Part shown: positions 1 to 64,000 of the stretch, piece after piece | Numbering within the stretch: position 1 is the first letter of the stretch | Layout: every line of letters starts with the position of its first letter | Assembly (NCBI RefSeq): GCF_036014015.1 | Contig: NZ_CP107905.1 | Location: 2,232,001-2,296,000, forward strand | DNA: 64,000 bases | Direction of reading: 5' to 3' | DNA from: Streptomyces sp. NBC_00457 | GTDB taxonomy: Bacteria; Actinomycetota; Actinomycetes; Streptomycetales; Streptomycetaceae | Notes under the pieces: model-generated | What the model saw: the letters and a program-made list of their open reading frames with translations, nothing else | Databases searched by the model: none | What the model was told of the DNA's origin: nothing | Made by a program: the position numbers and the translations under genes

Positions 1-69
1 GTGGAGTGCGGCACCCGGCGCGTCCACGGGGCGCGGATCACCGTCTACGTCCGGCCCGGCGGCTGCTGA
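1..69 (+). CDS. C-terminal end of a truncated gene
   Basis: Only the last 22 codons are inside the window, in frame 1, ending with TGA at 67-69. The peptide ends in ITVYVRPGGC. Its frame is open to the window edge and has the expected GC-rich third positions, so it is probably the real 3' end of a rightward gene. The product cannot be identified from so short a piece. It converges on the methyltransferase that ends at 82, with only 12 bp between the stops. Confidence 0.5.
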   Translation: MECGTRRVHGARITVYVRPGGC

Positions 70-81
70 GCCGGGCCCACC

Positions 82-987
82 TCAGCCGGTCCGGACCGCC
101 GTGTGGACCGTGCGGGCCGACAGGATGAACAGGTCCGGGCGGTGGTGGACGCTTGCCTTGTCGTCGGGGTCGATGAGGCGGTCGAGGGTGGCGCGGTCGG
201 TGGCGTCGAGGCTGTCGCCGAGGGTCTCGCGGTAGCGGGAGAGGGTGGCGGCGGCGACGGTGCGCGCCCGGTCGGGGGCCGGGGCGGGCAGGTCGAGCAG
301 GAAGCTGCGGGTGCCGGTGGGCTTCAGGCCGGCGGCGGTCATCAGGGCCGGCCAGTCCTCGGCCACGGCCACACTGCCCGGCAGCGCTGCCCGCATCTGC
401 GTGAACCACTCCTCCTGCACAGCATCGAGACGCGCCTGCAGGCCCGGGCGCCCGATCCCGATGTCGCGCGGCAGGAAGCGCGTGGGCAGGCCGCCCTCCA
501 CCAGCGCGAGCGTGCCGCCGAACGTCAGCCGCTCACCGTAGGCCGCGATCGCGGCGCGCTGGTCGCCGAGGTGGTGCAGGCTGTGGCTGGCCCAGATCAG
601 ATCGGCCGGGTAGTCCAAGTCGGCCATGATGTCCGGCAGTTCACCGGCGAGCGTACCGAAGCGGTCCGCGACGCCGAGCCGCTGCGCCCGCGCGCGGGCC
701 CGCTCCAGCAGTGGCTCGGAGCCGTCGACGGCGACCACCCGGGCGCCGGGGAAGGCGTCGGCGAGCAGACAGGAGACGACGCCGGGCCCGCTGCCCGCGT
801 CGACGATCAGCCCCGGCTCGGTCTGCTTCTTGCCGAGCCAGGCGAGCGCACGCTCGTGCAAGGGCGTGTACAGCTCCGCCTGCGCCTCCAGCAGCGGGGC
901 CATCTCCGCCCAGTCGATGTCGGTGTGATCGTGGTGGTGACGGTGCTGGTGGTCGTGCTCATGCTGATGCTGGTGGTCGTGCGCCAT
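82..987 (-). CDS. SAM-dependent methyltransferase with His-rich N-terminus
   Basis: This is a class I methyltransferase of 301 aa. The SAM-binding motif I is seen as VDAGSGPGVVS near residues 55-65, followed by the acidic VVAVDGSEP of motif II and the WASHSLHHL segment typical of these folds. The substrate cannot be read from the sequence. The start was taken at 987 (ATG) because a family-like protein begins there; upstream codons belong to another gene. The first 21 residues contain 11 histidines alternating with D, Q and E, a metal-binding-like tail that is not part of the methyltransferase fold. The gene diverges from a PhyH-type oxygenase 138 bp away. Confidence 0.85.
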   Translation of the reverse strand: MAHDHQHQHEHDHQHRHHHDHTDIDWAEMAPLLEAQAELYTPLHERALAWLGKKQTEPGLIVDAGSGPGVVSCLLADAFPGARVVAVDGSEPLLERARARAQRLGVADRFGTLAGELPDIMADLDYPADLIWASHSLHHLGDQRAAIAAYGERLTFGGTLALVEGGLPTRFLPRDIGIGRPGLQARLDAVQEEWFTQMRAALPGSVAVAEDWPALMTAAGLKPTGTRSFLLDLPAPAPDRARTVAAATLSRYRETLGDSLDATDRATLDRLIDPDDKASVHHRPDLFILSARTVHTAVRTG

Positions 988-1125
988 GGTGGTCAGCCTC
1001 TCGTCCGCGTACCGCCAGCGTGCTCCGACGCACCGCGAACAGGCAATCGGAGTTGCCGCCGCAGCAAAAAACACGGCGCCGAAAATCGGATGCGCCGCCT
1101 GCCGCCGGTCGCCCAGGATGGCCCC

Positions 1126-1896
1126 ATGGACGACGTGATGGTGGAGCGGTTCCTCGAAGACGGGTTCGTGAAGATCGAGGGCGCTTTCCCGCCCCGCGTC
1201 GCCGAGCACTGCGCGCGACTGCTGTGGCGGGAGACCGGGTACGACCCGGAGGATCCGGGCACCTGGAAGGACCCGGTGCACTGGGTCTACGACATGGCAC
1301 AGGGCCCCTTCGCGGCCGCCGCCAACACCCCCGCTCTACACGAGGCGTTGGACCTGCTGGTGGGTGAGGACCGCTGGCAGTCCCGCTACTCGCTGGGCAC
1401 CTTCCCGCTGCGGTTCCCGCACGAGGAGGAACCGGACGACGCGGGCTGGCACATCGAGGGCAGCTACGTCCCCGAGGGCGCCGAGCACCCCCACACGAAC
1501 CTGCGCTCGAAGGACCGCGCCCTGCTGATGCTGTTCCTGTTCAGCGAGGTCACCGAGGCCAACGCCCCGACCCGCATCCGGGTCGGCTCACATCTCGACG
1601 TACCACCGGTCCTGGCGCCGTACGGCGAGACGGGCGCCTCCTACCTGGAGCTCGGCCCGAAGGTCGCCGAAGCCTCCGCCCACCGCCCCCTCGCCCACGC
1701 CACCGGCCGCCCCGGCGACGTCTACCTCTGCCACCCCTTCCTCGTCCACGCCGCCCAGCCCCACCACGGCACCCACCCCCGCTTCATGGCCCAGCCAAAC
1801 CTCCTCCCGGCAAAGCCCATCGAACTGGAGCGCCCCGATGCCGACTACTCAGCGGTGGAATTCGCAATCCGCCGGGGCTTGGACAGAGAGAACTGA
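1126..1896 (+). CDS. Phytanoyl-CoA dioxygenase (PhyH) family protein
   Basis: A 256-aa protein of the PhyH branch of Fe(II)/2-oxoglutarate oxygenases, normally cytosolic hydroxylases of small molecules. The N-terminal F-x-x-D-G-F-V-K-I-E-G-A-F pattern is typical of the family. Candidate iron ligands are the His and Glu of WHIEGSY near residue 108 and the distal His of CHPFLVHAA near residue 210; the first ligand pair is HxE rather than the commoner HxD. The ATG at 1126 precedes the conserved opening strand. The substrate is unknown and the neighbours do not suggest one. It ends 22 bp before a dispersed repeat shared with the convergent GH6 gene. Confidence 0.8.
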   Translation: MDDVMVERFLEDGFVKIEGAFPPRVAEHCARLLWRETGYDPEDPGTWKDPVHWVYDMAQGPFAAAANTPALHEALDLLVGEDRWQSRYSLGTFPLRFPHEEEPDDAGWHIEGSYVPEGAEHPHTNLRSKDRALLMLFLFSEVTEANAPTRIRVGSHLDVPPVLAPYGETGASYLELGPKVAEASAHRPLAHATGRPGDVYLCHPFLVHAAQPHHGTHPRFMAQPNLLPAKPIELERPDADYSAVEFAIRRGLDREN

Positions 1897-1917
1897 CCAA
1901 CCCCGGCGGACTACAAC

Positions 1918-1972
1918 GCGCCCTTCAGGGGCGCGGGGAACTGCGCGACCAGCCACAGCCGGCCCGCAGCCG
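1918..1972 (+). repeat. Dispersed 3'-end repeat, copy 1
   Basis: Contains the core CGCGGGGAACTGCGCGACC followed by AGCCAC, preceded by the hairpin GCGCCC-TTCA-GGGGCGC. It fills the gap between the convergent stops of the PhyH gene (1896) and the GH6 gene (1984). Six further copies lie in this window, all at gene ends. A role as a bidirectional terminator is inferred from the hairpin and the location. Confidence 0.75.
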
Positions 1973-1983
1973 CAGTCATCGCA

Positions 1984-3693
1984 CTACGACAACGGCGGAT
2001 ACGCGTTCTGCATCAGCTGTTGGAACTGCGCAGAGAACCAGGCCCCCGAAATCGGCGCATCCGGCAACGCCCCCGACATGTTGTAGTTGTTCCGAGGATT
2101 GCCCTCGTACGTCGGGTCGCACATCCGGTCGAAGCCCTTGCCGTCAGGGTTCTCGATGAACTTGCTCGAACCGTCGGACTCACCCGGCGGCTTCATCCAC
2201 ACATACGCGTCGATGCCGGAGGCCGGCGCGGCCTGCGGACGCTCGCCGAGACCGGCGCCCGACTGGTTGCACCAGTTACCCGGGTTCAAGCGACGGTCGT
2301 AGCGGCCGCCGTCGACATACGCGTCCACGCTGGTCTGCGGACCGGGACCGGCGGGCCGTGCGCTACCGCCCCAGCCGTTGCGCGACGTGTCGATCAGCAT
2401 GCCGATACCCGAGTTGAAGCCGACCGAGACCAGCTGAGTGCGGAAGGCCTGGGCGAAGGACAGCTCGTCGACGTACCGGTTCCAGTCGACCCACTTCGAC
2501 TCGCGGACGGACTTGCCGGCCACGTTGTCGTTGATGGTGAAGTTGTTCTCCTTCAGGGCGCTGTAGTTGGCCGTGTTGGTGATGAAGCCGTGGACGTCGT
2601 TGACCGTGGCGCCCTCGGCCGACGCCGCCTCCTTGAAGAGCTGGGCGGACGGCGCGAAGTTGTCGTCCCAGCCGATCCAGCCGTGGTGCCCGGCGTCCAC
2701 GTAGTTGTAGACGTTGGGCGCGTCACCGAGCTTGTTGAGCGCGTAGCCGACGCCCTTGACGTAGTTGCCGTTGGCCTTCATCACATCGCACTCAGGGGTG
2801 GCCGTCGGGCGGCTTCCGGTGTTGGTGACGAGGTTGGGCAGCGAGTCGATCTCGACGGTGGTGACGATCCGCAGCGCGGCGTACTTCGGGTCGGCGAGGA
2901 TCGCGGCGATCGGGTCGATGTACTCGGTCTTGTACCGGTCGATCTCCGTCGGGCCGAGCTCACCGTTGGAGGCGAGGGCCGCGCAGTCCCGTCCGGGCAA
3001 GTTGTAGATCACCAGCTGGACGACGAGCTCGCCGCTGCCCTTCTGCGTCAGGGCCTCGTCGAGGTGGGCGCGCAGCCCCATCTTGCCGCCCGCTCCGTTG
3101 ATGGCGGCGATCCGGTCGAGCCACACACCGGTCGGCTGGTTGGCGATCCGGCTGCCGCCCGGCTCGGCGGCGGCGTTCGCGGACCACTCCGGGTTCACAT
3201 ACACCTTGGCGCCCGCGTACGGGTTGTCGACCTTCGGTCCCGTCGGGTCCGGCGGATCCGTGGGGCCGCCACCGCCGTCGACGTTGCAGGTCACGCCGTC
3301 GAGGGTGAAGGTCGTCGGCAGCGCGTTGCTCCCGCTGTACGAGGCGTTGAAGCCGAAGCTGATCGAACCGCCGGCCGCCAGCGTCCCGTTGTAGGACTCG
3401 TTGGCGGCGGTGACGGCGGCCCCGCTCTGACTGAACTTCGCGTTCCAGCCGTTGGTGATCTTCTGGTTTCCGGCGTACGACCACTTGACCGCCCAAGTGG
3501 ACTTGGCGGCGCCGTTGTTGGTGACCGTCACGGCGGTGGTGAAGCCGGTGTCCCACTGGTTCTGCACCTTGTAGTCGACGGTGCAGGGGACGGCCGCCGT
3601 CTCCATGCCACCGGTGTCGACGGCCAACGCCGTCCCGGAGGCCCCGGCGACCAGCGCCAGGGCGGCGAGCATCGCTGTTCTGGTACGACTCAT
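1984..3693 (-). CDS. Secreted GH6 1,4-beta-cellobiosidase with N-terminal CBM2
   Basis: Exocellulase releasing cellobiose from cellulose chain ends; secreted; 569 aa. Order: signal peptide about 1-24, CBM2 about 36-136 (paired Cys and the NGWNAKF aromatic motif), Pro/Gly linker about 139-156, then the GH6 domain to the end. GH6 hallmarks are NLPGRDC at 231-237, EIDSLPN at 281-287 and VDAGHHGW at 332-339, which carry the conserved active-site Asp residues. Length and order resemble Thermobifida Cel6B-like exoenzymes, apart from CBM position. It is divergent from the GH48 gene, the usual synergistic partner attacking the opposite chain end. A degenerate CebR box lies about 210 bp upstream. Confidence 0.95.
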   Translation of the reverse strand: MSRTRTAMLAALALVAGASGTALAVDTGGMETAAVPCTVDYKVQNQWDTGFTTAVTVTNNGAAKSTWAVKWSYAGNQKITNGWNAKFSQSGAAVTAANESYNGTLAAGGSISFGFNASYSGSNALPTTFTLDGVTCNVDGGGGPTDPPDPTGPKVDNPYAGAKVYVNPEWSANAAAEPGGSRIANQPTGVWLDRIAAINGAGGKMGLRAHLDEALTQKGSGELVVQLVIYNLPGRDCAALASNGELGPTEIDRYKTEYIDPIAAILADPKYAALRIVTTVEIDSLPNLVTNTGSRPTATPECDVMKANGNYVKGVGYALNKLGDAPNVYNYVDAGHHGWIGWDDNFAPSAQLFKEAASAEGATVNDVHGFITNTANYSALKENNFTINDNVAGKSVRESKWVDWNRYVDELSFAQAFRTQLVSVGFNSGIGMLIDTSRNGWGGSARPAGPGPQTSVDAYVDGGRYDRRLNPGNWCNQSGAGLGERPQAAPASGIDAYVWMKPPGESDGSSKFIENPDGKGFDRMCDPTYEGNPRNNYNMSGALPDAPISGAWFSAQFQQLMQNAYPPLS

Positions 3694-3900
3694 GAGTGCG
3701 GGTTTCCCTCTCGGTCGGAGATACGGGGGTGTTGTCCGTCGAGGGCGCGCAAGGGCTCACGTGAACTGCGGTTCCGCCTGTTCGAGGTCCAGGTTCCGCG
3801 CACCGGCGACCTCGTAGCCGAGTAAAAGTCCTGAACGCGGGGGGTGTCGCATGAGCGAGTCCTTGCAGTTCGGGCGCGTCGGGACGGACGCGTCGACTGA

Positions 3901-3914
3901 TGGAGTCGCTCCCA
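3901..3914. promoter_or_regulatory. Degenerate CebR-type operator
   Basis: TGGAGTCGCTCCCA matches the CebR palindrome TGGGAGCGCTCCCA at 11 of 14 positions. The right half-site is intact and all three mismatches fall in the left half. It lies about 210 bp upstream of the GH6 start and about 190 bp upstream of GH48. It could be a weak second site for the same repressor. Confidence 0.5.
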
Positions 3915-4016
3915 CTGGTGCGAAGGAAGGTAGCGCCAAGTGTCGGTAAAGGACAGGGGATGCGCTTGACTTTTCCTCAACGCAATCCATCGAATCTTTT
4001 CGACTCTTCAAGCACC

Positions 4017-4045
4017 TTGACCCCTTTGACGCCCATCTCCACTAT
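4017..4045 (+). promoter_or_regulatory. Probable vegetative promoter of the GH48 gene
   Basis: TTGACC (4017-4022), 17-bp spacer, CACTAT (4040-4045). The -35 is good and the -10 moderate. Transcription would start inside the perfect CebR box that begins at the last base of the -10, so bound repressor would block initiation. The LPMO promoter at 33755 has the same layout. Confidence 0.55.
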
Positions 4046-4058
4046 GGGAGCGCTCCCA
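4045..4058. promoter_or_regulatory. Perfect CebR operator
   Basis: TGGGAGCGCTCCCA, a perfect 14-bp palindrome identical to the consensus bound by CebR, the LacI-family repressor of cellulase genes in streptomycetes that is released by cello-oligosaccharides. It sits 47 bp before the GH48 start codon, directly after the -10 region. Confidence 0.9.
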
Positions 4059-4105
4059 CTGGTTCAAGCCTTGACTTCTCCCGAGCCGCAAGGAGGAACC
4101 AGCAC

Positions 4106-7021
4106 ATGCCCCCCAGAAGGAGACGCCGCACCGCGCGGCGGCTATGGACCGCCGTCGTGGCGGCCCTCGCACTCCCGTTCACCATGCTGTCGACAGGGTC
4201 AACACCTGCCCAGGCGGCGGCACTTCAGTGCAGCGTCGACTACAAGACCAACGACTGGGGCTCCGGCTTCACCGCGGACCTGACGATCACCAACCGCGGC
4301 ACGGATCCGATCAGCGGCTGGACCCTGACGTATGCGTACTCGGGCAACCAGAAGCTGGCCAACGGCTGGAACGGCAGCTGGTCCCAGTCCGGCCAGACGG
4401 TCACCGTGCAGAGCGCCTCGTACAACGCGACGATCGCGGCGGGAGCCGCCGCCTCGACCGGCGCGCAGTTCACCTACAGCGGCACCAACACCGCGCCGAC
4501 GAACTTCGCGATCAACGGCACCCCCTGCACGGGCGCACATCAGCCGCCGATCACCGTGCTGACCAGCCCGGCCCCGGGCGCCGTCTACTCGCAGGGTGAC
4601 GCGGTCCCGCTGGCAGCCACCGCCGCGGCGGCCGACGACGCGACGATCAGCAAGGTCGAGTTCTACGACGACACCACGCTGCTCGGCACCGACACCAGCG
4701 CGCCGTACTCGCTCTCGGTCTCAAGTTTGACCGTGGGCAGTCATTCGCTGGTGGCGAAGGCGTACGACAGCCTGGGCGCCTCCGCGAGCTCCACGCCGGT
4801 CGGCATCACGGTCGCCTCGGGTCCCGCCGTGGTGGCTTCGGCCAGCCAACTGGCCGTGCAGCAGGGCAAGACGGGCACGTACCAGGTGAAGCTGTCGACT
4901 CAGCCATCCGCCAATGTGACCGTCACGACGGCCCGGACGGGCGGCAACTCGGGTCTGTCGGTGACCGGTGGGGCGTCCCTCACCTTCACTCCGTCGAACT
5001 GGAACACCGCGCAGTCGGTGACGGTCACGGCGGACTCTTCGGGCACGGGCTCGGCGACGTTCGAGTCGTCCGCCACGGGTCATGCGAAGGCCGCGGTCAC
5101 GGTCACGCAGATCGCGGCGACGAAGCAGTACGACGCCCGCTTCCTGGAGCTCTACGGCAAGATCACCAACCCGGCGAACGGCTACTTCTCCCCCGAGGGC
5201 ATCCCGTACCACTCGGTCGAGACGCTGATCGTCGAGGCGCCGGACCACGGCCATGAGACCACGTCGGAGGCGTACAGCTATCTGCTGTGGCTCCAGGCCA
5301 TGTACGGCAAGGTGACCGGCGACTGGTCGAAGTTCAACGGCGCCTGGGAGATCATGGAGAAGTACATGATCCCCACCCACGCCGACCAGCCGACGGGCTC
5401 CTTCTACAACCCGTCGAAGCCGGCGACGTACGCACCCGAGCTGGACACTCCGAACCAGTACCCGGCCCCGCTCGACTCGTCGGTCTCCGTCGGCTCCGAC
5501 CCGATCGCGGCCGAGCTGAAGAGCGCGTACGGCACGGACGACGTGTACGGCATGCACTGGCTGCAGGACGTCGACAACGTCTACGGCTACGGCAACTCGC
5601 CCGGCAAGTGCGAGGCGGGGCCGTCGGACACCGGTCCGTCGTACATCAACACCTTCCAGCGCGGTGCGCAGGAGTCGGTGTGGGAGACGGTGCCGCAGCC
5701 GACCTGTGACGCCTTCAAGTACGGCGGTCCGAACGGGTACTTGGACCTGTTCACCGGCGACGCGTCCTACGCCAAGCAGTGGAAGTTCACCAACGCCCCG
5801 GACGCCGACGCGCGCGCCGTGCAGGCCGCGTACTGGGCCGACAAGTGGGCCGAGGAGCAGGGCAAGGGCAGTGCTGTCTCCGCGACCGTCGGCAAGGCCG
5901 CGAAGATGGGCGACTACCTGCGCTACTCGATGTACGACAAGTACTTCAAGAAGGTCGGCAACTGTGTCGGGCCGTCGACCTGCGCGGCCGGCACCGGCAA
6001 GGACGCCTCGATGTACCTCATGTCCTGGTACTACGCCTGGGGCGGCGCGACCGACACCTCGGCGGGCTGGGCCTGGCGCATCGGCTCCAGCCACACGCAC
6101 GGCGGCTACCAGAACCCGTTGGCCGCGTACGCGCTCAGCTCCTACGCCGACCTGAAGCCCAAGTCGGCGACGGGCCAGGCGGACTGGGCCAAGTCGCTCG
6201 ACCGGCAGCTGGAGTTCTACCGCTGGCTGCAGTCGGCCGAGGGCGGCATCGCGGGCGGTGCGACCAACAGCTGGGCGGGCCGGTACGCGACTCCGCCGGC
6301 CGGGAAGTCGACGTTCTACGGCATGTACTACGACCAGCAGCCCGTCTACCACGACCCGCCGTCCAACCAGTGGTTCGGCTTCCAGGCGTGGTCGATGGAG
6401 CGGGTCGCCGAGTACTACCAGCAGACGGGGGACGCGGACGCCAAGGCGGTCCTCGACAAGTGGGTCGACTGGGCGCTGTCCGAGACGACCGTCAACCCCG
6501 ACGGCACGTACCAGATTCCGTCGACACTTCAGTGGTCGGGCCAGCCCGACACCTGGAACCCGTCAAGTCCGGGCGCCAACAACGGACTTCATGTCACCGT
6601 CGCCGACTACACGAACGATGTCGGTGTGGCCGCCGCGTACGCCAAGACCTTGACGTACTACGCGGACCGCTCCGGTGACACGGAGGCCGCGGCGACGGCG
6701 AAGGCGCTGCTCGACGGCATGTGGAGCAACCATCAGGACGCGCTGGGTGTCGCCGTACCGGAGACCCGGGCGGACTACAGCCGGTTCGACGACGCGATCT
6801 ACGTCCCGTCCGGCTGGAGCGGCACGATGCCGAACGGCGACGCGATCAACTCGTCGTCGACGTTCGACTCGATCCGGTCGTTCTACGAGGACGACCCGGC
6901 CTGGTCGAAGATCGAGGCGTACCTCGCGGGTGGCGCGGCGCCGTCGTTCACGTATCACCGGTTCTGGGCCCAGGCGGACATCGCCTTGGCCATGGGCTCG
7001 TACGCGGAGCTTCTCGAATAG
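4106..7021 (+). CDS. Secreted GH48 processive cellulase with N-terminal CBM2
   Basis: Reducing-end-acting cellobiohydrolase of 971 aa, exported. An Arg-rich signal peptide runs to about residue 38 (cleavage near PAQAAA). Then come CBM2 about 40-142, an Ig-like Big domain about 147-235, a second beta-sandwich module about 238-340, and the GH48 domain from about 343 to the end. HETTSEA at 383-389 contains the conserved Glu thought to be the catalytic acid in GH48. A strong AAGGAGG precedes ATG 4106. The perfect CebR box predicts induction by cellobiose-type sugars together with GH6. The codon following the family's C-terminal segment is TAG at 7019. Confidence 0.95.
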
Positions 7022-7059
7022 TCCCCGCCGGGCGCTCCGCGGGTTGGGCCGTGTTCGGC

Positions 7060-7111
7060 TGCGGGTCCGTTGTGGCTGGTCGCGCAGTTCCCCGCGCCCC
7101 TGAAGGGGCGC
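7060..7111 (-). repeat. Dispersed 3'-end repeat, copy 2
   Basis: The repeat core is on the minus strand. Read in the direction of GH48 transcription it ends in the stem-loop GCGCCCC-TGAA-GGGGCGC (about 7094-7111). This is the most terminator-like orientation: GH48 stop, core, then hairpin. Confidence 0.75.
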
Positions 7112-7241
7112 TCCCGTACACGGCGTTTCCGCGGAACCGCCTCAAAGCTCCGCGTGCGTGGTCTCGTCACCTGACGGCGAGACCGACCAGCCGGGCGGTC
7201 CTCTCCCGCACAGAGGGCCGCCCGGCAACTCTCGCGCCAGA

Positions 7242-7257
7242 GGGAAAGCGCTTACCC
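7242..7257. promoter_or_regulatory. LacI-family-type operator before the GH74 gene
   Basis: GGGAAAGCGCTTACCC is a 16-bp palindrome around a central GCGC with one mismatched pair. It has the size and centre of a LacI-family operator, but the flanks differ from the CebR box (TGGGAGCGCTCCCA). It lies 39 bp before the GTG start of the xyloglucanase, which suggests a separate sugar-responsive repressor. The regulator is not in the window. Confidence 0.55.
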
Positions 7258-7296
7258 CTCCTCGTCTCCGCATCCCCCACCCGGAAAGGACCTCCC

Positions 7297-9939
7297 GTGC
7301 GAAGAACCCGCATCCTCACGGCCGTCCTGGCCCTGGCAGCCGGTCTCCTCGCCGGCACGCCGTCCGCGCTCGCCGCCGACACCGAGCCGGTGTCGATCGC
7401 CGCCGACAGCTACACCTGGAAGAACGCGCGCATCGACGGCGGCGGCTTCGTCCCCGGCATCGTCTTCAACCGCAAGGAGAAGAACCTCGCCTACGCCCGT
7501 ACCGACATCGGCGGTGCCTACCGCTGGCAGGAGTCGACGAAGACCTGGACGCCGCTGCTGGACTCGGTCGGCTGGGACGACTGGGGACACACGGGTGTTG
7601 TGAGCCTGGCCTCCGACTCCGTCGACCCGGACAGGGTGTACGCGGCGGTCGGGACGTACACCAACAGCTGGGATCCCGGGAACGGCGCCGTCATGCGCTC
7701 CGCCGACCGGGGCGCGAGCTGGCAGAAGGCCGAGCTGCCGTTCAAGCTGGGCGGGAACATGCCGGGACGCGGCATGGGTGAGCGGTTGGCCGTCGACCCG
7801 AACAGGAACAGCGTGCTGTATCTGGGGGCGCCCAGCGGCAAGGGGCTGTGGCGGTCGACGGACTCCGGTGCCACCTGGTCGCAGGTCACGAACTTCCCCA
7901 ACGTCGGCAACTACGCGCAGGATCCGAGCGACACGAGCGGTTACGCCTCCGACAACCAGGGCATCGTCTGGGTCACCTTCGACGAGTCGACCGGTACGGC
8001 GGGCAGCGCCACACGAACGATCTACGTCGGGGTCGCCGACAAGGACAACGCGGTGTACCGCTCGACGGACGCGGGGGCGACCTGGACCCGTGTCGCCGGG
8101 CAGCCGACCGGCTACCTGGCGCACAAGGGCGTACTGGACGCGACGAACGGCTACCTGTACCTCGCGTACAGCGACACCGGCGGCCCGTACGACGGTGGCA
8201 AGGGCCGGCTGTGGCGGTATGCGACCGCGACCGGTACCTGGACGGACATCAGCCCGGTGGCGGAGGCCGACACGTACTACGGCTTCAGCGGTCTCACCGT
8301 CGACCGGCAGCGGCCCGGCACGGTGATGGCGACGGCGTACAGCTCCTGGTGGCCGGACACCCAGATCTTCCGCTCGACGGACAGCGGCGGGACGTGGACG
8401 AAGGCGTGGGACTACACGTCGTATCCGAACCGCTCGAACCGCTACACGATGGACGTCTCCTCATCCCCCTGGCTGACCTGGGGCGCGAACCCGGCGCCGC
8501 CGGAACAGACCCCGAAACTGGGCTGGATGACGGAGTCGCTGGAGATCGACCCGTTCGACTCGAACCGGATGATGTACGGGACGGGTGCGACGATCTACGG
8601 CACCGAGGATCTGTCGAAGTGGGACAGCGGAGGCCAGTTCACCATCAAGCCGATGGTGCGGGGCCTGGAGGAGACGGCCGTCCTGGACCTCGCGTCACCG
8701 CCGTCCGGCGCGCCCCTGCTCAGCGCGCTCGGCGACATCGGCGGCTTCCGGCACACGGATCTCACCAAGGTCCCGCCGATGATGTACACCTCACCGAACT
8801 TCACCTCGACGACCAGCCTGGACTTCGCGGAGAGCAACCCGAACACCGTGGTCCGCGCCGGCAATCTGGACTCCGGACCACACATCGCGTTCTCGACGGA
8901 CAACGGCGCCAACTGGTTCGCGGGGACGGACCCTTCGGGCGTCAGCGGTGGCGGCACGGTCGCCGCGGCGGCCGACGGCAGCCGGTTCGTGTGGAGCCCG
9001 CAGGGCACGGGGGTCCACTACGCGACGGGCTTCGGCACGTCCTGGTCGGCGTCGAGCGGCATCCCGGCGGGCGCGATCGTCGAGTCCGACCGGGTCGACC
9101 CGATGACCTTCTACGGCTTCAAGTCCGGGAAGTTCTACGTCAGTACGGACGGCGGCGCGACCTTCTCCGCGTCGGCCGCGACCGGGCTTCCCTCCGGCGA
9201 CACCGTCCGCTTCAAGGCACTGCCCGGCACGAAGGGTGACGTATGGCTGGCGGGCGGCGCGAGCGACGGCGCGTACGGCCTGTGGCACTCCACCGACTCC
9301 GGCGCCACGTTCACCAAGCTGTCCGGCGTCGAGCAGGCCGACACCATCGGCTTCGGCAAAGCGGCGCCCGGAGCGACGTACCAGACCCTCTACACCAGCG
9401 CGAAGATCGGCGGCGTACGCGGCATCTTCCGCTCCACCGACAAGGGTGCGAGCTGGACCCGTGTCAACGACGACGCCCACCAGTGGGGTTGGACGGGCGC
9501 GGCGATCACCGGCGACCCTCGCGTGTACGGCCGGGTGTACGTGGCGACCAACGGCCGCGGCGTCATCTACGGCGACACCACCGACAGCGGCGGCACCGAC
9601 CCGACACCCACACCGACGGGCGCCTGCGCCGTCACCTACAAGGTGACCAACGAGTGGTCGGGCGGCTTCCAGGCCGACGTCCGGCTGAGCAACACCGGCA
9701 CGAGCGCCTGGTCCGGCTGGTCCCTCAACTGGGCCTTCCCGAACGGCCAGACCATCTCCCAGCTCTGGAACGCCGATCACACGCAGTCGGGTTCAGCGGT
9801 GACAGCCAAGAACGTGGGCTGGAACGGCACCGTGGCGGCGGGCTCGTCGGTGAGCTTCGGGTTCACGGGGAGCTGGTCGGGGGCGAATGCCAAACCCGCT
9901 TCCTTCAAGCTCGGTGATCAGATCTGCGCCATCGCCTGA
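7297..9939 (+). CDS. Secreted GH74 xyloglucanase with C-terminal CBM2
   Basis: Endo-xyloglucanase-like enzyme of 880 aa acting outside the cell on xyloglucan that coats cellulose. The signal peptide is about 1-26 (SALAAD). The catalytic part is a tandem beta-propeller with at least seven Asp-box motifs (for example SADRGASW, STDSGATW, STDAGATW, STDKGASW). A TDPTPTPTG linker leads into CBM2 from about residue 777 to the end. The GTG at 7297 is chosen because it opens the signal peptide and is preceded by GGAAAGGA. The CBM is C-terminal, whereas it is N-terminal in the two cellulases. The stop overlaps the convergent XRE gene by 22 bp. Confidence 0.93.
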   Translation: MRRTRILTAVLALAAGLLAGTPSALAADTEPVSIAADSYTWKNARIDGGGFVPGIVFNRKEKNLAYARTDIGGAYRWQESTKTWTPLLDSVGWDDWGHTGVVSLASDSVDPDRVYAAVGTYTNSWDPGNGAVMRSADRGASWQKAELPFKLGGNMPGRGMGERLAVDPNRNSVLYLGAPSGKGLWRSTDSGATWSQVTNFPNVGNYAQDPSDTSGYASDNQGIVWVTFDESTGTAGSATRTIYVGVADKDNAVYRSTDAGATWTRVAGQPTGYLAHKGVLDATNGYLYLAYSDTGGPYDGGKGRLWRYATATGTWTDISPVAEADTYYGFSGLTVDRQRPGTVMATAYSSWWPDTQIFRSTDSGGTWTKAWDYTSYPNRSNRYTMDVSSSPWLTWGANPAPPEQTPKLGWMTESLEIDPFDSNRMMYGTGATIYGTEDLSKWDSGGQFTIKPMVRGLEETAVLDLASPPSGAPLLSALGDIGGFRHTDLTKVPPMMYTSPNFTSTTSLDFAESNPNTVVRAGNLDSGPHIAFSTDNGANWFAGTDPSGVSGGGTVAAAADGSRFVWSPQGTGVHYATGFGTSWSASSGIPAGAIVESDRVDPMTFYGFKSGKFYVSTDGGATFSASAATGLPSGDTVRFKALPGTKGDVWLAGGASDGAYGLWHSTDSGATFTKLSGVEQADTIGFGKAAPGATYQTLYTSAKIGGVRGIFRSTDKGASWTRVNDDAHQWGWTGAAITGDPRVYGRVYVATNGRGVIYGDTTDSGGTDPTPTPTGACAVTYKVTNEWSGGFQADVRLSNTGTSAWSGWSLNWAFPNGQTISQLWNADHTQSGSAVTAKNVGWNGTVAAGSSVSFGFTGSWSGANAKPASFKLGDQICAIA

Positions 9940-10736
9940 AGGTATTTGACCGTCGCCGGGTCGGCCGGGAGCAGTGTCTCGATGGCCAGTTCGGCGACGG
10001 TCACGTCCATGGGCGTGTTGAAGGTGGAGATGGAGGAGATGAAGGACAGCACCCGGCCGTCGTGCTCGATGCGCATCGGGAGCGCGAAGGACGGGACGGG
10101 CTCGGCCGGTTCCTCCGCTGTCTCCCGCACCGGGTACGCGGCGACCTCCTCGTACAACTCCCGTAGCCTTTCGGAGCGTTGCAGCGCGATCTGCCGTTCC
10201 ATCTGGGCGAGCAGATGGCCGCGCCACTCCCGCAGATTGAGGATCCGGGGCGCGAGGCCTTCCGGGTGGAGGGTCAGTCGCATCGCGTTCAGCGGCGGCG
10301 CGAGGAGGGACTCGGGCAGGCCGTCGAGCAGGGCCAGGATGCCCCGGTTGGCGGCCACCACGTTGTACGTCGCGTCCACCACGAAGGCCGGGTAGGGCTC
10401 GTAGCCCTGGATCAGCTGCTCGATGCCCTCGCGCAGCGTGTCCAGCGCCGGGTCGTCCAGCGGGGTCTCCCGGTAGCGGGGGGCGTAACCGGCCGCCAGC
10501 AGCAGGGCGTTGCGCTCGCGCACGGGCACGTCGAGATGCTCGGCCAGCCGCAGCACCATCTCCTCGCTCGGCCGGGAGCGGCCCGTCTCGATGAAGCTGA
10601 TGTGCCGGGCGGAGGAGTCGGCGCGCAGCGCCAGCTCCAGCTGGCTGACCCGCCGCCGCTCCCGCCAGGCCCGCAACAGGGGACCGACGCCGCTGTCGGC
10701 GGGGAGTGCGGTGCCGTCGGATACGGGAGTGGTCAT
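9918..10736 (-). CDS. XRE-family regulator with MmyB-like ligand domain
   Basis: A 272-aa DNA-binding protein. The helix-turn-helix occupies about residues 20-75 (SQLELALRADSSARHISFIETGRSRPS). The rest matches the MmyB-like domain: YPAFVVDATYNVVAANRG, LPES...PPLNAMRLTLHPEGLAPRI and a C-terminal LPADPAT segment. Such proteins are mostly single-gene repressors or activators of neighbouring oxidoreductases; the target here is not evident. ATG 10736 is the first start that leaves a normal N-terminal arm. Its 3' end overlaps the end of the GH74 gene, and it diverges from the pterin dehydratase gene 142 bp away. Confidence 0.88.
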   Translation of the reverse strand: MTTPVSDGTALPADSGVGPLLRAWRERRRVSQLELALRADSSARHISFIETGRSRPSEEMVLRLAEHLDVPVRERNALLLAAGYAPRYRETPLDDPALDTLREGIEQLIQGYEPYPAFVVDATYNVVAANRGILALLDGLPESLLAPPLNAMRLTLHPEGLAPRILNLREWRGHLLAQMERQIALQRSERLRELYEEVAAYPVRETAEEPAEPVPSFALPMRIEHDGRVLSFISSISTFNTPMDVTVAELAIETLLPADPATVKYLQAMAQI

Positions 10737-10878
10737 ACGACGACCGTAGTCCAGGGGCGAGTCCAGCGGCGCCGGAATGTGTCCGGAACAGATCTCCGGG
10801 CACCCGTCTGACCAGGGCGTCAAGTGCGCGGCTGTGGCACGCTGAAGAGGAACCCGACCCCCTGGAAGGAGCGAGGCC

Positions 10879-11181
10879 ATGCCCCTCGAACCGCTGTCGC
10901 AGGAGGAGATCGAGGAGCGGCTGGCTCAGCTGCCGGGCTGGTCCCTGGACGGGGACCGGATCGCCCGCTCCTACCGGCTGCGCTCGCACCTCGCGGCCAC
11001 CGCGATGGTCGTCCACATCGCCCAGGTCCAGGAAGAGCTCGACCACCACTCCGACCTCACCCTCGGTTACAACACCCTGTCACTGAGCGTGAACACGCAC
11101 ACGGTGGGCGGGGTGACCGAGCGGGACTTCAAGCTGGCCCGCCGGGTGGAGGAACTGGCACCGGCCCACGGGGCGAAGTGA
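10879..11181 (+). CDS. 4a-hydroxytetrahydrobiopterin dehydratase (PCD/DCoH)
   Basis: A 100-aa cytosolic enzyme that dehydrates the 4a-carbinolamine pterin formed by aromatic amino acid hydroxylases. The whole protein is one DCoH domain: LPGWSLDGDRIARSY, a helix with EELDHHSD, then YNTLSLSVNTH and GGVTERDF, which carry the family's active-site His and Asp positions. Length is normal. GGAAGGAGCGAGGCC precedes ATG 10879. It is followed after 4 bp by a methyltransferase gene and is probably cotranscribed with it. Confidence 0.92.
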   Translation: MPLEPLSQEEIEERLAQLPGWSLDGDRIARSYRLRSHLAATAMVVHIAQVQEELDHHSDLTLGYNTLSLSVNTHTVGGVTERDFKLARRVEELAPAHGAK

Positions 11182-11185
11182 CCCG

Positions 11186-11935
11186 GTGCTGGACTACGAC
11201 AAGGAAGCCGACGCCTACGACATCACACGCGGCGGCGAACCCCGGGCCGCCGCCGCTGCCGACGCCGTCCTGGGCCTGCTGCCCGGCGTGACGGGCCGCC
11301 TCCTCGACGTGGCCTGCGGCACCGGCATCGTGACCCGGCGGCTCGCGGCGGCCCGGCCCGGCCTGCGGGTGACCGGCGCGGATCTGACGTCCGGGATGGC
11401 CCGGATGGCCGCCGTACGCCTGCCCGGCGCGGTCGTGCTCGCGGACAGCCGGCGGCTGCCGTTCCCGGACCGCGCGTTCGACGCCGTGACCAGCGTGTGG
11501 CTGCTGCATCTGCTCGACGAACCCGACGACGTGCGGGCCGCCGTCGCCGAGTGCGCCCGGGTCCTGCGGCCGGGCGGTATGTACGTCACCACCGTCGACA
11601 AGGCCGCCGCGCACGACGTGGGCAGTGACATCGATGCCGTGCTCGCGCCGCGCCCACGCCGGCCCGCCCGGGACGAGGCGACGGCCGTGGAGTCGTACGC
11701 CGCCGAGCAGGGACTGCTCCCCACCGGGCAGGCCCGCTTCCCGGGTGTGGGTCAGGGCCGCAGCCCTCGGCGGACCGCCGCCGACCTGCGGCGCGGCTGG
11801 TTCACCCAGCTGCCGCCCGGCGAGCCGCGCACCGAACGTTTCGCCGAGCTCCTGGCGACGCTCCCCGACCAGGACCGGCCGCGCCCCGACCCCGTGTTCT
11901 CCCTCCGGGCCTTCAGGAAACCGCCCGACGACTGA
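11186..11935 (+). CDS. Class I SAM-dependent methyltransferase
   Basis: A 249-aa protein with Methyltransf_11/25 features: LLDVACGTGIVTRRLA (motif I), GADLTSGM (motif II), DAVTSVWLLHLLDEPDD (motif IV region) and LRPGGMYVTTV (motif VI). The substrate is unknown. The GTG start lies 4 bp after the DCoH stop, so the pair is probably one transcript. The region after residue 200 is Pro/Arg-rich and poorly conserved in the family. Its 3' end overlaps a decayed leftward gene fragment. Confidence 0.85.
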   Translation: MLDYDKEADAYDITRGGEPRAAAAADAVLGLLPGVTGRLLDVACGTGIVTRRLAAARPGLRVTGADLTSGMARMAAVRLPGAVVLADSRRLPFPDRAFDAVTSVWLLHLLDEPDDVRAAVAECARVLRPGGMYVTTVDKAAAHDVGSDIDAVLAPRPRRPARDEATAVESYAAEQGLLPTGQARFPGVGQGRSPRRTAADLRRGWFTQLPPGEPRTERFAELLATLPDQDRPRPDPVFSLRAFRKPPDD

Positions 11936-12050
11936 ACTCCATGATCCAGTTGCTCAGCCAGGTCTCCCTGCCGTCCACGGAGAACGCCTGCTCCCAGCGG
12001 GCCGCGTCCGCCGAGACGCCCGACCAGACGAACCGCACGCGACCCTTTCC
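11913..12050 (-). pseudogene. Remnant of a DUF1579-type gene
   Basis: The minus strand encodes about 45 residues resembling the C-terminal end of DUF1579-like proteins: RFVWSGVSADAARWEQAFS followed by DGRETWLSNWIMEFSRR and a stop at 11913. Upstream of about 12050 the frame no longer resembles the family and no ribosome site or start is evident, so most of the gene is gone. The family assignment is from memory of the WEQAFS-DG-TW-NW pattern and is moderately sure. Confidence 0.5.
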
Positions 12051-12265
12051 GATGGGTCCACCCGCTCGGCGAAGCTGAGAGTGGGGGAACGCGTCGTCGG
12101 CCCTCTCAGTGCCGGTCACCACATCTCAGCCCGTTGGGGGTGCCCCCTCTGGGGGAGTTTGAGGACGAGGCCGTTCAGGCCGAAGCGGGGGTCTGGGGGC
12201 GGCAGCCCCCAGAGCGACGGTCACGCAGACCGACCTGCACCCTGAACCGGCCCGATGTGATCGGC
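12051..12265. other. Gene-free stretch between the DUF1579 remnant and the next gene
   Basis: It contains a 7-bp inverted repeat CTGAGAG (12075-12081) / CTCTCAG (12113-12119), a G-rich GGGGGTGCCCCCT hairpin near 12137, and the strong stem-loop at 12192. No coding frame with a recognisable product is seen. Confidence 0.6.
12192..12213. terminator. GC-rich stem-loop
   Basis: A perfect 9-bp stem TCTGGGGGC / GCCCCCAGA closed by a GGCA tetraloop. It lies downstream of the leftward gene at 12266-12757 and would serve as its terminator. There is no U-tract, as is usual in Streptomyces. Confidence 0.6.
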
Positions 12266-12757
12266 TCACGCCAGCGCAGCGCCCCGGTCTCCAGTCGTTC
12301 CGGCGGGCAGGGTGTCCGCCAAGTAGGCGGCCAGGTCGGGGAGTTCGGGCGCGAGCAGGTGCCGTACCCAGGCGTCCCGTTCGTGCAGGATCGGCGGCAG
12401 CTCCCAGACGCAGCCGATCCACGGCTTGTCTGTCGTGATGAAGTGCGTGGGATCGTTGTCCGGGCAGCCGAGCACCGGCTGGCCCGCCGAGGCGCCGCGG
12501 AAGTGCAGGACGTTGTCCCAGACCCAGCTGTACGCGTTCAGGTAGGCGCCGTCGTCACCGCCCCGGTGCAGCACGACGAAGGTCGCCGGCGGGGTGCCGT
12601 CCGGCTCCGGCAGCAGCTCCGGCAGGATCGCGTACGCCGCCTTCTCGACGTCCGGCGCGATGCCCGCCGGGTCCGAGGTGACGTGGTAGCGCTTGATGTG
12701 CCGCCCGGCCACCTCGATCGGCGGCGGCACGGTCAGCAGTTTCTCGGTGAAGCTCAT
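12266..12757 (-). CDS. Conserved hypothetical protein
   Basis: A 163-aa soluble protein that I do not recognise. It has no signal peptide or membrane segment. Notable parts are a HIKRYHVTSDP stretch near residue 20, a TFVVLHRGGDDGAYLNAYSWVWDN core near residue 60 that looks like a compact alpha/beta fold, and a C-terminal Ala/Leu-rich helix. Codon use matches neighbouring real genes. It diverges from the WYL regulator, with only 33 bp between the starts. A perfect 25-bp inverted repeat lies between them, so this is the most likely target of that regulator. Confidence 0.75.
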   Translation of the reverse strand: MSFTEKLLTVPPPIEVAGRHIKRYHVTSDPAGIAPDVEKAAYAILPELLPEPDGTPPATFVVLHRGGDDGAYLNAYSWVWDNVLHFRGASAGQPVLGCPDNDPTHFITTDKPWIGCVWELPPILHERDAWVRHLLAPELPDLAAYLADTLPAGTTGDRGAALA

Positions 12758-12776
12758 GGCAGGACGCTAGGACCGC

Positions 12777-12801
12777 TTCACTGACATCCTGTGTCAGTGA
12801 A
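12777..12801. promoter_or_regulatory. Perfect inverted repeat over the WYL regulator start
   Basis: TTCACTGACA (12777-12786), spacer TCCTG, TGTCAGTGAA (12792-12801): two perfect 10-bp arms. The GTG start of the regulator (12791) begins in the spacer. Its place between two divergent genes suggests an operator for the WYL protein that acts on both. The binding protein is inferred. Confidence 0.7.
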
Positions 12802-13753
12802 AGCCGGCCGACTCGTCTCGATCCTGCTGCTCCTCCAGACCCGCGGGCGGATGACCGCCGCCCAGCTCGCCGAGGAGCTGGAGGTCTCCGTCCGCACGGT
12901 CTACCGGGACGTCGACGCGCTGAGCGCGGCCGGTGTCCCGCTGTACGGCGACGCGGGCCACGACGGCGGCTATCGGCTGCTGGACGGCTACCGCACCCGG
13001 CTCACCGGCCTGACCGCCGACGAGGCGGAGGCGCTGTTCCTCGCGGGGGTCCCGGGGCCGGCTGCTGAACTCGGCCTCGGCTCCCTGCTCGCCGCCGCCG
13101 AGCTGAAAGTGCGCGCCGCGCTGCCCGTCCAAGCCGACCGGATCAGCGGCCGCTTCCACCTCGACGCCCCCGGCTGGTACGCGGCCGGCGAGGAGGCTCC
13201 GTATCTCCCGGCGGTCGCCGATGCCGTGTGGAACAGCAGGGTGCTGCACATCGTCTACCGGCGCTGGCGCGAGCCCACCGACGTGGAGCGCCGTCTGGAA
13301 CCGTACGGACTGGTCCTCAAGGCGGGCCGCTGGTATGTGGTCGCCGGTCCCGGGCCGCGCACCTTCCGGGTCGACCAGATCCTCGAACTCACCGCGTCGG
13401 ACGAGGAGTTCACGCGTCCCGGCGACTTCGATCTGGCCGCCTACTGGGAGGCGTACCAGAGGGACTTCCACGACCGGCTGTACCGCGCGGAGGCGGTCGT
13501 ACGCATCGCGCCGTCGGTGACGCTCTCCGGTCCGCTCGCCCGCGCCGTCGCCGCCAACGGCCGTACGGACGAGACCGGTTGGATCCAGGCCACGGTCCCC
13601 ATCGAGTCCGTCGACCACGCGGCCGGCGAGTTCCTGCGTCTGGGCACGGACATCGAAGTGCTGGGCCCGCCCGAGCTCCGGGCGAAGATCGCCCGGACGG
13701 CAGCGGAACTGGCCGAAAGATACGGCAACTTCGAGGTGCACGGCGACCACTGA
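12791..13753 (+). CDS. WYL-domain (YafY-type) transcriptional regulator
   Basis: A 320-aa regulator. An N-terminal HTH_11-type winged helix (about 1-60: LLLQTRGRMTAAQLAEEL then SVRTVYRDVDALSAAG) is followed by a WYL ligand-sensing domain (about 140-215: LEPYGLVLKAGRWYVVAG) and a WCX-like C-terminal extension. The start at GTG 12791 puts the HTH at the usual distance but leaves no separate ribosome site, so the mRNA may be leaderless. It is probably autoregulated through the inverted repeat that contains its start, and it probably controls the divergent hypothetical gene. Confidence 0.88.
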   Translation: MSVKAGRLVSILLLLQTRGRMTAAQLAEELEVSVRTVYRDVDALSAAGVPLYGDAGHDGGYRLLDGYRTRLTGLTADEAEALFLAGVPGPAAELGLGSLLAAAELKVRAALPVQADRISGRFHLDAPGWYAAGEEAPYLPAVADAVWNSRVLHIVYRRWREPTDVERRLEPYGLVLKAGRWYVVAGPGPRTFRVDQILELTASDEEFTRPGDFDLAAYWEAYQRDFHDRLYRAEAVVRIAPSVTLSGPLARAVAANGRTDETGWIQATVPIESVDHAAGEFLRLGTDIEVLGPPELRAKIARTAAELAERYGNFEVHGDH

Positions 13754-13791
13754 GAGGCCGGAACCCGTCCGTCCTCCAGGAGGTACGTCTC

Positions 13792-15666
13792 GTGCAGCAC
13801 CCGCACAAGCACCGCAGACGAAGCGTCGTCCTCTCCGCGCTGGGCGCCACGACCGCGCTGGTCGCCGCCGGACTCACCGCCCTCACCGGCCCCGGCACAG
13901 CCGAGGCCGCCACCGCACGCCAGGTCGAGAAACTCGACCGGGGTGTGGTCAGCGTCCACACGGCCGCCGGCAATCTGGTCAGCTGGCGCTGGCTGGGCAC
14001 CGACCCGGGCGACGTCTCCTTCAACGTCTACCGCGCCGGTACGAAGGTCAACGCGACCCCGATCACCGGCTCCACCACCTACTTCCACTCCGGCGCTCCC
14101 GAACAGGCCGACTACACCGTCCGCGCGATCGTCGGCGGCGTCGAGCAGGCCGACTCGGTCCACGCGATCCAGTTCCGCACCGGCTACAAGGACGTCCCCA
14201 TCTCCCCGCCCGCGGGCGGCACCACCCCCGACGGCGTCGCGTACACCTACGAGGCCAACGACGCCTCCGTCGGTGACCTCGACGGCGACGGCGCCCTCGA
14301 CTTCGTCCTCAAGTGGCAGCCCACCAACGCCAAGGACAACTCCCAGTCCGGCTACACCGGCAACACCATCGTCGACGGCATCAAGCTCGACGGCACCCGG
14401 CTGTGGCGCATCGACCTGGGCCGCAACATCCGCTCCGGCGCGCACTACACGCAGTTCCAGGTGTACGACTACGACGGCGACGGCAAGGCCGAGGTCGCCA
14501 TGAAGACGGCCGACGGCACGCGGGACGGCACGGGCGCGGTGATCGGCAGTTCGTCGGCCGACCACCGCAACTCCAGTGGCTACGTGCTCTCCGGCCCCGA
14601 GTACCTCACCATGTTCAACGGGCAGACCGGCAGGGCGATGGGCACGGTCGACTATGTCCCGGCCCGGGGTTCGGTGGCGTCGTGGGGCGACTCCTACGGC
14701 AACCGGGTCGACCGATTCCTCGCCGGCACCGCGTACTTGGACGGCGCCCGCCCCTCGCTCATCATGGCGCGCGGCTACTACACCCGTTCCGTGATAGCGG
14801 CCTGGGACTGGCGAGGCGGCGCCTTCACCCGCCGCTGGACCTTCGACACCAACTCCTCCACCAACACGGGGAAGGGGTACGACGGTCAGGGCAACCACAG
14901 TCTGTCCATCGCGGACGTGGACGCCGACGGCAAGGACGAGATCGTGTACGGCGCCATGACCGTGGACGACAACGGCCATGGGCTGTGGACGACGAAGCTG
15001 GGCCACGGCGACGCGGGACATGTGGGCGACCTCAACCCCGCCCGCTCGGGCCTGGAGTACTTCAAGGTGTCGGAGGACACCTCCAAGCCCGGCTCCTGGA
15101 TGGCCGACGCCCGCACCGGTGCGCTCCTGTGGCAGACGGCCTCCGGTGCCGACAACGGTCGCGGGGTGTCCGCCGACATCCACGCGGGGTCCGCGGGCGC
15201 CGAGTCCTGGTCCGCCTCCGACACGACCCTGCGCTCCCCGACCGGAGCCTCGCTGGGTCGCGAGCCGTCCAGCATCAACTTCGTGAACTGGTGGGACGGC
15301 GACACGACCCGCGAACTCCTCGACGGCACCCGCATCGACAAGTACGGCACGTCGTCCGACACGCGGCTGCTGACCGGCGCCTCGGTCCACTCCAACAACG
15401 GCACCAAGGCCACCCCGTCGTTGTCCGGGGACATCTTCGGTGACTGGCGCGAGGAGGTCGTCTGGCCGACGTCGAACAACACGGCGCTGCGGATCTACTC
15501 CACTCCGCACGAGACCGGCACGAAGATCACCACCCTGCTCCACGACACGATGTACCGCACCGCCCTGGCCTGGCAGAACACGGCCTACAACCAGCCCCCG
15601 CACCCGAGCTTCCACATCGGCAGCGGCATGGCGACGGCCCCCAGGCCGACCGTCTACACCCCGTGA
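13792..15666 (+). CDS. Secreted PL11 rhamnogalacturonan lyase
   Basis: A 624-aa extracellular lyase that cleaves the rhamnogalacturonan I backbone of pectin by beta-elimination. The signal has a twin-arginine-like HKHRRRSVVLSALG start and ends near AEAATA, so Tat or Sec export is possible. From about residue 45 onwards it is one PL11 domain: an N-terminal beta-sandwich, then an eight-bladed propeller with repeated Ca-binding DxDGDG motifs (GDLDGDGALD, YDYDGDGKAE, ADVDADGKDE). Conserved C-terminal segments include SGDIFGDWREEVVWP and the final HPSFHIG. No CBM is attached. AGGAGG precedes the GTG start. It lies 38 bp after the WYL gene; shared control is possible but unproven. Confidence 0.93.
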   Translation: MQHPHKHRRRSVVLSALGATTALVAAGLTALTGPGTAEAATARQVEKLDRGVVSVHTAAGNLVSWRWLGTDPGDVSFNVYRAGTKVNATPITGSTTYFHSGAPEQADYTVRAIVGGVEQADSVHAIQFRTGYKDVPISPPAGGTTPDGVAYTYEANDASVGDLDGDGALDFVLKWQPTNAKDNSQSGYTGNTIVDGIKLDGTRLWRIDLGRNIRSGAHYTQFQVYDYDGDGKAEVAMKTADGTRDGTGAVIGSSSADHRNSSGYVLSGPEYLTMFNGQTGRAMGTVDYVPARGSVASWGDSYGNRVDRFLAGTAYLDGARPSLIMARGYYTRSVIAAWDWRGGAFTRRWTFDTNSSTNTGKGYDGQGNHSLSIADVDADGKDEIVYGAMTVDDNGHGLWTTKLGHGDAGHVGDLNPARSGLEYFKVSEDTSKPGSWMADARTGALLWQTASGADNGRGVSADIHAGSAGAESWSASDTTLRSPTGASLGREPSSINFVNWWDGDTTRELLDGTRIDKYGTSSDTRLLTGASVHSNNGTKATPSLSGDIFGDWREEVVWPTSNNTALRIYSTPHETGTKITTLLHDTMYRTALAWQNTAYNQPPHPSFHIGSGMATAPRPTVYTP

Positions 15667-15670
15667 ACGA

Positions 15671-15706
15671 CGGTGGGTGCGGGCCCGGCCGGGCCCGCAC
15701 CCACCG
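15671..15706. terminator. Bidirectional terminator
   Basis: A perfect 16-bp stem (CGGTGGGTGCGGGCCC and its complement) around a GGCC loop. It fills the 42-bp gap between the convergent stops of the PL11 gene and the small membrane protein gene. Confidence 0.85.
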
Positions 15707-15708
15707 AC

Positions 15709-16137
15709 TCAGGAGCTGCGGATGCCCTGACGCGCCCTCAGCGCCATGTACTGGACCAGCCCGAACCCGGCGACGGAGATCGCCTGAAGCACCGTCCACA
15801 CCGCGCCCGCCGTGGTCGGCGACAGCCACAGGCCCAGGGCGGCGAGACTCAGCGCCGCCCAGGCGAGGTTGACCTCGATCACGGCCCTGACCGGCAGCGC
15901 GGCCGGGTGGGCACGGGTGGCGAGGAAGCCGACGGCGGCCCCGTACACGGCGAGCAGCACGCCGAGTCCGAGCAGCAGCCCGGAGTCGACCCCGAGGAAG
16001 CGCCCGAGCGGCCCGGAGGCGGCGAGGTAGGCGAGGCCGTTCGCGCCGGTGACCACCGCGTCGAGGGCGAGGAAGCGACGCAGCATGGCGTGCGGGTCGG
16101 AGGTCCGGGCGAGCGTGGCGAGCTGGGTCGCGGACAT
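15709..16137 (-). CDS. Small integral membrane protein
   Basis: A 142-aa protein with four predicted membrane segments (about 20-45, 52-75, 85-108 and 112-132) separated by short charged loops. The pattern of four helices and a short C-terminal Arg tail resembles many uncharacterised actinobacterial membrane proteins; I do not recognise a specific family. ATG 16137 follows AGGGTG. It converges on the PL11 gene through a strong hairpin, and its upstream region is shared with the DUF5753 regulator. Confidence 0.8.
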   Translation of the reverse strand: MSATQLATLARTSDPHAMLRRFLALDAVVTGANGLAYLAASGPLGRFLGVDSGLLLGLGVLLAVYGAAVGFLATRAHPAALPVRAVIEVNLAWAALSLAALGLWLSPTTAGAVWTVLQAISVAGFGLVQYMALRARQGIRSS

Positions 16138-16354
16138 GACGAATCACCCTCCATCGAGGTGCGGCAGCGGACCCGGATTCCGGAGCGGAGTGCGCCGGCC
16201 CGGAACCCGGTGCCCCTACGATCCTTCGCGCGCCCGGCGCGGTCGATTACCCGCGAGGTAATGCGGCGTGGTGCGACTCACCACCGTTTCTGTCCGACAC
16301 CCGCCCGAACATGACACACTGCTCCCGAACTTCGGCACGTAGGGGAGGCGTGGC
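16138..16354. other. Divergent promoter region
   Basis: A 217-bp gap between the leftward membrane protein gene and the rightward XRE/DUF5753 gene. It should hold both promoters. The most promoter-like part is the less GC-rich stretch around 16290-16330. No palindrome longer than 8 bp was noticed. Confidence 0.4.
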
Positions 16355-17218
16355 GTGAGCGAGCGGCGACCCGCGCCCACCGTCGGTCAGGTGGTCCTCG
16401 GCAAACGGCTGCAGGAGCTGCGCGAGGCGGCAGGGCTCAAGCGCGAGGAGGCCGCGAAGGTCCTGCGGGTGGCCCCCGCGACCGTGCGGCGCATGGAGAT
16501 GGCCGATGTCGCGCTGAAGATCCCGTACGTCCAGCTGCTCCTTGACGCCTATGGCGTGTCCGAGGAGGAGGCTGCGGCGTTCGTCTCGCTCGCCGAGGAG
16601 GCCAACCAGCCGGGCTGGTGGCAGCGGTTCCACGATGTGCTGCCGGACTGGTTCAGCCTGTATGTGAGCCTGGAGGGCGCCGCCTGGATCATCCGCTCCT
16701 ACGAGCCGCACTTCGTGCCCGGTCTGCTGCAGACGGAGGCGTATGCGCGGGCCGTGCTGGAGGCCGGGACGATCGGACAGACCGGTCCGGAGGCCATCGA
16801 GCGGCATGTGTCGCTGCGCATGGCCCGGCAGCAGCTCCTGGAGCGCGACGACCACCCCCACCTGTGGGTGATCATGGATGAAACGGTCCTGCTCCGTCCT
16901 GTGAGCGACGACGGCTCCGTCCTGCGCGAACAGATCGACAAGCTGCTGGAGTTCGCCGAGCGCGACCACGTCACCCTCCAGGTCGCCGAGTTCAGGGCGG
17001 GCCCGCACCCGGGGACGTACGCGCCGTTCACGCTGTTCCGGTTCGGCGAGCCCGAGCTTCCCGACATGGTCTTCACCGAGTATCTGACCGGCGCGCTGTA
17101 TCTCGACTCCCGCACGGAGGTCTCCACGCACCTGGAGGTGCTGGACCACATGACGGCGCGTGCCGCGTCCGCCGAGCAGACCAAGAAGATCCTGCGGGAC
17201 CACCGCGGCAACTGCTGA
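16355..17218 (+). CDS. XRE-family regulator with DUF5753 domain
   Basis: A 287-aa protein of the expanded Streptomyces type: an N-terminal HTH (about 12-65: LGKRLQELREAAGLKREEAAKVL) followed by DUF5753 (about 95-275), recognised by WIIRSYEPHFVPGLLQTEAYARAV, then the VSLRMARQQLL helix and FTLFRFGEPELPDMVFTE. Such regulators usually sit beside DUF397 genes and act in developmental or antibiotic control. Here no DUF397 gene is adjacent; instead a DUF574 methyltransferase follows after 36 bp. GTG 16355 follows AGGGGAGG. Confidence 0.92.
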   Translation: MSERRPAPTVGQVVLGKRLQELREAAGLKREEAAKVLRVAPATVRRMEMADVALKIPYVQLLLDAYGVSEEEAAAFVSLAEEANQPGWWQRFHDVLPDWFSLYVSLEGAAWIIRSYEPHFVPGLLQTEAYARAVLEAGTIGQTGPEAIERHVSLRMARQQLLERDDHPHLWVIMDETVLLRPVSDDGSVLREQIDKLLEFAERDHVTLQVAEFRAGPHPGTYAPFTLFRFGEPELPDMVFTEYLTGALYLDSRTEVSTHLEVLDHMTARAASAEQTKKILRDHRGNC

Positions 17219-17254
17219 GCCACCCCGACCCGAAGTCGTAGGAGAAGACACCGC

Positions 17255-18070
17255 ATGACCGGTTCCGAGGCCGAGTTCGCCCGCATCGACACCAGCCGTC
17301 CGCATCCCGCCCGGGTCTACGACTGGTGGCTGGGCGGCAAGGACAACTACCCGGTGGACGAGGAGCTGGCCCGCAGGATCCTGGCCGTCGACGGCACGGT
17401 GCTGCGCGGGGCGCGCGCCAACCGCCGCTTCATGCACCGGGCGACGCGGACGGTGGCGCAGGCGGGGATCCGCCAGTTCCTGGACATCGGCACGGGCATC
17501 CCCACCGAACCCAATCTGCACCAGGTGGCCCAGCAGGTCGCGCCGGAGTCGAAGGTGGTGTACGCCGACAACGACCCGATCGTCCTGCGGCACGCGGAGG
17601 CCCTGCTGCACGGCTCGGCCCAGGGCGCGACCGAGTACGTGCACGCCGACGTCCGTGACATCGACAGCCTGCTGAGCCGGGCCGGGGAGTCCCTGGACCT
17701 CGGTGCGCCGGTGGCGCTGTCGCTGGTCGCGCTGACGCACTACCTGGGCGACGACCCCGACGGCGACGACGTGTACGGACTGCTGCGGAAGTACGTCGCC
17801 GCGCTCGCCCCGGGCAGCTACCTGGTCCTGTCCCAGGTCACTCCCGACCTCAGCCCGGAGGCGATCGGGAAGGCGGCGGAGAACTTCCGGCGCAGCGGCA
17901 CCCCGTTCTTCCCCCGTTCGCTCGCCGAGTTCTCGCGCTTCTTCGACGGCCTGGAGCTGCTGGGCCCCGGTGTGATCCCGGTGACGGGCTGGCGGCCGGA
18001 GCCGGAGGACGTGGCGGTCCAGGCCGAGGGCATCGTGCCGGTGTACGCGGGAGTCGCCCGTAAGGCCTGA
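17255..18070 (+). CDS. DUF574 S-adenosyl methyltransferase
   Basis: A 271-aa member of the actinobacterial DUF574 (Methyltransf_19) family. Diagnostic features are the N-terminal HPARVYDWWLGGKDNYPVD, RANRRFMHRATR, the SAM motif FLDIGTGIPTEPN and VYADNDPIV. Substrates are unknown for the family. It lies 36 bp after the DUF5753 gene in the same direction with AGGAG before its ATG, a common pairing in Streptomyces, so the two are probably cotranscribed. The gene ends 22 bp before the inverted repeat of the nar operon promoter. Confidence 0.93.
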   Translation: MTGSEAEFARIDTSRPHPARVYDWWLGGKDNYPVDEELARRILAVDGTVLRGARANRRFMHRATRTVAQAGIRQFLDIGTGIPTEPNLHQVAQQVAPESKVVYADNDPIVLRHAEALLHGSAQGATEYVHADVRDIDSLLSRAGESLDLGAPVALSLVALTHYLGDDPDGDDVYGLLRKYVAALAPGSYLVLSQVTPDLSPEAIGKAAENFRRSGTPFFPRSLAEFSRFFDGLELLGPGVIPVTGWRPEPEDVAVQAEGIVPVYAGVARKA

Positions 18071-18092
18071 CCCGTACGGGCGCCGTGAACAG

Positions 18093-18147
18093 GTGCGCTC
18101 CCCTGCTCGCCCCTAGGTTTGATGGCGGGGCAAGCAAGGGAGCGCAC
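18093..18147 (+). promoter_or_regulatory. Long inverted repeat enclosing the promoter of the nar-like operon
   Basis: Left arm 18093-18113 and right arm 18127-18147 are each 21 nt and complementary at 19 positions (inner sequence GTGCGCTCCC / GGGAGCGCAC). The 13-nt loop starts with TAGGTT (18114-18119), a good Streptomyces -10. The right arm holds the AAGGGAG ribosome site and abuts the GTG start. The repeat could be an operator or an RNA hairpin hiding the ribosome site, although transcripts starting near 18126 would contain only the right arm, which favours DNA binding. Confidence 0.65.
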
Positions 18148-21100
18148 GTGACCGACACGCAGATGCCGCCCGCCGAGCCGGCCGCGTTCCTGCTGCGCAC
18201 CGGCCGGTTCTTCCGCTCCGGCACGCCCTCCCCCGACCTGCACGGCACCGCTCTGACCGGCGACCGGGAGGCGGACGCCGTCGAGCCCTGCGGCTGCCCG
18301 CGGGACGCCGCCTTCTCCCGGTCCGCCTACCCTCCCACCCGGGTGCGCTACCCGTACGTCCGCGGTGTGCTCCTGCGGATGTACCGGGAGGCGAAGGAAC
18401 GCCTGCGGGACCCCGTCCTCGCCTGGGCCGACATCCAGCGGGACCCTGCGCGCCGCCGCCGCTACCAGCGGGCCCGCGGCACGGGCGGCCTGGTCCGCGC
18501 CGGCTGGGACGAGGCGGTCGAGATCGTCGCCGCCGCGCATGTCCACACCATCAAGGCGTACGGCCCCGACCGCATCGCCGGCTTCTCGCCCGTCCCGGCG
18601 ATGTCGATGGTGTCGCACGCGGCGGGCGCCCGCTTCCACGCGCTGATCGGCGCCCCGATGCTGTCGTACGCGGACGTGCCTGTCGCCTCGCCGCAGGTCT
18701 TCGGCGACCGGACGGACGTACCGGAGTCGGGCGACTGGTGGGACGCCGCGTATCTGATGATGTGGGGCTCCGACGTCCCGGTGACCCGCACACCCGACGC
18801 GCACCGGATGGCGGAGGCCCGCTACCGCGGCCAGAAGGTCGTGGTCGTCGCCCCCGACGACGCGAACAACGCGGACCACGCGAGGTTCGCCGACGAGTGG
18901 CTGCATCCGCACCCCGGCACGGACGGCGCCCTCGCGCTCGCCATGGGCCACGTCATCCTCAGGGAGTTCTTCGTCGACCGCGAGACGCCGTTCTTCGCGG
19001 ACTACGTACGGAAGTTCACCGACCTGCCCTTCCTGGTGACCCTGACCGAACGGGACGGCGCCTACGTCCCGGGGAAGTTCCTGCGCGCCACCGATCTGGG
19101 GCACAAGGGCGAGGGTGCGCAGTGGAAGACGGTCGTGCTGGACGCGGCGAGCGGACGGGCCGTCGTCCCGAACGGCTCGCTCGGCTTCCGCTGGACCGAC
19201 TCGGACAAGGGCAACTGGAATCTCGAACTCGGCTCGATCGAACCGCAGTTGAGCCTGTACGGCCATCAGGCGGCCGGAGGCGTGGCGGTGCTGCTCCCGC
19301 GCTTCGACACCGAGGGCGGCGAGCACGGTCAGGGGCGGGGGGACGTCCTGCGGCGGGGAGTCCCGGCGACCCGGCTCGGCGGCGCCGAGGGCCCCCTGGT
19401 CACCACGGTCTTCGACCTGCTCCTCGCCCAGTACGGCATCTTCCGCCACGGCCTGCCCGGCCGCTGGCCCGCCTCCTACGAGGACGCCGGCACGCCCTGC
19501 ACGCCCGCCTGGCAGGAGGCGCACACATCCGTTCCGGCGGCCAAGTGCGTGAAGATCGCCCGGGAGTTCGCGCGGACGGCCGAGCGGTCCAAGGGCCGCT
19601 GCATGATCCTGACGGGCGCGGGGACGAACCACTGGTTCCACTCCGAGACGATCCACCGCGCCTTCCTCGCCCTTCTCCAGCTCACCGGCTGCCAGGGCCG
19701 CAACGGCGGCGGCTGGGCACACTACGCGGGCCAGGAGAAGTGCTGTCCGGTGACCGGTTGGACGACGCCGGCCGCCGCCTCCGACTGGTCGGGTCCGGCG
19801 CGCCAGATGAGCGGCACCGCGTACTGGTTCCTCCACACCGACCAGTGGCGCTACGACCGGTTCACCGCCGACGTGCTCGCCTCGCCGCTGGGTGAGGGCC
19901 GGTTCGCGGGGATGACGGGCGCGGACTGCCTTGCCCTGTCGGTGCGTTCGGGGTGGATGCCGTCGTATCCGACCTTCGACCGCAATCCGCTGGAGCTGGG
20001 CGGGGCGTTCGGCGATCCGGTGTCGCGGGTGGTGGCCGAACTCCGCGCCGGGACCCTGAAGTTCGCGTGCGAGGACCCGGACGCGCCGGAGAACTGGCCG
20101 CGCGTGCTGACGCTGTGGCGGGCCGATCCGCTGGGCTCGTCGGCGACGGGTGCCGAGTACTTCACCAGGCATCTGCTGGGCACGCAGTCGTCGCTGAGCG
20201 CGCGGGAGGCCGAGCCCGGCGAGCGCCCGCGGGATGTGACCTGGCGGGACGAGGCGCCCGAGGGCAAGCTCGATCTGCTGCTGTCGCTGGACTTCCGGCA
20301 GACCTCGTCGACGCTGCTGTCGGACGTCGTCCTGCCCGCCGCGACCGACTTCGACACGTTCAAGGCGCTGGCAGAGAGGCTGAGCGAGCTGGCCGTCGGC
20401 CATCTCGGGGTGCGCAAGGACCTGGTCGCGTCGCCGCTCCAGCACGACACGCCGGGCGAGATCGCCCAGCCGGGAGGGGTGGTGAGGGACTGGAAGCGCG
20501 GGGAGTGCGACCCCGTGCCCGGGAGGACGATGCCCCACCTGACCGTGGTGGAGCGTGACTACACGGCGATCGGCGAGAAGTTCACCGCCCCGACCGAAGA
20601 GGTCGAGGATCTACGGCAGTTGAACGGCACGGCGTACGACGGCCGCCCCTCCCACCTCAAGCCCTGGCACACCATCACCGGGCGCCAGCACTTCTTCCTG
20701 GACCACGACTGGATCCATGAGCTGGGCGAGGCGCTCCCGGTGTACCGGCCTCCCCTGGACATGAACCGGCTCGTCGGCGAACCCCGCGTCGGGCCGGACG
20801 GCCAACGCGAGGTGACGGTCCGTTACCTCACCCCGCACGACAAGTGGTCCCTCCACTCCGAGTACCAGGACCACCTCTTCATGCTGGCGCTCTCCCATGG
20901 CGACCGGCACATCTGGATGTCTCCGCAGGACGCGGACGCGATCGGCGTCAAGGACGACGACTGGATCGAGACGGTCGACAGCGACGGCGTCGTCGTCGCC
21001 CGCGCCGTCGTCTCGCACCGCATCCCGCACGGCACCGTCTACACGCATCACGCGCAGGAACGCACAGTGGGCGTACCGAAGACGGAGCCGACCCGGCTGC

Positions 21101-21231
21101 TCCTCAAGCCGTCCCACCTGGTCGGCGGCTACGCCCAGCTCTCCTGGGCGTTCGACTGCCTGGGCCCCACGGGCGACCAGCGCGACGAGGTGACGGTGCT
21201 CCGCCGCCGCAGCCAGGGGGTCGAGTCCTGA
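18148..21231 (+). CDS. narG: NarG-like nitrate reductase alpha subunit with internal deletions
   Basis: Molybdopterin oxidoreductase of the membrane-bound nitrate reductase type, 1027 aa against about 1230-1250 in typical NarG. Identity is clear from PVPAMSMVSHAAGARF, WGSDVPVTRTPDAH, NHWFHSE, GGGWAHYAGQEK and LKPSHLVGGYAQLSW. The Mo-ligand Asp is probably D176 (ADVPVASPQ). By comparison with remembered NarG sequences, in-frame segments are missing near residue 44 (the HxxxCxxxC part of the FS0 site; only the last Cys, C50, remains), residue 175 (about 4 aa), residue 733 (about 30 aa), and residues 814 and 835 (about 100 aa together). GTG 18148 is preceded by AAGGGAG. The stop overlaps the narH start. 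Function as a nitrate reductase is doubtful. Confidence 0.85.
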   Translation: MTDTQMPPAEPAAFLLRTGRFFRSGTPSPDLHGTALTGDREADAVEPCGCPRDAAFSRSAYPPTRVRYPYVRGVLLRMYREAKERLRDPVLAWADIQRDPARRRRYQRARGTGGLVRAGWDEAVEIVAAAHVHTIKAYGPDRIAGFSPVPAMSMVSHAAGARFHALIGAPMLSYADVPVASPQVFGDRTDVPESGDWWDAAYLMMWGSDVPVTRTPDAHRMAEARYRGQKVVVVAPDDANNADHARFADEWLHPHPGTDGALALAMGHVILREFFVDRETPFFADYVRKFTDLPFLVTLTERDGAYVPGKFLRATDLGHKGEGAQWKTVVLDAASGRAVVPNGSLGFRWTDSDKGNWNLELGSIEPQLSLYGHQAAGGVAVLLPRFDTEGGEHGQGRGDVLRRGVPATRLGGAEGPLVTTVFDLLLAQYGIFRHGLPGRWPASYEDAGTPCTPAWQEAHTSVPAAKCVKIAREFARTAERSKGRCMILTGAGTNHWFHSETIHRAFLALLQLTGCQGRNGGGWAHYAGQEKCCPVTGWTTPAAASDWSGPARQMSGTAYWFLHTDQWRYDRFTADVLASPLGEGRFAGMTGADCLALSVRSGWMPSYPTFDRNPLELGGAFGDPVSRVVAELRAGTLKFACEDPDAPENWPRVLTLWRADPLGSSATGAEYFTRHLLGTQSSLSAREAEPGERPRDVTWRDEAPEGKLDLLLSLDFRQTSSTLLSDVVLPAATDFDTFKALAERLSELAVGHLGVRKDLVASPLQHDTPGEIAQPGGVVRDWKRGECDPVPGRTMPHLTVVERDYTAIGEKFTAPTEEVEDLRQLNGTAYDGRPSHLKPWHTITGRQHFFLDHDWIHELGEALPVYRPPLDMNRLVGEPRVGPDGQREVTVRYLTPHDKWSLHSEYQDHLFMLALSHGDRHIWMSPQDADAIGVKDDDWIETVDSDGVVVARAVVSHRIPHGTVYTHHAQERTVGVPKTEPTRLLLKPSHLVGGYAQLSWAFDCLGPTGDQRDEVTVLRRRSQGVES

Positions 21232-22658
21232 TGCGCCCCATGGCCCAGATCGCGATGGTGATGAACCTCGACAAGTGCATCGGCTGCCACACCTGCTCGG
21301 TGACCTGCAAACAGGCGTGGACCGACCGCCAGGGCATGGAGCACATCTGGTTCAACAACGTCGAGACCCGCCCCGGCCAGGGCTATCCGCGCCGCTACGA
21401 GGACCAGGAGACGTGGCAGGGCGGCTGGCGGCTGAACCGGCGCGGTGCGCTGAAGCTGAAGGCGGGCGGCCGTTTCAAGAGGCTCGCGGGCAGCATCTCC
21501 CAGCCGGTACTCCCGGAGATCAAGGACTACCACGAGCCCTGGACCTACGACTACGAGAACGATCCGATGGTCGAGCGGGTCCGCCAACAGGCCGCCGACA
21601 AGGTGCGTTTCGAGTTCGAGCAGACCTTCATGTTCTATCTGCCGCGCATCTGCGAGCACTGCCTCAACCCGTCCTGTGTGGCCGCCTGTCCGTCCGGCGC
21701 GATGTACAAGCGGGAGGAGGACGGCATCGTCCTCGTCGACCAGGACCGCTGCCGGGGCCGGCGGATGTGCGTGACGGGATGCCCGTACAAGAAGGTCTAC
21801 TTCAACCACCGCACCGGCAAGGCCGAGAAGTGCACGCTGTGCTCTCCGCGCCTCGAGGTGGGGCTGCCGACGGTCTGCTCGGAGACGTGCGTGGGGCGGC
21901 TCCGCTATCTCGGGGTGGTGCTGTACGACGCGGACAGGGTGACGGCCGCGGCTTCCGTGCCCGACGAACAGGAGCTGTACGCGGCGCAGTTGGGCGTCTT
22001 CCTCGACCCGGAGGATCCCGGGGTGCGGCGGGCCTGTGCGGGGGCGGGGATCCCGTACGACTGGGTGGAGGCGGCCCGGCGGTCGCCCGTGCACGCGCTG
22101 ATCAGCAGGTACCGGGTGGCGCTTCCGCTGCATCCCGAGTACCGCACCATGCCGATGGTCTGGTACATCCCGCCGCTGTCGCCGGTGGTCGAGGCGCTGA
22201 CGGAGACCGGGCACGACGGCGAGGACGCGCGGAACCTGTTCGGCGCGATCGACACCCTGCGCATTCCGCTGGAGTATCTGGCGGAGCTCTTCACCGCGGG
22301 CGATGTCGCCCCGGTCCGGGCGTCGTTGGAGAAGCTCGCCGCGATGCGCTCCCACATGCGCGCCATCAACCTCGGCGAGGAGCCCGATCCGTCGGTAGCG
22401 CGCGCCGTCGGCATGCGGGCCGACGAGATCGAGGAGATGTACCGGCTGCTGGCGATCGCCGAGTACGAGGACCGGTATGTGATCCCGACGGCGGGTGTCT
22501 CAGACGCGCGACGGCTGGAGGAGTCGGCGCTCCCGGGCGGGTGCAGCCTCGACCACGACGGCGGGCCCGGCATGGGCGGCGACGGGCCGTTCGGCCGGGA
22601 CTCCGGGGGCCGTATCCATCTGCCGCTCGTGTCCGTGGAAAAGGAGGAGGAGACCTGA
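21231..22658 (+). CDS. narH: NarH-like iron-sulfur beta subunit
   Basis: A 475-aa electron-transfer subunit. All 15 cluster cysteines of NarH are present: 16/19/22/26, 141/144/149/153, 174/180/184 and 201/204/216/220. The conserved Trp of CRGWRMC, which replaces a fourth ligand at the 3Fe-4S site, is Arg177 here. About 37 residues are missing between WTYDYEN (104-110) and the FEQTFMFYLPRICEHC segment compared with other actinobacterial NarH. The C-terminal NarH domain (LPLHPEYRTMPMVWYIPPLSP and after) is complete. The start ATG shares its A with the narG stop (TGATG), indicating translational coupling. Confidence 0.9.
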   Translation: MRPMAQIAMVMNLDKCIGCHTCSVTCKQAWTDRQGMEHIWFNNVETRPGQGYPRRYEDQETWQGGWRLNRRGALKLKAGGRFKRLAGSISQPVLPEIKDYHEPWTYDYENDPMVERVRQQAADKVRFEFEQTFMFYLPRICEHCLNPSCVAACPSGAMYKREEDGIVLVDQDRCRGRRMCVTGCPYKKVYFNHRTGKAEKCTLCSPRLEVGLPTVCSETCVGRLRYLGVVLYDADRVTAAASVPDEQELYAAQLGVFLDPEDPGVRRACAGAGIPYDWVEAARRSPVHALISRYRVALPLHPEYRTMPMVWYIPPLSPVVEALTETGHDGEDARNLFGAIDTLRIPLEYLAELFTAGDVAPVRASLEKLAAMRSHMRAINLGEEPDPSVARAVGMRADEIEEMYRLLAIAEYEDRYVIPTAGVSDARRLEESALPGGCSLDHDGGPGMGGDGPFGRDSGGRIHLPLVSVEKEEET

Positions 22659-23128
22659 TGCCCACGTTCGAGGTGCTCTACCAGGCGGCGGCGCTCTGTC
22701 TCACCTACCCCGACGACGAGTTCCGCGCCCGGCTTCCGCTGCTGCGCGAAGCCGCCCCGCAGCTACGGGAGTTCACCGACCACGCCGCGGTGACCGACCC
22801 GCAGCAGCTGGCCGCGCACTACGTCCAGGTCTTCGACTTCGACAACCGCCACAGCCTGTACCTGAGCTGGTGGCACGACGGCGACACCCGGCGCCGGGGC
22901 ATGTCCCTGGTCCGCTTCAAGGAGCTCTACCGCGCCCACGGCCTGGAGTTCACCGGCGAGGAACTGCCGGACTTCCTGCCCGCGGTCCTGGAGTTCGCCT
23001 CCCGCACCGGCAACACCGACCTCCTCACCGACCACCGCACCGCCCTGCAACAACTCCGTTCCCACCTCACCGACTTCGGCACCCCGTACGCCTGCGTCCT
23101 GGACGCGGTGTGCGCGACGCTGGACTGA
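22658..23128 (+). CDS. narJ: NarJ-like molybdenum-enzyme chaperone
   Basis: Redox-enzyme maturation protein of the TorD/NarJ fold that normally holds apo-NarGH before cofactor and NarI attachment. The all-helical protein shows HYVQVFDFDNRHSLYLSWWHDGDTRRRG, the family hallmark near residue 50, and ELPDFLPAVLEF. At 156 aa it lacks the usual C-terminal tail of NarJ. The ATG overlaps the narH TGA (TGATG). The operon stops here: narI, the membrane cytochrome b subunit, does not follow. A dispersed repeat begins 2 bp after the stop. Confidence 0.88.
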   Translation: MPTFEVLYQAAALCLTYPDDEFRARLPLLREAAPQLREFTDHAAVTDPQQLAAHYVQVFDFDNRHSLYLSWWHDGDTRRRGMSLVRFKELYRAHGLEFTGEELPDFLPAVLEFASRTGNTDLLTDHRTALQQLRSHLTDFGTPYACVLDAVCATLD

Positions 23129-23129
23129 C

Positions 23130-23209
23130 GCGCCCCGAAGGGGCGCGGGGCTGTGTCAATTTGCGGCTCCGCCGCGTGGGCGCGACCAGCCACAACGGCG
23201 CCGCAGCCG
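23130..23209 (+). repeat. Dispersed 3'-end repeat, copy 3 (long form)
   Basis: It starts with the hairpin CGCCCC-GAA-GGGGCG, then CGGGGCTGTGTC, an internal stem GCGGC-TCC-GCCGC, and GGGCGCGACCAGCCAC. The long form replaces the AACTGCG core of the short form by an extra stem. It lies between the convergent ends of narJ and dnaK. Confidence 0.75.
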
Positions 23210-23232
23210 ACCGACGGCCTTCCGCGGAACGC

Positions 23233-25098
23233 TTACGCCGCGCCACCCTTCTGGTCGTCCCGCTCGTCGTCGACGATCTCCGCGTCCACCACCCCCTCCT
23301 CGTCCTGCGGCGAGCCCTGCTGACCGGCGTCCTCCGTCGGTGTCTGCTGGGCCTGGGCGTACATCGCCTGGCCCATCTTCTGGCTGACGGAGGCGAGTTT
23401 CTCGACGCCGGTGCGCAGTTCGCTGGTCTCGGCGTCGCGCTCCAGGAGTTCCTTGAGTTCGGTGATCGCGGACTCGACCTCCGACTTCGTGTCGGCGGGG
23501 ACCTTGTCCTCGTTCTCCCGCAGGAACTTCTCGGTCTGGTAGACGAGTTGCTCGGCCTGGTTGCGGGTCTCCGCGGCCTCACGGCGGTTGCGGTCCTCCT
23601 CCGCGTACTGCTCGGCCTCCCGCATCATGCGGTCGATGTCGTCCTTGGGGAGGGCCGAGCCGCCGGTGACGGTCATCTTCTGCTCGCGGCCGGTGGCGAG
23701 GTCCTTGGCGGAGACGTGCATGATGCCGTTGGCGTCGATGTCGAACGCGACCTCGATCTGCGGCACCCCGCGCGGGGCGGGCGGCAGTCCGGTGAGGTCG
23801 AAGACGCCGAGCTTCTTGTTGTAGGCGGCGATCTCGCGTTCGCCCTGGTAGACCTGGATGCCGACCGAGGGCTGGTTGTCGGTGGCGGTGGTGAAGATCT
23901 CCGAACGCCGGGTCGGGATCGTGGTGTTGCGCTCGATGAGCTTGGTCATGATGCCGCCCTTGGTCTCGATGCCCAGGGACAGCGGGGTGACGTCGAGCAG
24001 CAGGACGTCCTTGACGTCACCGCGGATGACACCGGCCTGGAGGGCGGCGCCGACCGCGACGACCTCGTCCGGGTTGACGCCCTTGTGCGGGTCCTTGCCG
24101 GTGAGTTCCTTGACGAGTTCGGTGACCGCGGGCATCCGGGTCGAGCCGCCGACGAGGATCACATGGTCGACCGCGGAGAGCTTGATGCCGGCGTCCTTGA
24201 CCGCCTGGTGGAAGGGGGTCTTGCAGCGGTCGAGGAGATCGGCGGTCAGCTCCTGGAACTGGGCGCGGGTCAGCTTCTCGTCGAGGTGGAGCGGCCCCTC
24301 GGCGGAGGCGGTGATGTAGGGGAGGTTGATCGTGGTCTCGGTGGACGACGACAGCTCGATCTTGGCCTTCTCGGCGCCCTCGCGCAGCCGTTGCAGCGCC
24401 ATCTTGTCGTTGCCGAGGTCGATGCCGTACGACCCCTTGAACCGCTTGACCAGGTATTCCACGACCCGCTGGTCCCAGTCGTCGCCGCCGAGGTGCGTGT
24501 CGCCGTTGGTGGCCTTGACCTCGATGACGCCGTCGCCGATCTCCAGTAGCGACACGTCGAAGGTGCCGCCGCCGAGGTCGAAGACCAGCACGGTCTGCTC
24601 CTCGCCGCGGTCGAGGCCGTAGGCGAGCGCGGCGGCCGTCGGCTCGTTGATGATCCGCAGCACCTTCAGGCCCGCGATCTCCCCGGCCTCCTTGGTCGCC
24701 TGCCGCTGGGCGTCGTCGAAGTACGCCGGTACGGTGATCACCGCGTCGGTGACGTCCTCGCCGAGGTAGGACTCCGCGTCCCGCTTCAGCTTCTGCAGGA
24801 CACGGGCGGACAGCTCCTGGGCCCGGTAGCGGGTGCCGTCGATGTCGCCCTGGTCCGGGAACCGCCAGCTCCCGTCGCCCATGTGCCGCTTCACGGAGCG
24901 AGCGGTGCGCTCCACGTTCGTCACGGCCTGCCGTTTGGCCACCTCACCGACGAGCACCTCGCCGTTCTTCGCGAAGGCCACGACCGACGGTGTGGTCCTG
25001 GCCCCCTCCGCGTTGGCGACGACGCTGGGTTCGCCGCCCTCCAGGACGGCGACCACCGAGTTCGTGGTCCCGAGATCGATTCCGACCGCACGTGCCAT
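23233..25098 (-). CDS. dnaK: Stand-alone DnaK (Hsp70) chaperone
   Basis: A 621-aa ATP-dependent chaperone. The nucleotide-binding domain is about 1-360 ([71 protein letters not shown]). The substrate-binding domain is about 375-495 ([13 protein letters not shown]), followed by a helical lid and an acidic tail ending in [15 protein letters not shown]. Unlike the main heat-shock operon of actinobacteria there is no grpE, dnaJ or hspR beside it, so it is probably a second DnaK. GGAAGGGGACAGC precedes the ATG. An imperfect HspR box upstream suggests heat-shock control. Confidence 0.95.
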
Positions 25099-25134
25099 CG
25101 CTGTCCCCTTCCGCCAGGGCCGCTCCCGAACTCC

Positions 25135-25164
25135 AGCACAAAACTTGAGTGCGCTGTTGTCAAT
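25135..25164 (-). promoter_or_regulatory. dnaK promoter with HAIR-like HspR half-site
   Basis: On the minus strand TTGACA (25163-25158), a 17-bp spacer and TGTGCT (25140-25135) form a promoter 36 bp upstream of dnaK. CTTGAGT at 25144-25150 is a perfect half of the HAIR element (CTTGAGT-N7-ACTCAAG). The other half, at the right spacing (25158-25164), matches only 4 of 7 bases because it coincides with the -35 box. Confidence 0.55.
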
Positions 25165-25222
25165 GGGACGGGTACCCAGAGAGGCACCGGGTCATTTCCA
25201 GAGAGGGGCACAGCAACGCCGC

Positions 25223-25275
25223 CATGGGGCGCGGGGAACTGCGCGACCAGCCACGACGCAGCCGCAGCCGCAGCC
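25223..25275 (+). repeat. Dispersed 3'-end repeat, copy 4
   Basis: Short form with core GGGGCGCGGGGAACTGCG then CGACCAGCCACG and a GCAGCC triplication. The upstream hairpin arm is degraded to GCCAT-GGGGCGC. It lies downstream of the leftward OsmC gene (stop 25308) and 125 bp upstream of dnaK. Confidence 0.7.
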
Positions 25276-25307
25276 GACAACGAACCGTCCCCGCCCCCAG
25301 GCGACCG

Positions 25308-25736
25308 TCAGGCGAGCTTGGCCGACAGCGTGATCGTCGTCCCCGTGAGCGCCTGACTCACCGGGCACCCCACCTTCGCCTCCTCCGCCGTGGCGACGAA
25401 CGTGTCGTTGTCGATCCCCGGAACCGTGCCCTCGACGGTGAGGTGGATCCCGGTGATCCCCTCACCCGGCTGGAAGGACACATCCGCCGAGGTGACGAGC
25501 TTGGTCGGCGGCGTACCGGCCTTGGCGAGCATGTTCGAGAAGGCCATGGAGAAGCAGCTGGAGTGGGCGGCGGCGATCAGCTCCTCGGGGCTGGTCTTGC
25601 CGTTCGCGTCCTGGGCGCGCGAAGCCCACGTGACCGGCTGCTCGCCGATGGCCCCGGAGGAGTCGAAGGTGACGACGCCGTTGCCCTCGAGAAGGTTGCC
25701 TTCCCAGACCGTGTGTGCGGAGCGCGTGGTTGCCAC
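25308..25736 (-). CDS. OsmC/Ohr-family peroxiredoxin
   Basis: A 142-aa thiol-dependent peroxidase for organic hydroperoxides, cytosolic. OsmC features are the TSPEELIAAAHSSCFSMAFSNML segment with the first catalytic Cys near residue 59 and EAKVGCPVSQAL with the second Cys near residue 124. The GTG at 25736 is chosen over the upstream in-frame ATG because AAAGGAAG lies 6-7 bp before it and the VATTRSAHTVWEG N-terminus is typical. It is separated by 64 bp from the VWA gene and may have its own promoter. Confidence 0.93.
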   Translation of the reverse strand: MATTRSAHTVWEGNLLEGNGVVTFDSSGAIGEQPVTWASRAQDANGKTSPEELIAAAHSSCFSMAFSNMLAKAGTPPTKLVTSADVSFQPGEGITGIHLTVEGTVPGIDNDTFVATAEEAKVGCPVSQALTGTTITLSAKLA

Positions 25737-25800
25737 GGTTCTTCCTTTCGCATGGGGTCCCGTTGCGGGGTTCCGTGGCCCCATCCGATCACATTCCGGC

Positions 25801-27603
25801 TCACCGCACGCGAAACACCGGCCCACGTGCGGTGAACGGCAGTCGGGCGCCCTGGGGAATCAGATAGGCGTGCTCACGCCGGACCCGGAGCGTGTCGCAG
25901 TCGCCGTCCGTGATCACCAGCATGGGGGCGCCCGGCGGGAAGTCGTCCGCCCGGTGCAGCAGGTCGATCCCGGGCTGGAGGACCGTACCGCCGCGGCCGC
26001 GCACCCGCACGCGTCCGGCGATCTCGGTGACCGGCAGGAACCCGGCGTCGTGCGGGGCCGCGTCGCAGAAGACGACGCGTGCGGCCGGTACGTCGCGGGC
26101 CTCGGCGTACGAGGCGATGGCACCGAGCGCCTTGCCGAGCAGCGTGCGGTCCATGGAGCCGGAGGTGTCCAGGACGACGCCGAAGGTGCAGCGGGCGATC
26201 TCCTCGGGCGGGAAGTAGCGGCCCGCGCGCGGGATGTCGGGGGTGGAGGACTGGCGGCGCGAGGGGCGGGCGTACGACCGTACCGGCTCCGGACGGGGCA
26301 CGAACTCGTCGAACCAGCGGGCCAGTTGGGCGTCCCAAGGCAGCGGCGGATGGCTCAGTGCGCGGATTTCCTCGACCAGGCCGCCGGGCAGGAAGCCGCG
26401 CTCCTGCTGCTGGTGCAGGTCGAGACCCTGGCACAGGCCCCGGCGGTAGAACTCGTCCAGGTCGACATAGTCGCGCGGGCTGCCGAGCGGTCCGCCGAGG
26501 ATGTCGCCCACGCCCTTGCCGCGCAGGGTGGACAGACGGCGCATCCGGCGCAGGTCGCCGGCGATACGGTCGTAGACCTCCTCGGCGGAGAGGCCCCCCA
26601 GGCCGGGGTCGTGGAGCAGTCCGTCGGGCATGGTGCCGATCTGCATCTCGGTCAGCCAGCCGTTGATGACGTAGTCGCAGGCGACGTTGAACAGATACGG
26701 GTCGCGGGGGCCGCAGCGGTCGCCGTGGCGCAGGGCGGCGTGCAGCATCTCGTGGGCGAGGACGAACCGCCATTCCTCGTCGTCGAGTTCGCGCAGGGGA
26801 TTGATGTAGATCTCGGCCGCCTCCGCGTCGACGGCGGCGACGGAGATGCCGTGGGCGCGGGCGAGTTCGGCGTCGGCGACCAGGGTGACGCCGGCCGCGA
26901 TGCCGCCGAGCAGCGGGTAGGAGGAGACGAACCAGCTCAGGGCACGCTCCCAGGGCTGGAGCCGCGTGGGGCCGCCGCGCATCGAGTCGCGGCGGCCGCC
27001 GGCCACGTCCATGGCGGTGGCCACGGTGCGGGTGAGGGCGTGCGCGAAGTCCAGCTGCCAGTTCTTCGGGGTGCCGCCCATCCAGGTGTCCCACGGCACC
27101 AGGAGCTGGTCCGGGTCGCCACCGGCCGTGCCGCAGTGCTCGTACGCGCCCGGGATGCCGTCGCGGCGCCAGCGGGCGGCGAGCTGCTCCTCGTCGCCGT
27201 CGGGGTAGCCGGGCGGCAGGGCGTCGGGGGTCCGGCCGATGGAGAAGCCGAGCAGGAAGCGGTTGACGACGGCGCAGCGAGCGGCGAGGTCGTACCGGTC
27301 GGGCTGGGTACGGCGGCCCTCCTTCGCCGGGACGTGGCCGAAGCCGAGGTGGATGATGCCGTGGGCGATCGCCCAGGCCCAGTCGGCGGGGTCGGCGCGG
27401 CGGGTGGGGTGGGCGTGCAGGATCCCGTCGGAGTCGACGCGGACGAGCCCGGAGGCGGGTGCGAGCGGGCAGTCCTCCTTGCGGCAGGTGCTGAACCCGA
27501 CCGCGGCCAGCGCCCGGTTGGCCCGCACCAGCCGCATACCCTCCGCGAACGCCTCGGCCGCGAGGTCCTTCTTGGCCTGCTTGGCACCGCGGGTACGGCT
27601 CAC
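25801..27603 (-). CDS. DUF2201-type VWA-like metallopeptidase
   Basis: A 600-aa cytosolic protein. The N-terminal half carries the putative zinc-peptidase motif HEMLHAALRHGDRC (HExxH near residue 290) and belongs to DUF2201_N. The C-terminal part is a VWA-like domain with the metal-binding motif DTSGSMD near residue 475. Proteins of this type are nearly always encoded beside a MoxR AAA+ ATPase, as here, and are thought to act with it as a chaperone-like module. The GTG start overlaps the stop of the small basic frame by 4 bp. The true substrate is unknown. Confidence 0.88.
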   Translation of the reverse strand: MSRTRGAKQAKKDLAAEAFAEGMRLVRANRALAAVGFSTCRKEDCPLAPASGLVRVDSDGILHAHPTRRADPADWAWAIAHGIIHLGFGHVPAKEGRRTQPDRYDLAARCAVVNRFLLGFSIGRTPDALPPGYPDGDEEQLAARWRRDGIPGAYEHCGTAGGDPDQLLVPWDTWMGGTPKNWQLDFAHALTRTVATAMDVAGGRRDSMRGGPTRLQPWERALSWFVSSYPLLGGIAAGVTLVADAELARAHGISVAAVDAEAAEIYINPLRELDDEEWRFVLAHEMLHAALRHGDRCGPRDPYLFNVACDYVINGWLTEMQIGTMPDGLLHDPGLGGLSAEEVYDRIAGDLRRMRRLSTLRGKGVGDILGGPLGSPRDYVDLDEFYRRGLCQGLDLHQQQERGFLPGGLVEEIRALSHPPLPWDAQLARWFDEFVPRPEPVRSYARPSRRQSSTPDIPRAGRYFPPEEIARCTFGVVLDTSGSMDRTLLGKALGAIASYAEARDVPAARVVFCDAAPHDAGFLPVTEIAGRVRVRGRGGTVLQPGIDLLHRADDFPPGAPMLVITDGDCDTLRVRREHAYLIPQGARLPFTARGPVFRVR

Positions 27604-27737
27604 CTCGGCGGCCCCTTCCGCAGCGGCTCCTCGCGCAGCTGCTGCTTGCGCGACGGCCGCTTGCGCGACGGCTGCTTACCGGGCGGCAGTTTGCGCGGCG
27701 GCGCAGCACAGGGCCGGCCCACGCCGCGGCCAGCCAT
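27600..27737 (-). CDS. Possible small basic protein between moxR and VWA gene
   Basis: A frame of 45 codons starting ATG 27737 and ending TGA at 27600. The product is Pro/Arg/Lys-rich with repeated RKxPSRK-like units (about 16 basic residues) and no known domain. Support for its being real is the GTGA overlap of its stop with the VWA start, a usual coupling signature, and a GGGAG just before the ATG. Against it are the low complexity and short length; it may be only a spacer or a former extension of the VWA protein. Confidence 0.4.
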   Translation of the reverse strand: MAGRGVGRPCAAPPRKLPPGKQPSRKRPSRKQQLREEPLRKGPPR

Positions 27738-27766
27738 CTCCCGCCCCCTCGCACCGCACGTTCCGC

Positions 27767-28828
27767 TCACTGCCGCGCCTCCACCAGGCGGGGCATGTCG
27801 CGGGCCGCTTCGACCAGGAACCAGGCCGGCAGGAGGGGGTTGCCGTCGGTGTCCGGGGCGATGACGCTCTGCGCGACCTCCACCGAGATCTCGGCGAGCT
27901 GCACAAGCAGCGACTTGGCGCGGTACGCCATCTGCTGCCCGCTCGCCGACAGGTGCTCCTTGCTGGCCGGCAGCTCCTTGACCAGCCGCCCGCGGAACGA
28001 CTCGGCGAGGTAGTAGAGCAGGTCGCGGTCCTGCATCCGGTGCGGCCAGCGCGCGTCGCCCTTGATGATCGCCTCGATGCCGTACTGGCTGCGCACGATC
28101 TTGACGTAGCCGCAGAAGGCCACGGCGTGCGCGGGCGTCAGCGTGCCGTGCGCGACGATCTTCAGGGTCTCCTCGTCGAGCTCCGCGCCGAAGGAGTGCA
28201 TCGCGTCGGAGAGCATGTGCCAGGAGCGGGGCGTGGAGAAGGGCTCCTCGGTCTTGGGCGGCTTGGACCACAGGTGGTCGGGCCGGTCGGTGAGGTGGTC
28301 CAGGATCCAGGGGTGGATGCCGTTGCCCGCGGCCCAGGCGAGCCAGTCCTTCGCGGAGGCCTCCAGGTGGACGTGGGCGAGGCGGTTGATCAGGGCGGAG
28401 GCGATCGGGCGGGCCAGCGCGTTGTCCGTCGCGCGGTTTCCGGCGCCGATGACGATCGAGCCCTTCGGCAGCTCGTAGTTGCCGATACGGCGGTCCAGGA
28501 TCAGCGAGTAGAACGCCTTCTGCACATCGGGCGTCGCCGCGTTCAGCTCGTCCAGGAACAGGCAGTACGGCTCGTCGCGGGCGATCGCCTCCGGCGGGCA
28601 GAACACCGACCGCCCGTCACGGATCTGCGGCACGCCGATGAGGTCCTCGGGGGCGAGCTGGGTGCCCAGCAGACTGACGCACTCAAGTCCCAGGGACTCG
28701 GCGAACTCCCTTACCAGGGAGGACTTTCCGATGCCGGGGGCGCCCCAGAGAAAGACGGGGCGGACGGTCGCGAGACCGAGCAGAAGTTCAGGTATTCGGG
28801 CGGGAGTGACGGTGACGGCAGCCTGCAA
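27767..28828 (-). CDS. MoxR-type AAA+ ATPase
   Basis: A 353-aa ATPase. Walker A is GAPGIGKSS near residue 30 and Walker B LFLDELN near residue 90. Sensor-1 is seen as VIGAGNRATDNA near residue 126, and the arginine finger is likely in SALINRLAHV. MoxR ATPases remodel partner proteins, usually together with a VWA protein from the same operon; the partner here is the adjacent DUF2201 VWA metallopeptidase. ATG 28828 starts just before the conserved LLLGLATVRPVFLWG. It lies 81 bp after the phosphodiesterase-like gene in the same direction. Confidence 0.92.
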   Translation of the reverse strand: MQAAVTVTPARIPELLLGLATVRPVFLWGAPGIGKSSLVREFAESLGLECVSLLGTQLAPEDLIGVPQIRDGRSVFCPPEAIARDEPYCLFLDELNAATPDVQKAFYSLILDRRIGNYELPKGSIVIGAGNRATDNALARPIASALINRLAHVHLEASAKDWLAWAAGNGIHPWILDHLTDRPDHLWSKPPKTEEPFSTPRSWHMLSDAMHSFGAELDEETLKIVAHGTLTPAHAVAFCGYVKIVRSQYGIEAIIKGDARWPHRMQDRDLLYYLAESFRGRLVKELPASKEHLSASGQQMAYRAKSLLVQLAEISVEVAQSVIAPDTDGNPLLPAWFLVEAARDMPRLVEARQ

Positions 28829-28909
28829 AGCAGGTGGCTCCTCAAGTCTGTTCGAGCAGGTTCGACTGCGAACAGTGTGTGCGTACGACCGTTTCGGCGC
28901 ACCCGGTTT

Positions 28910-30985
28910 TCAGGCGGCCCGCTCCTCCGGCTCAGCGTCCAGCGGTACCTGCGGCCCGTCCACCTCACGCAGCCAGCGGCGCAGGACGTGGTGGATGTGC
29001 TCGGCGCCGGCGAGTTCCTGGGTGTCGTCGACCGGGGCGGACAGGGCGACGGGCGACAGCAGGAAGGCCTTCGCCTGGGCGCCGCCGAGGCCGCCGTGCG
29101 AGCCGATCTGCTCCTCGAAGGCGAGGACTTCGCCGTCCGCGGGGTCGTACCAGGAGTTGACCATGATGTCGGCGGCGTGCGGGAAGGAGTGGGTGCGGCG
29201 GACCGCTTCGGCGGCGCCCGGGCCGAAGTCCTTGAGGGGGCCCGGGTCCTCGTCGAGTCGGTCCAGCGGGATCTCGGTGCCGTACGGGCCGAGCACGACA
29301 CCGCCGTGCTGTTCGCTGCGGACGAGGACGAAGCCGATGCCGGGGTGGTTGGCGAGCGTGGTCAGCAGGGCGGGGTGGCGGGCGTCGATCTCCTCCTTGC
29401 TCATCCGGTGCGGGACGTCCGGGAAGGAGACGAGGCCGAGATTGCCGGAGGCCAGCACCAGCGGCTCCGTCCGGCGCGCCGGACGGTACTGCTCGCCGCC
29501 CTCCTCGACCGGCCTGTGCAGCGCGGCACGTACCGCGGCGCGGGCCTCGGCGCCGCTGTGGGTGCGCTGTGCCTTGCGCGGCACGGGCAGCCCGCAGCCG
29601 GCCCGCACCAGGTCGCCGAGGGAGAGGCCGTAGCGGGCCCGGAAGGTCTCGCCGGGGCTCTGCCCGTGGTCCGACAGCACGACGATCCGGTACGGCCGCG
29701 GTGCGTGCTCGGCGACCTTCCCGATCAGCGCGAGCGCCCGGTCGAGACGTTCGAGGACCTTCTCGGCGTCGCGGCTCATCGGCCCGGAGTGGTGCGCCAC
29801 TTCGTCGTACGCCACCAGGTCCGCGTAGACGGCGGTGCGCCCGGCGAGCATGTCGCCCATCACCGCGGCGACCACGACGTCCCGTTCGACGACGGTCGCG
29901 AAGGCGCGGATGAAGGGGTAGAGGCCGCCGCGTTTGACGCGCGGGCGGACCTTGCGGAAGCGGGCCCGGGTGGACTGGCCGATCTCCCGCCCGACCTCGG
30001 CGATGAAGGACAGCGCGGTGCGCACGGCGTTCGCCGGGTCGGAGAAGTACGCGAAGTAGCCCGCCCGGGAGCGGTTCTCCCGGCCTCGCCGCCTGGTGGC
30101 GATGGACAGCACGAGGGCCTGTTCGTCGGCGCCTCCGCTGAACAGGTTGCCGCGGCTGGCGCCGTCGGCGGAGAGCAGTCCGGCGTCGCCGGTGCGCTCG
30201 ACGGCGCGGCGCTGGAGTTCGGCGGCGCTGGTCGGGCGGTTGCTGACCATCACCTCGCGGCGGTCCTTCTCGTACCAGCGGAACGCGGGGATGTCGTAGT
30301 TGCTGCCGTGCAGGATGCCGAGCTGGCTGGCGCCGGTCTGGCTGGACCAGTCGGTGCGCCACGGGGTGAGCCGGTGGGTGGGTCTGGCCCGGTCGCCGGT
30401 GCCCAGCCAGCGGGCGACGGTCGGCATGAGGCCCTTGCCGACCGCGTCCAGCAGGACGTCGTGGCCGACGCCGTCGAGTTGCAGGAAGACGGTGCCGTGG
30501 GTGGCGGGGCAGGGCGGCCCGGAGCCGCGGCGGCGGTCGGCGAGACGGTACAGGCGGCGGCGGTAGGCGTCGTCGTCGCGCACGGCCAGGGCACCGCCGG
30601 TGGCCGAGGCGACGGCGGACATCACAGCGGCGACCACGACGCCGGTCTCCCAGGCGACGGCGCCGCGCTCGGTGGGGTTGAGGCGCAGTGCCACCAGCAG
30701 CAGCCCGCCGTTGAGGAAGAACACCAGCAGGCCCAGGACCAGCGCGGGCACCAGCAGCAGGAGCCGGACGAGGAGCGGCCACACCACGGCCGACAGCACA
30801 CCGAAGGCGCCCGCGCCGAACGCGGCGGTCATCGCTATGTCGGTGGCGCTGTCACCGTCGGCGGACCGCAGCTGGAAGTCGGGCAGGAGGCCGGCGAGTA
30901 CGAGCATGGTGGCCGTGGAGACCGCCCATACGGCGATACTCCGGCCGCTCTGACTGACGACCCGCCGCCAACGCCCACGATGCAC
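28910..30985 (-). CDS. Membrane-anchored alkaline-phosphatase-superfamily protein
   Basis: A 691-aa protein. Four N-terminal membrane segments (between about residues 15 and 135, phage-holin-4-like) are followed by a nucleotide pyrophosphatase/phosphodiesterase-type domain. Metal-site motifs are LQLDGVGHD near residue 168, the MPTVARWL segment with the candidate Thr nucleophile, YADLVAYDEVAHHSGP and VVLSDHGQS. The catalytic domain is expected to lie on one face of the membrane; which face is uncertain. The substrate is unknown. GTG 30985 gives the full first helix. It is probably at the head of the moxR-VWA transcript. Confidence 0.88.
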   Translation of the reverse strand: MHRGRWRRVVSQSGRSIAVWAVSTATMLVLAGLLPDFQLRSADGDSATDIAMTAAFGAGAFGVLSAVVWPLLVRLLLLVPALVLGLLVFFLNGGLLLVALRLNPTERGAVAWETGVVVAAVMSAVASATGGALAVRDDDAYRRRLYRLADRRRGSGPPCPATHGTVFLQLDGVGHDVLLDAVGKGLMPTVARWLGTGDRARPTHRLTPWRTDWSSQTGASQLGILHGSNYDIPAFRWYEKDRREVMVSNRPTSAAELQRRAVERTGDAGLLSADGASRGNLFSGGADEQALVLSIATRRRGRENRSRAGYFAYFSDPANAVRTALSFIAEVGREIGQSTRARFRKVRPRVKRGGLYPFIRAFATVVERDVVVAAVMGDMLAGRTAVYADLVAYDEVAHHSGPMSRDAEKVLERLDRALALIGKVAEHAPRPYRIVVLSDHGQSPGETFRARYGLSLGDLVRAGCGLPVPRKAQRTHSGAEARAAVRAALHRPVEEGGEQYRPARRTEPLVLASGNLGLVSFPDVPHRMSKEEIDARHPALLTTLANHPGIGFVLVRSEQHGGVVLGPYGTEIPLDRLDEDPGPLKDFGPGAAEAVRRTHSFPHAADIMVNSWYDPADGEVLAFEEQIGSHGGLGGAQAKAFLLSPVALSAPVDDTQELAGAEHIHHVLRRWLREVDGPQVPLDAEPEERAA

Positions 30986-31036
30986 GCGTCCAGCGTGGCA
31001 TACCGGGTTTCGGGCGAGGGAGGTTGTCGGTCGGGT

Positions 31037-31112
31037 GCGGGTTCGTTGTGGCTGGTCGCGCCCACGCGGCGGAGCCGCATATCGACACAGCCCCGCGCCC
31101 CTTCGGGGGCGC
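31037..31112 (-). repeat. Dispersed 3'-end repeat, copy 5 (long form)
   Basis: The long form on the minus strand: hairpin GCGCCCCC-GAAG-GGGCGC first, then GGGGCTGTGTCGATATGC with the GCGGC-TCC-GCCGC stem, then GCGACCAGCCAC. It lies 6 bp after the stop of the leftward gene at 31119. Its sequence is almost identical to copy 3 apart from AATTTG versus GATATG. Confidence 0.75.
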
Positions 31113-31118
31113 TGTCGC

Positions 31119-31520
31119 TCAGCGGCCGTCGTAACCTGCCGTTGGCATTGAGAGGCGGCGGTGGACTCTGGCCTTCATCTGGGAGTCGTAGGCGGGCTCC
31201 GCTACTCCTACCGTCTCCACCCGTACTCCGCGTCTGGCGCACTCGGCGGTGAACTCGTCGACGGAGGAGAGGGCGCTTTCCAGGACTCGGCGGCTGGGGG
31301 CGACGAAGAGGTCGACGCCGGGGCGGACGCCGTCCCAGAGGACGCAGTGGTCGGGGCGCAGTCCACGGACCAGCAGCTCGCGGCTGACGGTGTAGCCCCG
31401 CTCCGCGGCCCAGCGGGCGCACATGGCGTGCTGGCTGCGGGAGTCCACCAGGAAGGGGTCGTCGTCCAGCTCTTCCAGTGGCGTCAGACTCGCGATGGTG
31501 GTGACCCGTACCGGTCCCAT
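31119..31520 (-). CDS. Hypothetical protein, weakly resolvase-like
   Basis: A 133-aa soluble protein. The pattern of R-Q--C--WA-ERGY near residue 30, then the CVLWDGVRPGVDLFV strand and ARRGVRVETVG near residue 98, loosely resembles the N-terminal catalytic domain of serine recombinases. The catalytic Ser is not evident, however, and the length is too short. I therefore treat it as a conserved hypothetical protein. Codon use is typical of real genes. It diverges from the MBL-fold hydrolase 85 bp away. Confidence 0.65.
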   Translation of the reverse strand: MGPVRVTTIASLTPLEELDDDPFLVDSRSQHAMCARWAAERGYTVSRELLVRGLRPDHCVLWDGVRPGVDLFVAPSRRVLESALSSVDEFTAECARRGVRVETVGVAEPAYDSQMKARVHRRLSMPTAGYDGR

Positions 31521-31605
31521 GGCGTCCCCCTCACCTCCGGCTTTCAGGCGCCGAGACTACTCCTGGTCGTAGGCTTCGGGGGAGTCGCGCGAAGGAGGCA
31601 AAGAG

Positions 31606-32379
31606 GTGCCGGTGGAGATCACCTGGTGGGGTCACGCCACCTGCACGGTCGCGGACTCGGGCGTACGCGTGCTCACCGATCCCCTGTTCGCACGCCGGCT
31701 CGCTCATCTGCGCCGTCGCCGGGGTGCGGTGCCGCCGCCGCGGGCCCGGGACGCGGACGTGGCGCTCGTCTCCCATCTGCACGCCGACCACCTGCACGTT
31801 CCCTCCCTCGCCTCGCTCGCCCCGGGCACCCGCCTGCTCCTGCCCCGGGGCGCGTCCAGGGCGGTGCCGGGACTGCGCCGGCTCGGGCACCTGGAGATCC
31901 GTGAAGTGGCGCCCGGCGACGAGACGGTGATCGGCGGCCTGGTCGTACGGGCCGTACCCGCGTGGCACGACGGGCGGCGGCTGCCGGTCGGGCCGCACCG
32001 CTCCCCCGCGCTCGGCTATGTCGTCGAGGGCGAGGCGCGGACGTACTTCGCCGGGGACACGGGACTGTTCGAATCGATGGCCGAGGAGGTCGGGCCGGTC
32101 GACGTGGCACTGCTGCCGGTGGGTGGCTGGGGGCCGTATCTCGGTGAGGGGCATCTGGACGCGGGGCGGGCGGCCGAGGCGCTGGTCCGGCTGGCGCCGC
32201 GCAGTGCGGTGCCGGTGCACTACGGAACGTACTGGCCGATCGGGATGGACGCGGTGCGCCCGCATGAATTCCACGCGCCGGGCTCGGAGTTCGTGCGGTT
32301 GGCCGCCGGCGTCGCGCCCGAGGTGGCGGTGCATCTGCTCGGGCACGGGGAGAGTGTGCGGCTGAAGGTGGCGCGGTGA
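31606..32379 (+). CDS. MBL-fold metallohydrolase (UlaG/L-ascorbate-lactonase-like)
   Basis: A 257-aa cytosolic hydrolase. Metal ligands are seen in SHLHADHLH (HxHxDH near residue 57), the mid-domain Asp in YFAGDTGLF near residue 147, and late His residues in VPVHYGTYWP. The N-terminal ITWWGHATC strand is typical of the UlaG-like subgroup. The substrate is unknown. GTG 31606 follows GAAGGAGG. Its stop overlaps the DedA start (GTGA), so the two are translated from one message. Confidence 0.9.
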   Translation: MPVEITWWGHATCTVADSGVRVLTDPLFARRLAHLRRRRGAVPPPRARDADVALVSHLHADHLHVPSLASLAPGTRLLLPRGASRAVPGLRRLGHLEIREVAPGDETVIGGLVVRAVPAWHDGRRLPVGPHRSPALGYVVEGEARTYFAGDTGLFESMAEEVGPVDVALLPVGGWGPYLGEGHLDAGRAAEALVRLAPRSAVPVHYGTYWPIGMDAVRPHEFHAPGSEFVRLAAGVAPEVAVHLLGHGESVRLKVAR

Positions 32380-32993
32380 TGTGGCTCGCCGCGGCGACGC
32401 CTCCGCCTGCGGAGTCCACGCAGCAGGCGATCGGGTATCCGTCGCTGTTTCTGCTGGTGTTGATCGGGGCATTGGTGCCGGTTGTGCCGACGGGGGCGTT
32501 GGTGAGTTCGGCGGCGGTGGTGGCGTTTCATCAGACGGCGCCGTTCGCGTTGGCGCTGGTGTTCGTCACGGCGTCTGTCGCCGCGTTTCTCGGGGACATC
32601 GCCCTGTACTGGCTGGGGCGGCGGGGGATGGGGTCGAAGAACGGGTCGCGGTGGTTGGAGGCGATCCGCTCGCGCGCGCCGGAGGAACGGCTTGCGCAGG
32701 CGCAGGAGCGGCTGGCTGAGCATGGGGTTGCGGTGCTTGTGCTGTCGCGGTTGATGCCGGCGGGGCGTATTCCGGTGATGTTGGCGTGCCTGGTGGCGAA
32801 GTGGCCGATGCGGCGGTTTGCGCGGGGCAACTTTCCGGCGTGCCTTGCGTGGGCGGTGACGTATCAGCTGATCGGGATTCTGGGTGGGTCGCTGTTCAAG
32901 GAGCCTTGGGAGGGTGTGGTGGCGGCGGTTGCGTTGACCTTGGTCATCAGTGCGGCGCCGGGGGTGTGGAGGCGGGTTCGGGCTGCCAGGTGA
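32376..32993 (+). CDS. DedA/VTT-family membrane protein
   Basis: A 205-aa integral membrane protein of the DedA superfamily, linked in other bacteria to lipid-carrier transport and envelope stress resistance. It shows ALVPVVPTGALV near residue 35, the GDIALYWLGRR motif near residue 68, the diagnostic LSRLMPAGRIPVMLAC near residue 125, and a final helix before the basic C-terminus. Start options are GTG 32376 (GTGA overlap) or ATG 32379 (TGATG overlap). GC at third positions drops visibly in this gene compared with neighbours, with many TTG and GCG codons. Confidence 0.88.
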   Translation: MMWLAAATPPPAESTQQAIGYPSLFLLVLIGALVPVVPTGALVSSAAVVAFHQTAPFALALVFVTASVAAFLGDIALYWLGRRGMGSKNGSRWLEAIRSRAPEERLAQAQERLAEHGVAVLVLSRLMPAGRIPVMLACLVAKWPMRRFARGNFPACLAWAVTYQLIGILGGSLFKEPWEGVVAAVALTLVISAAPGVWRRVRAAR

Positions 32994-33024
32994 GGTTTCG
33001 TTGCGGGGTGCGGGTGCGCCCCTG

Positions 33025-33366
33025 CTACTCCAGCCGTAGTTCGTGACCGAGACGGAGGGCGTTCTCGATCTCGCTGAGTTTCGCGGAGGGCAGCGCGCCC
33101 GCCCGCTCGATCAGGTCGTCCCGGGACACGGTGGTCAGCCACGTGCAAGGGGTGAAGCCCGGACGCGGCAACGCGAACCGAAGCACGCCTTCAAAGGGCA
33201 GTCCTTCCACGGCGCCTACTGCCACTTCGACGCCCAGACCGGTGATGTCGACGCCCGCTGGAGCGACGACCTGCATCACCCGGATCCCGGACGCGTCGTC
33301 TCCCGACAGCAGCACGACCGGCCGCCGCTCGTCGAACTCCACCCACCAGACTTCGCCACGTTGCAC
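33025..33366 (-). CDS. Orphan MazF/PemK-like toxin
   Basis: A 113-aa protein beginning VQRGEVWWVEFDERRPVVLLS, the opening of the PemK/MazF ribonuclease fold. The later GLPFEGVLRFALPRPGFTPCTWLTTVSRDDLIERAGALP matches the family's S/T-K-x-x-L end region. It may cleave mRNA, but the usual antitoxin gene is missing: upstream lie only transposase remnants and downstream the DedA gene. AGGAGG 4-5 bp before GTG 33366 fixes the start; the longer frame to 33411 is not needed. Confidence 0.8.
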   Translation of the reverse strand: MQRGEVWWVEFDERRPVVLLSGDDASGIRVMQVVAPAGVDITGLGVEVAVGAVEGLPFEGVLRFALPRPGFTPCTWLTTVSRDDLIERAGALPSAKLSEIENALRLGHELRLE

Positions 33367-33429
33367 ATGTCCTCCTGACACAGGACGGTCGCTGCGAAGA
33401 CGAACGATCACGCGGTGGCCGCCGGTCGC

Positions 33430-33564
33430 AGCGTAGACCCTGCCCGCCGGCAGGAGGCGTTCGAGGGCCTGATGAGCCGGACAGCGGGACGGTTCACACG
33501 GGTCGAACCCCGGTTCCAGGCACGGCAGTTGGTGCTCGGACTGCTGTCGGACCTGCCGCGCAAA
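33430..33564 (+). pseudogene. N-terminal fragment of an IS701-family transposase
   Basis: The frame encodes SVDPARRQEAFEGLMSR, then AGRFTRVEPRFQARQLVLG and LLSDLPRK. This is the start of IS701-type DDE transposases, in which NCWT normally follows. The similarity stops abruptly at 33564 and the rest of the about 400-aa protein is missing. No terminal inverted repeats were found. Confidence 0.7.
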
Positions 33565-33566
33565 GT

Positions 33567-33758
33567 TCCGACAAGGCCCTCACGGAGAACCCGTGGATGA
33601 TCGTCACGACAGAGTGCATCCGCGGCCGCGTCTTCACCACCCGCGCCGAGGCGAATCTCGCACTGTTCGAGTACATCGACGGCTTCTACAACTCCCGGCT
33701 CACGGCAGATTCCCTGCTCGCCGTCCACCCCTGTAATCAACTCCGTTTGTTTCATTGA
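33567..33758 (+). pseudogene. C-terminal fragment of an IS3-family transposase
   Basis: In frame 3 the sequence reads ALTENPWMIVTTECIRGRV, then FTTRAEANLALFEYIDGFYN. It matches the end of the IS3-family integrase core, including the ESxW-like (here ENPW) segment with the last catalytic Glu. After NSR at about 33698 the similarity ends and the frame stops at 33756-33758, inside the LPMO promoter. It is joined head to tail to the IS701 fragment with no gap. Confidence 0.7.
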
Positions 33759-33782
33759 CATCTCACTCAGAATACCTACCGT
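33755..33782 (+). promoter_or_regulatory. Probable promoter of the LPMO gene
   Basis: TTGACA (33755-33760), 16-bp spacer, TACCGT (33777-33782). The CebR box starts at the next base, the same arrangement as at the GH48 promoter. The -35 box overlaps the final stop codon of the IS3 fragment. Confidence 0.6.
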
Positions 33783-33796
33783 TGGGAGCGCTCCCA
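33783..33796. promoter_or_regulatory. Perfect CebR operator
   Basis: TGGGAGCGCTCCCA, identical to the box at 4045, lies 34 bp before the LPMO start codon. It places the LPMO in the same cello-oligosaccharide-controlled regulon as GH6/GH48. Confidence 0.9.
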
Positions 33797-33830
33797 TGAC
33801 AGCCTTGCAAACTGGAAGGAGTCCCCCCAC

Positions 33831-34505
33831 ATGCGCACACAGAGCCCGTTAGCCGGGCGTTCGCGGTTGTTCCTCCGCCGGCCTCTCCAGGCGCTCGTCA
33901 TGCTGTTCGCCGTGGTTGTCGGCGCACTCACCTGGTCGGCCCCCGCCCAGGCTCACGGCACCATCGCCGACCCCGCCTCCCGCGCGTACCAGTGCTGGAA
34001 GACGTGGGGCAGCAACCACACGAACCCGGCCATGCAGACTGAAGACCCCATGTGTTGGCAGGCCTTCCAGGCCAACCCCGACACCATGTGGAACTGGATG
34101 AGCGCGCTCCGCGACGGCCTCGGTGGCCAGTTCGAGGCGCGGACCCCCGACGGGACGCTCTGCAGCAACAACCTCTCGAGGAACGACAGCCTGAACAGGC
34201 CCGGGCAGTGGAAGACCACCACCGTCGGCAACAACTTCTCGGTCCACCTGTACGACCAGGCGTCCCACGGTGCCGACTACTTCAAGGTCTACGTGAGCAA
34301 GCAGGGCTTCGACCCCAAGACCCAGAGCCTGGGCTGGGGCAACCTCGACTTCATCACGCAGACCGGCCGCTTCGCCCCGGCGCAGGACATCACGTTCCCC
34401 GTCCAGACCTCCGGCTACACCGGACACCACATCCTGTTCGTGATCTGGCAGGCCTCGCACCTCGACCAGGCCTACATGTGGTGCAGCGACGTGAACTTCG
34501 GCTGA
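33831..34505 (+). CDS. Secreted AA10 lytic polysaccharide monooxygenase
   Basis: A 224-aa copper enzyme that cleaves crystalline polysaccharide oxidatively. The signal peptide ends at APAQA, leaving the mature N-terminal His (HGTIADPASRAYQCW), the first histidine-brace ligand. The second is probably the His of ADPxxx...DYFKVYVSKQG-side loop GYTGHHILFVIWQ, where GHH carries the AA10 ligand pair region. The C-terminal LDQAYMWCSDVNFG matches the family end, and no CBM is attached. Given the CebR box and cellulase neighbours the substrate is more likely cellulose than chitin, though the single-domain form and HGTI start are also seen in chitin-active enzymes. GGAAGGAG precedes the ATG. Confidence 0.92.
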   Translation: MRTQSPLAGRSRLFLRRPLQALVMLFAVVVGALTWSAPAQAHGTIADPASRAYQCWKTWGSNHTNPAMQTEDPMCWQAFQANPDTMWNWMSALRDGLGGQFEARTPDGTLCSNNLSRNDSLNRPGQWKTTTVGNNFSVHLYDQASHGADYFKVYVSKQGFDPKTQSLGWGNLDFITQTGRFAPAQDITFPVQTSGYTGHHILFVIWQASHLDQAYMWCSDVNFG

Positions 34506-34524
34506 GCCGCCGTCCGGCCGACCG

Positions 34525-34574
34525 AGCCCCGTCGGGCCAGGGGACCCATGTGGTCACCCTGCCCCGACGGGGCT
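34525..34574. terminator. Bidirectional terminator after the LPMO gene
   Basis: A 12-bp perfect stem AGCCCCGTCGGG / CCCGACGGGGCT, one mismatch, then a further 5 bp CAGGG / CCCTG. It lies between the convergent stops at 34505 and 34585. Confidence 0.8.
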
Positions 34575-34584
34575 TCCTGCGCTC

Positions 34585-35655
34585 CTAGCTGTCGAGAACC
34601 CGCGATCCCCCGATGGGGAGGTCCCATAGGTCCTCGCGCGCCAGTCTCGCCCTTTCCCACGCCGCCCTCACCCGCTTCAGCGGTTCCAGTACCGGTTCCG
34701 CCGAGAGCACGAATGTGCCCCAGTGCATGGGGGCCATCCGTCGCGCTCCCAGGTCCTGGGTTGCCCGGACCGCCTCCTCCGGGTCGCAGTGGACGTCGCT
34801 GAGCCACCAGCGGGGGTTGTAGGCGCCGATGGGCATGAGGGTCAGGTCGATTCCGGGGTAGCGGTGGCCGATGCGGGTGAACCAGTGGCCGTAGCCGGTG
34901 TCGCCGGCGAAGTGGATGCGGTGACCGTCGGGGGCGGTGAGGACCCAGCCGCCCCACAGGGAGCGGCAGGTGTCGGTGAGGGTGCGCTTGGACCAGTGGT
35001 GGGCGGGCACGAAGTCGAAGCGGGTGCCCTGGAGTTCGGCGGCCTCCCACCAGTCGAGCTCGGTGACGCAGGTGAAGCGGCGGCGGTGGAACCAGCGGCC
35101 GAGGCCGGCGGGTACGAACATCGGGGTGTCGCGCGGGAGGCGGCTCAGGGTGGGGGCGTCCAGGTGGTCGTAATGGTTGTGGCTGATGACGACCGCGTCC
35201 ACCCGGCCCAGCACGTCCCAGTCGATGCCCACCGGGGTGATGCGGGCGGGGGTGCCGAGGATGCGGCGGGACCAGACCGGGTCGGTGAGGACGGTGAGTC
35301 CGCCGATCTGGACGACCCAACTGGCGTGTCCCGCCCAGGAGACGGCGACCGTGCGCGCGTCGGCCCGGGGCAGCGGGGCGGGCTCGAAGGGCAGGCGCGG
35401 GATGTCGGCGAGGCCTTCCTTGTCCGGGCGGACGGCGCCCTCCCGGGCGAAGCGGGCGACGGACTTGAGGCCGGGCAGCGGGGCGGTCAGCCGGTCGTGG
35501 AACGTCCGCGGCCAGACGCGGCGTTCGCCCAGCGGGCGGGGTTCGGCGAGGGGCGGGAACGGAGGTGCGAAGGGGGACGGGGACGCCGGAACGCTTGCAT
35601 CCCGGGTGGGCGAATTCGTGGTGGTCGACGTGGGTGACTCGGACTGCTGCGTCAT
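34585..35655 (-). CDS. MBL-fold hydrolase (NAPE-PLD/RomA-like)
   Basis: A 356-aa protein. After a Pro/Ser-rich N-terminal stretch of about 45 residues comes the LADIPRLPF segment and then the MBL domain: VSWAGHASWVVQIGG, the metal motif ISHNHYDHLD near residue 160, the HFAGDTGYG Asp near residue 242 and a late His in MAPMHWGTF. This pattern fits the RomA/NAPE-hydrolysing phospholipase D-like subgroup. It is preceded by a PLP enzyme gene with ATGA overlap, so the two are one operon. Substrates are unknown. Confidence 0.88.
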   Translation of the reverse strand: MTQQSESPTSTTTNSPTRDASVPASPSPFAPPFPPLAEPRPLGERRVWPRTFHDRLTAPLPGLKSVARFAREGAVRPDKEGLADIPRLPFEPAPLPRADARTVAVSWAGHASWVVQIGGLTVLTDPVWSRRILGTPARITPVGIDWDVLGRVDAVVISHNHYDHLDAPTLSRLPRDTPMFVPAGLGRWFHRRRFTCVTELDWWEAAELQGTRFDFVPAHHWSKRTLTDTCRSLWGGWVLTAPDGHRIHFAGDTGYGHWFTRIGHRYPGIDLTLMPIGAYNPRWWLSDVHCDPEEAVRATQDLGARRMAPMHWGTFVLSAEPVLEPLKRVRAAWERARLAREDLWDLPIGGSRVLDS

Positions 35656-36899
35656 CGCGGAGGCTCCCCTCGCTGAGCGTCGTCGCGGAGATCGTCGAAG
35701 ACCGACTTCAAGTGGATCAACGCACGGTGCACATGTGGCAGTTCCAACGGTGAGGGTGAACTGAGGCATTCCGCGCGCTCGGTGTCCGTTCCGCCGAGCA
35801 ACGGCCCCGTGGACAGCCGTACGCGCAGCGCCCCCAGTTCGTCGCCGAAGCGGTGGCCGCCGGGTGCGGGCATGCCGAGCCGGGCGGCGAGGAAGTCCTC
35901 CAGTTCCTGGGCGTCGCCGACTCCGTGTGCGGTGAGCGCGGGGCGCAACGGGCCCAGGTCGGCGTAGAGATGGCGGCCTGCGTGCGGCGGGCGGGCGAGG
36001 GCGCCCGCCGCGACGACGGCGGCGTGCGCGGCAGCGGCCACGCGCGCGTGCAGGCGTACGGCGGCGGACAGCCGTTGGGACACCGGCTGGGGTTCCGTGA
36101 GCGCGTACGTGGCCGCGGCGGCGACCGGTCCGGCGACGCGGGCGCCGAGAGCGGTGAGCACGTCGAGCACGCGCGCGTGGAGGCCGTCGCCCCTCTCGCC
36201 GGCCGGGAAGCGGGCGACGGCCGCGGGCCAGCCGGGCGGCAGCAGCGCGCCGGCCAGGTCGGTGACGACGGTGACCCGGTCGGGCAGCATCTCGGCGGGA
36301 CTGAGCAGCACGGTGTCGTGCGGGGCGTGCAGGGTGTCGCGCCAGGTCTCGTCGCTGACCAGGTGCAGCCCCTCGCCCTGGGCGGCCTCGACGGTCTCGT
36401 GCAGTGCCTCGGGCGGCGCGACGGTGGCGGTGGGGTCGTCGGCGACGGACAGCACGAGCAGCCGCGGGTCGCCGCCCTCGGCACGGACCCGGCGCACGGT
36501 CTCCAGGAGGGCGTACGGATCCGGGACACCGCCGGACTCGGCCGGTGTCGCCACATGGAAGACGGGTCTGCCCAACAGCCGTGCGTACGGCGCCCACCAG
36601 GCCGCGCACGGCCGCGGCACCAGCACGTCGCCGCCGATGGCGAAGGTCAGCGCGAGCAGCAACGCTGGGGCGCCCGGCGCGGCGACGGCCCGTTCCGGAC
36701 CGGCGGCAAGGCCCCGCCGCTCCCAGTAGCCGCACGCGGCGTCCAGCAACGCGGGGCCGCCGCCGACCGGCTCGCTGACGGCACGGGTCGCGGCCTCGGC
36801 GAGTACGTCGGAGAGCTCGGGCAGCACGGGCAGCCCGTCGTCCGGGATCGGCGGCCCGTAGCGGACGGGGCCGTGGCCTTCCGAGTCCGTCCGCGGCAT
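35652..36899 (-). CDS. Fold-type I PLP-dependent aminotransferase-like protein
   Basis: A 415-aa protein with aminotransferase class I/II organisation: LLDAACGYWERRGL, VAAPGAPALLLAL (cofactor phosphate loop region), VLVPRPCAAWWAPYARLLGRPVFHV, then LLVLSVADDPTATVAPPE and HLVSDETWRDTL, where the Asp contacts the pyridine nitrogen. At the usual lysine position the sequence reads TVVTDLAGALLPPGW without the canonical S-x-x-K, so the Schiff-base Lys appears to be missing. ATG 36899 has GGGAGGG before it. It is upstream of and coupled to the MBL hydrolase. Confidence 0.8.
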   Translation of the reverse strand: MPRTDSEGHGPVRYGPPIPDDGLPVLPELSDVLAEAATRAVSEPVGGGPALLDAACGYWERRGLAAGPERAVAAPGAPALLLALTFAIGGDVLVPRPCAAWWAPYARLLGRPVFHVATPAESGGVPDPYALLETVRRVRAEGGDPRLLVLSVADDPTATVAPPEALHETVEAAQGEGLHLVSDETWRDTLHAPHDTVLLSPAEMLPDRVTVVTDLAGALLPPGWPAAVARFPAGERGDGLHARVLDVLTALGARVAGPVAAAATYALTEPQPVSQRLSAAVRLHARVAAAAHAAVVAAGALARPPHAGRHLYADLGPLRPALTAHGVGDAQELEDFLAARLGMPAPGGHRFGDELGALRVRLSTGPLLGGTDTERAECLSSPSPLELPHVHRALIHLKSVFDDLRDDAQRGEPPR

Positions 36900-37048
36900 G
36901 GTCCCTCCCGTCCGGTTCGATGTCCCTGGTTCGCCCGTCGTCGACGGGTCGGCGCGGTTGTCGTCCCTGGGCTCTCCGTACCCAGGGTGCCAGTGAGCCA
37001 TGGGGAATCGCTCGAGTTGTGCCGGTCACAGGTGGGTGGTGAGGCGCG

Positions 37049-37960
37049 TCAGTCGTCCTGGGCGGGCGCCTTGCGCCACAGCCGGTACGCGGCACCGCCG
37101 AACGCGCCCACGATCAGCACACCGCCGGCCACCAGCGCGGGCACCGAGTCGTTGAAGGCGCCGCCGTCACCGGCATGCACACCGTGCTCGATCACCGCAC
37201 CGCCGCAGGACGTGTCGTGCGGGTCGGGACAGGGCTTGCTCGTGTGGCACGAAGGGTCCGGCGGCGAGGGACACGGCTGACCGGTGTGGCAGGCGGTGGG
37301 GGTCGGCTCGGGGCAGGGCTTTCCGGTGGGGCAGGCGGTGGGCGTCGGCTCCGGACAAGGCTTGCTCGTGGGGCAGGGGGTGGCCGTCGGCACCGGACAA
37401 GGCTTGCTCGTGGGGCAGGGGGTGGCCGTCGGCACCGGGCAGGGCTTACTCGTGGCGCATGCCGTGTCCAGCGGATCGACGCAGGGCTTGCTGGTGGCGC
37501 AGGTCGGGTCGAGCGGGTCGGCGCACGGGCCGTTGCTGCCACCGCGGGCCACCGTGAACGTGGCGCTCCACGGCGTGCCCTCCGCACCGGGAGCGGCCGG
37601 GCAGGTGCCGTCGACCGTCCACGCGGTGTCGGGGCCGACACCCTCGTCGTCCTCCAGATCCTCGGCCGGAGCGATACGGGCGGTGCCGGAGTAGGCGGGC
37701 CCGGACACCTCGTCCTCGTTGCCGACGACCCTGCGCAACTGGACGGTGCCCTCTTCGAAGGCGAGCGACGTGGCCTCGACGGCGGCAGGTGCGGGACCCT
37801 CAAGGGGGTCGCAGGAGACCGACACGGTGATGCTGCCGCCCGGGGCCACCTGTCCGGGGCTGACCTCCGCGGCCGGATCCGCGAAGGCGGCCGCGGCGGC
37901 GATGACCGGGAGAAACCCGGCCAGAGCGGCGACGGACAGGGCACGGACGGTGCGGCGCAT
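37049..37960 (-). CDS. Secreted Cys-repeat protein with C-terminal membrane anchor
   Basis: A 303-aa exported protein of unknown role. The signal peptide is about 1-28 (AAAAAFADP). An Ig-like, acidic domain with two Cys occupies about 30-140. Seven exact-length 14-residue repeats (154-251) of the form C-x-T-[SG]-[KQ]-P-C-x-x-P-x-x-x-x follow. A membrane helix comes next (about 275-295, ALVAGGVLIVGAFGGAA) with a short basic tail. There is no LPxTG motif, so it is held by the helix. AAGGAG precedes the ATG. It probably forms an extended, possibly disulfide-bonded stalk on the cell surface. Monocistronic. Confidence 0.82.
   Translation of the reverse strand: MRRTVRALSVAALAGFLPVIAAAAAFADPAAEVSPGQVAPGGSITVSVSCDPLEGPAPAAVEATSLAFEEGTVQLRRVVGNEDEVSGPAYSGTARIAPAEDLEDDEGVGPDTAWTVDGTCPAAPGAEGTPWSATFTVARGGSNGPCADPLDPTCATSKPCVDPLDTACATSKPCPVPTATPCPTSKPCPVPTATPCPTSKPCPEPTPTACPTGKPCPEPTPTACHTGQPCPSPPDPSCHTSKPCPDPHDTSCGGAVIEHGVHAGDGGAFNDSVPALVAGGVLIVGAFGGAAYRLWRKAPAQDD
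37208..37501 (-). repeat. Seven 42-bp in-frame tandem repeats
   Basis: 294 bp is exactly 7 x 42 bp, encoding residues 154-251 of the secreted protein. The middle units are nearly identical at DNA level (two adjacent copies around 37345-37450), which points to recent duplication or gene conversion. Expect length variation between strains. Confidence 0.85.
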
Positions 37961-38119
37961 GGGGTGCACTCCTTCGGCCGACGGCTGCGGGGGCGCGATG
38001 ATCGTGCCCCCACCGCCATCACAGCCCGCCCACCCCCACACCGCGCGCGGCAGGACCCCATTCGCGGGACGAGCTAGCCCGACCGGGTGATGAGAGGTTT
38101 GCGACAGGCGGCGGGGTCA

Positions 38120-38171
38120 GCGCCCCGAAGGGGCGCGGGGAACTGCGCGACCAGCCCCCACCGGCCCGCAG
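38120..38171 (+). repeat. Dispersed 3'-end repeat, copy 6
   Basis: The most complete short form: hairpin GCGCCCC-GAA-GGGGCGC, core GGGGAACTGCG then CGACCAGCC and GGCCCGCAG. It lies 37 bp downstream of the leftward GAF-ANTAR gene (stop 38208). Confidence 0.75.
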
Positions 38172-38207
38172 ACGGAAGACGGCCCATCGCGGCACCCCCC
38201 AGAGCGC

Positions 38208-38924
38208 TCAGTTCAGCAGCGCCACCAGATCCCCCTCCAACCCCCGCCCCCGCCGCTCCACAACCGCCGACGCCACATCGACGAGCTTCCGGTTCGTGGT
38301 CTGCGAGATACGCCGCAGAATGCCGAACGCGGCGTCCGCGTCGCACCCCAGGACATGCATGATGATGCCGCACGCCTGGTCGACGACCGGCCGGGACCGC
38401 AGCGCCGCGCCGAGTTGGTCGAGCTCGGTGAGCGCGGCCCGGTAGGACTGGTCGCGCACCAGGCACTCCGCGGCGAAGTCACCGAGCGCCCGGGCGGGCC
38501 CGCGCGGGGCGTCCTCGAGGGTGCCCGGGCGGAAGCTGTAGAGACTCAGGGTCACCGTCAGCCCGGCACGGCGGATGGGGAGCGTCACACTGGATCGCAC
38601 CCCCGAGTCCAGCGCCAGGGCCCGGTACTGCGGCCATCGCTCCTCGCGCAGCAGATCCGTCGAGTCGACGGGCGCCCCGCGTTCGAGGGCGGCGGGGATG
38701 GGCCCCTCCCCGGAGCGCATCTGCACCGCGACGAGCGCGGCCAGGTCGGGATGTGTGACCGCCGCCGGTCGTTCGGGGCTGCCCTCGATGACGCTGCTGC
38801 TCGCTCCGCAGCAGTCGGCGGTGCAGCGGGCGGCCTGCTCGACCAGTTCGGACAGCCGTCGGCCGGGGAGCGTGGACTCTGCGGACTCCGCGCCCCAGCG
38901 GCCGGTGTCCTGGGTGTCCGGCAT
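38208..38924 (-). CDS. GAF-ANTAR domain regulator
   Basis: A 238-aa protein. A GAF-like sensor domain occupies about 20-160 (SVTLPIRRAGLTVTLSLYSF). It is followed by an ANTAR RNA-binding domain about 170-230, recognised by LGAALRSRPVVDQACGIIM, the CDADAAFGILRRISQ helix and NRKLVDVASAVV. ANTAR proteins act as antiterminators by binding paired RNA hexaloop hairpins; actinomycetes have many GAF-ANTAR proteins of unknown target. No histidine kinase or target leader is evident. It is divergent from the PAS/GAF gene, with which it shares a 128-bp upstream region. Confidence 0.9.
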   Translation of the reverse strand: MPDTQDTGRWGAESAESTLPGRRLSELVEQAARCTADCCGASSSVIEGSPERPAAVTHPDLAALVAVQMRSGEGPIPAALERGAPVDSTDLLREERWPQYRALALDSGVRSSVTLPIRRAGLTVTLSLYSFRPGTLEDAPRGPARALGDFAAECLVRDQSYRAALTELDQLGAALRSRPVVDQACGIIMHVLGCDADAAFGILRRISQTTNRKLVDVASAVVERRGRGLEGDLVALLN

Positions 38925-39040
38925 TGTGCCCTCCTCCTCTTCCCCTCGGCTGCCCCGTCGAGTTGGCCGGGAAACAGCGGGCGAGAGCCGGAGCGAGTCG
39001 CTCGTCGGACTCCGGTGGCCCTGGGCGCCGTACCGCGCGC

Positions 39041-39046
39041 TAGGTT
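39041..39046 (+). promoter_or_regulatory. -10 box of a leaderless promoter
   Basis: TAGGTT ends 6 bp before the A of the ATG at 39053, so transcription should begin at or next to the start codon. No Shine-Dalgarno is present, in agreement. A good -35 was not seen. Confidence 0.5.
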
Positions 39047-39052
39047 CGTCGC

Positions 39053-40171
39053 ATGACCCAGACGGAGGAGTTCGGTGAAGAACTCGCGGATTTCGTGCGC
39101 CGCGTCGCAGAGCTGAAGGCGGCGCGGTCGGCTTCGGGCGGCGACCTGCCCACCGTACTGGATGCGGCGATCTTCGAACTCGACCATGTGGCCGACCAGT
39201 TGTGGCCGTGGTATCAGCGGCTGTCCACCGTCGGCGGCTCCCGCCCGGCCGCCGCCGACCGCCAGGAACAGCAGCTGCTGCGGACGGTGTTCCAGCGCCT
39301 GCCGCTGCCGGTCGCGCTGGTGGACCGGGAGACCGTGGTGCGCCGGATGAACTTCGCGGCGACCGCCTTCACCGGCGTCCGCGCCGGCTTTGCGACGGGC
39401 CGGCCCCTGACGGGCTTCCTGGTCCACGCCGACCGGGCGGCGTTCCGCTCCCAGGCGGCGGCCGTGGCCCGCGGCGAAGGCGACCGCAGCCTCACCGTCC
39501 ACCTCCAACGGCGCCCGGCCGAGCCGGTGCACGTGACCCTGACCGCCGTACGACCGACGGGCGAGCCACGCCCCACGGTACTGGTCCTCCTACAGCCCGA
39601 CGGACATGGTGTGCCCGCCTCACCAGTACCGGACACGACCACCACGGGCCAAGTCCCCGACCTCGCCGAAGCCACCCGGCACGCATCCCTGATGGACCTG
39701 CTGGACGCCATGACGACGGCCTTGCTCACGTCCCCGCCCGAACAGACCCTTCACCGGGCCGCCCAGGTACTCCACGGACGTTTCGCCGACTGGGTGATAG
39801 CCGACGCGGGGGCCGCCCGCCTGTCCCGTACGACGGTGTTCGCACCGTCGGAGAAGGAGGCAGACGCGCTGATGGCATTGGATCCGGCCGATTCTCCCCT
39901 GGTCGCCGAGGCGGCACGGGGCGGCGCCCCGGCACTCCAGGTACGCCCCGAGGATCCGGACGCCCTGGGCCGGGACGCCTCAGGCGCCCCGGTCCTCGCC
40001 CAGGCGAACGTCACCTCACTGCTCTGCGTCCCCCTGACCACAGACGGCACGGTCCACGGCGTCCTCACACTCCTGCGCTGCGGAGCCCGCCTGGCCTTCT
40101 CCATGGCAGAAGCACAAGCGATGGACATGATGTCCCGCCACATAACACTCCGGCTCACGAAAACGCCGTAA
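39053..40171 (+). CDS. PAS/GAF sensor protein
   Basis: A 372-aa cytosolic protein. A helical N-terminus of about 75 residues is followed by a PAS-like domain (about 80-185, LPLPVALVDRETVVRRMNFAATAFTG) and a GAF domain (about 210-365, PVLAQANVTSLLCVPLTTDGTVHGVLTLLR). No output domain (phosphatase, kinase, HTH) is present, so it may sense a ligand or light for a partner such as the divergent GAF-ANTAR protein. It looks like the N-terminal half of the PAS-GAF-PP2C phosphatases common in Streptomyces, without the PP2C part. Its stop codon lies inside the seventh dispersed repeat. Confidence 0.85.
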   Translation: MTQTEEFGEELADFVRRVAELKAARSASGGDLPTVLDAAIFELDHVADQLWPWYQRLSTVGGSRPAAADRQEQQLLRTVFQRLPLPVALVDRETVVRRMNFAATAFTGVRAGFATGRPLTGFLVHADRAAFRSQAAAVARGEGDRSLTVHLQRRPAEPVHVTLTAVRPTGEPRPTVLVLLQPDGHGVPASPVPDTTTTGQVPDLAEATRHASLMDLLDAMTTALLTSPPEQTLHRAAQVLHGRFADWVIADAGAARLSRTTVFAPSEKEADALMALDPADSPLVAEAARGGAPALQVRPEDPDALGRDASGAPVLAQANVTSLLCVPLTTDGTVHGVLTLLRCGARLAFSMAEAQAMDMMSRHITLRLTKTP

Positions 40172-40221
40172 GGGGCGCGGGGAACTGCGCGACCAGCCAC
40201 AACGAGGCAGCAAGACCGCAG
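40164..40221 (+). repeat. Dispersed 3'-end repeat, copy 7
   Basis: CGCCGTAAGGGGCGCGGGG then AACTGCG, CGACCAGCCACAACG and GCAAGACCGCAG. The hairpin has decayed on one arm, and its TAA is the stop codon of the PAS/GAF gene. The repeat sits between this stop and the convergent sigma factor gene. Confidence 0.7.
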
Positions 40222-40251
40222 ATCACCGCACCCCCACGGCGAAACCCGGAA

Positions 40252-41046
40252 CTAAGCCGCGTCCTGCAGCACCTGATCCCGCACCCGCGTGCAGCACCGG
40301 CTGATCAGCCGAGACACATGCATCTGCGAGATACCGAGCTGCTCAGCGATCCGGCTCTGCGTCATGTCCCCGAAGAACCGCATGTACAGAATGGCCCGCT
40401 CCCGCTCCGGCAGCGCCGCCAGCCGGTGCCGTACGGCCTCACGGTCCACGACCGTGTCCAGCGCGGGGTCGGACGTGCCGAGGGCGTCGCCCAGGGAGTA
40501 CCCGTCCTCGCTGCCGGGCAGCTCCGCGTCCAGGGACAGGGCCGTGAAGCTCTCCAGGGCCTCCAGGCCCACCAGCACGTCCTCTTCGCTCATGTTCGCG
40601 TGCTCGGCGATCGCGGCCACGGTGGGCCGCTGGCCGGACACGGTCTGCGACAGGTCCTGGACGGCGAACCGGACCCGGTTGCGCAGATCCTGGACCCGGC
40701 GCGGCACGTGCAGCGTCCACATGTGGTCGCGGAAGTGCCGCTTGATCTCTCCGGTGATGGTCGGTACGGCATAGCTCTCGAAGGCGTTGCCGCGTGCGGG
40801 GTCGTACCGGTCGACGGCCTTGACCAGGCCGAGGGCCGCGACCTGACGCAGGTCGTCAAAACTCTCGCCGCGGCTGCGGAAGCGTCCGGCGAGCCGGTCG
40901 GCCATGGGCAGCCACGCCTCGACGATCTCGTCACGGAGCGTGTCGCGCTGCGGTCCAGGCGGCAGCGTGGTCAGCTTGCGGAAGGCCTCCGCCGTGTCGG
41001 GGGCGTCGTCGTGCGGGTGGTGCTTCGCGCTCACTTGAGTGGGCAT
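40252..41046 (-). CDS. SigB/SigF-family RNA polymerase sigma factor
   Basis: A 264-aa stress-type sigma-70 group 3 factor. Region 2 is about 40-110 (FDDLRQVAALGLVKAVDRYDP, FESYAVPTITGEIKRHFRD), region 3 about 115-190, and region 4 about 205-255 with LPERERAILYMRFFGDMTQSRIAEQLGISQMHVSRLI as -35 recognition helices. The N-terminal 20 residues are variable. No anti-sigma gene is adjacent, although these factors are normally held by RsbW-like proteins. Candidate target promoters of this class lie 0.2-4.5 kb to the right. ATG 41046 is chosen; it has a weak ribosome site. Confidence 0.92.
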   Translation of the reverse strand: MPTQVSAKHHPHDDAPDTAEAFRKLTTLPPGPQRDTLRDEIVEAWLPMADRLAGRFRSRGESFDDLRQVAALGLVKAVDRYDPARGNAFESYAVPTITGEIKRHFRDHMWTLHVPRRVQDLRNRVRFAVQDLSQTVSGQRPTVAAIAEHANMSEEDVLVGLEALESFTALSLDAELPGSEDGYSLGDALGTSDPALDTVVDREAVRHRLAALPERERAILYMRFFGDMTQSRIAEQLGISQMHVSRLISRCCTRVRDQVLQDAA

Positions 41047-41219
41047 GATGCGCCACAACTCCCTTGGTTGCGCTCTGGCTTGGACGGTAACCGTGGGAGC
41101 GTGGCCGCACTCGGACAGCGCGGCCGTGGCGGCGAGAGCGCCGCTCCCACGGACGTGCCTCCTGTCCGAAGCACTGGTACTTCGCCTGCCCGTCTGTCCC
41201 GGCCGCAAACACAGGGCAG

Positions 41220-41243
41220 GTTTTCCGCAGACCCGGCGGGTGA
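41220..41243 (+). promoter_or_regulatory. Candidate SigB-type promoter of the TPP enzyme gene
   Basis: GTTT (41220-41223), N14, GGGTGA (41238-41243). It fits the pattern GNNT-N14-16-GGGTAY except for one -10 base pair position. It lies 46 bp before the start codon. Confidence 0.45.
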
Positions 41244-41288
41244 CTCGGGCTGTGCTGCTGCTGTCGATCCCGAGTCCGGGAGGTCCGT

Positions 41289-43085
41289 ATGAGCACCAAG
41301 GTCTCCGACCACGTCCTCGCGCGCCTGCGCGAATGGGGTGTGGAGCACGTCTTCGGCTATCCAGGCGACGGCATCAACGGGCTGCTCGCCGCCTGGGGCC
41401 GCGCCGAGGACCGGCCCCGTTTCATCCAGTCCCGGCACGAGGAGATGTCCGCGTTCCAGGCGGTCGGCTACGCGAAGTTCAGCGGCCGGGTCGGCGTGTG
41501 CGCGGCCACCTCGGGCCCCGGCGCGATCCACCTCCTCAACGGCCTGTACGACGCCAAGCTCGACCACGTTCCGGTGCTGGCGATCGTCGGCCAGACGCAC
41601 CGCACGGCGATGGGCGGCTCGTATCAGCAGGAGGTGGACCTGCACACCCTGTTCAAGGACGTCGCCTCGGACTTCGTGGAGACGGTCACCGTCCCCGAGC
41701 AGCTGCCGAACGTACTGGACCGGGCGATCCGCACCGCGTACGCGCGCCGCTCCCCCACGGCGATCATCATCCCCGGCGATGTGCAGGAGCTCGACTACTC
41801 GCCGCCCACGCACGAGTTCAAGATGGTGCCCTCCAGCCTGGACCGCAGTTCCTGGACGGCGATCCCCTCCGAGGAGTCCCTCACGCGGGCCGCCGAGATC
41901 CTCAACTCCGGTGACAAGGTGGCGATCCTGGTCGGCCAGGGCGCGTCCGGCGCCCAGCGCGAGGTGGAGCGCATCGCCGAACTGCTCGGTGCCGGCGTGG
42001 CCAAGGCGCTGCTCGGCAAGGACGCGCTCAGCGATGAACTCCCGTATGTCACCGGTGCGATCGGGCTGCTGGGCACCCGACCCTCGTACGAGCTGATGCG
42101 GGACTGCGACACCCTGCTGACCATCGGGTCGTCCTTCCCGTACACGCAGTTCCTGCCGGACTTCGGCAAGGCGCGCGGTGTGCAGATCGACATCGATCCG
42201 CACATGGTCGGGATGCGCTATCCGTACGAGGTGAATCTCGTCGGCGACGCCAAGGCGACCCTTCAGCGGCTGATCCCGCTGCTGGGGACGGAGGAACGCG
42301 GGCGGGAGTGGTACGACACGGTGTGCGCGAACGTGACGCGCTGGCGGGACGTGATGGAGCGGCGGGCCGGGCTGTCGGCCGACCCGATCAACCCGGAGTA
42401 CGTGGCGCGGGCGCTGGACCCGCTGCTGCCGGACAACGCGATCATCAGCTCCGACTCGGGCTCGGCGGCCAACTGGTACGCGCGGCACATCACGATGCGG
42501 CCCGGGATGCGCTCCTCGCTGTCCGGCACGCTCGCGACGATGGGTTGCGGGGTGCCGTATGCGATCGGCGCGAAGTTCGCCCACCCGGACCGGCCCGCGA
42601 TCGCGCTGGTCGGGGACGGGGCGATGCAGATGAACGGGCTGGCGGAGCTGATCACGGCGGCGAAGTACGCCGACCGCTGGGAGGACAAGCGGCTGGTCGT
42701 CGGCGTCTGGAACAACCATGACCTCAACCAGGTCACCTGGGAGATGCGGGCCATGGAGGGAGCGCCGTCCTTCCTGCCCTCGCAGGAGATCCCGGATGTG
42801 CAGTACGCCGCGTTCGCCCGTTCCCTGGGCCTGACGGGTATCCGGGTGGAGAAGCCGGAGGACGTCGAGGCGGGCTGGCGGGCCGGGCTGGAGGCGGACG
42901 GGCCCGCGGTGATCGAGTTCCTGACCGACCCGGCCGTGCCGCCGATCCCGCCGCACGCCACCTGGGACCAGATGGAGGCGACGGCCGCGTCGATCCTGAA
43001 GGGCGACGCGGACCGGGGCTCGATGATCAAGCAGGGCTTCAAGGCGAAGGTGCAGGAATTCCTGCCCGGGCGGGACAAGAAGTAG
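41289..43085 (+). CDS. Thiamine-diphosphate-dependent pyruvate oxidase-like enzyme
   Basis: A 598-aa enzyme of the POX/acetolactate synthase family. Three domains are visible: the N-terminal Pyr domain with the catalytic Glu in QSRHEEMSAFQAVGYAKF (near residue 45), a central FAD/Rossmann-like domain (about 190-330), and the C-terminal TPP domain with GDGAMQMNGLAELITAAKY, which gives the GDG...NN metal motif (GDG near 440, NNHD near 476). The likely reaction is oxidative or non-oxidative decarboxylation of pyruvate. GGGAGG precedes the ATG. A SigB-type promoter upstream suggests stress or stationary-phase expression. It is divergent from the sigma factor gene. Confidence 0.9.
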   Translation: MSTKVSDHVLARLREWGVEHVFGYPGDGINGLLAAWGRAEDRPRFIQSRHEEMSAFQAVGYAKFSGRVGVCAATSGPGAIHLLNGLYDAKLDHVPVLAIVGQTHRTAMGGSYQQEVDLHTLFKDVASDFVETVTVPEQLPNVLDRAIRTAYARRSPTAIIIPGDVQELDYSPPTHEFKMVPSSLDRSSWTAIPSEESLTRAAEILNSGDKVAILVGQGASGAQREVERIAELLGAGVAKALLGKDALSDELPYVTGAIGLLGTRPSYELMRDCDTLLTIGSSFPYTQFLPDFGKARGVQIDIDPHMVGMRYPYEVNLVGDAKATLQRLIPLLGTEERGREWYDTVCANVTRWRDVMERRAGLSADPINPEYVARALDPLLPDNAIISSDSGSAANWYARHITMRPGMRSSLSGTLATMGCGVPYAIGAKFAHPDRPAIALVGDGAMQMNGLAELITAAKYADRWEDKRLVVGVWNNHDLNQVTWEMRAMEGAPSFLPSQEIPDVQYAAFARSLGLTGIRVEKPEDVEAGWRAGLEADGPAVIEFLTDPAVPPIPPHATWDQMEATAASILKGDADRGSMIKQGFKAKVQEFLPGRDKK

Positions 43086-43089
43086 CCGA

Positions 43090-43114
43090 GTGTCGCCCGC
43101 CGCTCTTCGGGTAC
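43090..43114 (+). promoter_or_regulatory. SigB-type promoter of the DUF2795 gene
   Basis: GTGT (43090-43093), N15, GGGTAC (43109-43114), a full match to GNNT-N14-16-GGGTAY, the consensus of SigB-family promoters in Streptomyces. It is 35 bp before the start codon at 43149. Confidence 0.7.
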
Positions 43115-43148
43115 GCGGAGCCTCACCCCCGAAGATCTGGAGGGAGTC

Positions 43149-43523
43149 ATGCAGCGAGGCAGTGACCGGCTGAGCGTCCATCGTGACGACGAGATGAAGC
43201 ATGAACTGCAGGGTCTGCTGAGGTCGGGGCACCCCACGAGGACCGAGGAGTGGCACGACCCCGAGCCGACCGCCGAGGACGACCCGGAGGTCGCGGGCGG
43301 GCCGGTGACGCCGGGGCGCACCCGGGCCTCCCTGGCCGCGGTCCGGCTGGAGCTGGCCAAGGTGCTCGGCCGTGGCGCCTTCCCGGCGAGCCCGCGCGAA
43401 CTGGCCGGCGAGCTGCGCCGGCGGTACGCGCCGGACGCCCTCGCCGAGGCCGTGGAACGGCTGCCGCGTTCGGCGCGCTACACCAACGTCCAGGAACTCG
43501 CCGAGGCCCTTACCGGGAGCTGA
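43149..43523 (+). CDS. DUF2795 family protein
   Basis: A 124-aa soluble protein. The first 60 residues are charged and poorly ordered. The C-terminal half (about 68-120) has the DUF2795 pattern: FPASPRELAGELRRRYAPDALAEAVERLPRSARYTNVQELAEAL. The function is unknown; such genes are often in stress loci. GGAGGGA precedes the ATG, and the promoter upstream matches the SigB class exactly. Confidence 0.82.
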   Translation: MQRGSDRLSVHRDDEMKHELQGLLRSGHPTRTEEWHDPEPTAEDDPEVAGGPVTPGRTRASLAAVRLELAKVLGRGAFPASPRELAGELRRRYAPDALAEAVERLPRSARYTNVQELAEALTGS

Positions 43524-43536
43524 GCGGCAGGAGTAC

Positions 43537-43561
43537 GCATAGCCACCCCGGCCCGGGGTAC
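43537..43561 (+). promoter_or_regulatory. SigB-type promoter of the CBS gene cluster
   Basis: GCAT (43537-43540), N15, GGGTAC (43556-43561), again a full match to GNNT-N15-GGGTAY and with the same spacing as at 43090. It lies 67 bp upstream of the GTG at 43629 and could drive three genes to 45265. Confidence 0.65.
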
Positions 43562-43628
43562 TGCGGACGGCGCCATACGGCCCGGTCGCGGTGTCGCCGT
43601 CGGCCGGGGGACGGAGGAAAGGGCCACA

Positions 43629-44063
43629 GTGATGGCTGAGTTCGTGAGGGACGTCATGACGCCGGGCGTGGTCGCGGTCCGCCCGGACGCCTCGCTCGTC
43701 GAGGCGGCGCAGCTGATGCGCGCACAGGACATCGGCGATGTGGTGGTGGCCGACGGTTCGCGGGTCGTCGGGATGCTCACCGACCGTGACATCGCGGTGC
43801 GCGCCGTCGCGGAGGGCGCCGATCCGCTGACGGTGAGCGCACAGACCGTGTGCACTCCCGATCCGGTCATGGTCGCGCCCGACGACCCGGTGTCCGACGC
43901 GATCACCCTGATGCGCGAGCACGCGGTGCGCCGGCTGCCGGTCGTGGAGAGCGGCCTGCCGGTCGGCATCGTCACCCTCGGCGACCTGGCCGAGGAGGAG
44001 GACCCCGATTCGGCGCTGGCCGACATCAGCCGGGCCGCACCCGACCGTGAGGTATCCGGGTGA
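43629..44063 (+). CDS. CBS-domain pair protein
   Basis: A 144-aa protein made of two CBS motifs that fold as one Bateman module: VRDVMTPGVVAVRPDASLVEAAQLM with GMLTDRDIAVRAV, then VCTPDPVMVAPDDPVSDAITLM with GIVTLGDLAEE. Such modules bind adenine nucleotides, and stand-alone pairs in Streptomyces are part of stress or dormancy regulons. GGAGGAAAGG favours GTG 43629; ATG 43632 is the alternative. The stop overlaps the next start (GTGA). Confidence 0.9.
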   Translation: MMAEFVRDVMTPGVVAVRPDASLVEAAQLMRAQDIGDVVVADGSRVVGMLTDRDIAVRAVAEGADPLTVSAQTVCTPDPVMVAPDDPVSDAITLMREHAVRRLPVVESGLPVGIVTLGDLAEEEDPDSALADISRAAPDREVSG

Positions 44064-44716
44064 GCCGGGACCAGGCCGCCGAGATCCGAGCCACCGGCGT
44101 CTCCGTGGACGTCGGTGATGTCACCATCCGCTATCTGCTGTACGGACTCCTGCCGGGCTGGTTCGTGCCCGGTCTCGCCGACTGGGTGATGCACCGGCGC
44201 ACCCGCATCGAGGACACCGCCGGTACCAAGGAGTCACTGATCCACTCCCTGATGATGGCCGAGGTCGGCATCCCCATCGCGCTGACCCTGCGCTACGAGG
44301 TCAACCCGCTGCTGCTGACCGTGCAGTCCGCCGGGGCCGCGGTGCACGAGGCGACCGCCCTGTGGGACGTACGCACGGCCGTACGCAGCGACCGCGAGGT
44401 CAAGCCGCTGGAGCAGCACATCCACAGCTTCCTGGAGTCGCTGCCGTTCGGTGCGCTGGCGTCGATGATGTGTCTGCACGCCGACCAGGTGAAGGCACTG
44501 CTGCGCGGCGGTCGCGGCGATCCGGACGCATGGCGTCTGGTGCGGCGCCGACGGCCGCTGTCCCGCACCTATCTCGCGGGGATCGCCGCCGCCATCGGCA
44601 CCTGTGTGGTGCTGCCGTACGCCGAGGAACTGCTGCGCTGCCGACGCGCGGCCCGACGGAAAACGAAACGCGCCAGGAGTGACGAGGCCCACTGGCGTGC
44701 CGAGAAAGGACGGTGA
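44060..44716 (+). CDS. Conserved membrane protein of unknown function
   Basis: A 218-aa protein with three or four hydrophobic segments: LLYGLLPGWFVPGLADWV near 25-45, LMMAEVGIPIALTL near 65-80, a central one near 90-105, and LAGIAAAIGTCVVLPYAEELL near 170-190. It has a basic C-terminus. Conserved-looking polar residues are in RRTRIEDTAGTKESLIH and VKPLEQHIHSFLESLPF. I do not recognise the family. The GTGA overlap with the CBS gene and the 6-bp gap to the DJ-1/PfpI gene make it part of one operon. Confidence 0.8.
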   Translation: MSRDQAAEIRATGVSVDVGDVTIRYLLYGLLPGWFVPGLADWVMHRRTRIEDTAGTKESLIHSLMMAEVGIPIALTLRYEVNPLLLTVQSAGAAVHEATALWDVRTAVRSDREVKPLEQHIHSFLESLPFGALASMMCLHADQVKALLRGGRGDPDAWRLVRRRRPLSRTYLAGIAAAIGTCVVLPYAEELLRCRRAARRKTKRARSDEAHWRAEKGR

Positions 44717-44722
44717 AGGACG

Positions 44723-45265
44723 ATGCGCATCGCGTTTCTGACGGCGCCCGAGGGCGTCGAGCAGATCGAACTGGCCGACCCGTGGCGGGCGGCGGTCGAG
44801 GCGGGGCACGAGCCGGTGCTGGTGTCGACGAAGCCCGGTCAGGTGCAGGCCTTCGACCACCTCGACAAGGCGGACACCTTCGCCGTGGACGAGGTGGTCG
44901 GCGAGGTGCCGGCCGAGTCGTTCGGCGCTCTGGTGCTGCCCGGCGGCGTGGCCAATCCGGACTTCCTGCGGATGGACGAGCGCGCGGTGATGTTCGTCCA
45001 GGCGTTCTTCGAGCGAGGAAAGCCGGTCGCCGCGATCTGCCATGCCCCGTGGACGCTGGTCGAGGCGGATGTCGTACGCGGCCGGACGCTCACCTCGTGG
45101 CCCAGCCTTCAGACGGACATCCGCAACGCGGGCGGCACCTGGGTCGACGAGCAGGTGCACATCGACGACCAGGGCCCGAACCCGCTGATCACCAGCCGTA
45201 AGCCGGACGACCTGAAGGCGTTCTGCGAGGCCTTCCTGGAGGTGTTCGCCCGGCAGACGGTCTGA
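44723..45265 (+). CDS. DJ-1/PfpI-family protein
   Basis: A 180-aa class I glutamine-amidotransferase-like protein. The nucleophile elbow is AICHAPW (Cys near residue 105, His next to it), with the conserved Glu in FLTAPEGVEQIEL near residue 17 and LVLPGGVANPDFLR. The CHAPW type is close to PfpI/YhbO proteins that protect against glyoxal, heat or oxidative stress. Reported activities of this family (protease, deglycase, chaperone) cannot be told apart from sequence. GAAAGGACGGTGAAGG precedes the ATG. It is the last gene of the CBS operon. Confidence 0.9.
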   Translation: MRIAFLTAPEGVEQIELADPWRAAVEAGHEPVLVSTKPGQVQAFDHLDKADTFAVDEVVGEVPAESFGALVLPGGVANPDFLRMDERAVMFVQAFFERGKPVAAICHAPWTLVEADVVRGRTLTSWPSLQTDIRNAGGTWVDEQVHIDDQGPNPLITSRKPDDLKAFCEAFLEVFARQTV

Positions 45266-45280
45266 CTGACCTGCACGGGG

Positions 45281-45514
45281 CTACGAATCCGCGCAGCCCC
45301 GTTCCCGGGCCCCTTCGCGTGTGCGGCCCGCGGCCACCGGACGCCGCGGGTTGCGGCGCAGATACTCGCCCTCCAGCTGCGCCATCCGGTCGTTGTGGGC
45401 GCGCAGCGCGTCGTTCGAGCCGTGCAGCAGCGTGTCGTGGCGTGTGCGGTGGATGGTCTCCAGCTCCTTCATGAGCTGCTGATCGTCCAGCCGGTCCGGG
45501 TCGACTCCGGTCAT
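45281..45514 (-). CDS. DUF6158-like small protein
   Basis: A 77-aa charged helical protein starting MTGVDPDRLDDQQL, then LMKELETIHRTRHDTLLHG and LEGEYLRRNP, with the terminal AGRTREGAR typical of a small actinobacterial family (I believe DUF6158). An upstream in-frame ATG at 45544 would add 10 charged residues, but GCGGGG before 45514 and the family-like N-terminus favour the shorter form. Function unknown; its setting suggests a stress gene. Confidence 0.72.
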   Translation of the reverse strand: MTGVDPDRLDDQQLMKELETIHRTRHDTLLHGSNDALRAHNDRMAQLEGEYLRRNPRRPVAAGRTREGARERGCADS

Positions 45515-45553
45515 GGTGGTGCCCCGCTCGTCGTGGTCGTCCATACGGTTCGA

Positions 45554-45559
45554 GTACCC
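45554..45559 (-). promoter_or_regulatory. SigB-type -10 element
   Basis: On the minus strand GGGTAC, 40 bp before the start at 45514. A matching GNNT at 14-16 bp upstream is not present, so only the -10 half supports this promoter. Confidence 0.35.
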
Positions 45560-45603
45560 GCCGGATCTCGCTTTCCGCATCCACTGTACGAACACTCCAC
45601 GGG

Positions 45604-47223
45604 TCAGCGCGCCCGTTCCACCCGCCGTTCGTCCCACACCGGCTCCGCCGTCTCGCGGACCCGGCCGTCGCTGCCGAAGACCAGGTAGCGGTCGAAGGAG
45701 CGCGCGAACCAGCGGTCGTGGGTGACCGCGAGGACCGTGCCGTCGAAGGCTTCCAAGCCCTCCTGGAGTGCCTCGGCGGACTCCAGGTCGAGGTTGTCGG
45801 TCGGCTCGTCGAGCAGCAGGGCCGTCACGCCTTCCAGTTCCAGCAGGAGGATCTGGAAGCGGGCCTGCTGGCCGCCGGAGAGCCGGTCGAAGCTCTGCTC
45901 GGCCTGGTTCGTCAGCTCGTAGCGGCGCAGCCGGGACATGGCGGCGCCGCGGTCCTGGGAGTGCTCGGTCCACAGGATGTCGAGCAGCTTGCGCCCGGTC
46001 AGCTCGGGGTGCGCGTGTGTCTGGGCGAAGTGGCCGGGGACGACCCTCGCACCGAGCTTCCACTCCCCCGTGTGCGCGACGGTCTCCCCGGCCAGCAGCC
46101 GCAGGAAGTGCGACTTGCCGGAGCCGTTGGAGCCGAGGACGGCGACCCGTTCGCCGTAGAAGACCTCCAGGTCGAAGGGTTTCATCAGGCCGGACAGCTC
46201 AAGTTGCTTGCAGGTGACGGCCCTTACGCCGGTACGGCCGCCGTGCAGGCGCATCGTGATGTCCTGCTCGCGGGGCGGCTCCTGTGGTGGGCCGGCCTCC
46301 TCGAACTTGCGCAGTCGGGTCTGCGCGGCCTGATAACGGGAGGCCAGCCCGTCGTTGTACGCGGCCTTGTTCCTGAGCGTGTAGACGAGCTGCTTCAGCT
46401 GGACGTGCTTCTCGTCCCAGCGCCTGCGCAACTCCTCGAAGCGCGCGAAGCGTTCACGCCGCGCCTCGTGGTACGTCGCGAAACCGCCACCGTGCACCCA
46501 CGCGTCCGCGCCCGCCGGTCCCGGATCCACGCTCACGATCTTCTCGGCGGCGCGGGCGAGGAGTTCCCGGTCGTGGGAGACGAAGAGGACGGTCTTGCGG
46601 GTCTCCTTCAGCCGCTCCTCCAGCCAGCGCTTGCCGGGCACGTCGAGGTAGTTGTCGGGCTCGTCGAGCAGCAGCACCTCGTCCGTGCCGCGCAGCAGCG
46701 CCTCCAGCACCAGCCGCTTCTGCTCGCCGCCGGACAGTGTGCGCACCTCACGGAACTGCGCCTTGTCGTACGGCACGCCCAGCGCGGCCGTGGTGCACAT
46801 GTCCCACAGCGTCTCGGCCTCGTACCCGTGGGCCTCGGCCCAGTCGGAGAGGGCCTGCGCGTACTGCATCTGCGCGGCCTCGTCGTCGACGGTCATGATC
46901 GCGTGCTCGGCCCTGTCGACGGCCTTCGCCGCCGCCTGGATACGGGGCGACGCGACCGACACCAGCAGATCCCGTACGGTCGTCTCGTCCCGTACGGAGC
47001 CCACGAACTGGCGCATCACGCCGAGGCCGCCGCTCACGGTGACCGTGCCGCCGTGCGGCTTCAGCTCGCCGGAGATCAGCCGCAGCAGTGTCGTCTTGCC
47101 CGCGCCGTTCGGGCCGACCAGGGCCACGACGGCGCCTTCGCCGACCCGGAAGGACACATCGCCGAGCAGCGCCCTCCCGTCGGGGAGGTAGTACTCGAGA
47201 TGTGCGGCTTCCAGGTGTCCCAT
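45604..47223 (-). CDS. ABC-F family ATPase
   Basis: A 539-aa protein with two fused ABC cassettes and no membrane part, so a ribosome-acting ABC-F protein rather than a transporter. First cassette: GPNGAGKTT near residue 37, LSGGEQKR and VLLLDEPDNYLD. Second cassette: GSNGSGKSH near residue 350, LSGGQQAR and LLLDEPTDNLD. The inter-cassette linker (about 230-320) is rich in basic residues and Arg/Lys helices, as in ABC-F proteins. Some members give resistance to ribosome-targeting antibiotics, but this cannot be assigned here. ATG 47223. Monocistronic. Confidence 0.93.
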   Translation of the reverse strand: MGHLEAAHLEYYLPDGRALLGDVSFRVGEGAVVALVGPNGAGKTTLLRLISGELKPHGGTVTVSGGLGVMRQFVGSVRDETTVRDLLVSVASPRIQAAAKAVDRAEHAIMTVDDEAAQMQYAQALSDWAEAHGYEAETLWDMCTTAALGVPYDKAQFREVRTLSGGEQKRLVLEALLRGTDEVLLLDEPDNYLDVPGKRWLEERLKETRKTVLFVSHDRELLARAAEKIVSVDPGPAGADAWVHGGGFATYHEARRERFARFEELRRRWDEKHVQLKQLVYTLRNKAAYNDGLASRYQAAQTRLRKFEEAGPPQEPPREQDITMRLHGGRTGVRAVTCKQLELSGLMKPFDLEVFYGERVAVLGSNGSGKSHFLRLLAGETVAHTGEWKLGARVVPGHFAQTHAHPELTGRKLLDILWTEHSQDRGAAMSRLRRYELTNQAEQSFDRLSGGQQARFQILLLELEGVTALLLDEPTDNLDLESAEALQEGLEAFDGTVLAVTHDRWFARSFDRYLVFGSDGRVRETAEPVWDERRVERAR

Positions 47224-47287
47224 GAGGACGCATTCTGCGGGCCGCGGAGGAGTCCGGGCAAACGCTTATCGGACAGTGCCCGGCCGC

Positions 47288-47941
47288 CTACAGGGGCTGA
47301 CCGGTCGGGCCGCTCTCCGTGCCGGGTCCGGTGGCCTCCACGACGGCGCCCGCCCACGACAGCGCCTTCCAGCCGTCGGCCGGGGAGCCCTCCAGGACGA
47401 CCACGCCGGTGTTGTCGAGCGGGTGGGCGGCGGCGAAGGGGATGTCGACGTTGTCCGCGCGGGCCGCGGTCCACATGCGGATCGCCGCGCCGTGGCTGAC
47501 CATGGCGACGGTCCCGACCCCGCTGTCCGCGGCCTCGGCGACCACGGCGTCGAACCGGGCCAGCGCCTCGGTGCCGCTCTCGCCGCCCGGCATCCGCAGC
47601 TCCACGTCGCCCGCGGCCCAGGCGAACACGGTCTCCATGTAGGTGCGGCCGTGCTCACCGTCGCCGGGCAGCATCTCCAGGTCGCCGGCCGTCAGCTCCC
47701 GGATGCCGTCGCGGACGATCATGTCGAGGCCGCGGGCGGCGGCGAGCGGGGCGGCGGTGAGCCGGGTGCGGATCAGGGTGGAGATGTACAGGGCCTCGAT
47801 GTCCTCGTCGGCGAGTGCCTCGGGCAGCAGGGCCGCCTGCCGCTCGCCGAGCGCGGTCAGCCCCGCGCCGGGAACGGCCGTGTCCAGCAGAGTGTCCACG
47901 TTCGACGGGGTCTGGCCGTGGCGTATGAGGAGCAGGCGCAT
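47288..47941 (-). CDS. Histidine phosphatase family protein
   Basis: A 217-aa phosphatase of the phosphoglycerate-mutase-like fold. The catalytic RHG is in LLLIRHGQTPSN (residues 7-9), ISTLIRTRLTA carries the conserved Arg near residue 60, IRELTAGDLEML the Glu near residue 85 and MVSHGAAIR the second His near residue 151. Substrates range from sugar phosphates to nucleotides in the family and are not predictable here. It is divergent from the PAP2-DAGK gene with 72 bp between the starts. Confidence 0.9.
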   Translation of the reverse strand: MRLLLIRHGQTPSNVDTLLDTAVPGAGLTALGERQAALLPEALADEDIEALYISTLIRTRLTAAPLAAARGLDMIVRDGIRELTAGDLEMLPGDGEHGRTYMETVFAWAAGDVELRMPGGESGTEALARFDAVVAEAADSGVGTVAMVSHGAAIRMWTAARADNVDIPFAAAHPLDNTGVVVLEGSPADGWKALSWAGAVVEATGPGTESGPTGQPL

Positions 47942-48013
47942 GTACGGGGTCCTCCGGGTGTCGTTCGCGTCCCGCCGCACAAGAAACGGGCACTTCAGGG
48001 TACCCGTCACGCC

Positions 48014-49510
48014 ATGAGCCCAGACGTCGATCTCACCGTCCCGAAACCCGGCCACCATGTGCTGCGTGACTGGCTGCTCGCGCTGGACAACCGACTGTTC
48101 GAGTTCGCGGCCGAGCGCCACTGGCCCGGCGCCGAGCGTGTGCTGCCGAAGCTGAGCCGGAGCGCGAACCACGGTGTGCTGTGGTTCGCCACGGCGGCCG
48201 TCATCGCGGCGAGCCGGACGCCTCGGGGCCGCCGTGCCGCGGCCCGCGGTGTCGCCTCCCTGAGCCTGGCCTCGGCCACCATCAACACGCTCGGCAAGCG
48301 CAGTGTGCGCCGCCCGCGCCCCGTCCTCGACCCGGTGCCGCTGGTCCGGCAACTGAAGCGGCAGCCGATCACCACCTCGTTCCCGTCCGGTCACTCCGCG
48401 TCCGCGGCGGCCTTCGCGACCGGTGTCGCCCTGGAGTCCCCCGCCTGGGGCGCGGCGGTGGCACCGGTCGCCTGGTCGGTCGCCCTGTCCCGCGTCTACA
48501 CCGGCGTCCACTTCCCGAGCGATGTGTTCGCCGGCGCCGCCCTGGGCGTGGGTGCCGCGTACGCCGTACAGGGCCTGGTACCGACCCGCCCCCCGGGCAC
48601 GCCGGCCCGGCCCCGTGCGGACGTTCCCGCCCTGCCGGACGGCGCGGGCCTGGTCGTCGTGGCCAACACGGCCGCGGGCACCGCCGAGCGCGTGCACGCG
48701 CTGGCCCAGGTGCTGCCGCAGGCGGAGATCGTGCAGTGCTCCGCGACGGAGGTCCACGACGAGTTGGCAAAGGCGGCGGCCCGCGCCCGGGTGCTCGGTG
48801 TGTGCGGCGGAGACGGCACGGTGAACACCGCCGCCGGGATCGCGATGCGCCACGGCCTGCCGCTGGCGGTGCTGCCCGGCGGCACGCTGAACCACTTCGC
48901 CCACGACCTGGGCGTGGAGGATGTCCGCGATCTGAGCCGGGCCGTCCGCGGCGGCGAGGCCGTGCGGGTGGACGTGGGCCGGTTCGCCTGCGGCGAGCGC
49001 GACGGCATCTTCCTCAACACCTGCAGCCTGGGCGTCTACCCGGAGCTGGTGCGCGAGCGGGACCGCTGGTCGCACCGGATCGGCGACTGGCCGGCGGGCG
49101 TGCTCGCGGCACTGCGGGTGCTGAACGCCGACCGCCATCCGCTGGAGGCCGAACTCGGCGGCCGGGCACGCCCGTTGTGGCTGCTGTTCGTCGGGAACGG
49201 CACCTACCACCGGATGGGCCTGGTGCCCGGCCGGCGTGCGGATCTGGCGGACGGGCGGTTCGACGTACGGGTGGTGCACGGCGGCCGCAAACCGGCGCTG
49301 CGGCTGCTCGCGGCGGCCTTCGCGGGCCCGCTCACCCGCTCCCCGGCCCACGCGGCGGTCCAGGTGAGCCGGCTGCGGGTGGCCGGCGTCGCGCCGGGAA
49401 CCCTGCTCGCCCACGACGGCGAAGTCACGGAGGTGTCGGGCGAGGTGACGGTGGAGAAGCTGCCGGAGGCGCTCACGGTGTACCGCCCACTGAACGGGAA
49501 GTCCGTATAG
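48014..49510 (+). CDS. PAP2 phosphatase / diacylglycerol kinase fusion
   Basis: A 498-aa bifunctional membrane protein. The N-terminal PAP2 domain (about 30-190) has the three phosphatase motifs: KRSVRRPRP near 98, PSGHSASAAAF near 121, and SRVYTGVHFPSDVFAG with the catalytic His near 165. The C-terminal diacylglycerol/sphingosine kinase catalytic domain (about 210-495) has GVCGGDGTVNTAAG near 265 and LPGGTLNHFAHDLG near 285. It may interconvert phosphatidic acid and diacylglycerol or act on another lipid. The fusion is known in actinomycetes. ATG 48014 has no strong ribosome site. Confidence 0.93.
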   Translation: MSPDVDLTVPKPGHHVLRDWLLALDNRLFEFAAERHWPGAERVLPKLSRSANHGVLWFATAAVIAASRTPRGRRAAARGVASLSLASATINTLGKRSVRRPRPVLDPVPLVRQLKRQPITTSFPSGHSASAAAFATGVALESPAWGAAVAPVAWSVALSRVYTGVHFPSDVFAGAALGVGAAYAVQGLVPTRPPGTPARPRADVPALPDGAGLVVVANTAAGTAERVHALAQVLPQAEIVQCSATEVHDELAKAAARARVLGVCGGDGTVNTAAGIAMRHGLPLAVLPGGTLNHFAHDLGVEDVRDLSRAVRGGEAVRVDVGRFACGERDGIFLNTCSLGVYPELVRERDRWSHRIGDWPAGVLAALRVLNADRHPLEAELGGRARPLWLLFVGNGTYHRMGLVPGRRADLADGRFDVRVVHGGRKPALRLLAAAFAGPLTRSPAHAAVQVSRLRVAGVAPGTLLAHDGEVTEVSGEVTVEKLPEALTVYRPLNGKSV

Positions 49511-49550
49511 GTAGGAGCGCCGTCCACATAGTAAAACGCTGGTCTCAACA

Positions 49551-49585
49551 TTCGACATGCCGACGTACGGTGTCGGCATGTCGAA
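49551..49585. promoter_or_regulatory. Perfect inverted repeat over a methyltransferase start
   Basis: TTCGACATGCCGAC (49551-49564), 7-bp spacer, GTCGGCATGTCGAA (49572-49585). Two perfect 14-bp arms, each containing an ATG of the same frame (49557 and 49578). The right-arm ATG is the likely start. It could be an operator for an unlinked regulator or, in mRNA beginning upstream, a start-codon hairpin. Confidence 0.75.
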
Positions 49586-50435
49586 ACCGCAGGGGAAAGC
49601 CCGGGAAACCGCCGTCTACACCCACGGCCACCACGAGTCCGTGCTGCGCTCGCACACCTGGCGGACCGCCGCCAACTCCGCCGCCTATCTGCTCGGTTCG
49701 CTCACACCGCGGATGAGGATCCTGGACATCGGCTGCGGCCCGGGCACCATCACCGCCGACCTGGCGGCGCTGGTCCCCGAGGGGCATGTCACCGGCGTCG
49801 ACCGGGCGCCGGAGATCCTGGACCGGGCCCGGGACACCGCCGCCGAGCGGGGTCTGACGAACACCGGCTTCGCGGTGGCCGACGTCCACGCCCTGGACTT
49901 CCCGGACGACACGTTCTGCGTGGTCCACGCCCACCAGGTGCTCCAGCACGTCGGCGATCCGGTGCGGGCGCTGCGCGAGATGGTCCGGGTGACGAAGCCG
50001 GGCGGGTTCATCGCGGTCCGCGACGCGGACTACGCGGCGATGACCTGGTACCCCGCGTCATCGGGCCTGGACGACTGGCTGGACCTGTACCGGAGGGTGG
50101 CCCGCGCCAACGGCGGCGAGCCGGACGCGGGACGCCGGCTGAAGTCCTGGGCGCTGGCGGCGGGCCTCACCGACATCACCGCCACCTCCGGCACCTGGAC
50201 CTACTCGGCGCCGGACGAGCGGGCCTGGTGGAGCGGCCTGTGGGCGGACCGCACCCTGGCGTCGGCGTACGCCGAGCGCGCCACGGCCGGCGGTCACGCG
50301 ACCCCCGAGCGGCTATGGGCCGTGGCGGACGCCTGGCGGGACTGGGGGACGCGGGAGGGCGGCTGGTTCAGCGTGCTGCACGGGGAGATCCTCTGCCGGA
50401 AGAAAGCCGAAGAAAGCCTGAGCAGGAAAGCCTGA
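49578..50435 (+). CDS. Class I SAM-dependent methyltransferase
   Basis: A 285-aa methyltransferase of the UbiE/COQ5-like type: MRILDIGCGPGTITADLA (motif I), VTGVDRAPEIL (motif II), VVHAHQVLQHVGDP and VRVTKPGGFIAVRDAD (motif VI). The N-terminal YTHGHHESVLRSHTWRTAANSAAYL is characteristic of a widespread bacterial subgroup that may act on small molecules. The start is ATG 49578, within the right arm of the inverted repeat; no Shine-Dalgarno is visible, so the mRNA may be leaderless or short-leadered. Confidence 0.88.
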   Translation: MSKPQGKARETAVYTHGHHESVLRSHTWRTAANSAAYLLGSLTPRMRILDIGCGPGTITADLAALVPEGHVTGVDRAPEILDRARDTAAERGLTNTGFAVADVHALDFPDDTFCVVHAHQVLQHVGDPVRALREMVRVTKPGGFIAVRDADYAAMTWYPASSGLDDWLDLYRRVARANGGEPDAGRRLKSWALAAGLTDITATSGTWTYSAPDERAWWSGLWADRTLASAYAERATAGGHATPERLWAVADAWRDWGTREGGWFSVLHGEILCRKKAEESLSRKA

Positions 50436-50476
50436 AATCCGGATTCCTGGAAACCCGGTCAGCAGGAGGTCGAATT

Positions 50477-50647
50477 ATGGTTCCCATTCTGCTGGTACTA
50501 CTTCTGGCGCTGGTTCTTTTCGGTGCCGGATTCGCCGTAAAGCTGCTGTGGTGGATCGCGCTGGCGGTGCTGGTGCTGTGGCTGCTGGGATTCTTCATGC
50601 GAGGCACGACGGCAGCCGGGGGCAGGAGCCGCTGGTACAGGTGGTGA
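50477..50647 (+). CDS. Small hydrophobic membrane protein
   Basis: A 56-aa protein with two membrane segments (residues about 3-22 and 24-42) and a Gly/Arg C-terminus ending RWYRW. It resembles the short lmo0937/DUF5670-type hydrophobic proteins that are common in soil bacteria, with unknown function. AGGAGG at 50464-50469 gives a near-ideal distance to ATG 50477, so the start is firm even though a longer frame is open upstream. It converges on gvpK. Confidence 0.75.
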   Translation: MVPILLVLLLALVLFGAGFAVKLLWWIALAVLVLWLLGFFMRGTTAAGGRSRWYRW

Positions 50648-50679
50648 ATCTGCTCCCCCGGTGAATCCCCGGCCCCAGG

Positions 50680-50961
50680 TCAGTCCCTGGGGAGCAACGG
50701 TCCGAGCGGCCCGAGGTCCAGATTGAGGTCCTCGGGCCGCAGTCCGTAGCGTTCACGGAGTTCGGTCATCCGGTCGTCGAGCAGCATCAGCGTGAGCCCG
50801 ATCCGCTCCTCCTGTTCCTCGCTCAGATCGCCCTCGTCGAAGCGGCGCAGCGCCTGTCGCTCCATGAGCTGGCGCAGCAGCTCCACGACGGTCAGGACGA
50901 GCTTGACCAGGTCGCGTTCGACGGTGTCGGGCTCCAGGTCGAGCCGGTTGCGCGGGGTCAT
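50680..50961 (-). CDS. gvpK: Gas vesicle protein GvpK
   Basis: A 93-aa member of the GvpK family: RLDLEPDTVERDLVKLVLTVVELLRQLMERQALRR with the EEQEERIG segment and a LGPLGPLLPRD end. GvpK is needed for gas vesicle assembly; its exact role is unknown. It is the last gene of the cluster, with its ATG overlapping the gvpS stop. A 7-bp stem CCCCAGG / CCTGGGG (50673-50692) overlaps its stop codon and may serve as terminator. Confidence 0.92.
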   Translation of the reverse strand: MTPRNRLDLEPDTVERDLVKLVLTVVELLRQLMERQALRRFDEGDLSEEQEERIGLTLMLLDDRMTELRERYGLRPEDLNLDLGPLGPLLPRD

Positions 50962-51155
50962 GTCAGCTCCTGAGAGTCCTGAAAGGGCGAGGGAACCTGT
51001 GCGTTCACGGAGCTGATCAGCGCGTTCAGGTCGATGCGGACCAGGTCGACGTCCGCGATGCGCAGAGTGATGTCCCCCGTGATGACGACGCCGCCGGCGA
51101 GCAGCCGGTCGAGCAGGTCCACGAGGGCGACCTCACGGCGTTCGATGACGGTCAC
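50958..51155 (-). CDS. gvpS: Gas vesicle protein GvpS (GvpA-like)
   Basis: A 65-aa single-domain GvpA-family protein: VALVDLLDRLLAGGVVITGDITLRIADVDLVRIDLNALISSV. The helix-strand-strand-helix core of GvpA/J/S is complete, while the N- and C-terminal tails are very short. It is likely a minor shell or nucleation component. Both ends overlap neighbours by 4 bp. Confidence 0.9.
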   Translation of the reverse strand: MTVIERREVALVDLLDRLLAGGVVITGDITLRIADVDLVRIDLNALISSVNAQVPSPFQDSQELT

Positions 51156-51928
51156 AGGCCCTCCTCCTCCCCGGCGAACCCGACGAAGGAATAGGCCGCC
51201 CAGGGCCCGGTGAGTTCGACGCGAATTCCCGCTTCCTCATCCTTCGTGCGGTCCACGATTTCGACGAAGCTCTCGGAATCCGCACGCGGCACGAGATAGG
51301 CGGCGTTGAGCACATTCCGTCCGGAGGCGCCGGAAAGGGAGCTGTTCTGCGGGGCGTGCAGCCGGGAATCCTCGGCGCGGGCGGAAAGCGTCGCGTGCAG
51401 TCCGCTCGCGAACCTCTCCGCCTGCTGCCACTTGTCCTCGTGCGCACGGACGCGCGAACGCCGTTGCCGCAGATAGTCCCGGCCCGACGCGGCCGTCCCC
51501 GTCCCGGCGGGCGGGCCGGTCTGAGCGGGCTCCGCGTCGACGTACACCTTCACGCCCCATTCCACCCGCCCCTCCAGCCGGTCCAGGGTGCGGCGGAACT
51601 CTTCCTCGCGTGCCTCCATCATGATCCGTACGCCGCTGTCGTCCCGGAAGACGGTGGCGAGCCGGAGCGGCAGGGGCGTGGTGACCGCGGTGAGCGCGTC
51701 GATCACGCTCTGGTGGGCGCGGGCGGTCTCGGTGAGCCAGTCCAGGTCCTCCAGATGGGCCCGGAGCGGCTCTTCGGCGAAGTCGCGCTCCGGCACCGTA
51801 CTGAGGACGGCGACCAGGCCGTGGTGCGTCAGCTGTTTCGGCGGCTCGCCCGCGACGCCCTTGAGCTGGGCCTGGAGCGCGGACCGGAAGGGACGGCACA
51901 CGGCGTAGACGTAACGCAGGCCGGTCAT
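51152..51928 (-). CDS. gvpL: Gas vesicle protein GvpL/F
   Basis: A 258-aa GvpF/L family protein. The N-terminal domain about 1-110 (LRYVYAVCRPF, LVAVLSTVPERDF, LPLRLATVF) and C-terminal alpha/beta domain about 115-255 (GVKVYVDAE, LNAAYLVPRADSESFVEIV, VELTGPWAAYSFVG) follow the family pattern. GvpF/L proteins bind GvpA and help start the vesicle wall. It is a paralogue of the GvpF gene 2.4 kb upstream in the same operon. Confidence 0.92.
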   Translation of the reverse strand: MTGLRYVYAVCRPFRSALQAQLKGVAGEPPKQLTHHGLVAVLSTVPERDFAEEPLRAHLEDLDWLTETARAHQSVIDALTAVTTPLPLRLATVFRDDSGVRIMMEAREEEFRRTLDRLEGRVEWGVKVYVDAEPAQTGPPAGTGTAASGRDYLRQRRSRVRAHEDKWQQAERFASGLHATLSARAEDSRLHAPQNSSLSGASGRNVLNAAYLVPRADSESFVEIVDRTKDEEAGIRVELTGPWAAYSFVGFAGEEEGL

Positions 51929-52251
51929 GGGATCTCCTCCTGCCCTCGGCCGGGCTCCAGAGCGGCCAGCCGCTCCCGCAGCTCGGCGTTCTCACGGGCG
52001 AGCTCGTCGCGCCGGGCACGTGAGGACAGCGACGGGTCGTCCTCCCACCAGTCGATACCCATCTCCCGTGCCTTGTCGACGGAAGCGACGATCAGCCGGA
52101 GCTTGACGGTGAGCAGCTCGATGTCGAGCAGGTTGATCCGGATGTCGCCGGCGATGACGACACCCTTGTCGAGCACGCGCTCCAGGATGTCGGCGAGGTT
52201 GGCGCCGCCGTTCGAGCCGTAGGGCTCGGGAACCCGGCTGGGCGTCGTCAT
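51925..52251 (-). CDS. gvpJ: Gas vesicle protein GvpJ
   Basis: A 108-aa GvpA-family protein. The core is LADILERVLDKGVVIAGDIRINLLDIELLTVKLRLIVASVDKAREMGIDWW, followed by a charged coiled-coil tail (LARENAELRERLAALEPG) that distinguishes it from GvpA and GvpS. GvpJ-like proteins are thought to sit at the vesicle tips. It overlaps both neighbours by 4 bp. Confidence 0.9.
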   Translation of the reverse strand: MTTPSRVPEPYGSNGGANLADILERVLDKGVVIAGDIRINLLDIELLTVKLRLIVASVDKAREMGIDWWEDDPSLSSRARRDELARENAELRERLAALEPGRGQEEIP

Positions 52252-53309
52252 CGGCGGCTCCCGCCGTCGGCGTACTCGTACTCGTCGGCCTGTTCCTCGT
52301 CGGGCTCTGCCTCGTCGGCCGCTTCGTACTCGTCCTCGTACGCCTCCGGCTCGTTCTCCTCCGTCTCGTTCTCTTCTGGCTCGTTCTCCTCCGACTCGTT
52401 CTCCTCCGGCTCTTTCTCCTCCGGCTCGTTCTCCTCCGCCAGCGCGTCCTCATGGCTGCGGACGACCTCGCCGTCGCGGATCTCGCCGCGCCAGCCCTCC
52501 TCCGCCTCTCCCTTGAGGGTGATGAAGCGGACGTAGTTCTTGAGGTCGAGGCGGGCCCGGCGGCCCTGGGCACGCCAGAGGTTGCCGGTCTTCTCGAACA
52601 GGCCCTTGGGGTAGTACTCGATCACCAGCAGGACGCGCGTGAGGTTGTCCGCGAGGGGGTGGAAGGAGACGACGCCCTTCGTCGTGCCCTTCGCGCCCTC
52701 CGACGTCCACGCGATGCGGTCGTCGGGAAGCTGCTCGGTCGTGTGGGCCTTCCAACTGCGGTTGGACCAGAAGACCTTGAGCTGCCAGTCGGAGTGGGTG
52801 TCGTCGGCGCGGCTCGCGTTCTTGACGCCCTTGGCGAAGGTGCTGAACTCCTGGTAGCGGGTCCACTGGTCGTAGGCGGTGCGCAGCGGTACGCCGACGT
52901 CGACGTATTCGAGGATGACGGTGGGCTTCTTCCCCGCGCCGCCCTTGCGCTTGCCCTTGCCGCCGCCGAGGTTCTTCAGAGCGCCGACGACGTTGTCCTT
53001 CGCCCGGGAGGCGCCGAGCTCCAGGGCGCTGCGCAGCGGCCCCTTGCCCTCGGCGAGCTTGCGGCCACCGTCCAGGGCGAGCTTGGCGAAGCCGGGGCTC
53101 CGGCCCTCGGCGACGTCGTTCAGCTTGAGGGTGGTCTCGCCGAGCTTGTGGCCGAAGCCGATCAGCAGGCGCTGGGCCTGGGCGGCGAGGTACTCCTGCA
53201 GTTCGGCCTTGAGCCGGTCGGCGGCTTCGCTGTGGGCGAGGTCGCCGAGCGGGCTCGGGGTTGCTCCGCGCGTGGCGGAGCGTGCGGATCCGAGGGTCTC
53301 GGTCATCAC
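52248..53309 (-). CDS. gvpZ: Gas-vesicle-cluster SRPBCC protein (GvpZ position)
   Basis: A 353-aa protein. An N-terminal helical region (about 20-95) and a Gly/Lys-rich loop precede an SRPBCC (polyketide-cyclase-like) domain about 128-265: ILEYVDVGVPLRTAYDQWTRYQEFSTFAKGVK with VVSFHPLADNLTRVLLVIEYYPKGLFEK. The last 70 residues are almost entirely acidic, built from EEN-E-P-E repeats. It sits where gvpZ lies in the streptomycete cluster order OAFGYZJLSK. The function is unknown. GTG 53309 overlaps the gvpY stop; ATG 53306 is the alternative start. Confidence 0.87.
   Translation of the reverse strand: MMTETLGSARSATRGATPSPLGDLAHSEAADRLKAELQEYLAAQAQRLLIGFGHKLGETTLKLNDVAEGRSPGFAKLALDGGRKLAEGKGPLRSALELGASRAKDNVVGALKNLGGGKGKRKGGAGKKPTVILEYVDVGVPLRTAYDQWTRYQEFSTFAKGVKNASRADDTHSDWQLKVFWSNRSWKAHTTEQLPDDRIAWTSEGAKGTTKGVVSFHPLADNLTRVLLVIEYYPKGLFEKTGNLWRAQGRRARLDLKNYVRFITLKGEAEEGWRGEIRDGEVVRSHEDALAEENEPEEKEPEENESEENEPEENETEENEPEAYEDEYEAADEAEPDEEQADEYEYADGGSRR
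52348..52437 (-). repeat. Six 15-bp in-frame repeats in gvpZ
   Basis: Six consecutive units of GGCTCGTTCTCCTCC (plus-strand reading), two of them differing by two or more bases. They encode the EENEP acidic pentapeptide repeats of the GvpZ tail. Slippage here would change the tail length without a frameshift. Confidence 0.85.
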
Positions 53310-54070
53310 TCACCGCCCCCCTTCGGCAGCCGGGACCGGGCACCGCGGGCGGCGCTCCTGGCTCCGGTGGTGCTCTTCCGCCCGGCGCCCGCGGTCTTCT
53401 TCGCCGCTGCCTTCTTCCCTGTCGTCTTCTTGGCCGGCGCGGTCTTCGTGCCGGCCTTCGTCCGGGCCGGGGCCTTCTTGGCCGTCTTCTTCGCGGCGGC
53501 CTTCTTCGCGGGCGGCTTCTCGGCCGTCTTCTTGGCCGGTGCCTTCATCGCCGCTTCGTTCCGCCGCGGCTCGGGCTCTTCTTCGTCGTAGTCCTCGGCA
53601 CCCTCGGAATCCTCGGTGCCCTCTACGTCCTCTTCATCTTCTACGTCGTCGTCGAACTCCTCGTAGTCCTCCGCCTCTTCGGCCTCCTCGGGCTCCCCGC
53701 GCTCCTCGTCCTCCCCCTTCCTCCGGAAGCCGAGGTCGGGTGTTTCGGGCACCACGCCCGCGAGCTGGTCACGGACCTGTTCGGTACGTCCGTGCAGCCG
53801 GTCCGCGAAGGCGTCGAGCTGTCGCTCGACCATGGCGCCCGATGCCGCCTTGCCGACGCCTCGCAGGTCCTCGCGAAGCTGGTCCCCGATCTCCTTGAAC
53901 TGCGGGTTGTCCGCCAGTTGCCGGGTCACCAGATCCGCGAGCGCCCGCGGGCCGAGTTGCATCCGCTTGCCGGCCACCAACGTGCCGACGGCGAACGCCA
54001 GTTTCATCTTCTTCGTACGTCCGAGGACGTATCCGGCCCCTATCGCGAGGCCCAGTCCCACTCGGTTCAT
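53306..54070 (-). CDS. gvpY: Gas-vesicle-cluster protein GvpY with histone-like tail
   Basis: A 254-aa protein at the gvpY position. The N-terminus (about 1-115) has a short hydrophobic start (VGLGLAIGAGYVLGRTKKMKLAFAVGTLVAG) and a helical segment. A strongly acidic block follows (about 118-175, mostly E and D). The last 75 residues are a Lys/Ala/Pro tail made of AAKK, PAKK and KKA units, like histone H1 or HupS tails. The tail could bind nucleic acid or the acidic tail of GvpZ. It overlaps both neighbours by 4 bp. The function is unknown. Confidence 0.87.
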   Translation of the reverse strand: MNRVGLGLAIGAGYVLGRTKKMKLAFAVGTLVAGKRMQLGPRALADLVTRQLADNPQFKEIGDQLREDLRGVGKAASGAMVERQLDAFADRLHGRTEQVRDQLAGVVPETPDLGFRRKGEDEERGEPEEAEEAEDYEEFDDDVEDEEDVEGTEDSEGAEDYDEEEPEPRRNEAAMKAPAKKTAEKPPAKKAAAKKTAKKAPARTKAGTKTAPAKKTTGKKAAAKKTAGAGRKSTTGARSAARGARSRLPKGGGE

Positions 54071-54330
54071 CGTGCCGTCCCGTTGCCCGTGCCCGCGCTT
54101 CCGCGCAGGCCTGTCTCCAGCCGGTCGAGGAGTTCGTCCTCCTGGCGGTCGAACTCCTCCTCGCTGATCTCACCTGCCTCCAACTGATCTTCGAGCCGGG
54201 CGAGTTCGGCCCGGACGGTGGCCGGGTCGTAGTAGATCCGCTCCGCCTCGCTCAGTACCTGTCTCATGACCCAAGCGCTGCCGCGCACCGGGGCGAACGG
54301 CAGCAGCAGGATCTCTCCGACCAGTCCCAC
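54067..54330 (-). CDS. gvpG: Gas vesicle protein GvpG
   Basis: An 87-aa protein of the GvpG family: LVGEILLLPFAPVRGSAWVMRQVLSEAERIYYDPATVRAEL with LEDQLEAGEISEEEFDRQEDELLDRL. This consists of two amphipathic helices. GvpG acts with GvpF/L proteins early in vesicle assembly. GTG 54330 begins 3 bp after the gvpF stop. Confidence 0.92.
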   Translation of the reverse strand: MGLVGEILLLPFAPVRGSAWVMRQVLSEAERIYYDPATVRAELARLEDQLEAGEISEEEFDRQEDELLDRLETGLRGSAGTGNGTAR

Positions 54331-54333
54331 GGC

Positions 54334-55110
54334 TCACTCCTCGGCGGCGTCGGCGCCGAGGACGCTGCCCGCCGGCTTGGCCGGGCCGGGCTCGACGAAG
54401 CTGTACGGCGGCAGCGGGCCGTTGAGACGGAGTTCGAGGTGGGGGAAGGCCTTGCGGGTCTCTTCCACCGCGGCCATGAACCTCTCGGCCGTCGCCCGCT
54501 CCACCAGGAACGACAGATTGGCCAGCCAGCCGGTGGACTCGGGGCCCACGCTCACGGCTGCCGCGGCCGGTTCCAGGGCGGCGCGCACCTCGGTCGCGTC
54601 CTCGGCCTCGCGGGCCTTGACCGCGGCGACCACCGACTCGCCGAGCCGCAGCCGCTCTTCGTAACTGCCGCCGCCCGCCTGCCGGTTGGCCTCGGTCATG
54701 GCCCGGATCTCCGGGTTCTCGGAGAGCAGCCGGTGCAGGACGGCCTCCTCGTCGTGCACCGCCTTGACGTTGTACTCGACCTTGCCGTCCAGCGCCCGCA
54801 GCCGCTCCTTGTAGTGGTCGGCGCGCTCGGCGAGCACGCCGGTGACGGTGTCGTCGTCGGGGGCGACGCTGCCGAACCGCATGGGCAGCACACACCCGGC
54901 GGCGCCGGCCTCGGCGAGCACGGCCTGATGCGCCAGCAGGTCCCGGCGCTTGGGGCGCAGCCCCTCGGGCGCGTCGCTGACGAGGGCCGCGAGGTCCCCC
55001 GCGGTCAGGACACGGACGGGGCGCGGCGGGTCACCGACGCCGGACAGCTGCTTGGGCAGCGACGGATGGGAGGCGGCGGCGATGCCGTACACGTACGTGC
55101 TCGTGCTCAC
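54334..55110 (-). CDS. gvpF: Gas vesicle protein GvpF
   Basis: A 258-aa GvpF/L family protein: TYVYGIAAASHPSL, LAALVSDAPEGLRPKRRDLLAHQAVL, CVLPMRFGSVAPDDDTV, then VEYNVKAVHDE and the C-terminal WLANLSFLVERATAERF with PLPPYSFVEPG. GvpF contacts GvpA and is essential for vesicle formation in studied species. GTG 55110 overlaps the gvpA stop (GTGA). Confidence 0.92.
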   Translation of the reverse strand: MSTSTYVYGIAAASHPSLPKQLSGVGDPPRPVRVLTAGDLAALVSDAPEGLRPKRRDLLAHQAVLAEAGAAGCVLPMRFGSVAPDDDTVTGVLAERADHYKERLRALDGKVEYNVKAVHDEEAVLHRLLSENPEIRAMTEANRQAGGGSYEERLRLGESVVAAVKAREAEDATEVRAALEPAAAAVSVGPESTGWLANLSFLVERATAERFMAAVEETRKAFPHLELRLNGPLPPYSFVEPGPAKPAGSVLGADAAEE

Positions 55111-55532
55111 TCCTGTTCCTCCTTCCGGCGTGCGGTGGTCGACTTGCGGGCGCGCGGCCTGGGCTCGGCCTCTCCTTCCTGGCGTGCCTGCTTGAAGGCG
55201 TCGGAGACGGTCTCGGCGGCGCCGGACAGCGCCCCCTTGGACTTGCCGCGCGCGCCGGACTCGGTGATCTGGCCGACGACGTCGGGCAGGCCGGGGCTCT
55301 TGCGCGGCCCGGCCTCCAGGTCGAGCCGGTTGCACGCCTCGGCGAAGCGCAGATAGGTGTCGACGCTGGCGACGACCACGCGGACGTCGATCTTCAGGAT
55401 CTCGATGCCGACGAGGGAGACCCGGACGAACGCGTCGATGACGAGCCCCCTGTCGAGGACGAGTTCCAGGACGTCGTAGAGGCCGCTGCTGCCGCCTCCT
55501 GAGCCGGCTTGCTGTGCCGGGACAACGGTCAT
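55107..55532 (-). CDS. gvpA: Gas vesicle structural protein GvpA
   Basis: A 141-aa protein. The GvpA core about 15-70 (LYDVLELVLDRGLVIDAFVRVSLVGIEILKIDVRVVVASVDTYLRFAEACNRLDL) is the wall-forming fold. It is followed by a 70-residue extension ending in a basic tail (RPRARKSTTARRKEEQE). Cyanobacterial and haloarchaeal GvpA are about 70-76 aa, so the tail is a streptomycete feature and might prevent large floating vesicles or tether them. GAGGAG precedes ATG 55532. It is second in the operon, 43 bp after gvpO. Confidence 0.93.
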   Translation of the reverse strand: MTVVPAQQAGSGGGSSGLYDVLELVLDRGLVIDAFVRVSLVGIEILKIDVRVVVASVDTYLRFAEACNRLDLEAGPRKSPGLPDVVGQITESGARGKSKGALSGAAETVSDAFKQARQEGEAEPRPRARKSTTARRKEEQE

Positions 55533-55575
55533 GCCGACCGCTCCTCCTTGTCTGGGGATGTGGTGGGCGGGCGGC

Positions 55576-55905
55576 CTAACGGCCGCCGGGCCTGTGTGCG
55601 TCGGACCGCCCGCGTTCATAACGGCGAACGCGCCGGTAGCCGGTGAGCTGTCCGTGCGGGTCGAGATCGACCTGGTAGCTCGCGAGCAGGCTCATCGTGT
55701 CGGGGACGCGGGCCAGTTCCAGGACCTCGATCTCCAACGTCCAGCCGCCCTCGGTCTGTTCGAAGGACGACACCGTCTCCGCGGTCATGCCGGTGAGTTC
55801 GGCGAGCTGGGTGCGTGCCTGGCGCAGCACTTCCATGGGGGTCGGCCGGTCGTCCGCCCCGCCCTGCTGTTTGGATGGTTTGGGTTCGTTCTGTGAATTA
55901 GTCAT
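55576..55905 (-). CDS. gvpO: Gas vesicle protein GvpO
   Basis: A 109-aa GvpO-family protein: PMEVLRQARTQLAELTG, then GMTAETVSSFEQTEGGWTLEIEVLELARVPDTMSLLASYQVDLD and the GYRRVRRYERG end. GvpO is needed for vesicle formation in haloarchaea and opens the streptomycete cluster. It starts 60 bp after the LigD-type polymerase gene. That gap has no SigB-type promoter or hairpin that I could see, so readthrough from upstream is plausible. Confidence 0.92.
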   Translation of the reverse strand: MTNSQNEPKPSKQQGGADDRPTPMEVLRQARTQLAELTGMTAETVSSFEQTEGGWTLEIEVLELARVPDTMSLLASYQVDLDPHGQLTGYRRVRRYERGRSDAHRPGGR

Positions 55906-55965
55906 GGGCGCCTCGAACGGCGAGTGGCCAAAGACGCGTTCGCCAAACCCACGGCGTCGCCTCTT

Positions 55966-56892
55966 TCAGTTCCGCAGTGCGTCGAGCCTGCGCCGGGCCG
56001 GACCCAGGGCGCGGCCCTTCTTCATCACTCCGCTCCAGGGGTCGGTGCGGGCCTGCTCGACGGCGTCGGCGATGGTCCAGCGGCGGGCGTCGAGGTCCGG
56101 GTCGTCCAGCTGGGTCCAGGTGAGGGGCGTGGCGACGGGAGCGCCGGGTTTGGCGCGGACCGTGTAGGGCGCGGCGGCGGTCTGGGCGTAGGCGTTGCGC
56201 TGGACGTCCAGGTACAGCCGGTCGCCGCGGTCCTTCTTGCGGGCGGCGGTGGTGAGCCGGTCGGGGTGGGCGTCGGCGAGGGTGTCGGCGAGGTCGCGGG
56301 CGAACTCCCGTACCTCGTCGAAGTCGTGCTGTCCGTTCAGCGGCACGATCACATGCAGTCCGCGGGAGCCGGTGGTCATCAGGGCCGAGGGCAGCTTCAG
56401 TTCGTCGAGCAGTCCGCCGAGCAGCCGGGCGGCCTCCCGCACCCTCTCGAAGTCGTCCTCGGACGGATCGAGGTCGAAGACCAGCCGGTCGGGCCGGTCG
56501 AGGCTGTCCGTGCGCGAGAGCCAGCGGTGCAGGGTGAGACAGGCCTGGTCGGCGAGGTACAGCAGGGTCGCGGTGTCGTCGCAGACGGTGTGGCAGACGG
56601 TGCCGCCTTCCTTGGACACCTCGACCCTGGTGATCCACTCCGGGTAGTGGTCCGGGGTGTTCTTCTGCATGAACTGTGGACCGCCGAGCCCGTCCGGCTG
56701 CCGCTGGAGCATCAGCGGGCGCCCCCGCAGATGGGGCAGCATGAACGGGGCGATGTCCCGGTAGTAGTCGACGAGGTCGCCCTTGGTGTACTCCTTCGCG
56801 TCCCCGCCGCCGGGGAAGAGCACCTTGCCGGGGCGGTGCACCTCGACCGTACGGCGGCCCGCGCGCACCGTCCGTACGTCGCCGCCGCTCAT
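55966..56892 (-). CDS. LigD-type polymerase domain protein (PolDom)
   Basis: A 308-aa archaeo-eukaryotic-primase-type polymerase as found in the LigD system of non-homologous end joining: EVHRPGKVLFPGGG, YRDIAPFMLPHLRGRPLMLQRQPDG, the catalytic DLDPSEDDF near residue 150, SRGLHVIVPL near residue 180 and RLYLDVQRN near residue 235 with the third acidic residue. Ligase and nuclease domains are absent and no ku gene is near, so it may work with a separate ligase in repair of dormant or spore DNA. Its ATG overlaps the transketolase stop (ATGA). Confidence 0.92.
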   Translation of the reverse strand: MSGGDVRTVRAGRRTVEVHRPGKVLFPGGGDAKEYTKGDLVDYYRDIAPFMLPHLRGRPLMLQRQPDGLGGPQFMQKNTPDHYPEWITRVEVSKEGGTVCHTVCDDTATLLYLADQACLTLHRWLSRTDSLDRPDRLVFDLDPSEDDFERVREAARLLGGLLDELKLPSALMTTGSRGLHVIVPLNGQHDFDEVREFARDLADTLADAHPDRLTTAARKKDRGDRLYLDVQRNAYAQTAAAPYTVRAKPGAPVATPLTWTQLDDPDLDARRWTIADAVEQARTDPWSGVMKKGRALGPARRRLDALRN

Positions 56893-58745
56893 CGCACGAC
56901 CGCCTCCTCCACCAGCAGCCGCCCCGCCGCCGCGATCGACTCGGCGTCGATGCCCGCGGCGTGCAGCTGCTCCTCCGGCGACGCGGAGCCCGGCATCGAC
57001 CGCACGGCGAGCCGCGCCAGCCGCGGCACGGGCCGGCCGTCGAGGAACGCGGTGAGGACGGCGTCGCCGATGCCGCCCTCCTCGTGGTGGTCCTCCACGG
57101 TGAGCAGACAGCCGGTGTCCTCGGCCGCCTTGCGCAGGGTGGGCAGGTCGGCGGGCTTGACCGAGTAGAGGTCGATCACCCGGACGGCGATGCCCTCCCC
57201 CTTCAGCGCGTCGGCGGCGGCCAGCGCCTCGTGCACGGTGACACCGGCCGCGACGAGCGTCATCCGGTCCTGGTCCGAGGAGCGCAGCACCTTGCTGCCG
57301 CCGACGGGGAACTCCTCGTCGGGGCCGTAGATCACCGGGCTCTTGCCGCGTGAAGTGCGCAGATAGCGGATGCCGTCGCAGCCCGCCATGGCGGCGACGA
57401 GGTGGGCGGCCTGGTTGGCGTCGCACGGGTACAGCACCGTCGAGTCGTGCACCGCCCGCATCATCGCCAGGTCCTCCAGACCCATCTGCGAGGGCCCGTC
57501 CTGCCCGATCGCGACACCGGCGTGCGAGCCGACGAGGTTGATGCCGGCACCGCTGACGGAGGCCATGCGTACGAAGTCGTAGGCGCGGGTGAGGAACGCG
57601 GCGAACGTGGACGCGTACGGCACCCAGCCGCGTGCCGCGAACCCGACCGCATTGGCGACCATCTGCTGCTCGGCGATGTAGCACTCGAAGAACCGGTCGG
57701 GGTGTTCCTTGGCGAAGAACTCGGCCCGCGTGGAGTCGCTGACCTCGCCGTCGAGGGCGACGACGTCCTCGCGCGCGGTGCCGAGCGCGGTGAGCGCCTG
57801 ACCGTAGGCGTCCCGGGTCGCGACCCCCTCTCGATGGCTCTCCTTGTCCCACCGGGGCAGTTCGAGCTGCGCGGTGCCCACGGAGTGCAGCATCCGGGCG
57901 GCGGGCGGCTCCTGGACGTGGACACGCAGGTCGCGTCGTCCGCCGAGTTCGGCGATGGCCTCGTCGGCCTCCGGCAGCGGCTTGCCGTGCAGTCCCTCGC
58001 GGTCCTGGACGGCCTCGACGCCCTTGCCCTTGAGTGTGCGGGCGAGGATCACGGTCGGCTGGCCGCTGGTCGACAGTGCCTCGCCGTAGGCGCGGTCGAT
58101 CGCGTCGACGTCGTGTCCGTCGATCTCCACGGTGTGCCAGCCGAAGGCCTGGAAGCGGCGGGCGTAGGCGTCGAGGTCGTGACCGTGCCGGGTGGGGCCG
58201 CGCTGGCCCAGCCGGTTGACGTCGACGATCGCGGTGAGGTTGTCCAGATGCTCGTACGCCGCCTGCTCGGCGGCCTCCCACACGGACCCCTCGGCCAGCT
58301 CGCTGTCGCCGCACAGCACCCACACCCGGTATCCGGTGCGGTCCAGCCGCTTGCCGGCCAGCGCGATGCCGGCGCCGACGGGCAGTCCCTGACCGAGCGA
58401 GCCGGTGGCCGTCTCGACCCAGGGCAGGCGCCGGGGCGTCGGGTGTCCTTCGAGCCGGCTGCCCAGCTTGCGGAAGGTGAGCAGCGCGTCGTCGTCGAGG
58501 GCGCCGGCCGCCTTGTACATGGCGTACAGCAGGGGCGAGGCGTGTCCCTTGGAGAGCACGAAGCGGTCGGCGGCGGGGTGGGCGGGGCGGTCGAAGTCGT
58601 AGCGGAAGTGGTGGGCGAGCAGGACCGCCATCAGGTCGGCGGCGGACATCGAGGACGTGGGGTGCCCGGAGCCCGCGGCGGCCGCGGCACGGACGCTGTC
58701 CACGCGCAACTGCTGGGCGAGTTCCTGGAGTTCACCGGTGTTCAT
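56889..58745 (-). CDS. Transketolase
   Basis: A 618-aa TPP enzyme that moves two-carbon units in the pentose phosphate pathway. GSGHPTSSMSAADLMAVL near residue 26 and GDSELAEGSVWEA near residue 155 form the TPP-binding domain. The Pyr domain (about 310-480) contains FECYIAEQQMVANAVGFAARG with the catalytic Glu. The C-terminal domain is about 490-615. It is shorter than canonical 660-700-aa transketolases and resembles the single-chain short type. It is unlikely to be the main tkt, given its place between an NDH-2-like gene and a repair polymerase. Both ends overlap neighbours by 4 bp. Confidence 0.9.
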   Translation of the reverse strand: MNTGELQELAQQLRVDSVRAAAAAGSGHPTSSMSAADLMAVLLAHHFRYDFDRPAHPAADRFVLSKGHASPLLYAMYKAAGALDDDALLTFRKLGSRLEGHPTPRRLPWVETATGSLGQGLPVGAGIALAGKRLDRTGYRVWVLCGDSELAEGSVWEAAEQAAYEHLDNLTAIVDVNRLGQRGPTRHGHDLDAYARRFQAFGWHTVEIDGHDVDAIDRAYGEALSTSGQPTVILARTLKGKGVEAVQDREGLHGKPLPEADEAIAELGGRRDLRVHVQEPPAARMLHSVGTAQLELPRWDKESHREGVATRDAYGQALTALGTAREDVVALDGEVSDSTRAEFFAKEHPDRFFECYIAEQQMVANAVGFAARGWVPYASTFAAFLTRAYDFVRMASVSGAGINLVGSHAGVAIGQDGPSQMGLEDLAMMRAVHDSTVLYPCDANQAAHLVAAMAGCDGIRYLRTSRGKSPVIYGPDEEFPVGGSKVLRSSDQDRMTLVAAGVTVHEALAAADALKGEGIAVRVIDLYSVKPADLPTLRKAAEDTGCLLTVEDHHEEGGIGDAVLTAFLDGRPVPRLARLAVRSMPGSASPEEQLHAAGIDAESIAAAGRLLVEEAVVR

Positions 58746-60205
58746 GAGGCTCCTTCCGCGGGGTCGTCGGAACGCTTGACGGGGCCGGGTGGTTCGGGGT
58801 GCTCGGTGCTGTGCGGTGCCTCGATGGACTCCGTCGCCGTCCCGGGCCGCTCGGGCGTCTGTGGCTTCTCCGGCGTCGGTGGCTTCTCCCGCTGCTCCGC
58901 CCCGCCCGGCACCCGCGCCAGTTCCGGTGAGGCCGTGTCCAGGGGCACCGACCAGGACCGTACGAGCCCCAACTGGACGGCCTGGCGCGGCAGTACAGCG
59001 TCGAGCAGCCAGTCGGCGGCCACCCGGACGCGGTTGCCGGGCATCGCCGCGAGGTGGTAGCCGCGGGTGACCGCCCCGGCGAGCGGGCCGGCCAGCGGCA
59101 CGCCGAGCGGGTTGGCGGCGGCCTGCGCGCCGCCCAGGTCCACGACGAACCCCAGGTCACGGTGGCGGTAGACGCGCCGCTCGCCGATGCCGAGGGAGGC
59201 GGCGACGTTGTGGCCGACGGCCTTGCCGTGCCGCCAGGCGTGCTGCGCGGTCATCGGTGTGAAGGAGCCGGGCTTGTTCAGATCGGGCACGGCGGCCGCG
59301 TCACCGCAGGCGAACACCTCGGGCCGGCCCGGCACTTGGAGGTACGGGTCGACGATCAGCCGCCCGCGCTCCAGTGGCTGCCCGATGCCCTCGACGAGCG
59401 GATCGGGCCGCACGCCCACGCACCACACCAGCGTCCGCGTCTCCACGAACTCCCCGTCGGTCAGCAGGACTCCGTCGTGCGTGGCCTCCTTCACCGAGGT
59501 GCCCATGCGGACGTCGACGCCCCGCCGCCGCAGTACCCGGTCGGCGGTGCGCGAGAGATGCTCGTCCAGTTCGGGCAGGACGCGCGGCGCGATGTCGAGC
59601 AGCAGCCAGCGCGGGCGCATTCCGCCCCGCAGCGGATGCCCGCGCACCTGGGCGTCCGTGTACCGATGCCCCTGCGCGGCGACCTCGGTGCCGGTGTATC
59701 CGGCGCCCACGACGACGAAGGTGCACCGGGCGGCACAGCTCTTGGGGTCGTCCGCGCCGGCCGCGAGCTCCACCTGCCGGGTCACGTGGTCCCGCAGATA
59801 CAGCGCCTCGGGCAGCCCGCGGAAGCCGTGCGCGTGCTCGGCGACACCGGGGATCGGCAGCAGCTTGTTCACGCTGCCGACGGCCAGCACCAGCCGGTCG
59901 TACTCCAGCGTGCCGGCGCCGCCCTCCGGGTCGGAGTAGTGCACGGTGCGCGCGTCCAGGTCGACGCCGTCCGCCTCGCCGAGCACCAGCCGTACCCGGG
60001 GCAGGGTGCCCGAGAGGGAGACGGTGACCCGGCGCGGTTCCAGGATGCCGGCGGCGACCTGGGGCAGCAGGGGCAGATACAGGAAGTAGTCGGTCGGGTT
60101 CAGCAGGGTGATCTCGGCGCGGTGCCGGGTCAGCCGGGACAGCGTGCGGGCCGCCTGATACCCGGCGAAACCGGCACCGACGATCACGATGCGGGGTCGA
60201 CTCAC
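58742..60205 (-). CDS. NDH-2-like NAD(P)/FAD oxidoreductase
   Basis: A 487-aa flavoprotein of the type II NADH dehydrogenase family: the FAD fold IVIVGAGFAGYQAARTL at 5-21, the NAD fold FVVVGAGYTGTEVAAQG near 165, and FACGDAAAVPDLNKPGSFTPMTAQHAW near 300. It probably passes electrons from NADH to quinone at the membrane. The last 65 residues are a Pro/Glu-rich tail (PTPEKPQTPERPGT) with no family counterpart. GTG 60205 with GGAGG upstream is the start. It is the first gene of the leftward run that continues into gvp. Confidence 0.9.
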   Translation of the reverse strand: MSRPRIVIVGAGFAGYQAARTLSRLTRHRAEITLLNPTDYFLYLPLLPQVAAGILEPRRVTVSLSGTLPRVRLVLGEADGVDLDARTVHYSDPEGGAGTLEYDRLVLAVGSVNKLLPIPGVAEHAHGFRGLPEALYLRDHVTRQVELAAGADDPKSCAARCTFVVVGAGYTGTEVAAQGHRYTDAQVRGHPLRGGMRPRWLLLDIAPRVLPELDEHLSRTADRVLRRRGVDVRMGTSVKEATHDGVLLTDGEFVETRTLVWCVGVRPDPLVEGIGQPLERGRLIVDPYLQVPGRPEVFACGDAAAVPDLNKPGSFTPMTAQHAWRHGKAVGHNVAASLGIGERRVYRHRDLGFVVDLGGAQAAANPLGVPLAGPLAGAVTRGYHLAAMPGNRVRVAADWLLDAVLPRQAVQLGLVRSWSVPLDTASPELARVPGGAEQREKPPTPEKPQTPERPGTATESIEAPHSTEHPEPPGPVKRSDDPAEGAS

Positions 60206-60354
60206 GGTTCGCCTCCGGCGCTTTCGCTCGTACGAGGTTTTCCGCGTCCCCCTGGTCAGTGGCCCCAAACGCGGCCCGCGCGGGCGTTTCGCCCCCATGG
60301 CCAGGGATACCCGGCCGGTGACCAGGCCCGCCCCCGCCCCGGAGGTGTCCCCCC
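60206..60354. promoter_or_regulatory. Divergent promoter region with SigB-like elements
   Basis: On the minus strand GTTT-N15-GGGGAC (about 60274 to 60250) is one base off the SigB consensus and would drive the NDH-2 gene. On the plus strand GTTT (60286) N14 GGGATAC is a looser match for the F420-oxidoreductase gene. The match quality is moderate, so either could be chance. Confidence 0.4.
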
Positions 60355-61320
60355 ATGCCCGAGTACGGCTACTTCCTCGCGACCGAGGAGTTCGGCCCCG
60401 CAGACCTCGTCGAGCAGGCCAGGATGGCGGAACAGGCCGGATTCCAGTCGCTGTGGATCTCGGACCACTACCACCCGTGGAACGACGCCCAGGGCCAGAG
60501 CCCGTTCGTCTGGTCGGTGATCGGCGCGATCTCCGAGGCCGTGTCACTGCCCATCGAGACGGCCGTCACCTGCCCGACCGTGCGGATCCACCCGGCGGTG
60601 GTGGCCCAGGCCGCGGCGACCAGCGCGGTGATGACGAACGGCCGCTTCAGGCTGGGCGTCGGCACCGGTGAGGCCCTGAACGAGCACATCGTCGGCCACA
60701 CCTGGCCGCCGGCCAGTGTCCGGATGGAGATGCTGGAAGAGGCGATCCAGGTGATGCGCCGGCTGTTCACGGGCGAGGAGGTCAGCCACTACGGCACCCA
60801 CTACAAGGTCGAGAACGCCCGCCTCTACACCGTCCCCGACGAGCCCATACCGATCGACATCTCCGGCTTCGGACCGGCGGCGACCGCGCTCGCGGCCCGC
60901 GTGGGCGACGGCTACATCACGATGATGCCGGACGAGGCACTCGTGGAGAACTTCCGCAAGGGCGGCGGCGGCACCAAGCCGGTGAGCGGCGGCGTGAAGG
61001 TCTGCTACGGCACCGACCGCGACGTGGCCGTACGCACCGTCCACCGGCTGTGGGCCAACCAGCTGCTGCCCGGCGAGATGGGCCAGATCCTGCCCTCGCC
61101 CAAGCACTTCGAGCAGTTGGAGCCGCTGATCACCGAGGAGATGGTGAGCGAGAAGTCGGTGTGCGGGGACGACGTCGACGAACACGTCGCCGCGCTCGCC
61201 GCGTTCGACGAGGCCGGCTTCGACCGGATCTACGTCAACCAGATCGGGCCCGACCAGCGCGGCTTCTTCGACTTCTACCGCACCAAGGTGCTGCCGCAGC
61301 TCCAGCAGGCCGGCCACTGA
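60355..61320 (+). CDS. F420-dependent LLM-class oxidoreductase (TIGR03557 type)
   Basis: A 321-aa TIM-barrel enzyme of the bacterial luciferase-like family using coenzyme F420. YGYFLATEEFGPADLVEQARMAEQAGF, ISDHYHPWNDAQGQSPFVWSVIGA, and GVGTGEALNEHI with the G-x-G-T-G-E-x-L-NEH motif are those of the G6PDH-like F420 subfamily. The substrate may be an alcohol or sugar phosphate; true glucose-6-phosphate activity is not certain. The next gene starts 20 bp downstream, so the two are probably cotranscribed. Confidence 0.92.
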   Translation: MPEYGYFLATEEFGPADLVEQARMAEQAGFQSLWISDHYHPWNDAQGQSPFVWSVIGAISEAVSLPIETAVTCPTVRIHPAVVAQAAATSAVMTNGRFRLGVGTGEALNEHIVGHTWPPASVRMEMLEEAIQVMRRLFTGEEVSHYGTHYKVENARLYTVPDEPIPIDISGFGPAATALAARVGDGYITMMPDEALVENFRKGGGGTKPVSGGVKVCYGTDRDVAVRTVHRLWANQLLPGEMGQILPSPKHFEQLEPLITEEMVSEKSVCGDDVDEHVAALAAFDEAGFDRIYVNQIGPDQRGFFDFYRTKVLPQLQQAGH

Positions 61321-61339
61321 TCCGTACGGGGGCGAGTCA

Positions 61340-62434
61340 GTGATGAAACTCCACCGGCCCGTGGTGTCGGTGTACACGGTGCCGACGGACGGACCCGAGG
61401 CCGACGGCACGCTGACGTGGGACACGACGACCGTGGTGATCGCCGAGGTGACGACCGACGACGCGACGGGCACGGGCTGGACCTACGGACCGGCGGCCGT
61501 CGGCGACTTCCTGACCAAGCACCTCGCTCCGCTGGTCGAGGGCCGCAGCGCCCTGGACATACCCGCCGTGCACACCGCGATGTGCCGCTCCGTGCGCAAC
61601 GCCGGACGACCCGGCATCGCCGCGTGCGCGATCTCCGCGGTCGACATCGCCCTGTGGGACCTCAAGGCCCGGCTCCTGGAACTCCCGCTGGCCCGCCTCC
61701 TCGGCGTCGCCCATGAGCGGGTTCCGGTCTACGGCAGCGGCGGCTTCACGACGTACCACGACACCCATCTGGCCGCCCAGTTGAACGGCTGGGTGCACGG
61801 GCAGCACATCCCGCGGGTCAAGATCAAGATCGGCGAGAGCTGGGGCCGGGCGGTCACCCGCGACCTGGCCCGCGTCCACGCCGCCCGCCAAGTGATCGGC
61901 CCGGAAGCCGAGTTGTACGTCGACGCGAACGGCGCCTACACCCGCAAGCAGGCGGTCCGGGTCGGCCACGCGCTCGCCGAGCACGGCGTCGGCTGGTTCG
62001 AGGAACCCGTCTCCTCCGACGACCTGACCGGCCTGCGCCTGGTCCGCGACGCGCTGGTCAGCGACGTGACCGCCGGCGAATACGGTTACGACCTGCCGTA
62101 CTTCGCCCGCATGATCGCCGCCGGCGCGGTCGACTGCCTCCAGGTCGACGCGACCCGCTGCGGCGGCCTCACGGAGTTCCTTCGCGCCGCCGCACTGGCT
62201 CACGCCCACGGCCTGGAGGTCTCCACCCACTGCGCCCCGCACGCCCACGCCGCCGCGGCCGCCGCGATCCCCAACCTCCGCCACATCGAGTGGTTCCACG
62301 ACCACGTCCGCATCGAGGACATGTTCTTCGACGGCGCGCTGGACCCGACGGGCGGCTCCGTACGACCGCTCCGCGGGGTGGGCCACGGCTTGACGCTGCG
62401 GACGGACGAGGTGGCGGAGTTCAGGGTCGCCTGA
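61340..62434 (+). CDS. Enolase-superfamily (mandelate racemase-like) protein
   Basis: A 364-aa protein with an N-terminal capping domain (about 1-120) and a (beta/alpha)7-beta barrel. The metal/base residues are KIKIGE near residue 158 (KxK), DANGAYTRKQA near residue 194, the Glu in WFEEPVSSDD near residue 219 and VTAGEYGYD near residue 243. A His on the opposite face is probable in STHCAPHAHAA. Likely an acid-sugar dehydratase or racemase; the substrate is unknown. It starts at GTG 61340 or ATG 61343 and is coupled to the F420 enzyme. Confidence 0.87.
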   Translation: MMKLHRPVVSVYTVPTDGPEADGTLTWDTTTVVIAEVTTDDATGTGWTYGPAAVGDFLTKHLAPLVEGRSALDIPAVHTAMCRSVRNAGRPGIAACAISAVDIALWDLKARLLELPLARLLGVAHERVPVYGSGGFTTYHDTHLAAQLNGWVHGQHIPRVKIKIGESWGRAVTRDLARVHAARQVIGPEAELYVDANGAYTRKQAVRVGHALAEHGVGWFEEPVSSDDLTGLRLVRDALVSDVTAGEYGYDLPYFARMIAAGAVDCLQVDATRCGGLTEFLRAAALAHAHGLEVSTHCAPHAHAAAAAAIPNLRHIEWFHDHVRIEDMFFDGALDPTGGSVRPLRGVGHGLTLRTDEVAEFRVA

Positions 62435-62441
62435 CGTTCGT

Positions 62442-63488
62442 TCAGGGTCGCCTGACGGCGACAAGGCGGGCCAGTCTGCGGGCCGCCAGGATCCCGGCGC
62501 CCGCGGTGAGCGCCGTACCGATCCGGCCGCGACGCCTGGAGAGCCATTCCTGCGGGCTGTCCCCGTGGGACTCCGCGTCGAACCGCCCGTGCGCCCCGAA
62601 GTCCCGCCCGTGCGGCCCGTCGGCCGGGGTCCACAGGTTGCCGGGGTCGCGGTGCTCGCCCTCGTCCCGCTGCGCGTCGAACCCGCTCCGCGCCAGATAC
62701 CGGTCCAGCAGCCCCGGCGCCACCGCGTTGGCGACCAGCGTGGCCACCGTGGAGCCGCCCACCCAGTACTCCCGCCGCCGCCCGTGCCCCGCCGCGTGCA
62801 CGATCGCCCGCGCCGCCACCTCCGGCTGATACACGGGCGGCACGGGCCGCGCCCGCCCCGGCATCCGGCTCAACACCCAGTCGAACTGGGGGGTGTTGAC
62901 GGCGGGCAACTGCACCATCGTGGTACGGACCCGGCTCCGTTCGTGCAGCAGCTCGCACCGCAGCGACTCGTTGAACCCCTGAATCGCGTGCTTCGCGCCG
63001 CAGTACGCGGACTGCAGCGGAATCCCCCGGTAGGCGAGCGCGGAACCGACCTGCACGATGGTCCCCCGGTTCCGCGGCAGCATGTGCCGCAGCGCCGCGC
63101 GCGTGCCGAACACACAGCCCAGATACGTCACTTCGGTCACCCGCCGGAACTCGTCCGCGGTGATCTCCGTGAACGGCGCGAAGACGCCGGCGAAGGCGTT
63201 GTTGACCCATACGTCGATGCGCCCGAAGGCGTCGACGACCTGCTGGGCGGCGTCCTCCACGGCCTTGGGGTCGGCCATGTCGACGGGCACGACGAGGGCC
63301 TGGCCCCCGGCGCGCTGCACCTCATCGGCCGCCGCGGCCAGGCCCTCGCGTCCCCGGGCCAGCAGGGCGACCCGGTCGCCCCGCGCGGCGAAGGCCAGAG
63401 CCGTGGCCCGGCCCACGCCGCCGCTGGCCCCGGTGACCACGACGGCCCTGCCGCCGTTCGACAGCGGCATCCGCGACGGCGTACGCAT
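62442..63488 (-). CDS. SDR-family oxidoreductase with C-terminal extension
   Basis: A 348-aa NAD(P)-dependent reductase: VVVTGASGGVGRATALAF (nucleotide binding), NNAFAGVFAPF and YCGAKHAIQGF (Tyr and Lys of the active site). About 100 extra residues follow the SDR core, with a short hydrophobic stretch near 325-340, as in membrane-associated SDRs of Streptomyces. Substrate unknown. It is 6 bp downstream of the Holin-X gene in the same direction, and converges on the enolase gene with only 7 bp between the stops. Confidence 0.88.
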   Translation of the reverse strand: MRTPSRMPLSNGGRAVVVTGASGGVGRATALAFAARGDRVALLARGREGLAAAADEVQRAGGQALVVPVDMADPKAVEDAAQQVVDAFGRIDVWVNNAFAGVFAPFTEITADEFRRVTEVTYLGCVFGTRAALRHMLPRNRGTIVQVGSALAYRGIPLQSAYCGAKHAIQGFNESLRCELLHERSRVRTTMVQLPAVNTPQFDWVLSRMPGRARPVPPVYQPEVAARAIVHAAGHGRRREYWVGGSTVATLVANAVAPGLLDRYLARSGFDAQRDEGEHRDPGNLWTPADGPHGRDFGAHGRFDAESHGDSPQEWLSRRRGRIGTALTAGAGILAARRLARLVAVRRP

Positions 63489-63494
63489 CGCGCA

Positions 63495-64000
63495 TCACGC
63501 CCGGTGGTGCGGCTGCTCGGGGTCGATGTCCTCGGGGCGCGGCGCGGCGGGCGGTATGCCGGCGCCCGGCACGCCGGTCGCCGGTGCTCCGGCCGCCCCG
63601 CCGAGCGTGCCCGGCGTGGCGGGCGGCACCGGCGGATAGGGCGGCGCGCCCGGGGTGCCCTGCGGCATGCCGCCGAGGGCGCGTTCACGTTCCGCGGCGA
63701 GTTCGGCCTCGCGCTCCGGCGTCGGCCGGGCCGCGGACGGCCGGGCGGAGCCACGCAGCACGTAGGCCACGATGCCCAGGATCACCGCGGTGATCAGCGC
63801 GGCGGCCCAGTCGGGCAGTCCGATGGCGAGGGCCAGGCCCACAGCGAGCGCGAGGGCCGCGCCCGCGTAGAGGGCGACGGCGCCGGACGCGGCGTACAGG
63901 ACGGCCGTGCGGCGCTGCTTGCGGGTCTGCTGACGCAGTTCGTCGCGTACGGTCTCGCGCGCCACCTGCGCCAGCTCGTCGACCAGCGCCTTGTCCAAGT
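63495..64000 (-). CDS. Actinobacterial Holin-X type membrane protein, 5' end outside the window
   Basis: The visible 168 codons encode an N-terminal amphipathic helix (ALVDELAQVARETVRDELRQQTRKQ), two membrane segments (about 35-55 and 58-80), and a long Pro/Gly/Ala-rich C-terminal tail ending in EQPHHRA. The pattern matches phage-holin-like (Holin-X) proteins of unknown function. The frame reaches the window edge; a TTG at 63998 is a possible but unconvincing start, so the real start probably lies beyond 64000. Confidence 0.75.
   Translation of the reverse strand, partial: LDKALVDELAQVARETVRDELRQQTRKQRRTAVLYAASGAVALYAGAALALAVGLALAIGLPDWAAALITAVILGIVAYVLRGSARPSAARPTPEREAELAAERERALGGMPQGTPGAPPYPPVPPATPGTLGGAAGAPATGVPGAGIPPAAPRPEDIDPEQPHHRA

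What the first reader, a model, noticed from the sequence alone, without database searches (positions are those of the whole stretch)
18148..21231. NarG-like subunit lacking the FS0 iron-sulfur ligand segment and several other conserved blocks
Seen: the N-terminal H-x3-C-x3-C segment of NarG is absent. The sequence runs from GDREADA directly to EPCGCPRD, so only the fourth ligand (C50) and an extra Cys (C48) remain. Further in-frame losses are inferred near residues 175, 733, 814 and 835; the protein is 1027 aa against about 1240. Known: FS0 bridges NarH FS1 and the Mo cofactor. Either the enzyme is dead but kept as an open frame, or it is a shortened type with a different electron route. All junctions keep the frame and codon bias is normal, which is unexpected for a free-decaying gene.
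Basis: partly seen in the sequence, partly recalled or inferred. Interest (0 to 1): 0.72.

Follow-up and report, generated by a model that had tools for sequence, protein, structure and literature searches.

The report
Dying nitrate reductase beside surviving chaperone
In this Streptomyces a respiratory nitrate reductase has lost the iron-sulfur segment it needs to work and is shrinking piece by piece, and in many relatives only the small assembly chaperone encoded behind it is left, which suggests that the chaperone has a second, unknown job.

Summary
In detail: the NarG-like ORF (18148-21231, 1027 aa) lacks the FS0 H-C-C segment and four other blocks; also an 11-aa block, about 45 aa of NarH, and NarI. 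It is probably no artefact and no stable short type. GESEQ-4 shares the FS0 loss but has other later deletions; 14 of 15 shortened Streptomyces NarGs lost FS0 ligands, with 12 endpoint sets. Deleted columns are more conserved than kept ones, so this looks like inactivation. The decay is odd: all seven long decayed narG genes of this type that I read as DNA are one open frame, and dN/dS is raised but below 1. Of 295 Streptomyces genomes, 83 hold this narJ type: 44 with full-length narG, 1 split over contigs, 5 with shortened narG, 33 with none (orphan narJ, same site in 32); I saw no such narG without narJ. Best reading: NarG here is a dead relic in an operon kept for NarJ. Frame keeping through translational coupling is inferred and has counter-examples; the control (narG relics elsewhere, 4 of 5 frame-broken, narJ in 0 of 10) is not matched for stage of decay. 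What NarJ does is unknown.

The parts
18148..21231 (+). narG-like ORF, 1027 aa, eroded catalytic subunit
   Evidence: TIGR01580 1094.1 bits; aligned with GESEQ-4, GESEQ-35 and full-length orthologues
18282..18283 (+). junction where the FS0 H-x3-C-x3-C segment is missing (53 aa)
18666..18667 (+). junction where FYDW is missing; the following YAD, Asp kept, aligns with E. coli YCD
20346..20347 (+). junction, 31 aa lost, including the Glu that by my count aligns with the E. coli Glu of a conserved salt bridge
   Evidence: salt bridge from PMC5123574 passages
20589..20590 (+). junction, 18 aa lost
20652..20653 (+). junction, 86 aa lost
21231..22658 (+). narH, 475 aa; start overlaps the narG stop (TGATG); about 45 aa lost at 21560/21561; Fe-S cysteines kept, FS4 Trp to Arg
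   Evidence: TIGR01660 643.6 bits; alignment
22658..23128 (+). narJ, 156 aa; start overlaps the narH stop (TGATG); the part that survives in relatives
   Evidence: TIGR00684 94.8 bits, PF02613
23129..23232 (.). place where narI would lie; a dispersed repeat lies here between narJ and dnaK
   Evidence: no NarI hit; repeat
23233..25098 (-). dnaK-like gene (named from the sequence, no family search run), convergent; neighbour of the site
   Evidence: ORF; found next to 25 of 33 orphan narJ
17255..18070 (+). SAM-methyltransferase gene (PF04672), upstream neighbour; found at 14 of 33 orphan loci
16355..17218 (+). HTH/DUF5753 regulator gene, upstream neighbour; marks the site in 32 of 33 orphan loci

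Best explanation
NarG here is a catalytically dead relic within a nar1-type operon that is being dismantled. Shown by sequence: FS0 excision, in-frame losses in narG and narH, loss of narI, and in other species the end state, an orphan narJ at the same site behind what is left of the narG upstream region. Inferred: the operon is kept because NarJ does a job that does not need NarG; and frame-breaking lesions in the long narG and narH were selected against because the three genes overlap as TGATG, so that losing upstream translation would lower NarJ. NarG cannot bind FS0 and so should not receive the molybdenum cofactor in the cell.
For: (1) 14 of 15 shortened NarGs lack FS0 ligands. (2) narJ without narG in 33 of 83 genomes, narG without narJ in none that I saw (lists; count); narI, only about 1.5 times as long, has no full copy in the 33 (longest remnant 76 residues). 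(3) Same site: HTH gene upstream in 32 of 33, dnaK downstream in 25 of 33, methyltransferase in 14 of 33; the narG 5' region stands in front of narJ, for example L205, L207, L199. (4) Graded series: L002 (one lesion), window and L001 (many), L154 (narG 897 codons, narH 346 aa, both open and far below their family cut-offs, narJ above it), L196 (narG-narH fused, 293 codons ending at the narJ start), L190 (28 codons). (5) All 7 long decayed nar1-type narG read as DNA are one open frame: window, L001, L002, L035, L154, L155, L220. (6) narG relics elsewhere in the genus: full narJ at 0 of 10; of 5 with two or more narG segments 4 change frame. (7) NarJ in 32 orphans is still under purifying selection (dN/dS 0.39; 0.25 in 25 operon copies) without unusual fourfold-site conservation. 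(8) FS0 insertion is called a prerequisite for Moco insertion in E. coli NarG (PMC5123574 passages).
Against: Coupling is not shown: in seven collapsed loci with a recognisable narG start 2 ORFs end at the narJ start, about what chance gives, and narJ has its own SD-like AAGGAGG. L157 at the nar1 site is an out-of-frame narG'-narH' fusion; remnants in L188, L189, L195 lie in different frames; L048 narG reads in two frames. The relics were picked as fragments, so they are at a later stage than the seven long loci. Four long narG of other type change frame (L116-L119), and two of these genomes have narJ just downstream (G034, G081): either draft errors or frame loss despite narJ. Orphan NarJ has in many cases lost or degenerated its middle segment. 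In-phase microhomology alone would make 46-72% of slippage deletions in-frame, and an open frame was why this locus was noticed. Well-supported branches of the NarJ tree force only one origin of the orphan state; parsimony gives 11 changes. The same paper passages mention in vitro cofactor insertion into apoNarGH with or without FS0.
Confidence: 0.6

Rival explanations
1. Plain pseudogene decay: the operon lost its use; in high-GC DNA stops are rare and deletions tend to be in phase, so the ORF is open by luck; narJ survives longest because it is small.
For: dN/dS raised in NarG (window-L001 0.43, three neighbours 0.05-0.16); in-phase microhomology 46-72%; collapsed loci are partly out of frame; with the stem branch included NarH too is raised (0.115 against 0.058).
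Against: omega 1 rejected for the window and L001 NarG tips (lnL -11615.43 against -11574.97) and for NarH (-5004.63 against -4983.16); no full narI in 33 orphan loci; 7 of 7 long loci without frame break.
Confidence: 0.27
2. A shortened but working NarG type that passes electrons without FS0.
For: Residual purifying selection; NarH cysteines kept; Asp at the Mo-ligand position kept.
Against: Deletions differ between sister genomes and hit conserved columns more than others (union 0.74 against 0.66); no NarI; 48 of 745 invariant residues changed against 7 of 915, 5 of 913 and 11 of 870 in L003, L013 and L002.
Confidence: 0.04
3. FS0 excision is itself selected: it disarms Nar1 (no FS0, no Moco) while leaving apo-NarGH with NarJ, before ordinary erosion sets in. 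(Compatible with the best explanation.)
For: All nine shortened proteins with a single deletion of 4 aa or more, among the 15 counted, carry it within residues 34-112 of 1227; 12 endpoint sets remove ligands.
Against: A mutational hotspot is not excluded; both protein queries lacked all or part of FS0, which favours such hits; P0004 loses the stretch just before FS0 and keeps all ligands; P0085, set aside, has a 5-aa deletion elsewhere; P0103, P0069 and P0029 decayed by point changes at full length.
Confidence: 0.3

Closest known systems
E. coli nitrate reductase A, NarGHI with chaperone NarJ (1q16, 1r27)
   Same: NarG aligns over most of its length (phmmer E 2.4e-278); gene order G-H-J (E. 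coli order recalled)
   Different: FS0 segment, FYDW, salt-bridge Glu and in all about 200 aa missing; no NarI
Streptomyces coelicolor Nar1 (SCO6535-6532), spore-specific
   Same: Operon order and subunit sizes as printed in PMC7931247 (passages); orthology of this locus was not tested by sequence
   Different: S. coelicolor Nar1 is active and co-purifies with parts of the bcc-aa3 supercomplex
Paracoccus denitrificans NarJ, chaperone of NarG and NasC
   Same: A NarJ with a client besides NarG (PMC6618116, abstract); the window genome encodes a NasC-like protein, 812.8 bits, below the model's cut-off of 1100
   Different: There NarG is a working client; many orphan Streptomyces NarJ have a degenerate middle segment
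NuoG of complex I
   Same: A relative of NarG that lost the molybdenum cofactor (PMC5123574 passages)
   Different: NuoG is a stable family that keeps an Fe-S cluster at the FS0 position (not in all species); here the cluster goes first and no stable form was seen

Membership tests
NarG (respiratory nitrate reductase alpha) | Family model score above the curated cut-off | tested here: met
   TIGR01580 1094.1 bits, cut-off 1084.15
NarG (respiratory nitrate reductase alpha) | FS0 ligands His and three Cys | tested here: not met
   only the fourth position (C50) is left
NarG (respiratory nitrate reductase alpha) | Asp ligand of Mo (role and number recalled) | tested here: met
   YAD aligned with E. 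coli YCD, although FYDW before it is lost
NarG (respiratory nitrate reductase alpha) | Membrane partner NarI in the operon | tested here: not met
   no NarI hit at the locus
NarG (respiratory nitrate reductase alpha) | Nitrate reductase activity | not testable with these tools
   needs enzyme assay
Pseudogene | Frameshifts or stops | tested here: not met
   narG, narH and narJ are each one open frame
Pseudogene | Neutral evolution (omega 1) | tested here: not met
   omega 0.16 on the window and L001 tips, 1 rejected; background 0.05
NarJ chaperone family (orphan copies) | PF02613 above cut-off | tested here: met
   4 of 4 orphan proteins given (of 33), 44.6-56.1 bits, cut-off 22.2
NarJ chaperone family (orphan copies) | Central YLSWW-DGDTRRRG segment | tested here: inconclusive
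   kept in some orphans (L188, L189), deleted or degenerate in many; codons 81-90 differ by 0.60 per pair in 32 orphans against 0.14 in 25 operon copies; that this segment defines the family is my reading of the alignment

The most novel reading that the evidence does not exclude
NarJ of the nar1-type operon has a function of its own in Streptomyces that is independent of NarG and in many lineages no longer needs its conserved central loop; these lineages first disarm the enzyme by cutting out FS0 in frame and then telescope narG and narH until the old nar leader drives narJ alone.
Probability: 0.4. Interest if true: 0.75.

Novelty: new variant of a known kind. Interest (0 to 1): 0.6.

Why it matters
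Molybdoenzyme chaperones of this kind are mostly thought of as tied to their enzyme. A chaperone left behind in 33 of 83 genomes, at one site, is a direct lead to a second job for NarJ and offers strains in which that job can be studied without this enzyme. The series is also a step-by-step record of how a large metalloenzyme is dismantled, seemingly starting at its iron-sulfur cluster. For annotation: 'nitrate reductase subunit alpha' in these records should not be read as nitrate respiration.

Tried and rejected
Frame keeping by microhomology alone: in-phase share 0.46-0.72 depending on word length; it weakens the argument but does not by itself make seven of seven likely. DNA-level constraint in narJ: fourfold sites of the conserved N-terminal part are not specially conserved. 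NarJ kept for the NasC-like enzyme: possible, not tested; 281 of 295 genomes have some hit of the NarG query (NasC-like proteins were not counted apart) while 83 have this NarJ type. Papers: the searches listed none whose title or shown abstract deals with orphan narJ or FS0 loss in Streptomyces; only listings were seen apart from PMC5123574 and PMC7931247 (passages) and PMC6618116 (abstract and outline). Structure prediction was not run; gaps were not mapped on coordinates, only on alignments.
Full report
What is in the window. The ORF at 18148-21231 encodes 1027 aa and scores 1094.1 bits to the NarG equivalog model, just over its cut-off. Against full-length Streptomyces orthologues it lacks 53 aa with the FS0 His and two Cys, FYDW before the kept Asp, and 31, 18, 86 and 11 aa further on, and has 3 aa more near residue 242. 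narH (21231-22658) lacks about 45 aa and 12 aa but keeps its Fe-S cysteines, with Trp to Arg at FS4; narJ (22658-23128) is 156 aa; no narI was found. narG-narH and narH-narJ overlap as TGATG. No second narG was seen in the 10.8 Mb genome.

Is it recurrent? GESEQ-4 (L001, 91% identical) has the same FS0 and FYDW losses but different lesions further on: after VLPAAT it keeps WHEK, after KFTA it keeps LGPLVEQ-LPAK but loses a block that the window keeps. GESEQ-35 (L002, 84%) is nearly full length and lacks 42 aa with FS0, with other endpoints. A protein search (120 of 7040 hits listed) and a second one gave 125 proteins; 17 are shorter than 1222 aa. I set aside P0085 (a 5-aa deletion elsewhere, otherwise intact) and P0118 (partial record). 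Of the 15 left, one being the window itself, 14 lost at least one FS0 ligand; P0004 lost the stretch just before it. P0001-P0003 share one FS0 event; the other endpoints differ, 12 sets in all. The nine with a single deletion of 4 aa or more have it within residues 34-112 of 1227. Both queries lacked all or part of FS0, which favours such hits. Full-length but decayed copies exist: P0103, P0069, P0029 with 80, 46 and 29 changes at about 796 conserved columns.

Dead or altered? Columns conserved in 97% or more of 100 intact proteins make up 0.74 of the ever-deleted and 0.66 of the other columns, the reverse of what a trimmed working enzyme should show. At residues invariant in the intact set the window changed 48 of 745, L001 68 of 753, L035 80 of 850; L003 7 of 915, L013 5 of 913, L002 11 of 870. 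In E. coli, FS0 insertion is described as a prerequisite for Moco insertion and a salt bridge R108-E794 closes the site; the same text mentions in vitro cofactor insertion with or without FS0 (PMC5123574, passages only). The Glu falls, by my count on the alignment, into the 31-aa loss. I conclude that the window NarG is very probably inactive.

How it decays. Changes at nucleotide sites invariant in intact genes lean AT to GC: 37 of 668 AT sites against 23 of 1358 GC sites in the window; L001 48 of 679 against 27 of 1366; L035 65 of 762 against 27 of 1548. L003 (3 of 821 against 18 of 1683) and L002 (4 of 781 against 16 of 1589) lean the other way; L013 (3 of 822 against 2 of 1661) has too few to tell. 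Invariant AT and GC sites differ in kind (the latter include more third positions), so the ratio is rough. Pairwise dN/dS between window and L001: NarG 0.43, NarH 0.28, methyltransferase 0.16, HTH gene 0.11, DnaK 0.05; NarJ 0.32. A branch model gives omega 0.16 on the two NarG tips against 0.05 elsewhere and rejects 1 (lnL -11574.97 against -11615.43); NarH tips 0.077 against 0.062, with the stem 0.115 against 0.058; L035 0.128 (NarG) and 0.121 (NarH). The tips lie after the shared FS0 loss. The model may underestimate omega in such GC-rich sequence; counting at conserved NarG codons gives 0.24 (6 nonsynonymous, 7 synonymous) and 0.48 on the two tips and 0.49 in L035, against 0.04-0.12 in four intact branches and 0.05 in L002. 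So constraint is relaxed, not gone.

Frame. Seven long decayed nar1-type loci were read as DNA and all narG genes are one open frame (window, L001, L002, L035, L154, L155, L220). The tool counted one TAG in a longer match at L154; the 897-codon ORF itself is open. In-phase microhomology would by itself make 46-72% of deletions in-frame. Ten narG relics at other places (L247-L256) show none of the site's neighbours in 10-13 kb, no full narJ (0 of 10; one fragment), and 4 of the 5 with two or more narG segments change frame; but they were picked as fragments and are at a later stage. Exceptions: L157 (out-of-frame narG'-narH'), remnants of L188, L189, L195, L048 with segments in two frames, and four long narG of other type that change frame (L116-L119), two of them with narJ downstream (G034, G081). 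Draft errors cannot be told apart here.

What survives. NarJ was searched in 295 Streptomyces genomes. By my reading of the lists have nar1-type NarJ (67% identity or more to the window's): 44 with a full-length narG of 85% or more to P0009 (same contig in 43; in G152 on another contig), one split over contigs (G017), 5 with shortened narG1, 33 without narG1; each of the 44 has narJ. G221 and G095 (narG 83 and 82%, NarJ 57%) fall under the NarJ limit and are not counted. The 33 orphan loci were fetched: 32 have the HTH gene upstream, 14 the methyltransferase, 25 dnaK downstream (seven of the other eight stretches end 1.9-2.0 kb after the narJ start); tblastn finds narG remnants in 5, narH in 9, narI in 4. 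L154 shows narG 897 codons (522 bits, cut-off 1084), narH 346 aa (242 bits, cut-off 524) and full narJ (84 bits, cut-off 59). In L205, L207, L211 and L218 the narG leader joins the narJ SD directly. In seven collapsed loci with a recognisable narG start, two ORFs (28 and 293 codons) end at the narJ start, five do not. 32 of 33 narJ are open; L219 is disturbed near its start. Orphan NarJ (32) keeps its N- and C-terminal parts (dN/dS 0.34, 0.32) while the middle is looser (0.51); 25 operon NarJ give 0.21, 0.29 and 0.18. A NarJ tree needs at least 11 changes between orphan and operon state, but well-supported branches force only one.

Reading. The window catches an intermediate: enzyme disarmed, NarI gone, NarG and NarH eroding in frame, NarJ kept. 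That NarJ is what selection keeps is the best account of the asymmetry 33 to 0 and the shared site. Coupling as the cause of frame keeping is inference, weakened by the 2 of 7 and the exceptions above. The function or client of NarJ is unknown; the genome encodes NasC-like, formate dehydrogenase-like, NuoG and other molybdopterin-fold proteins, and P. denitrificans NarJ serves NasC as well as NarG (PMC6618116, abstract). The name nar1 is used by operon size match to S. coelicolor (PMC7931247, passages) and was not tested by sequence.

Noticed in passing
23180-23197 (+), 7068-7085 (-), 31044-31061 (-), 40187-40204 (+): A dispersed repeat core GCGCGACCAGCCACAACG lies where narI is missing; 4 exact copies in the window, 78 in the genome against 0 of the reversed control.
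   Followed up: partly
narG of window, L001, L035: Decaying genes drift AT to GC at otherwise invariant sites (3.3 to 4.9 times the GC to AT rate per site), and FYDW became FHDG in P0104, P0069 and P0029; bears on what keeps Streptomyces GC-rich.
   Followed up: partly
P0103, P0069, P0029 (proteins): Full-length NarGs with many changes at conserved columns; P0103 has lost two FS0 cysteines by point changes.
   Followed up: partly
L188: The methyltransferase gene beside an orphan narJ is itself in segments of different frames, unlike narJ.
   Followed up: no
18071-18080 and in front of orphan narJ genes: A palindrome CCCGTACGGG and a stretch up to CGCCCCTAGG are kept in front of narG and of many of the 16 orphan narJ genes aligned, a possible promoter region.
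   Followed up: no
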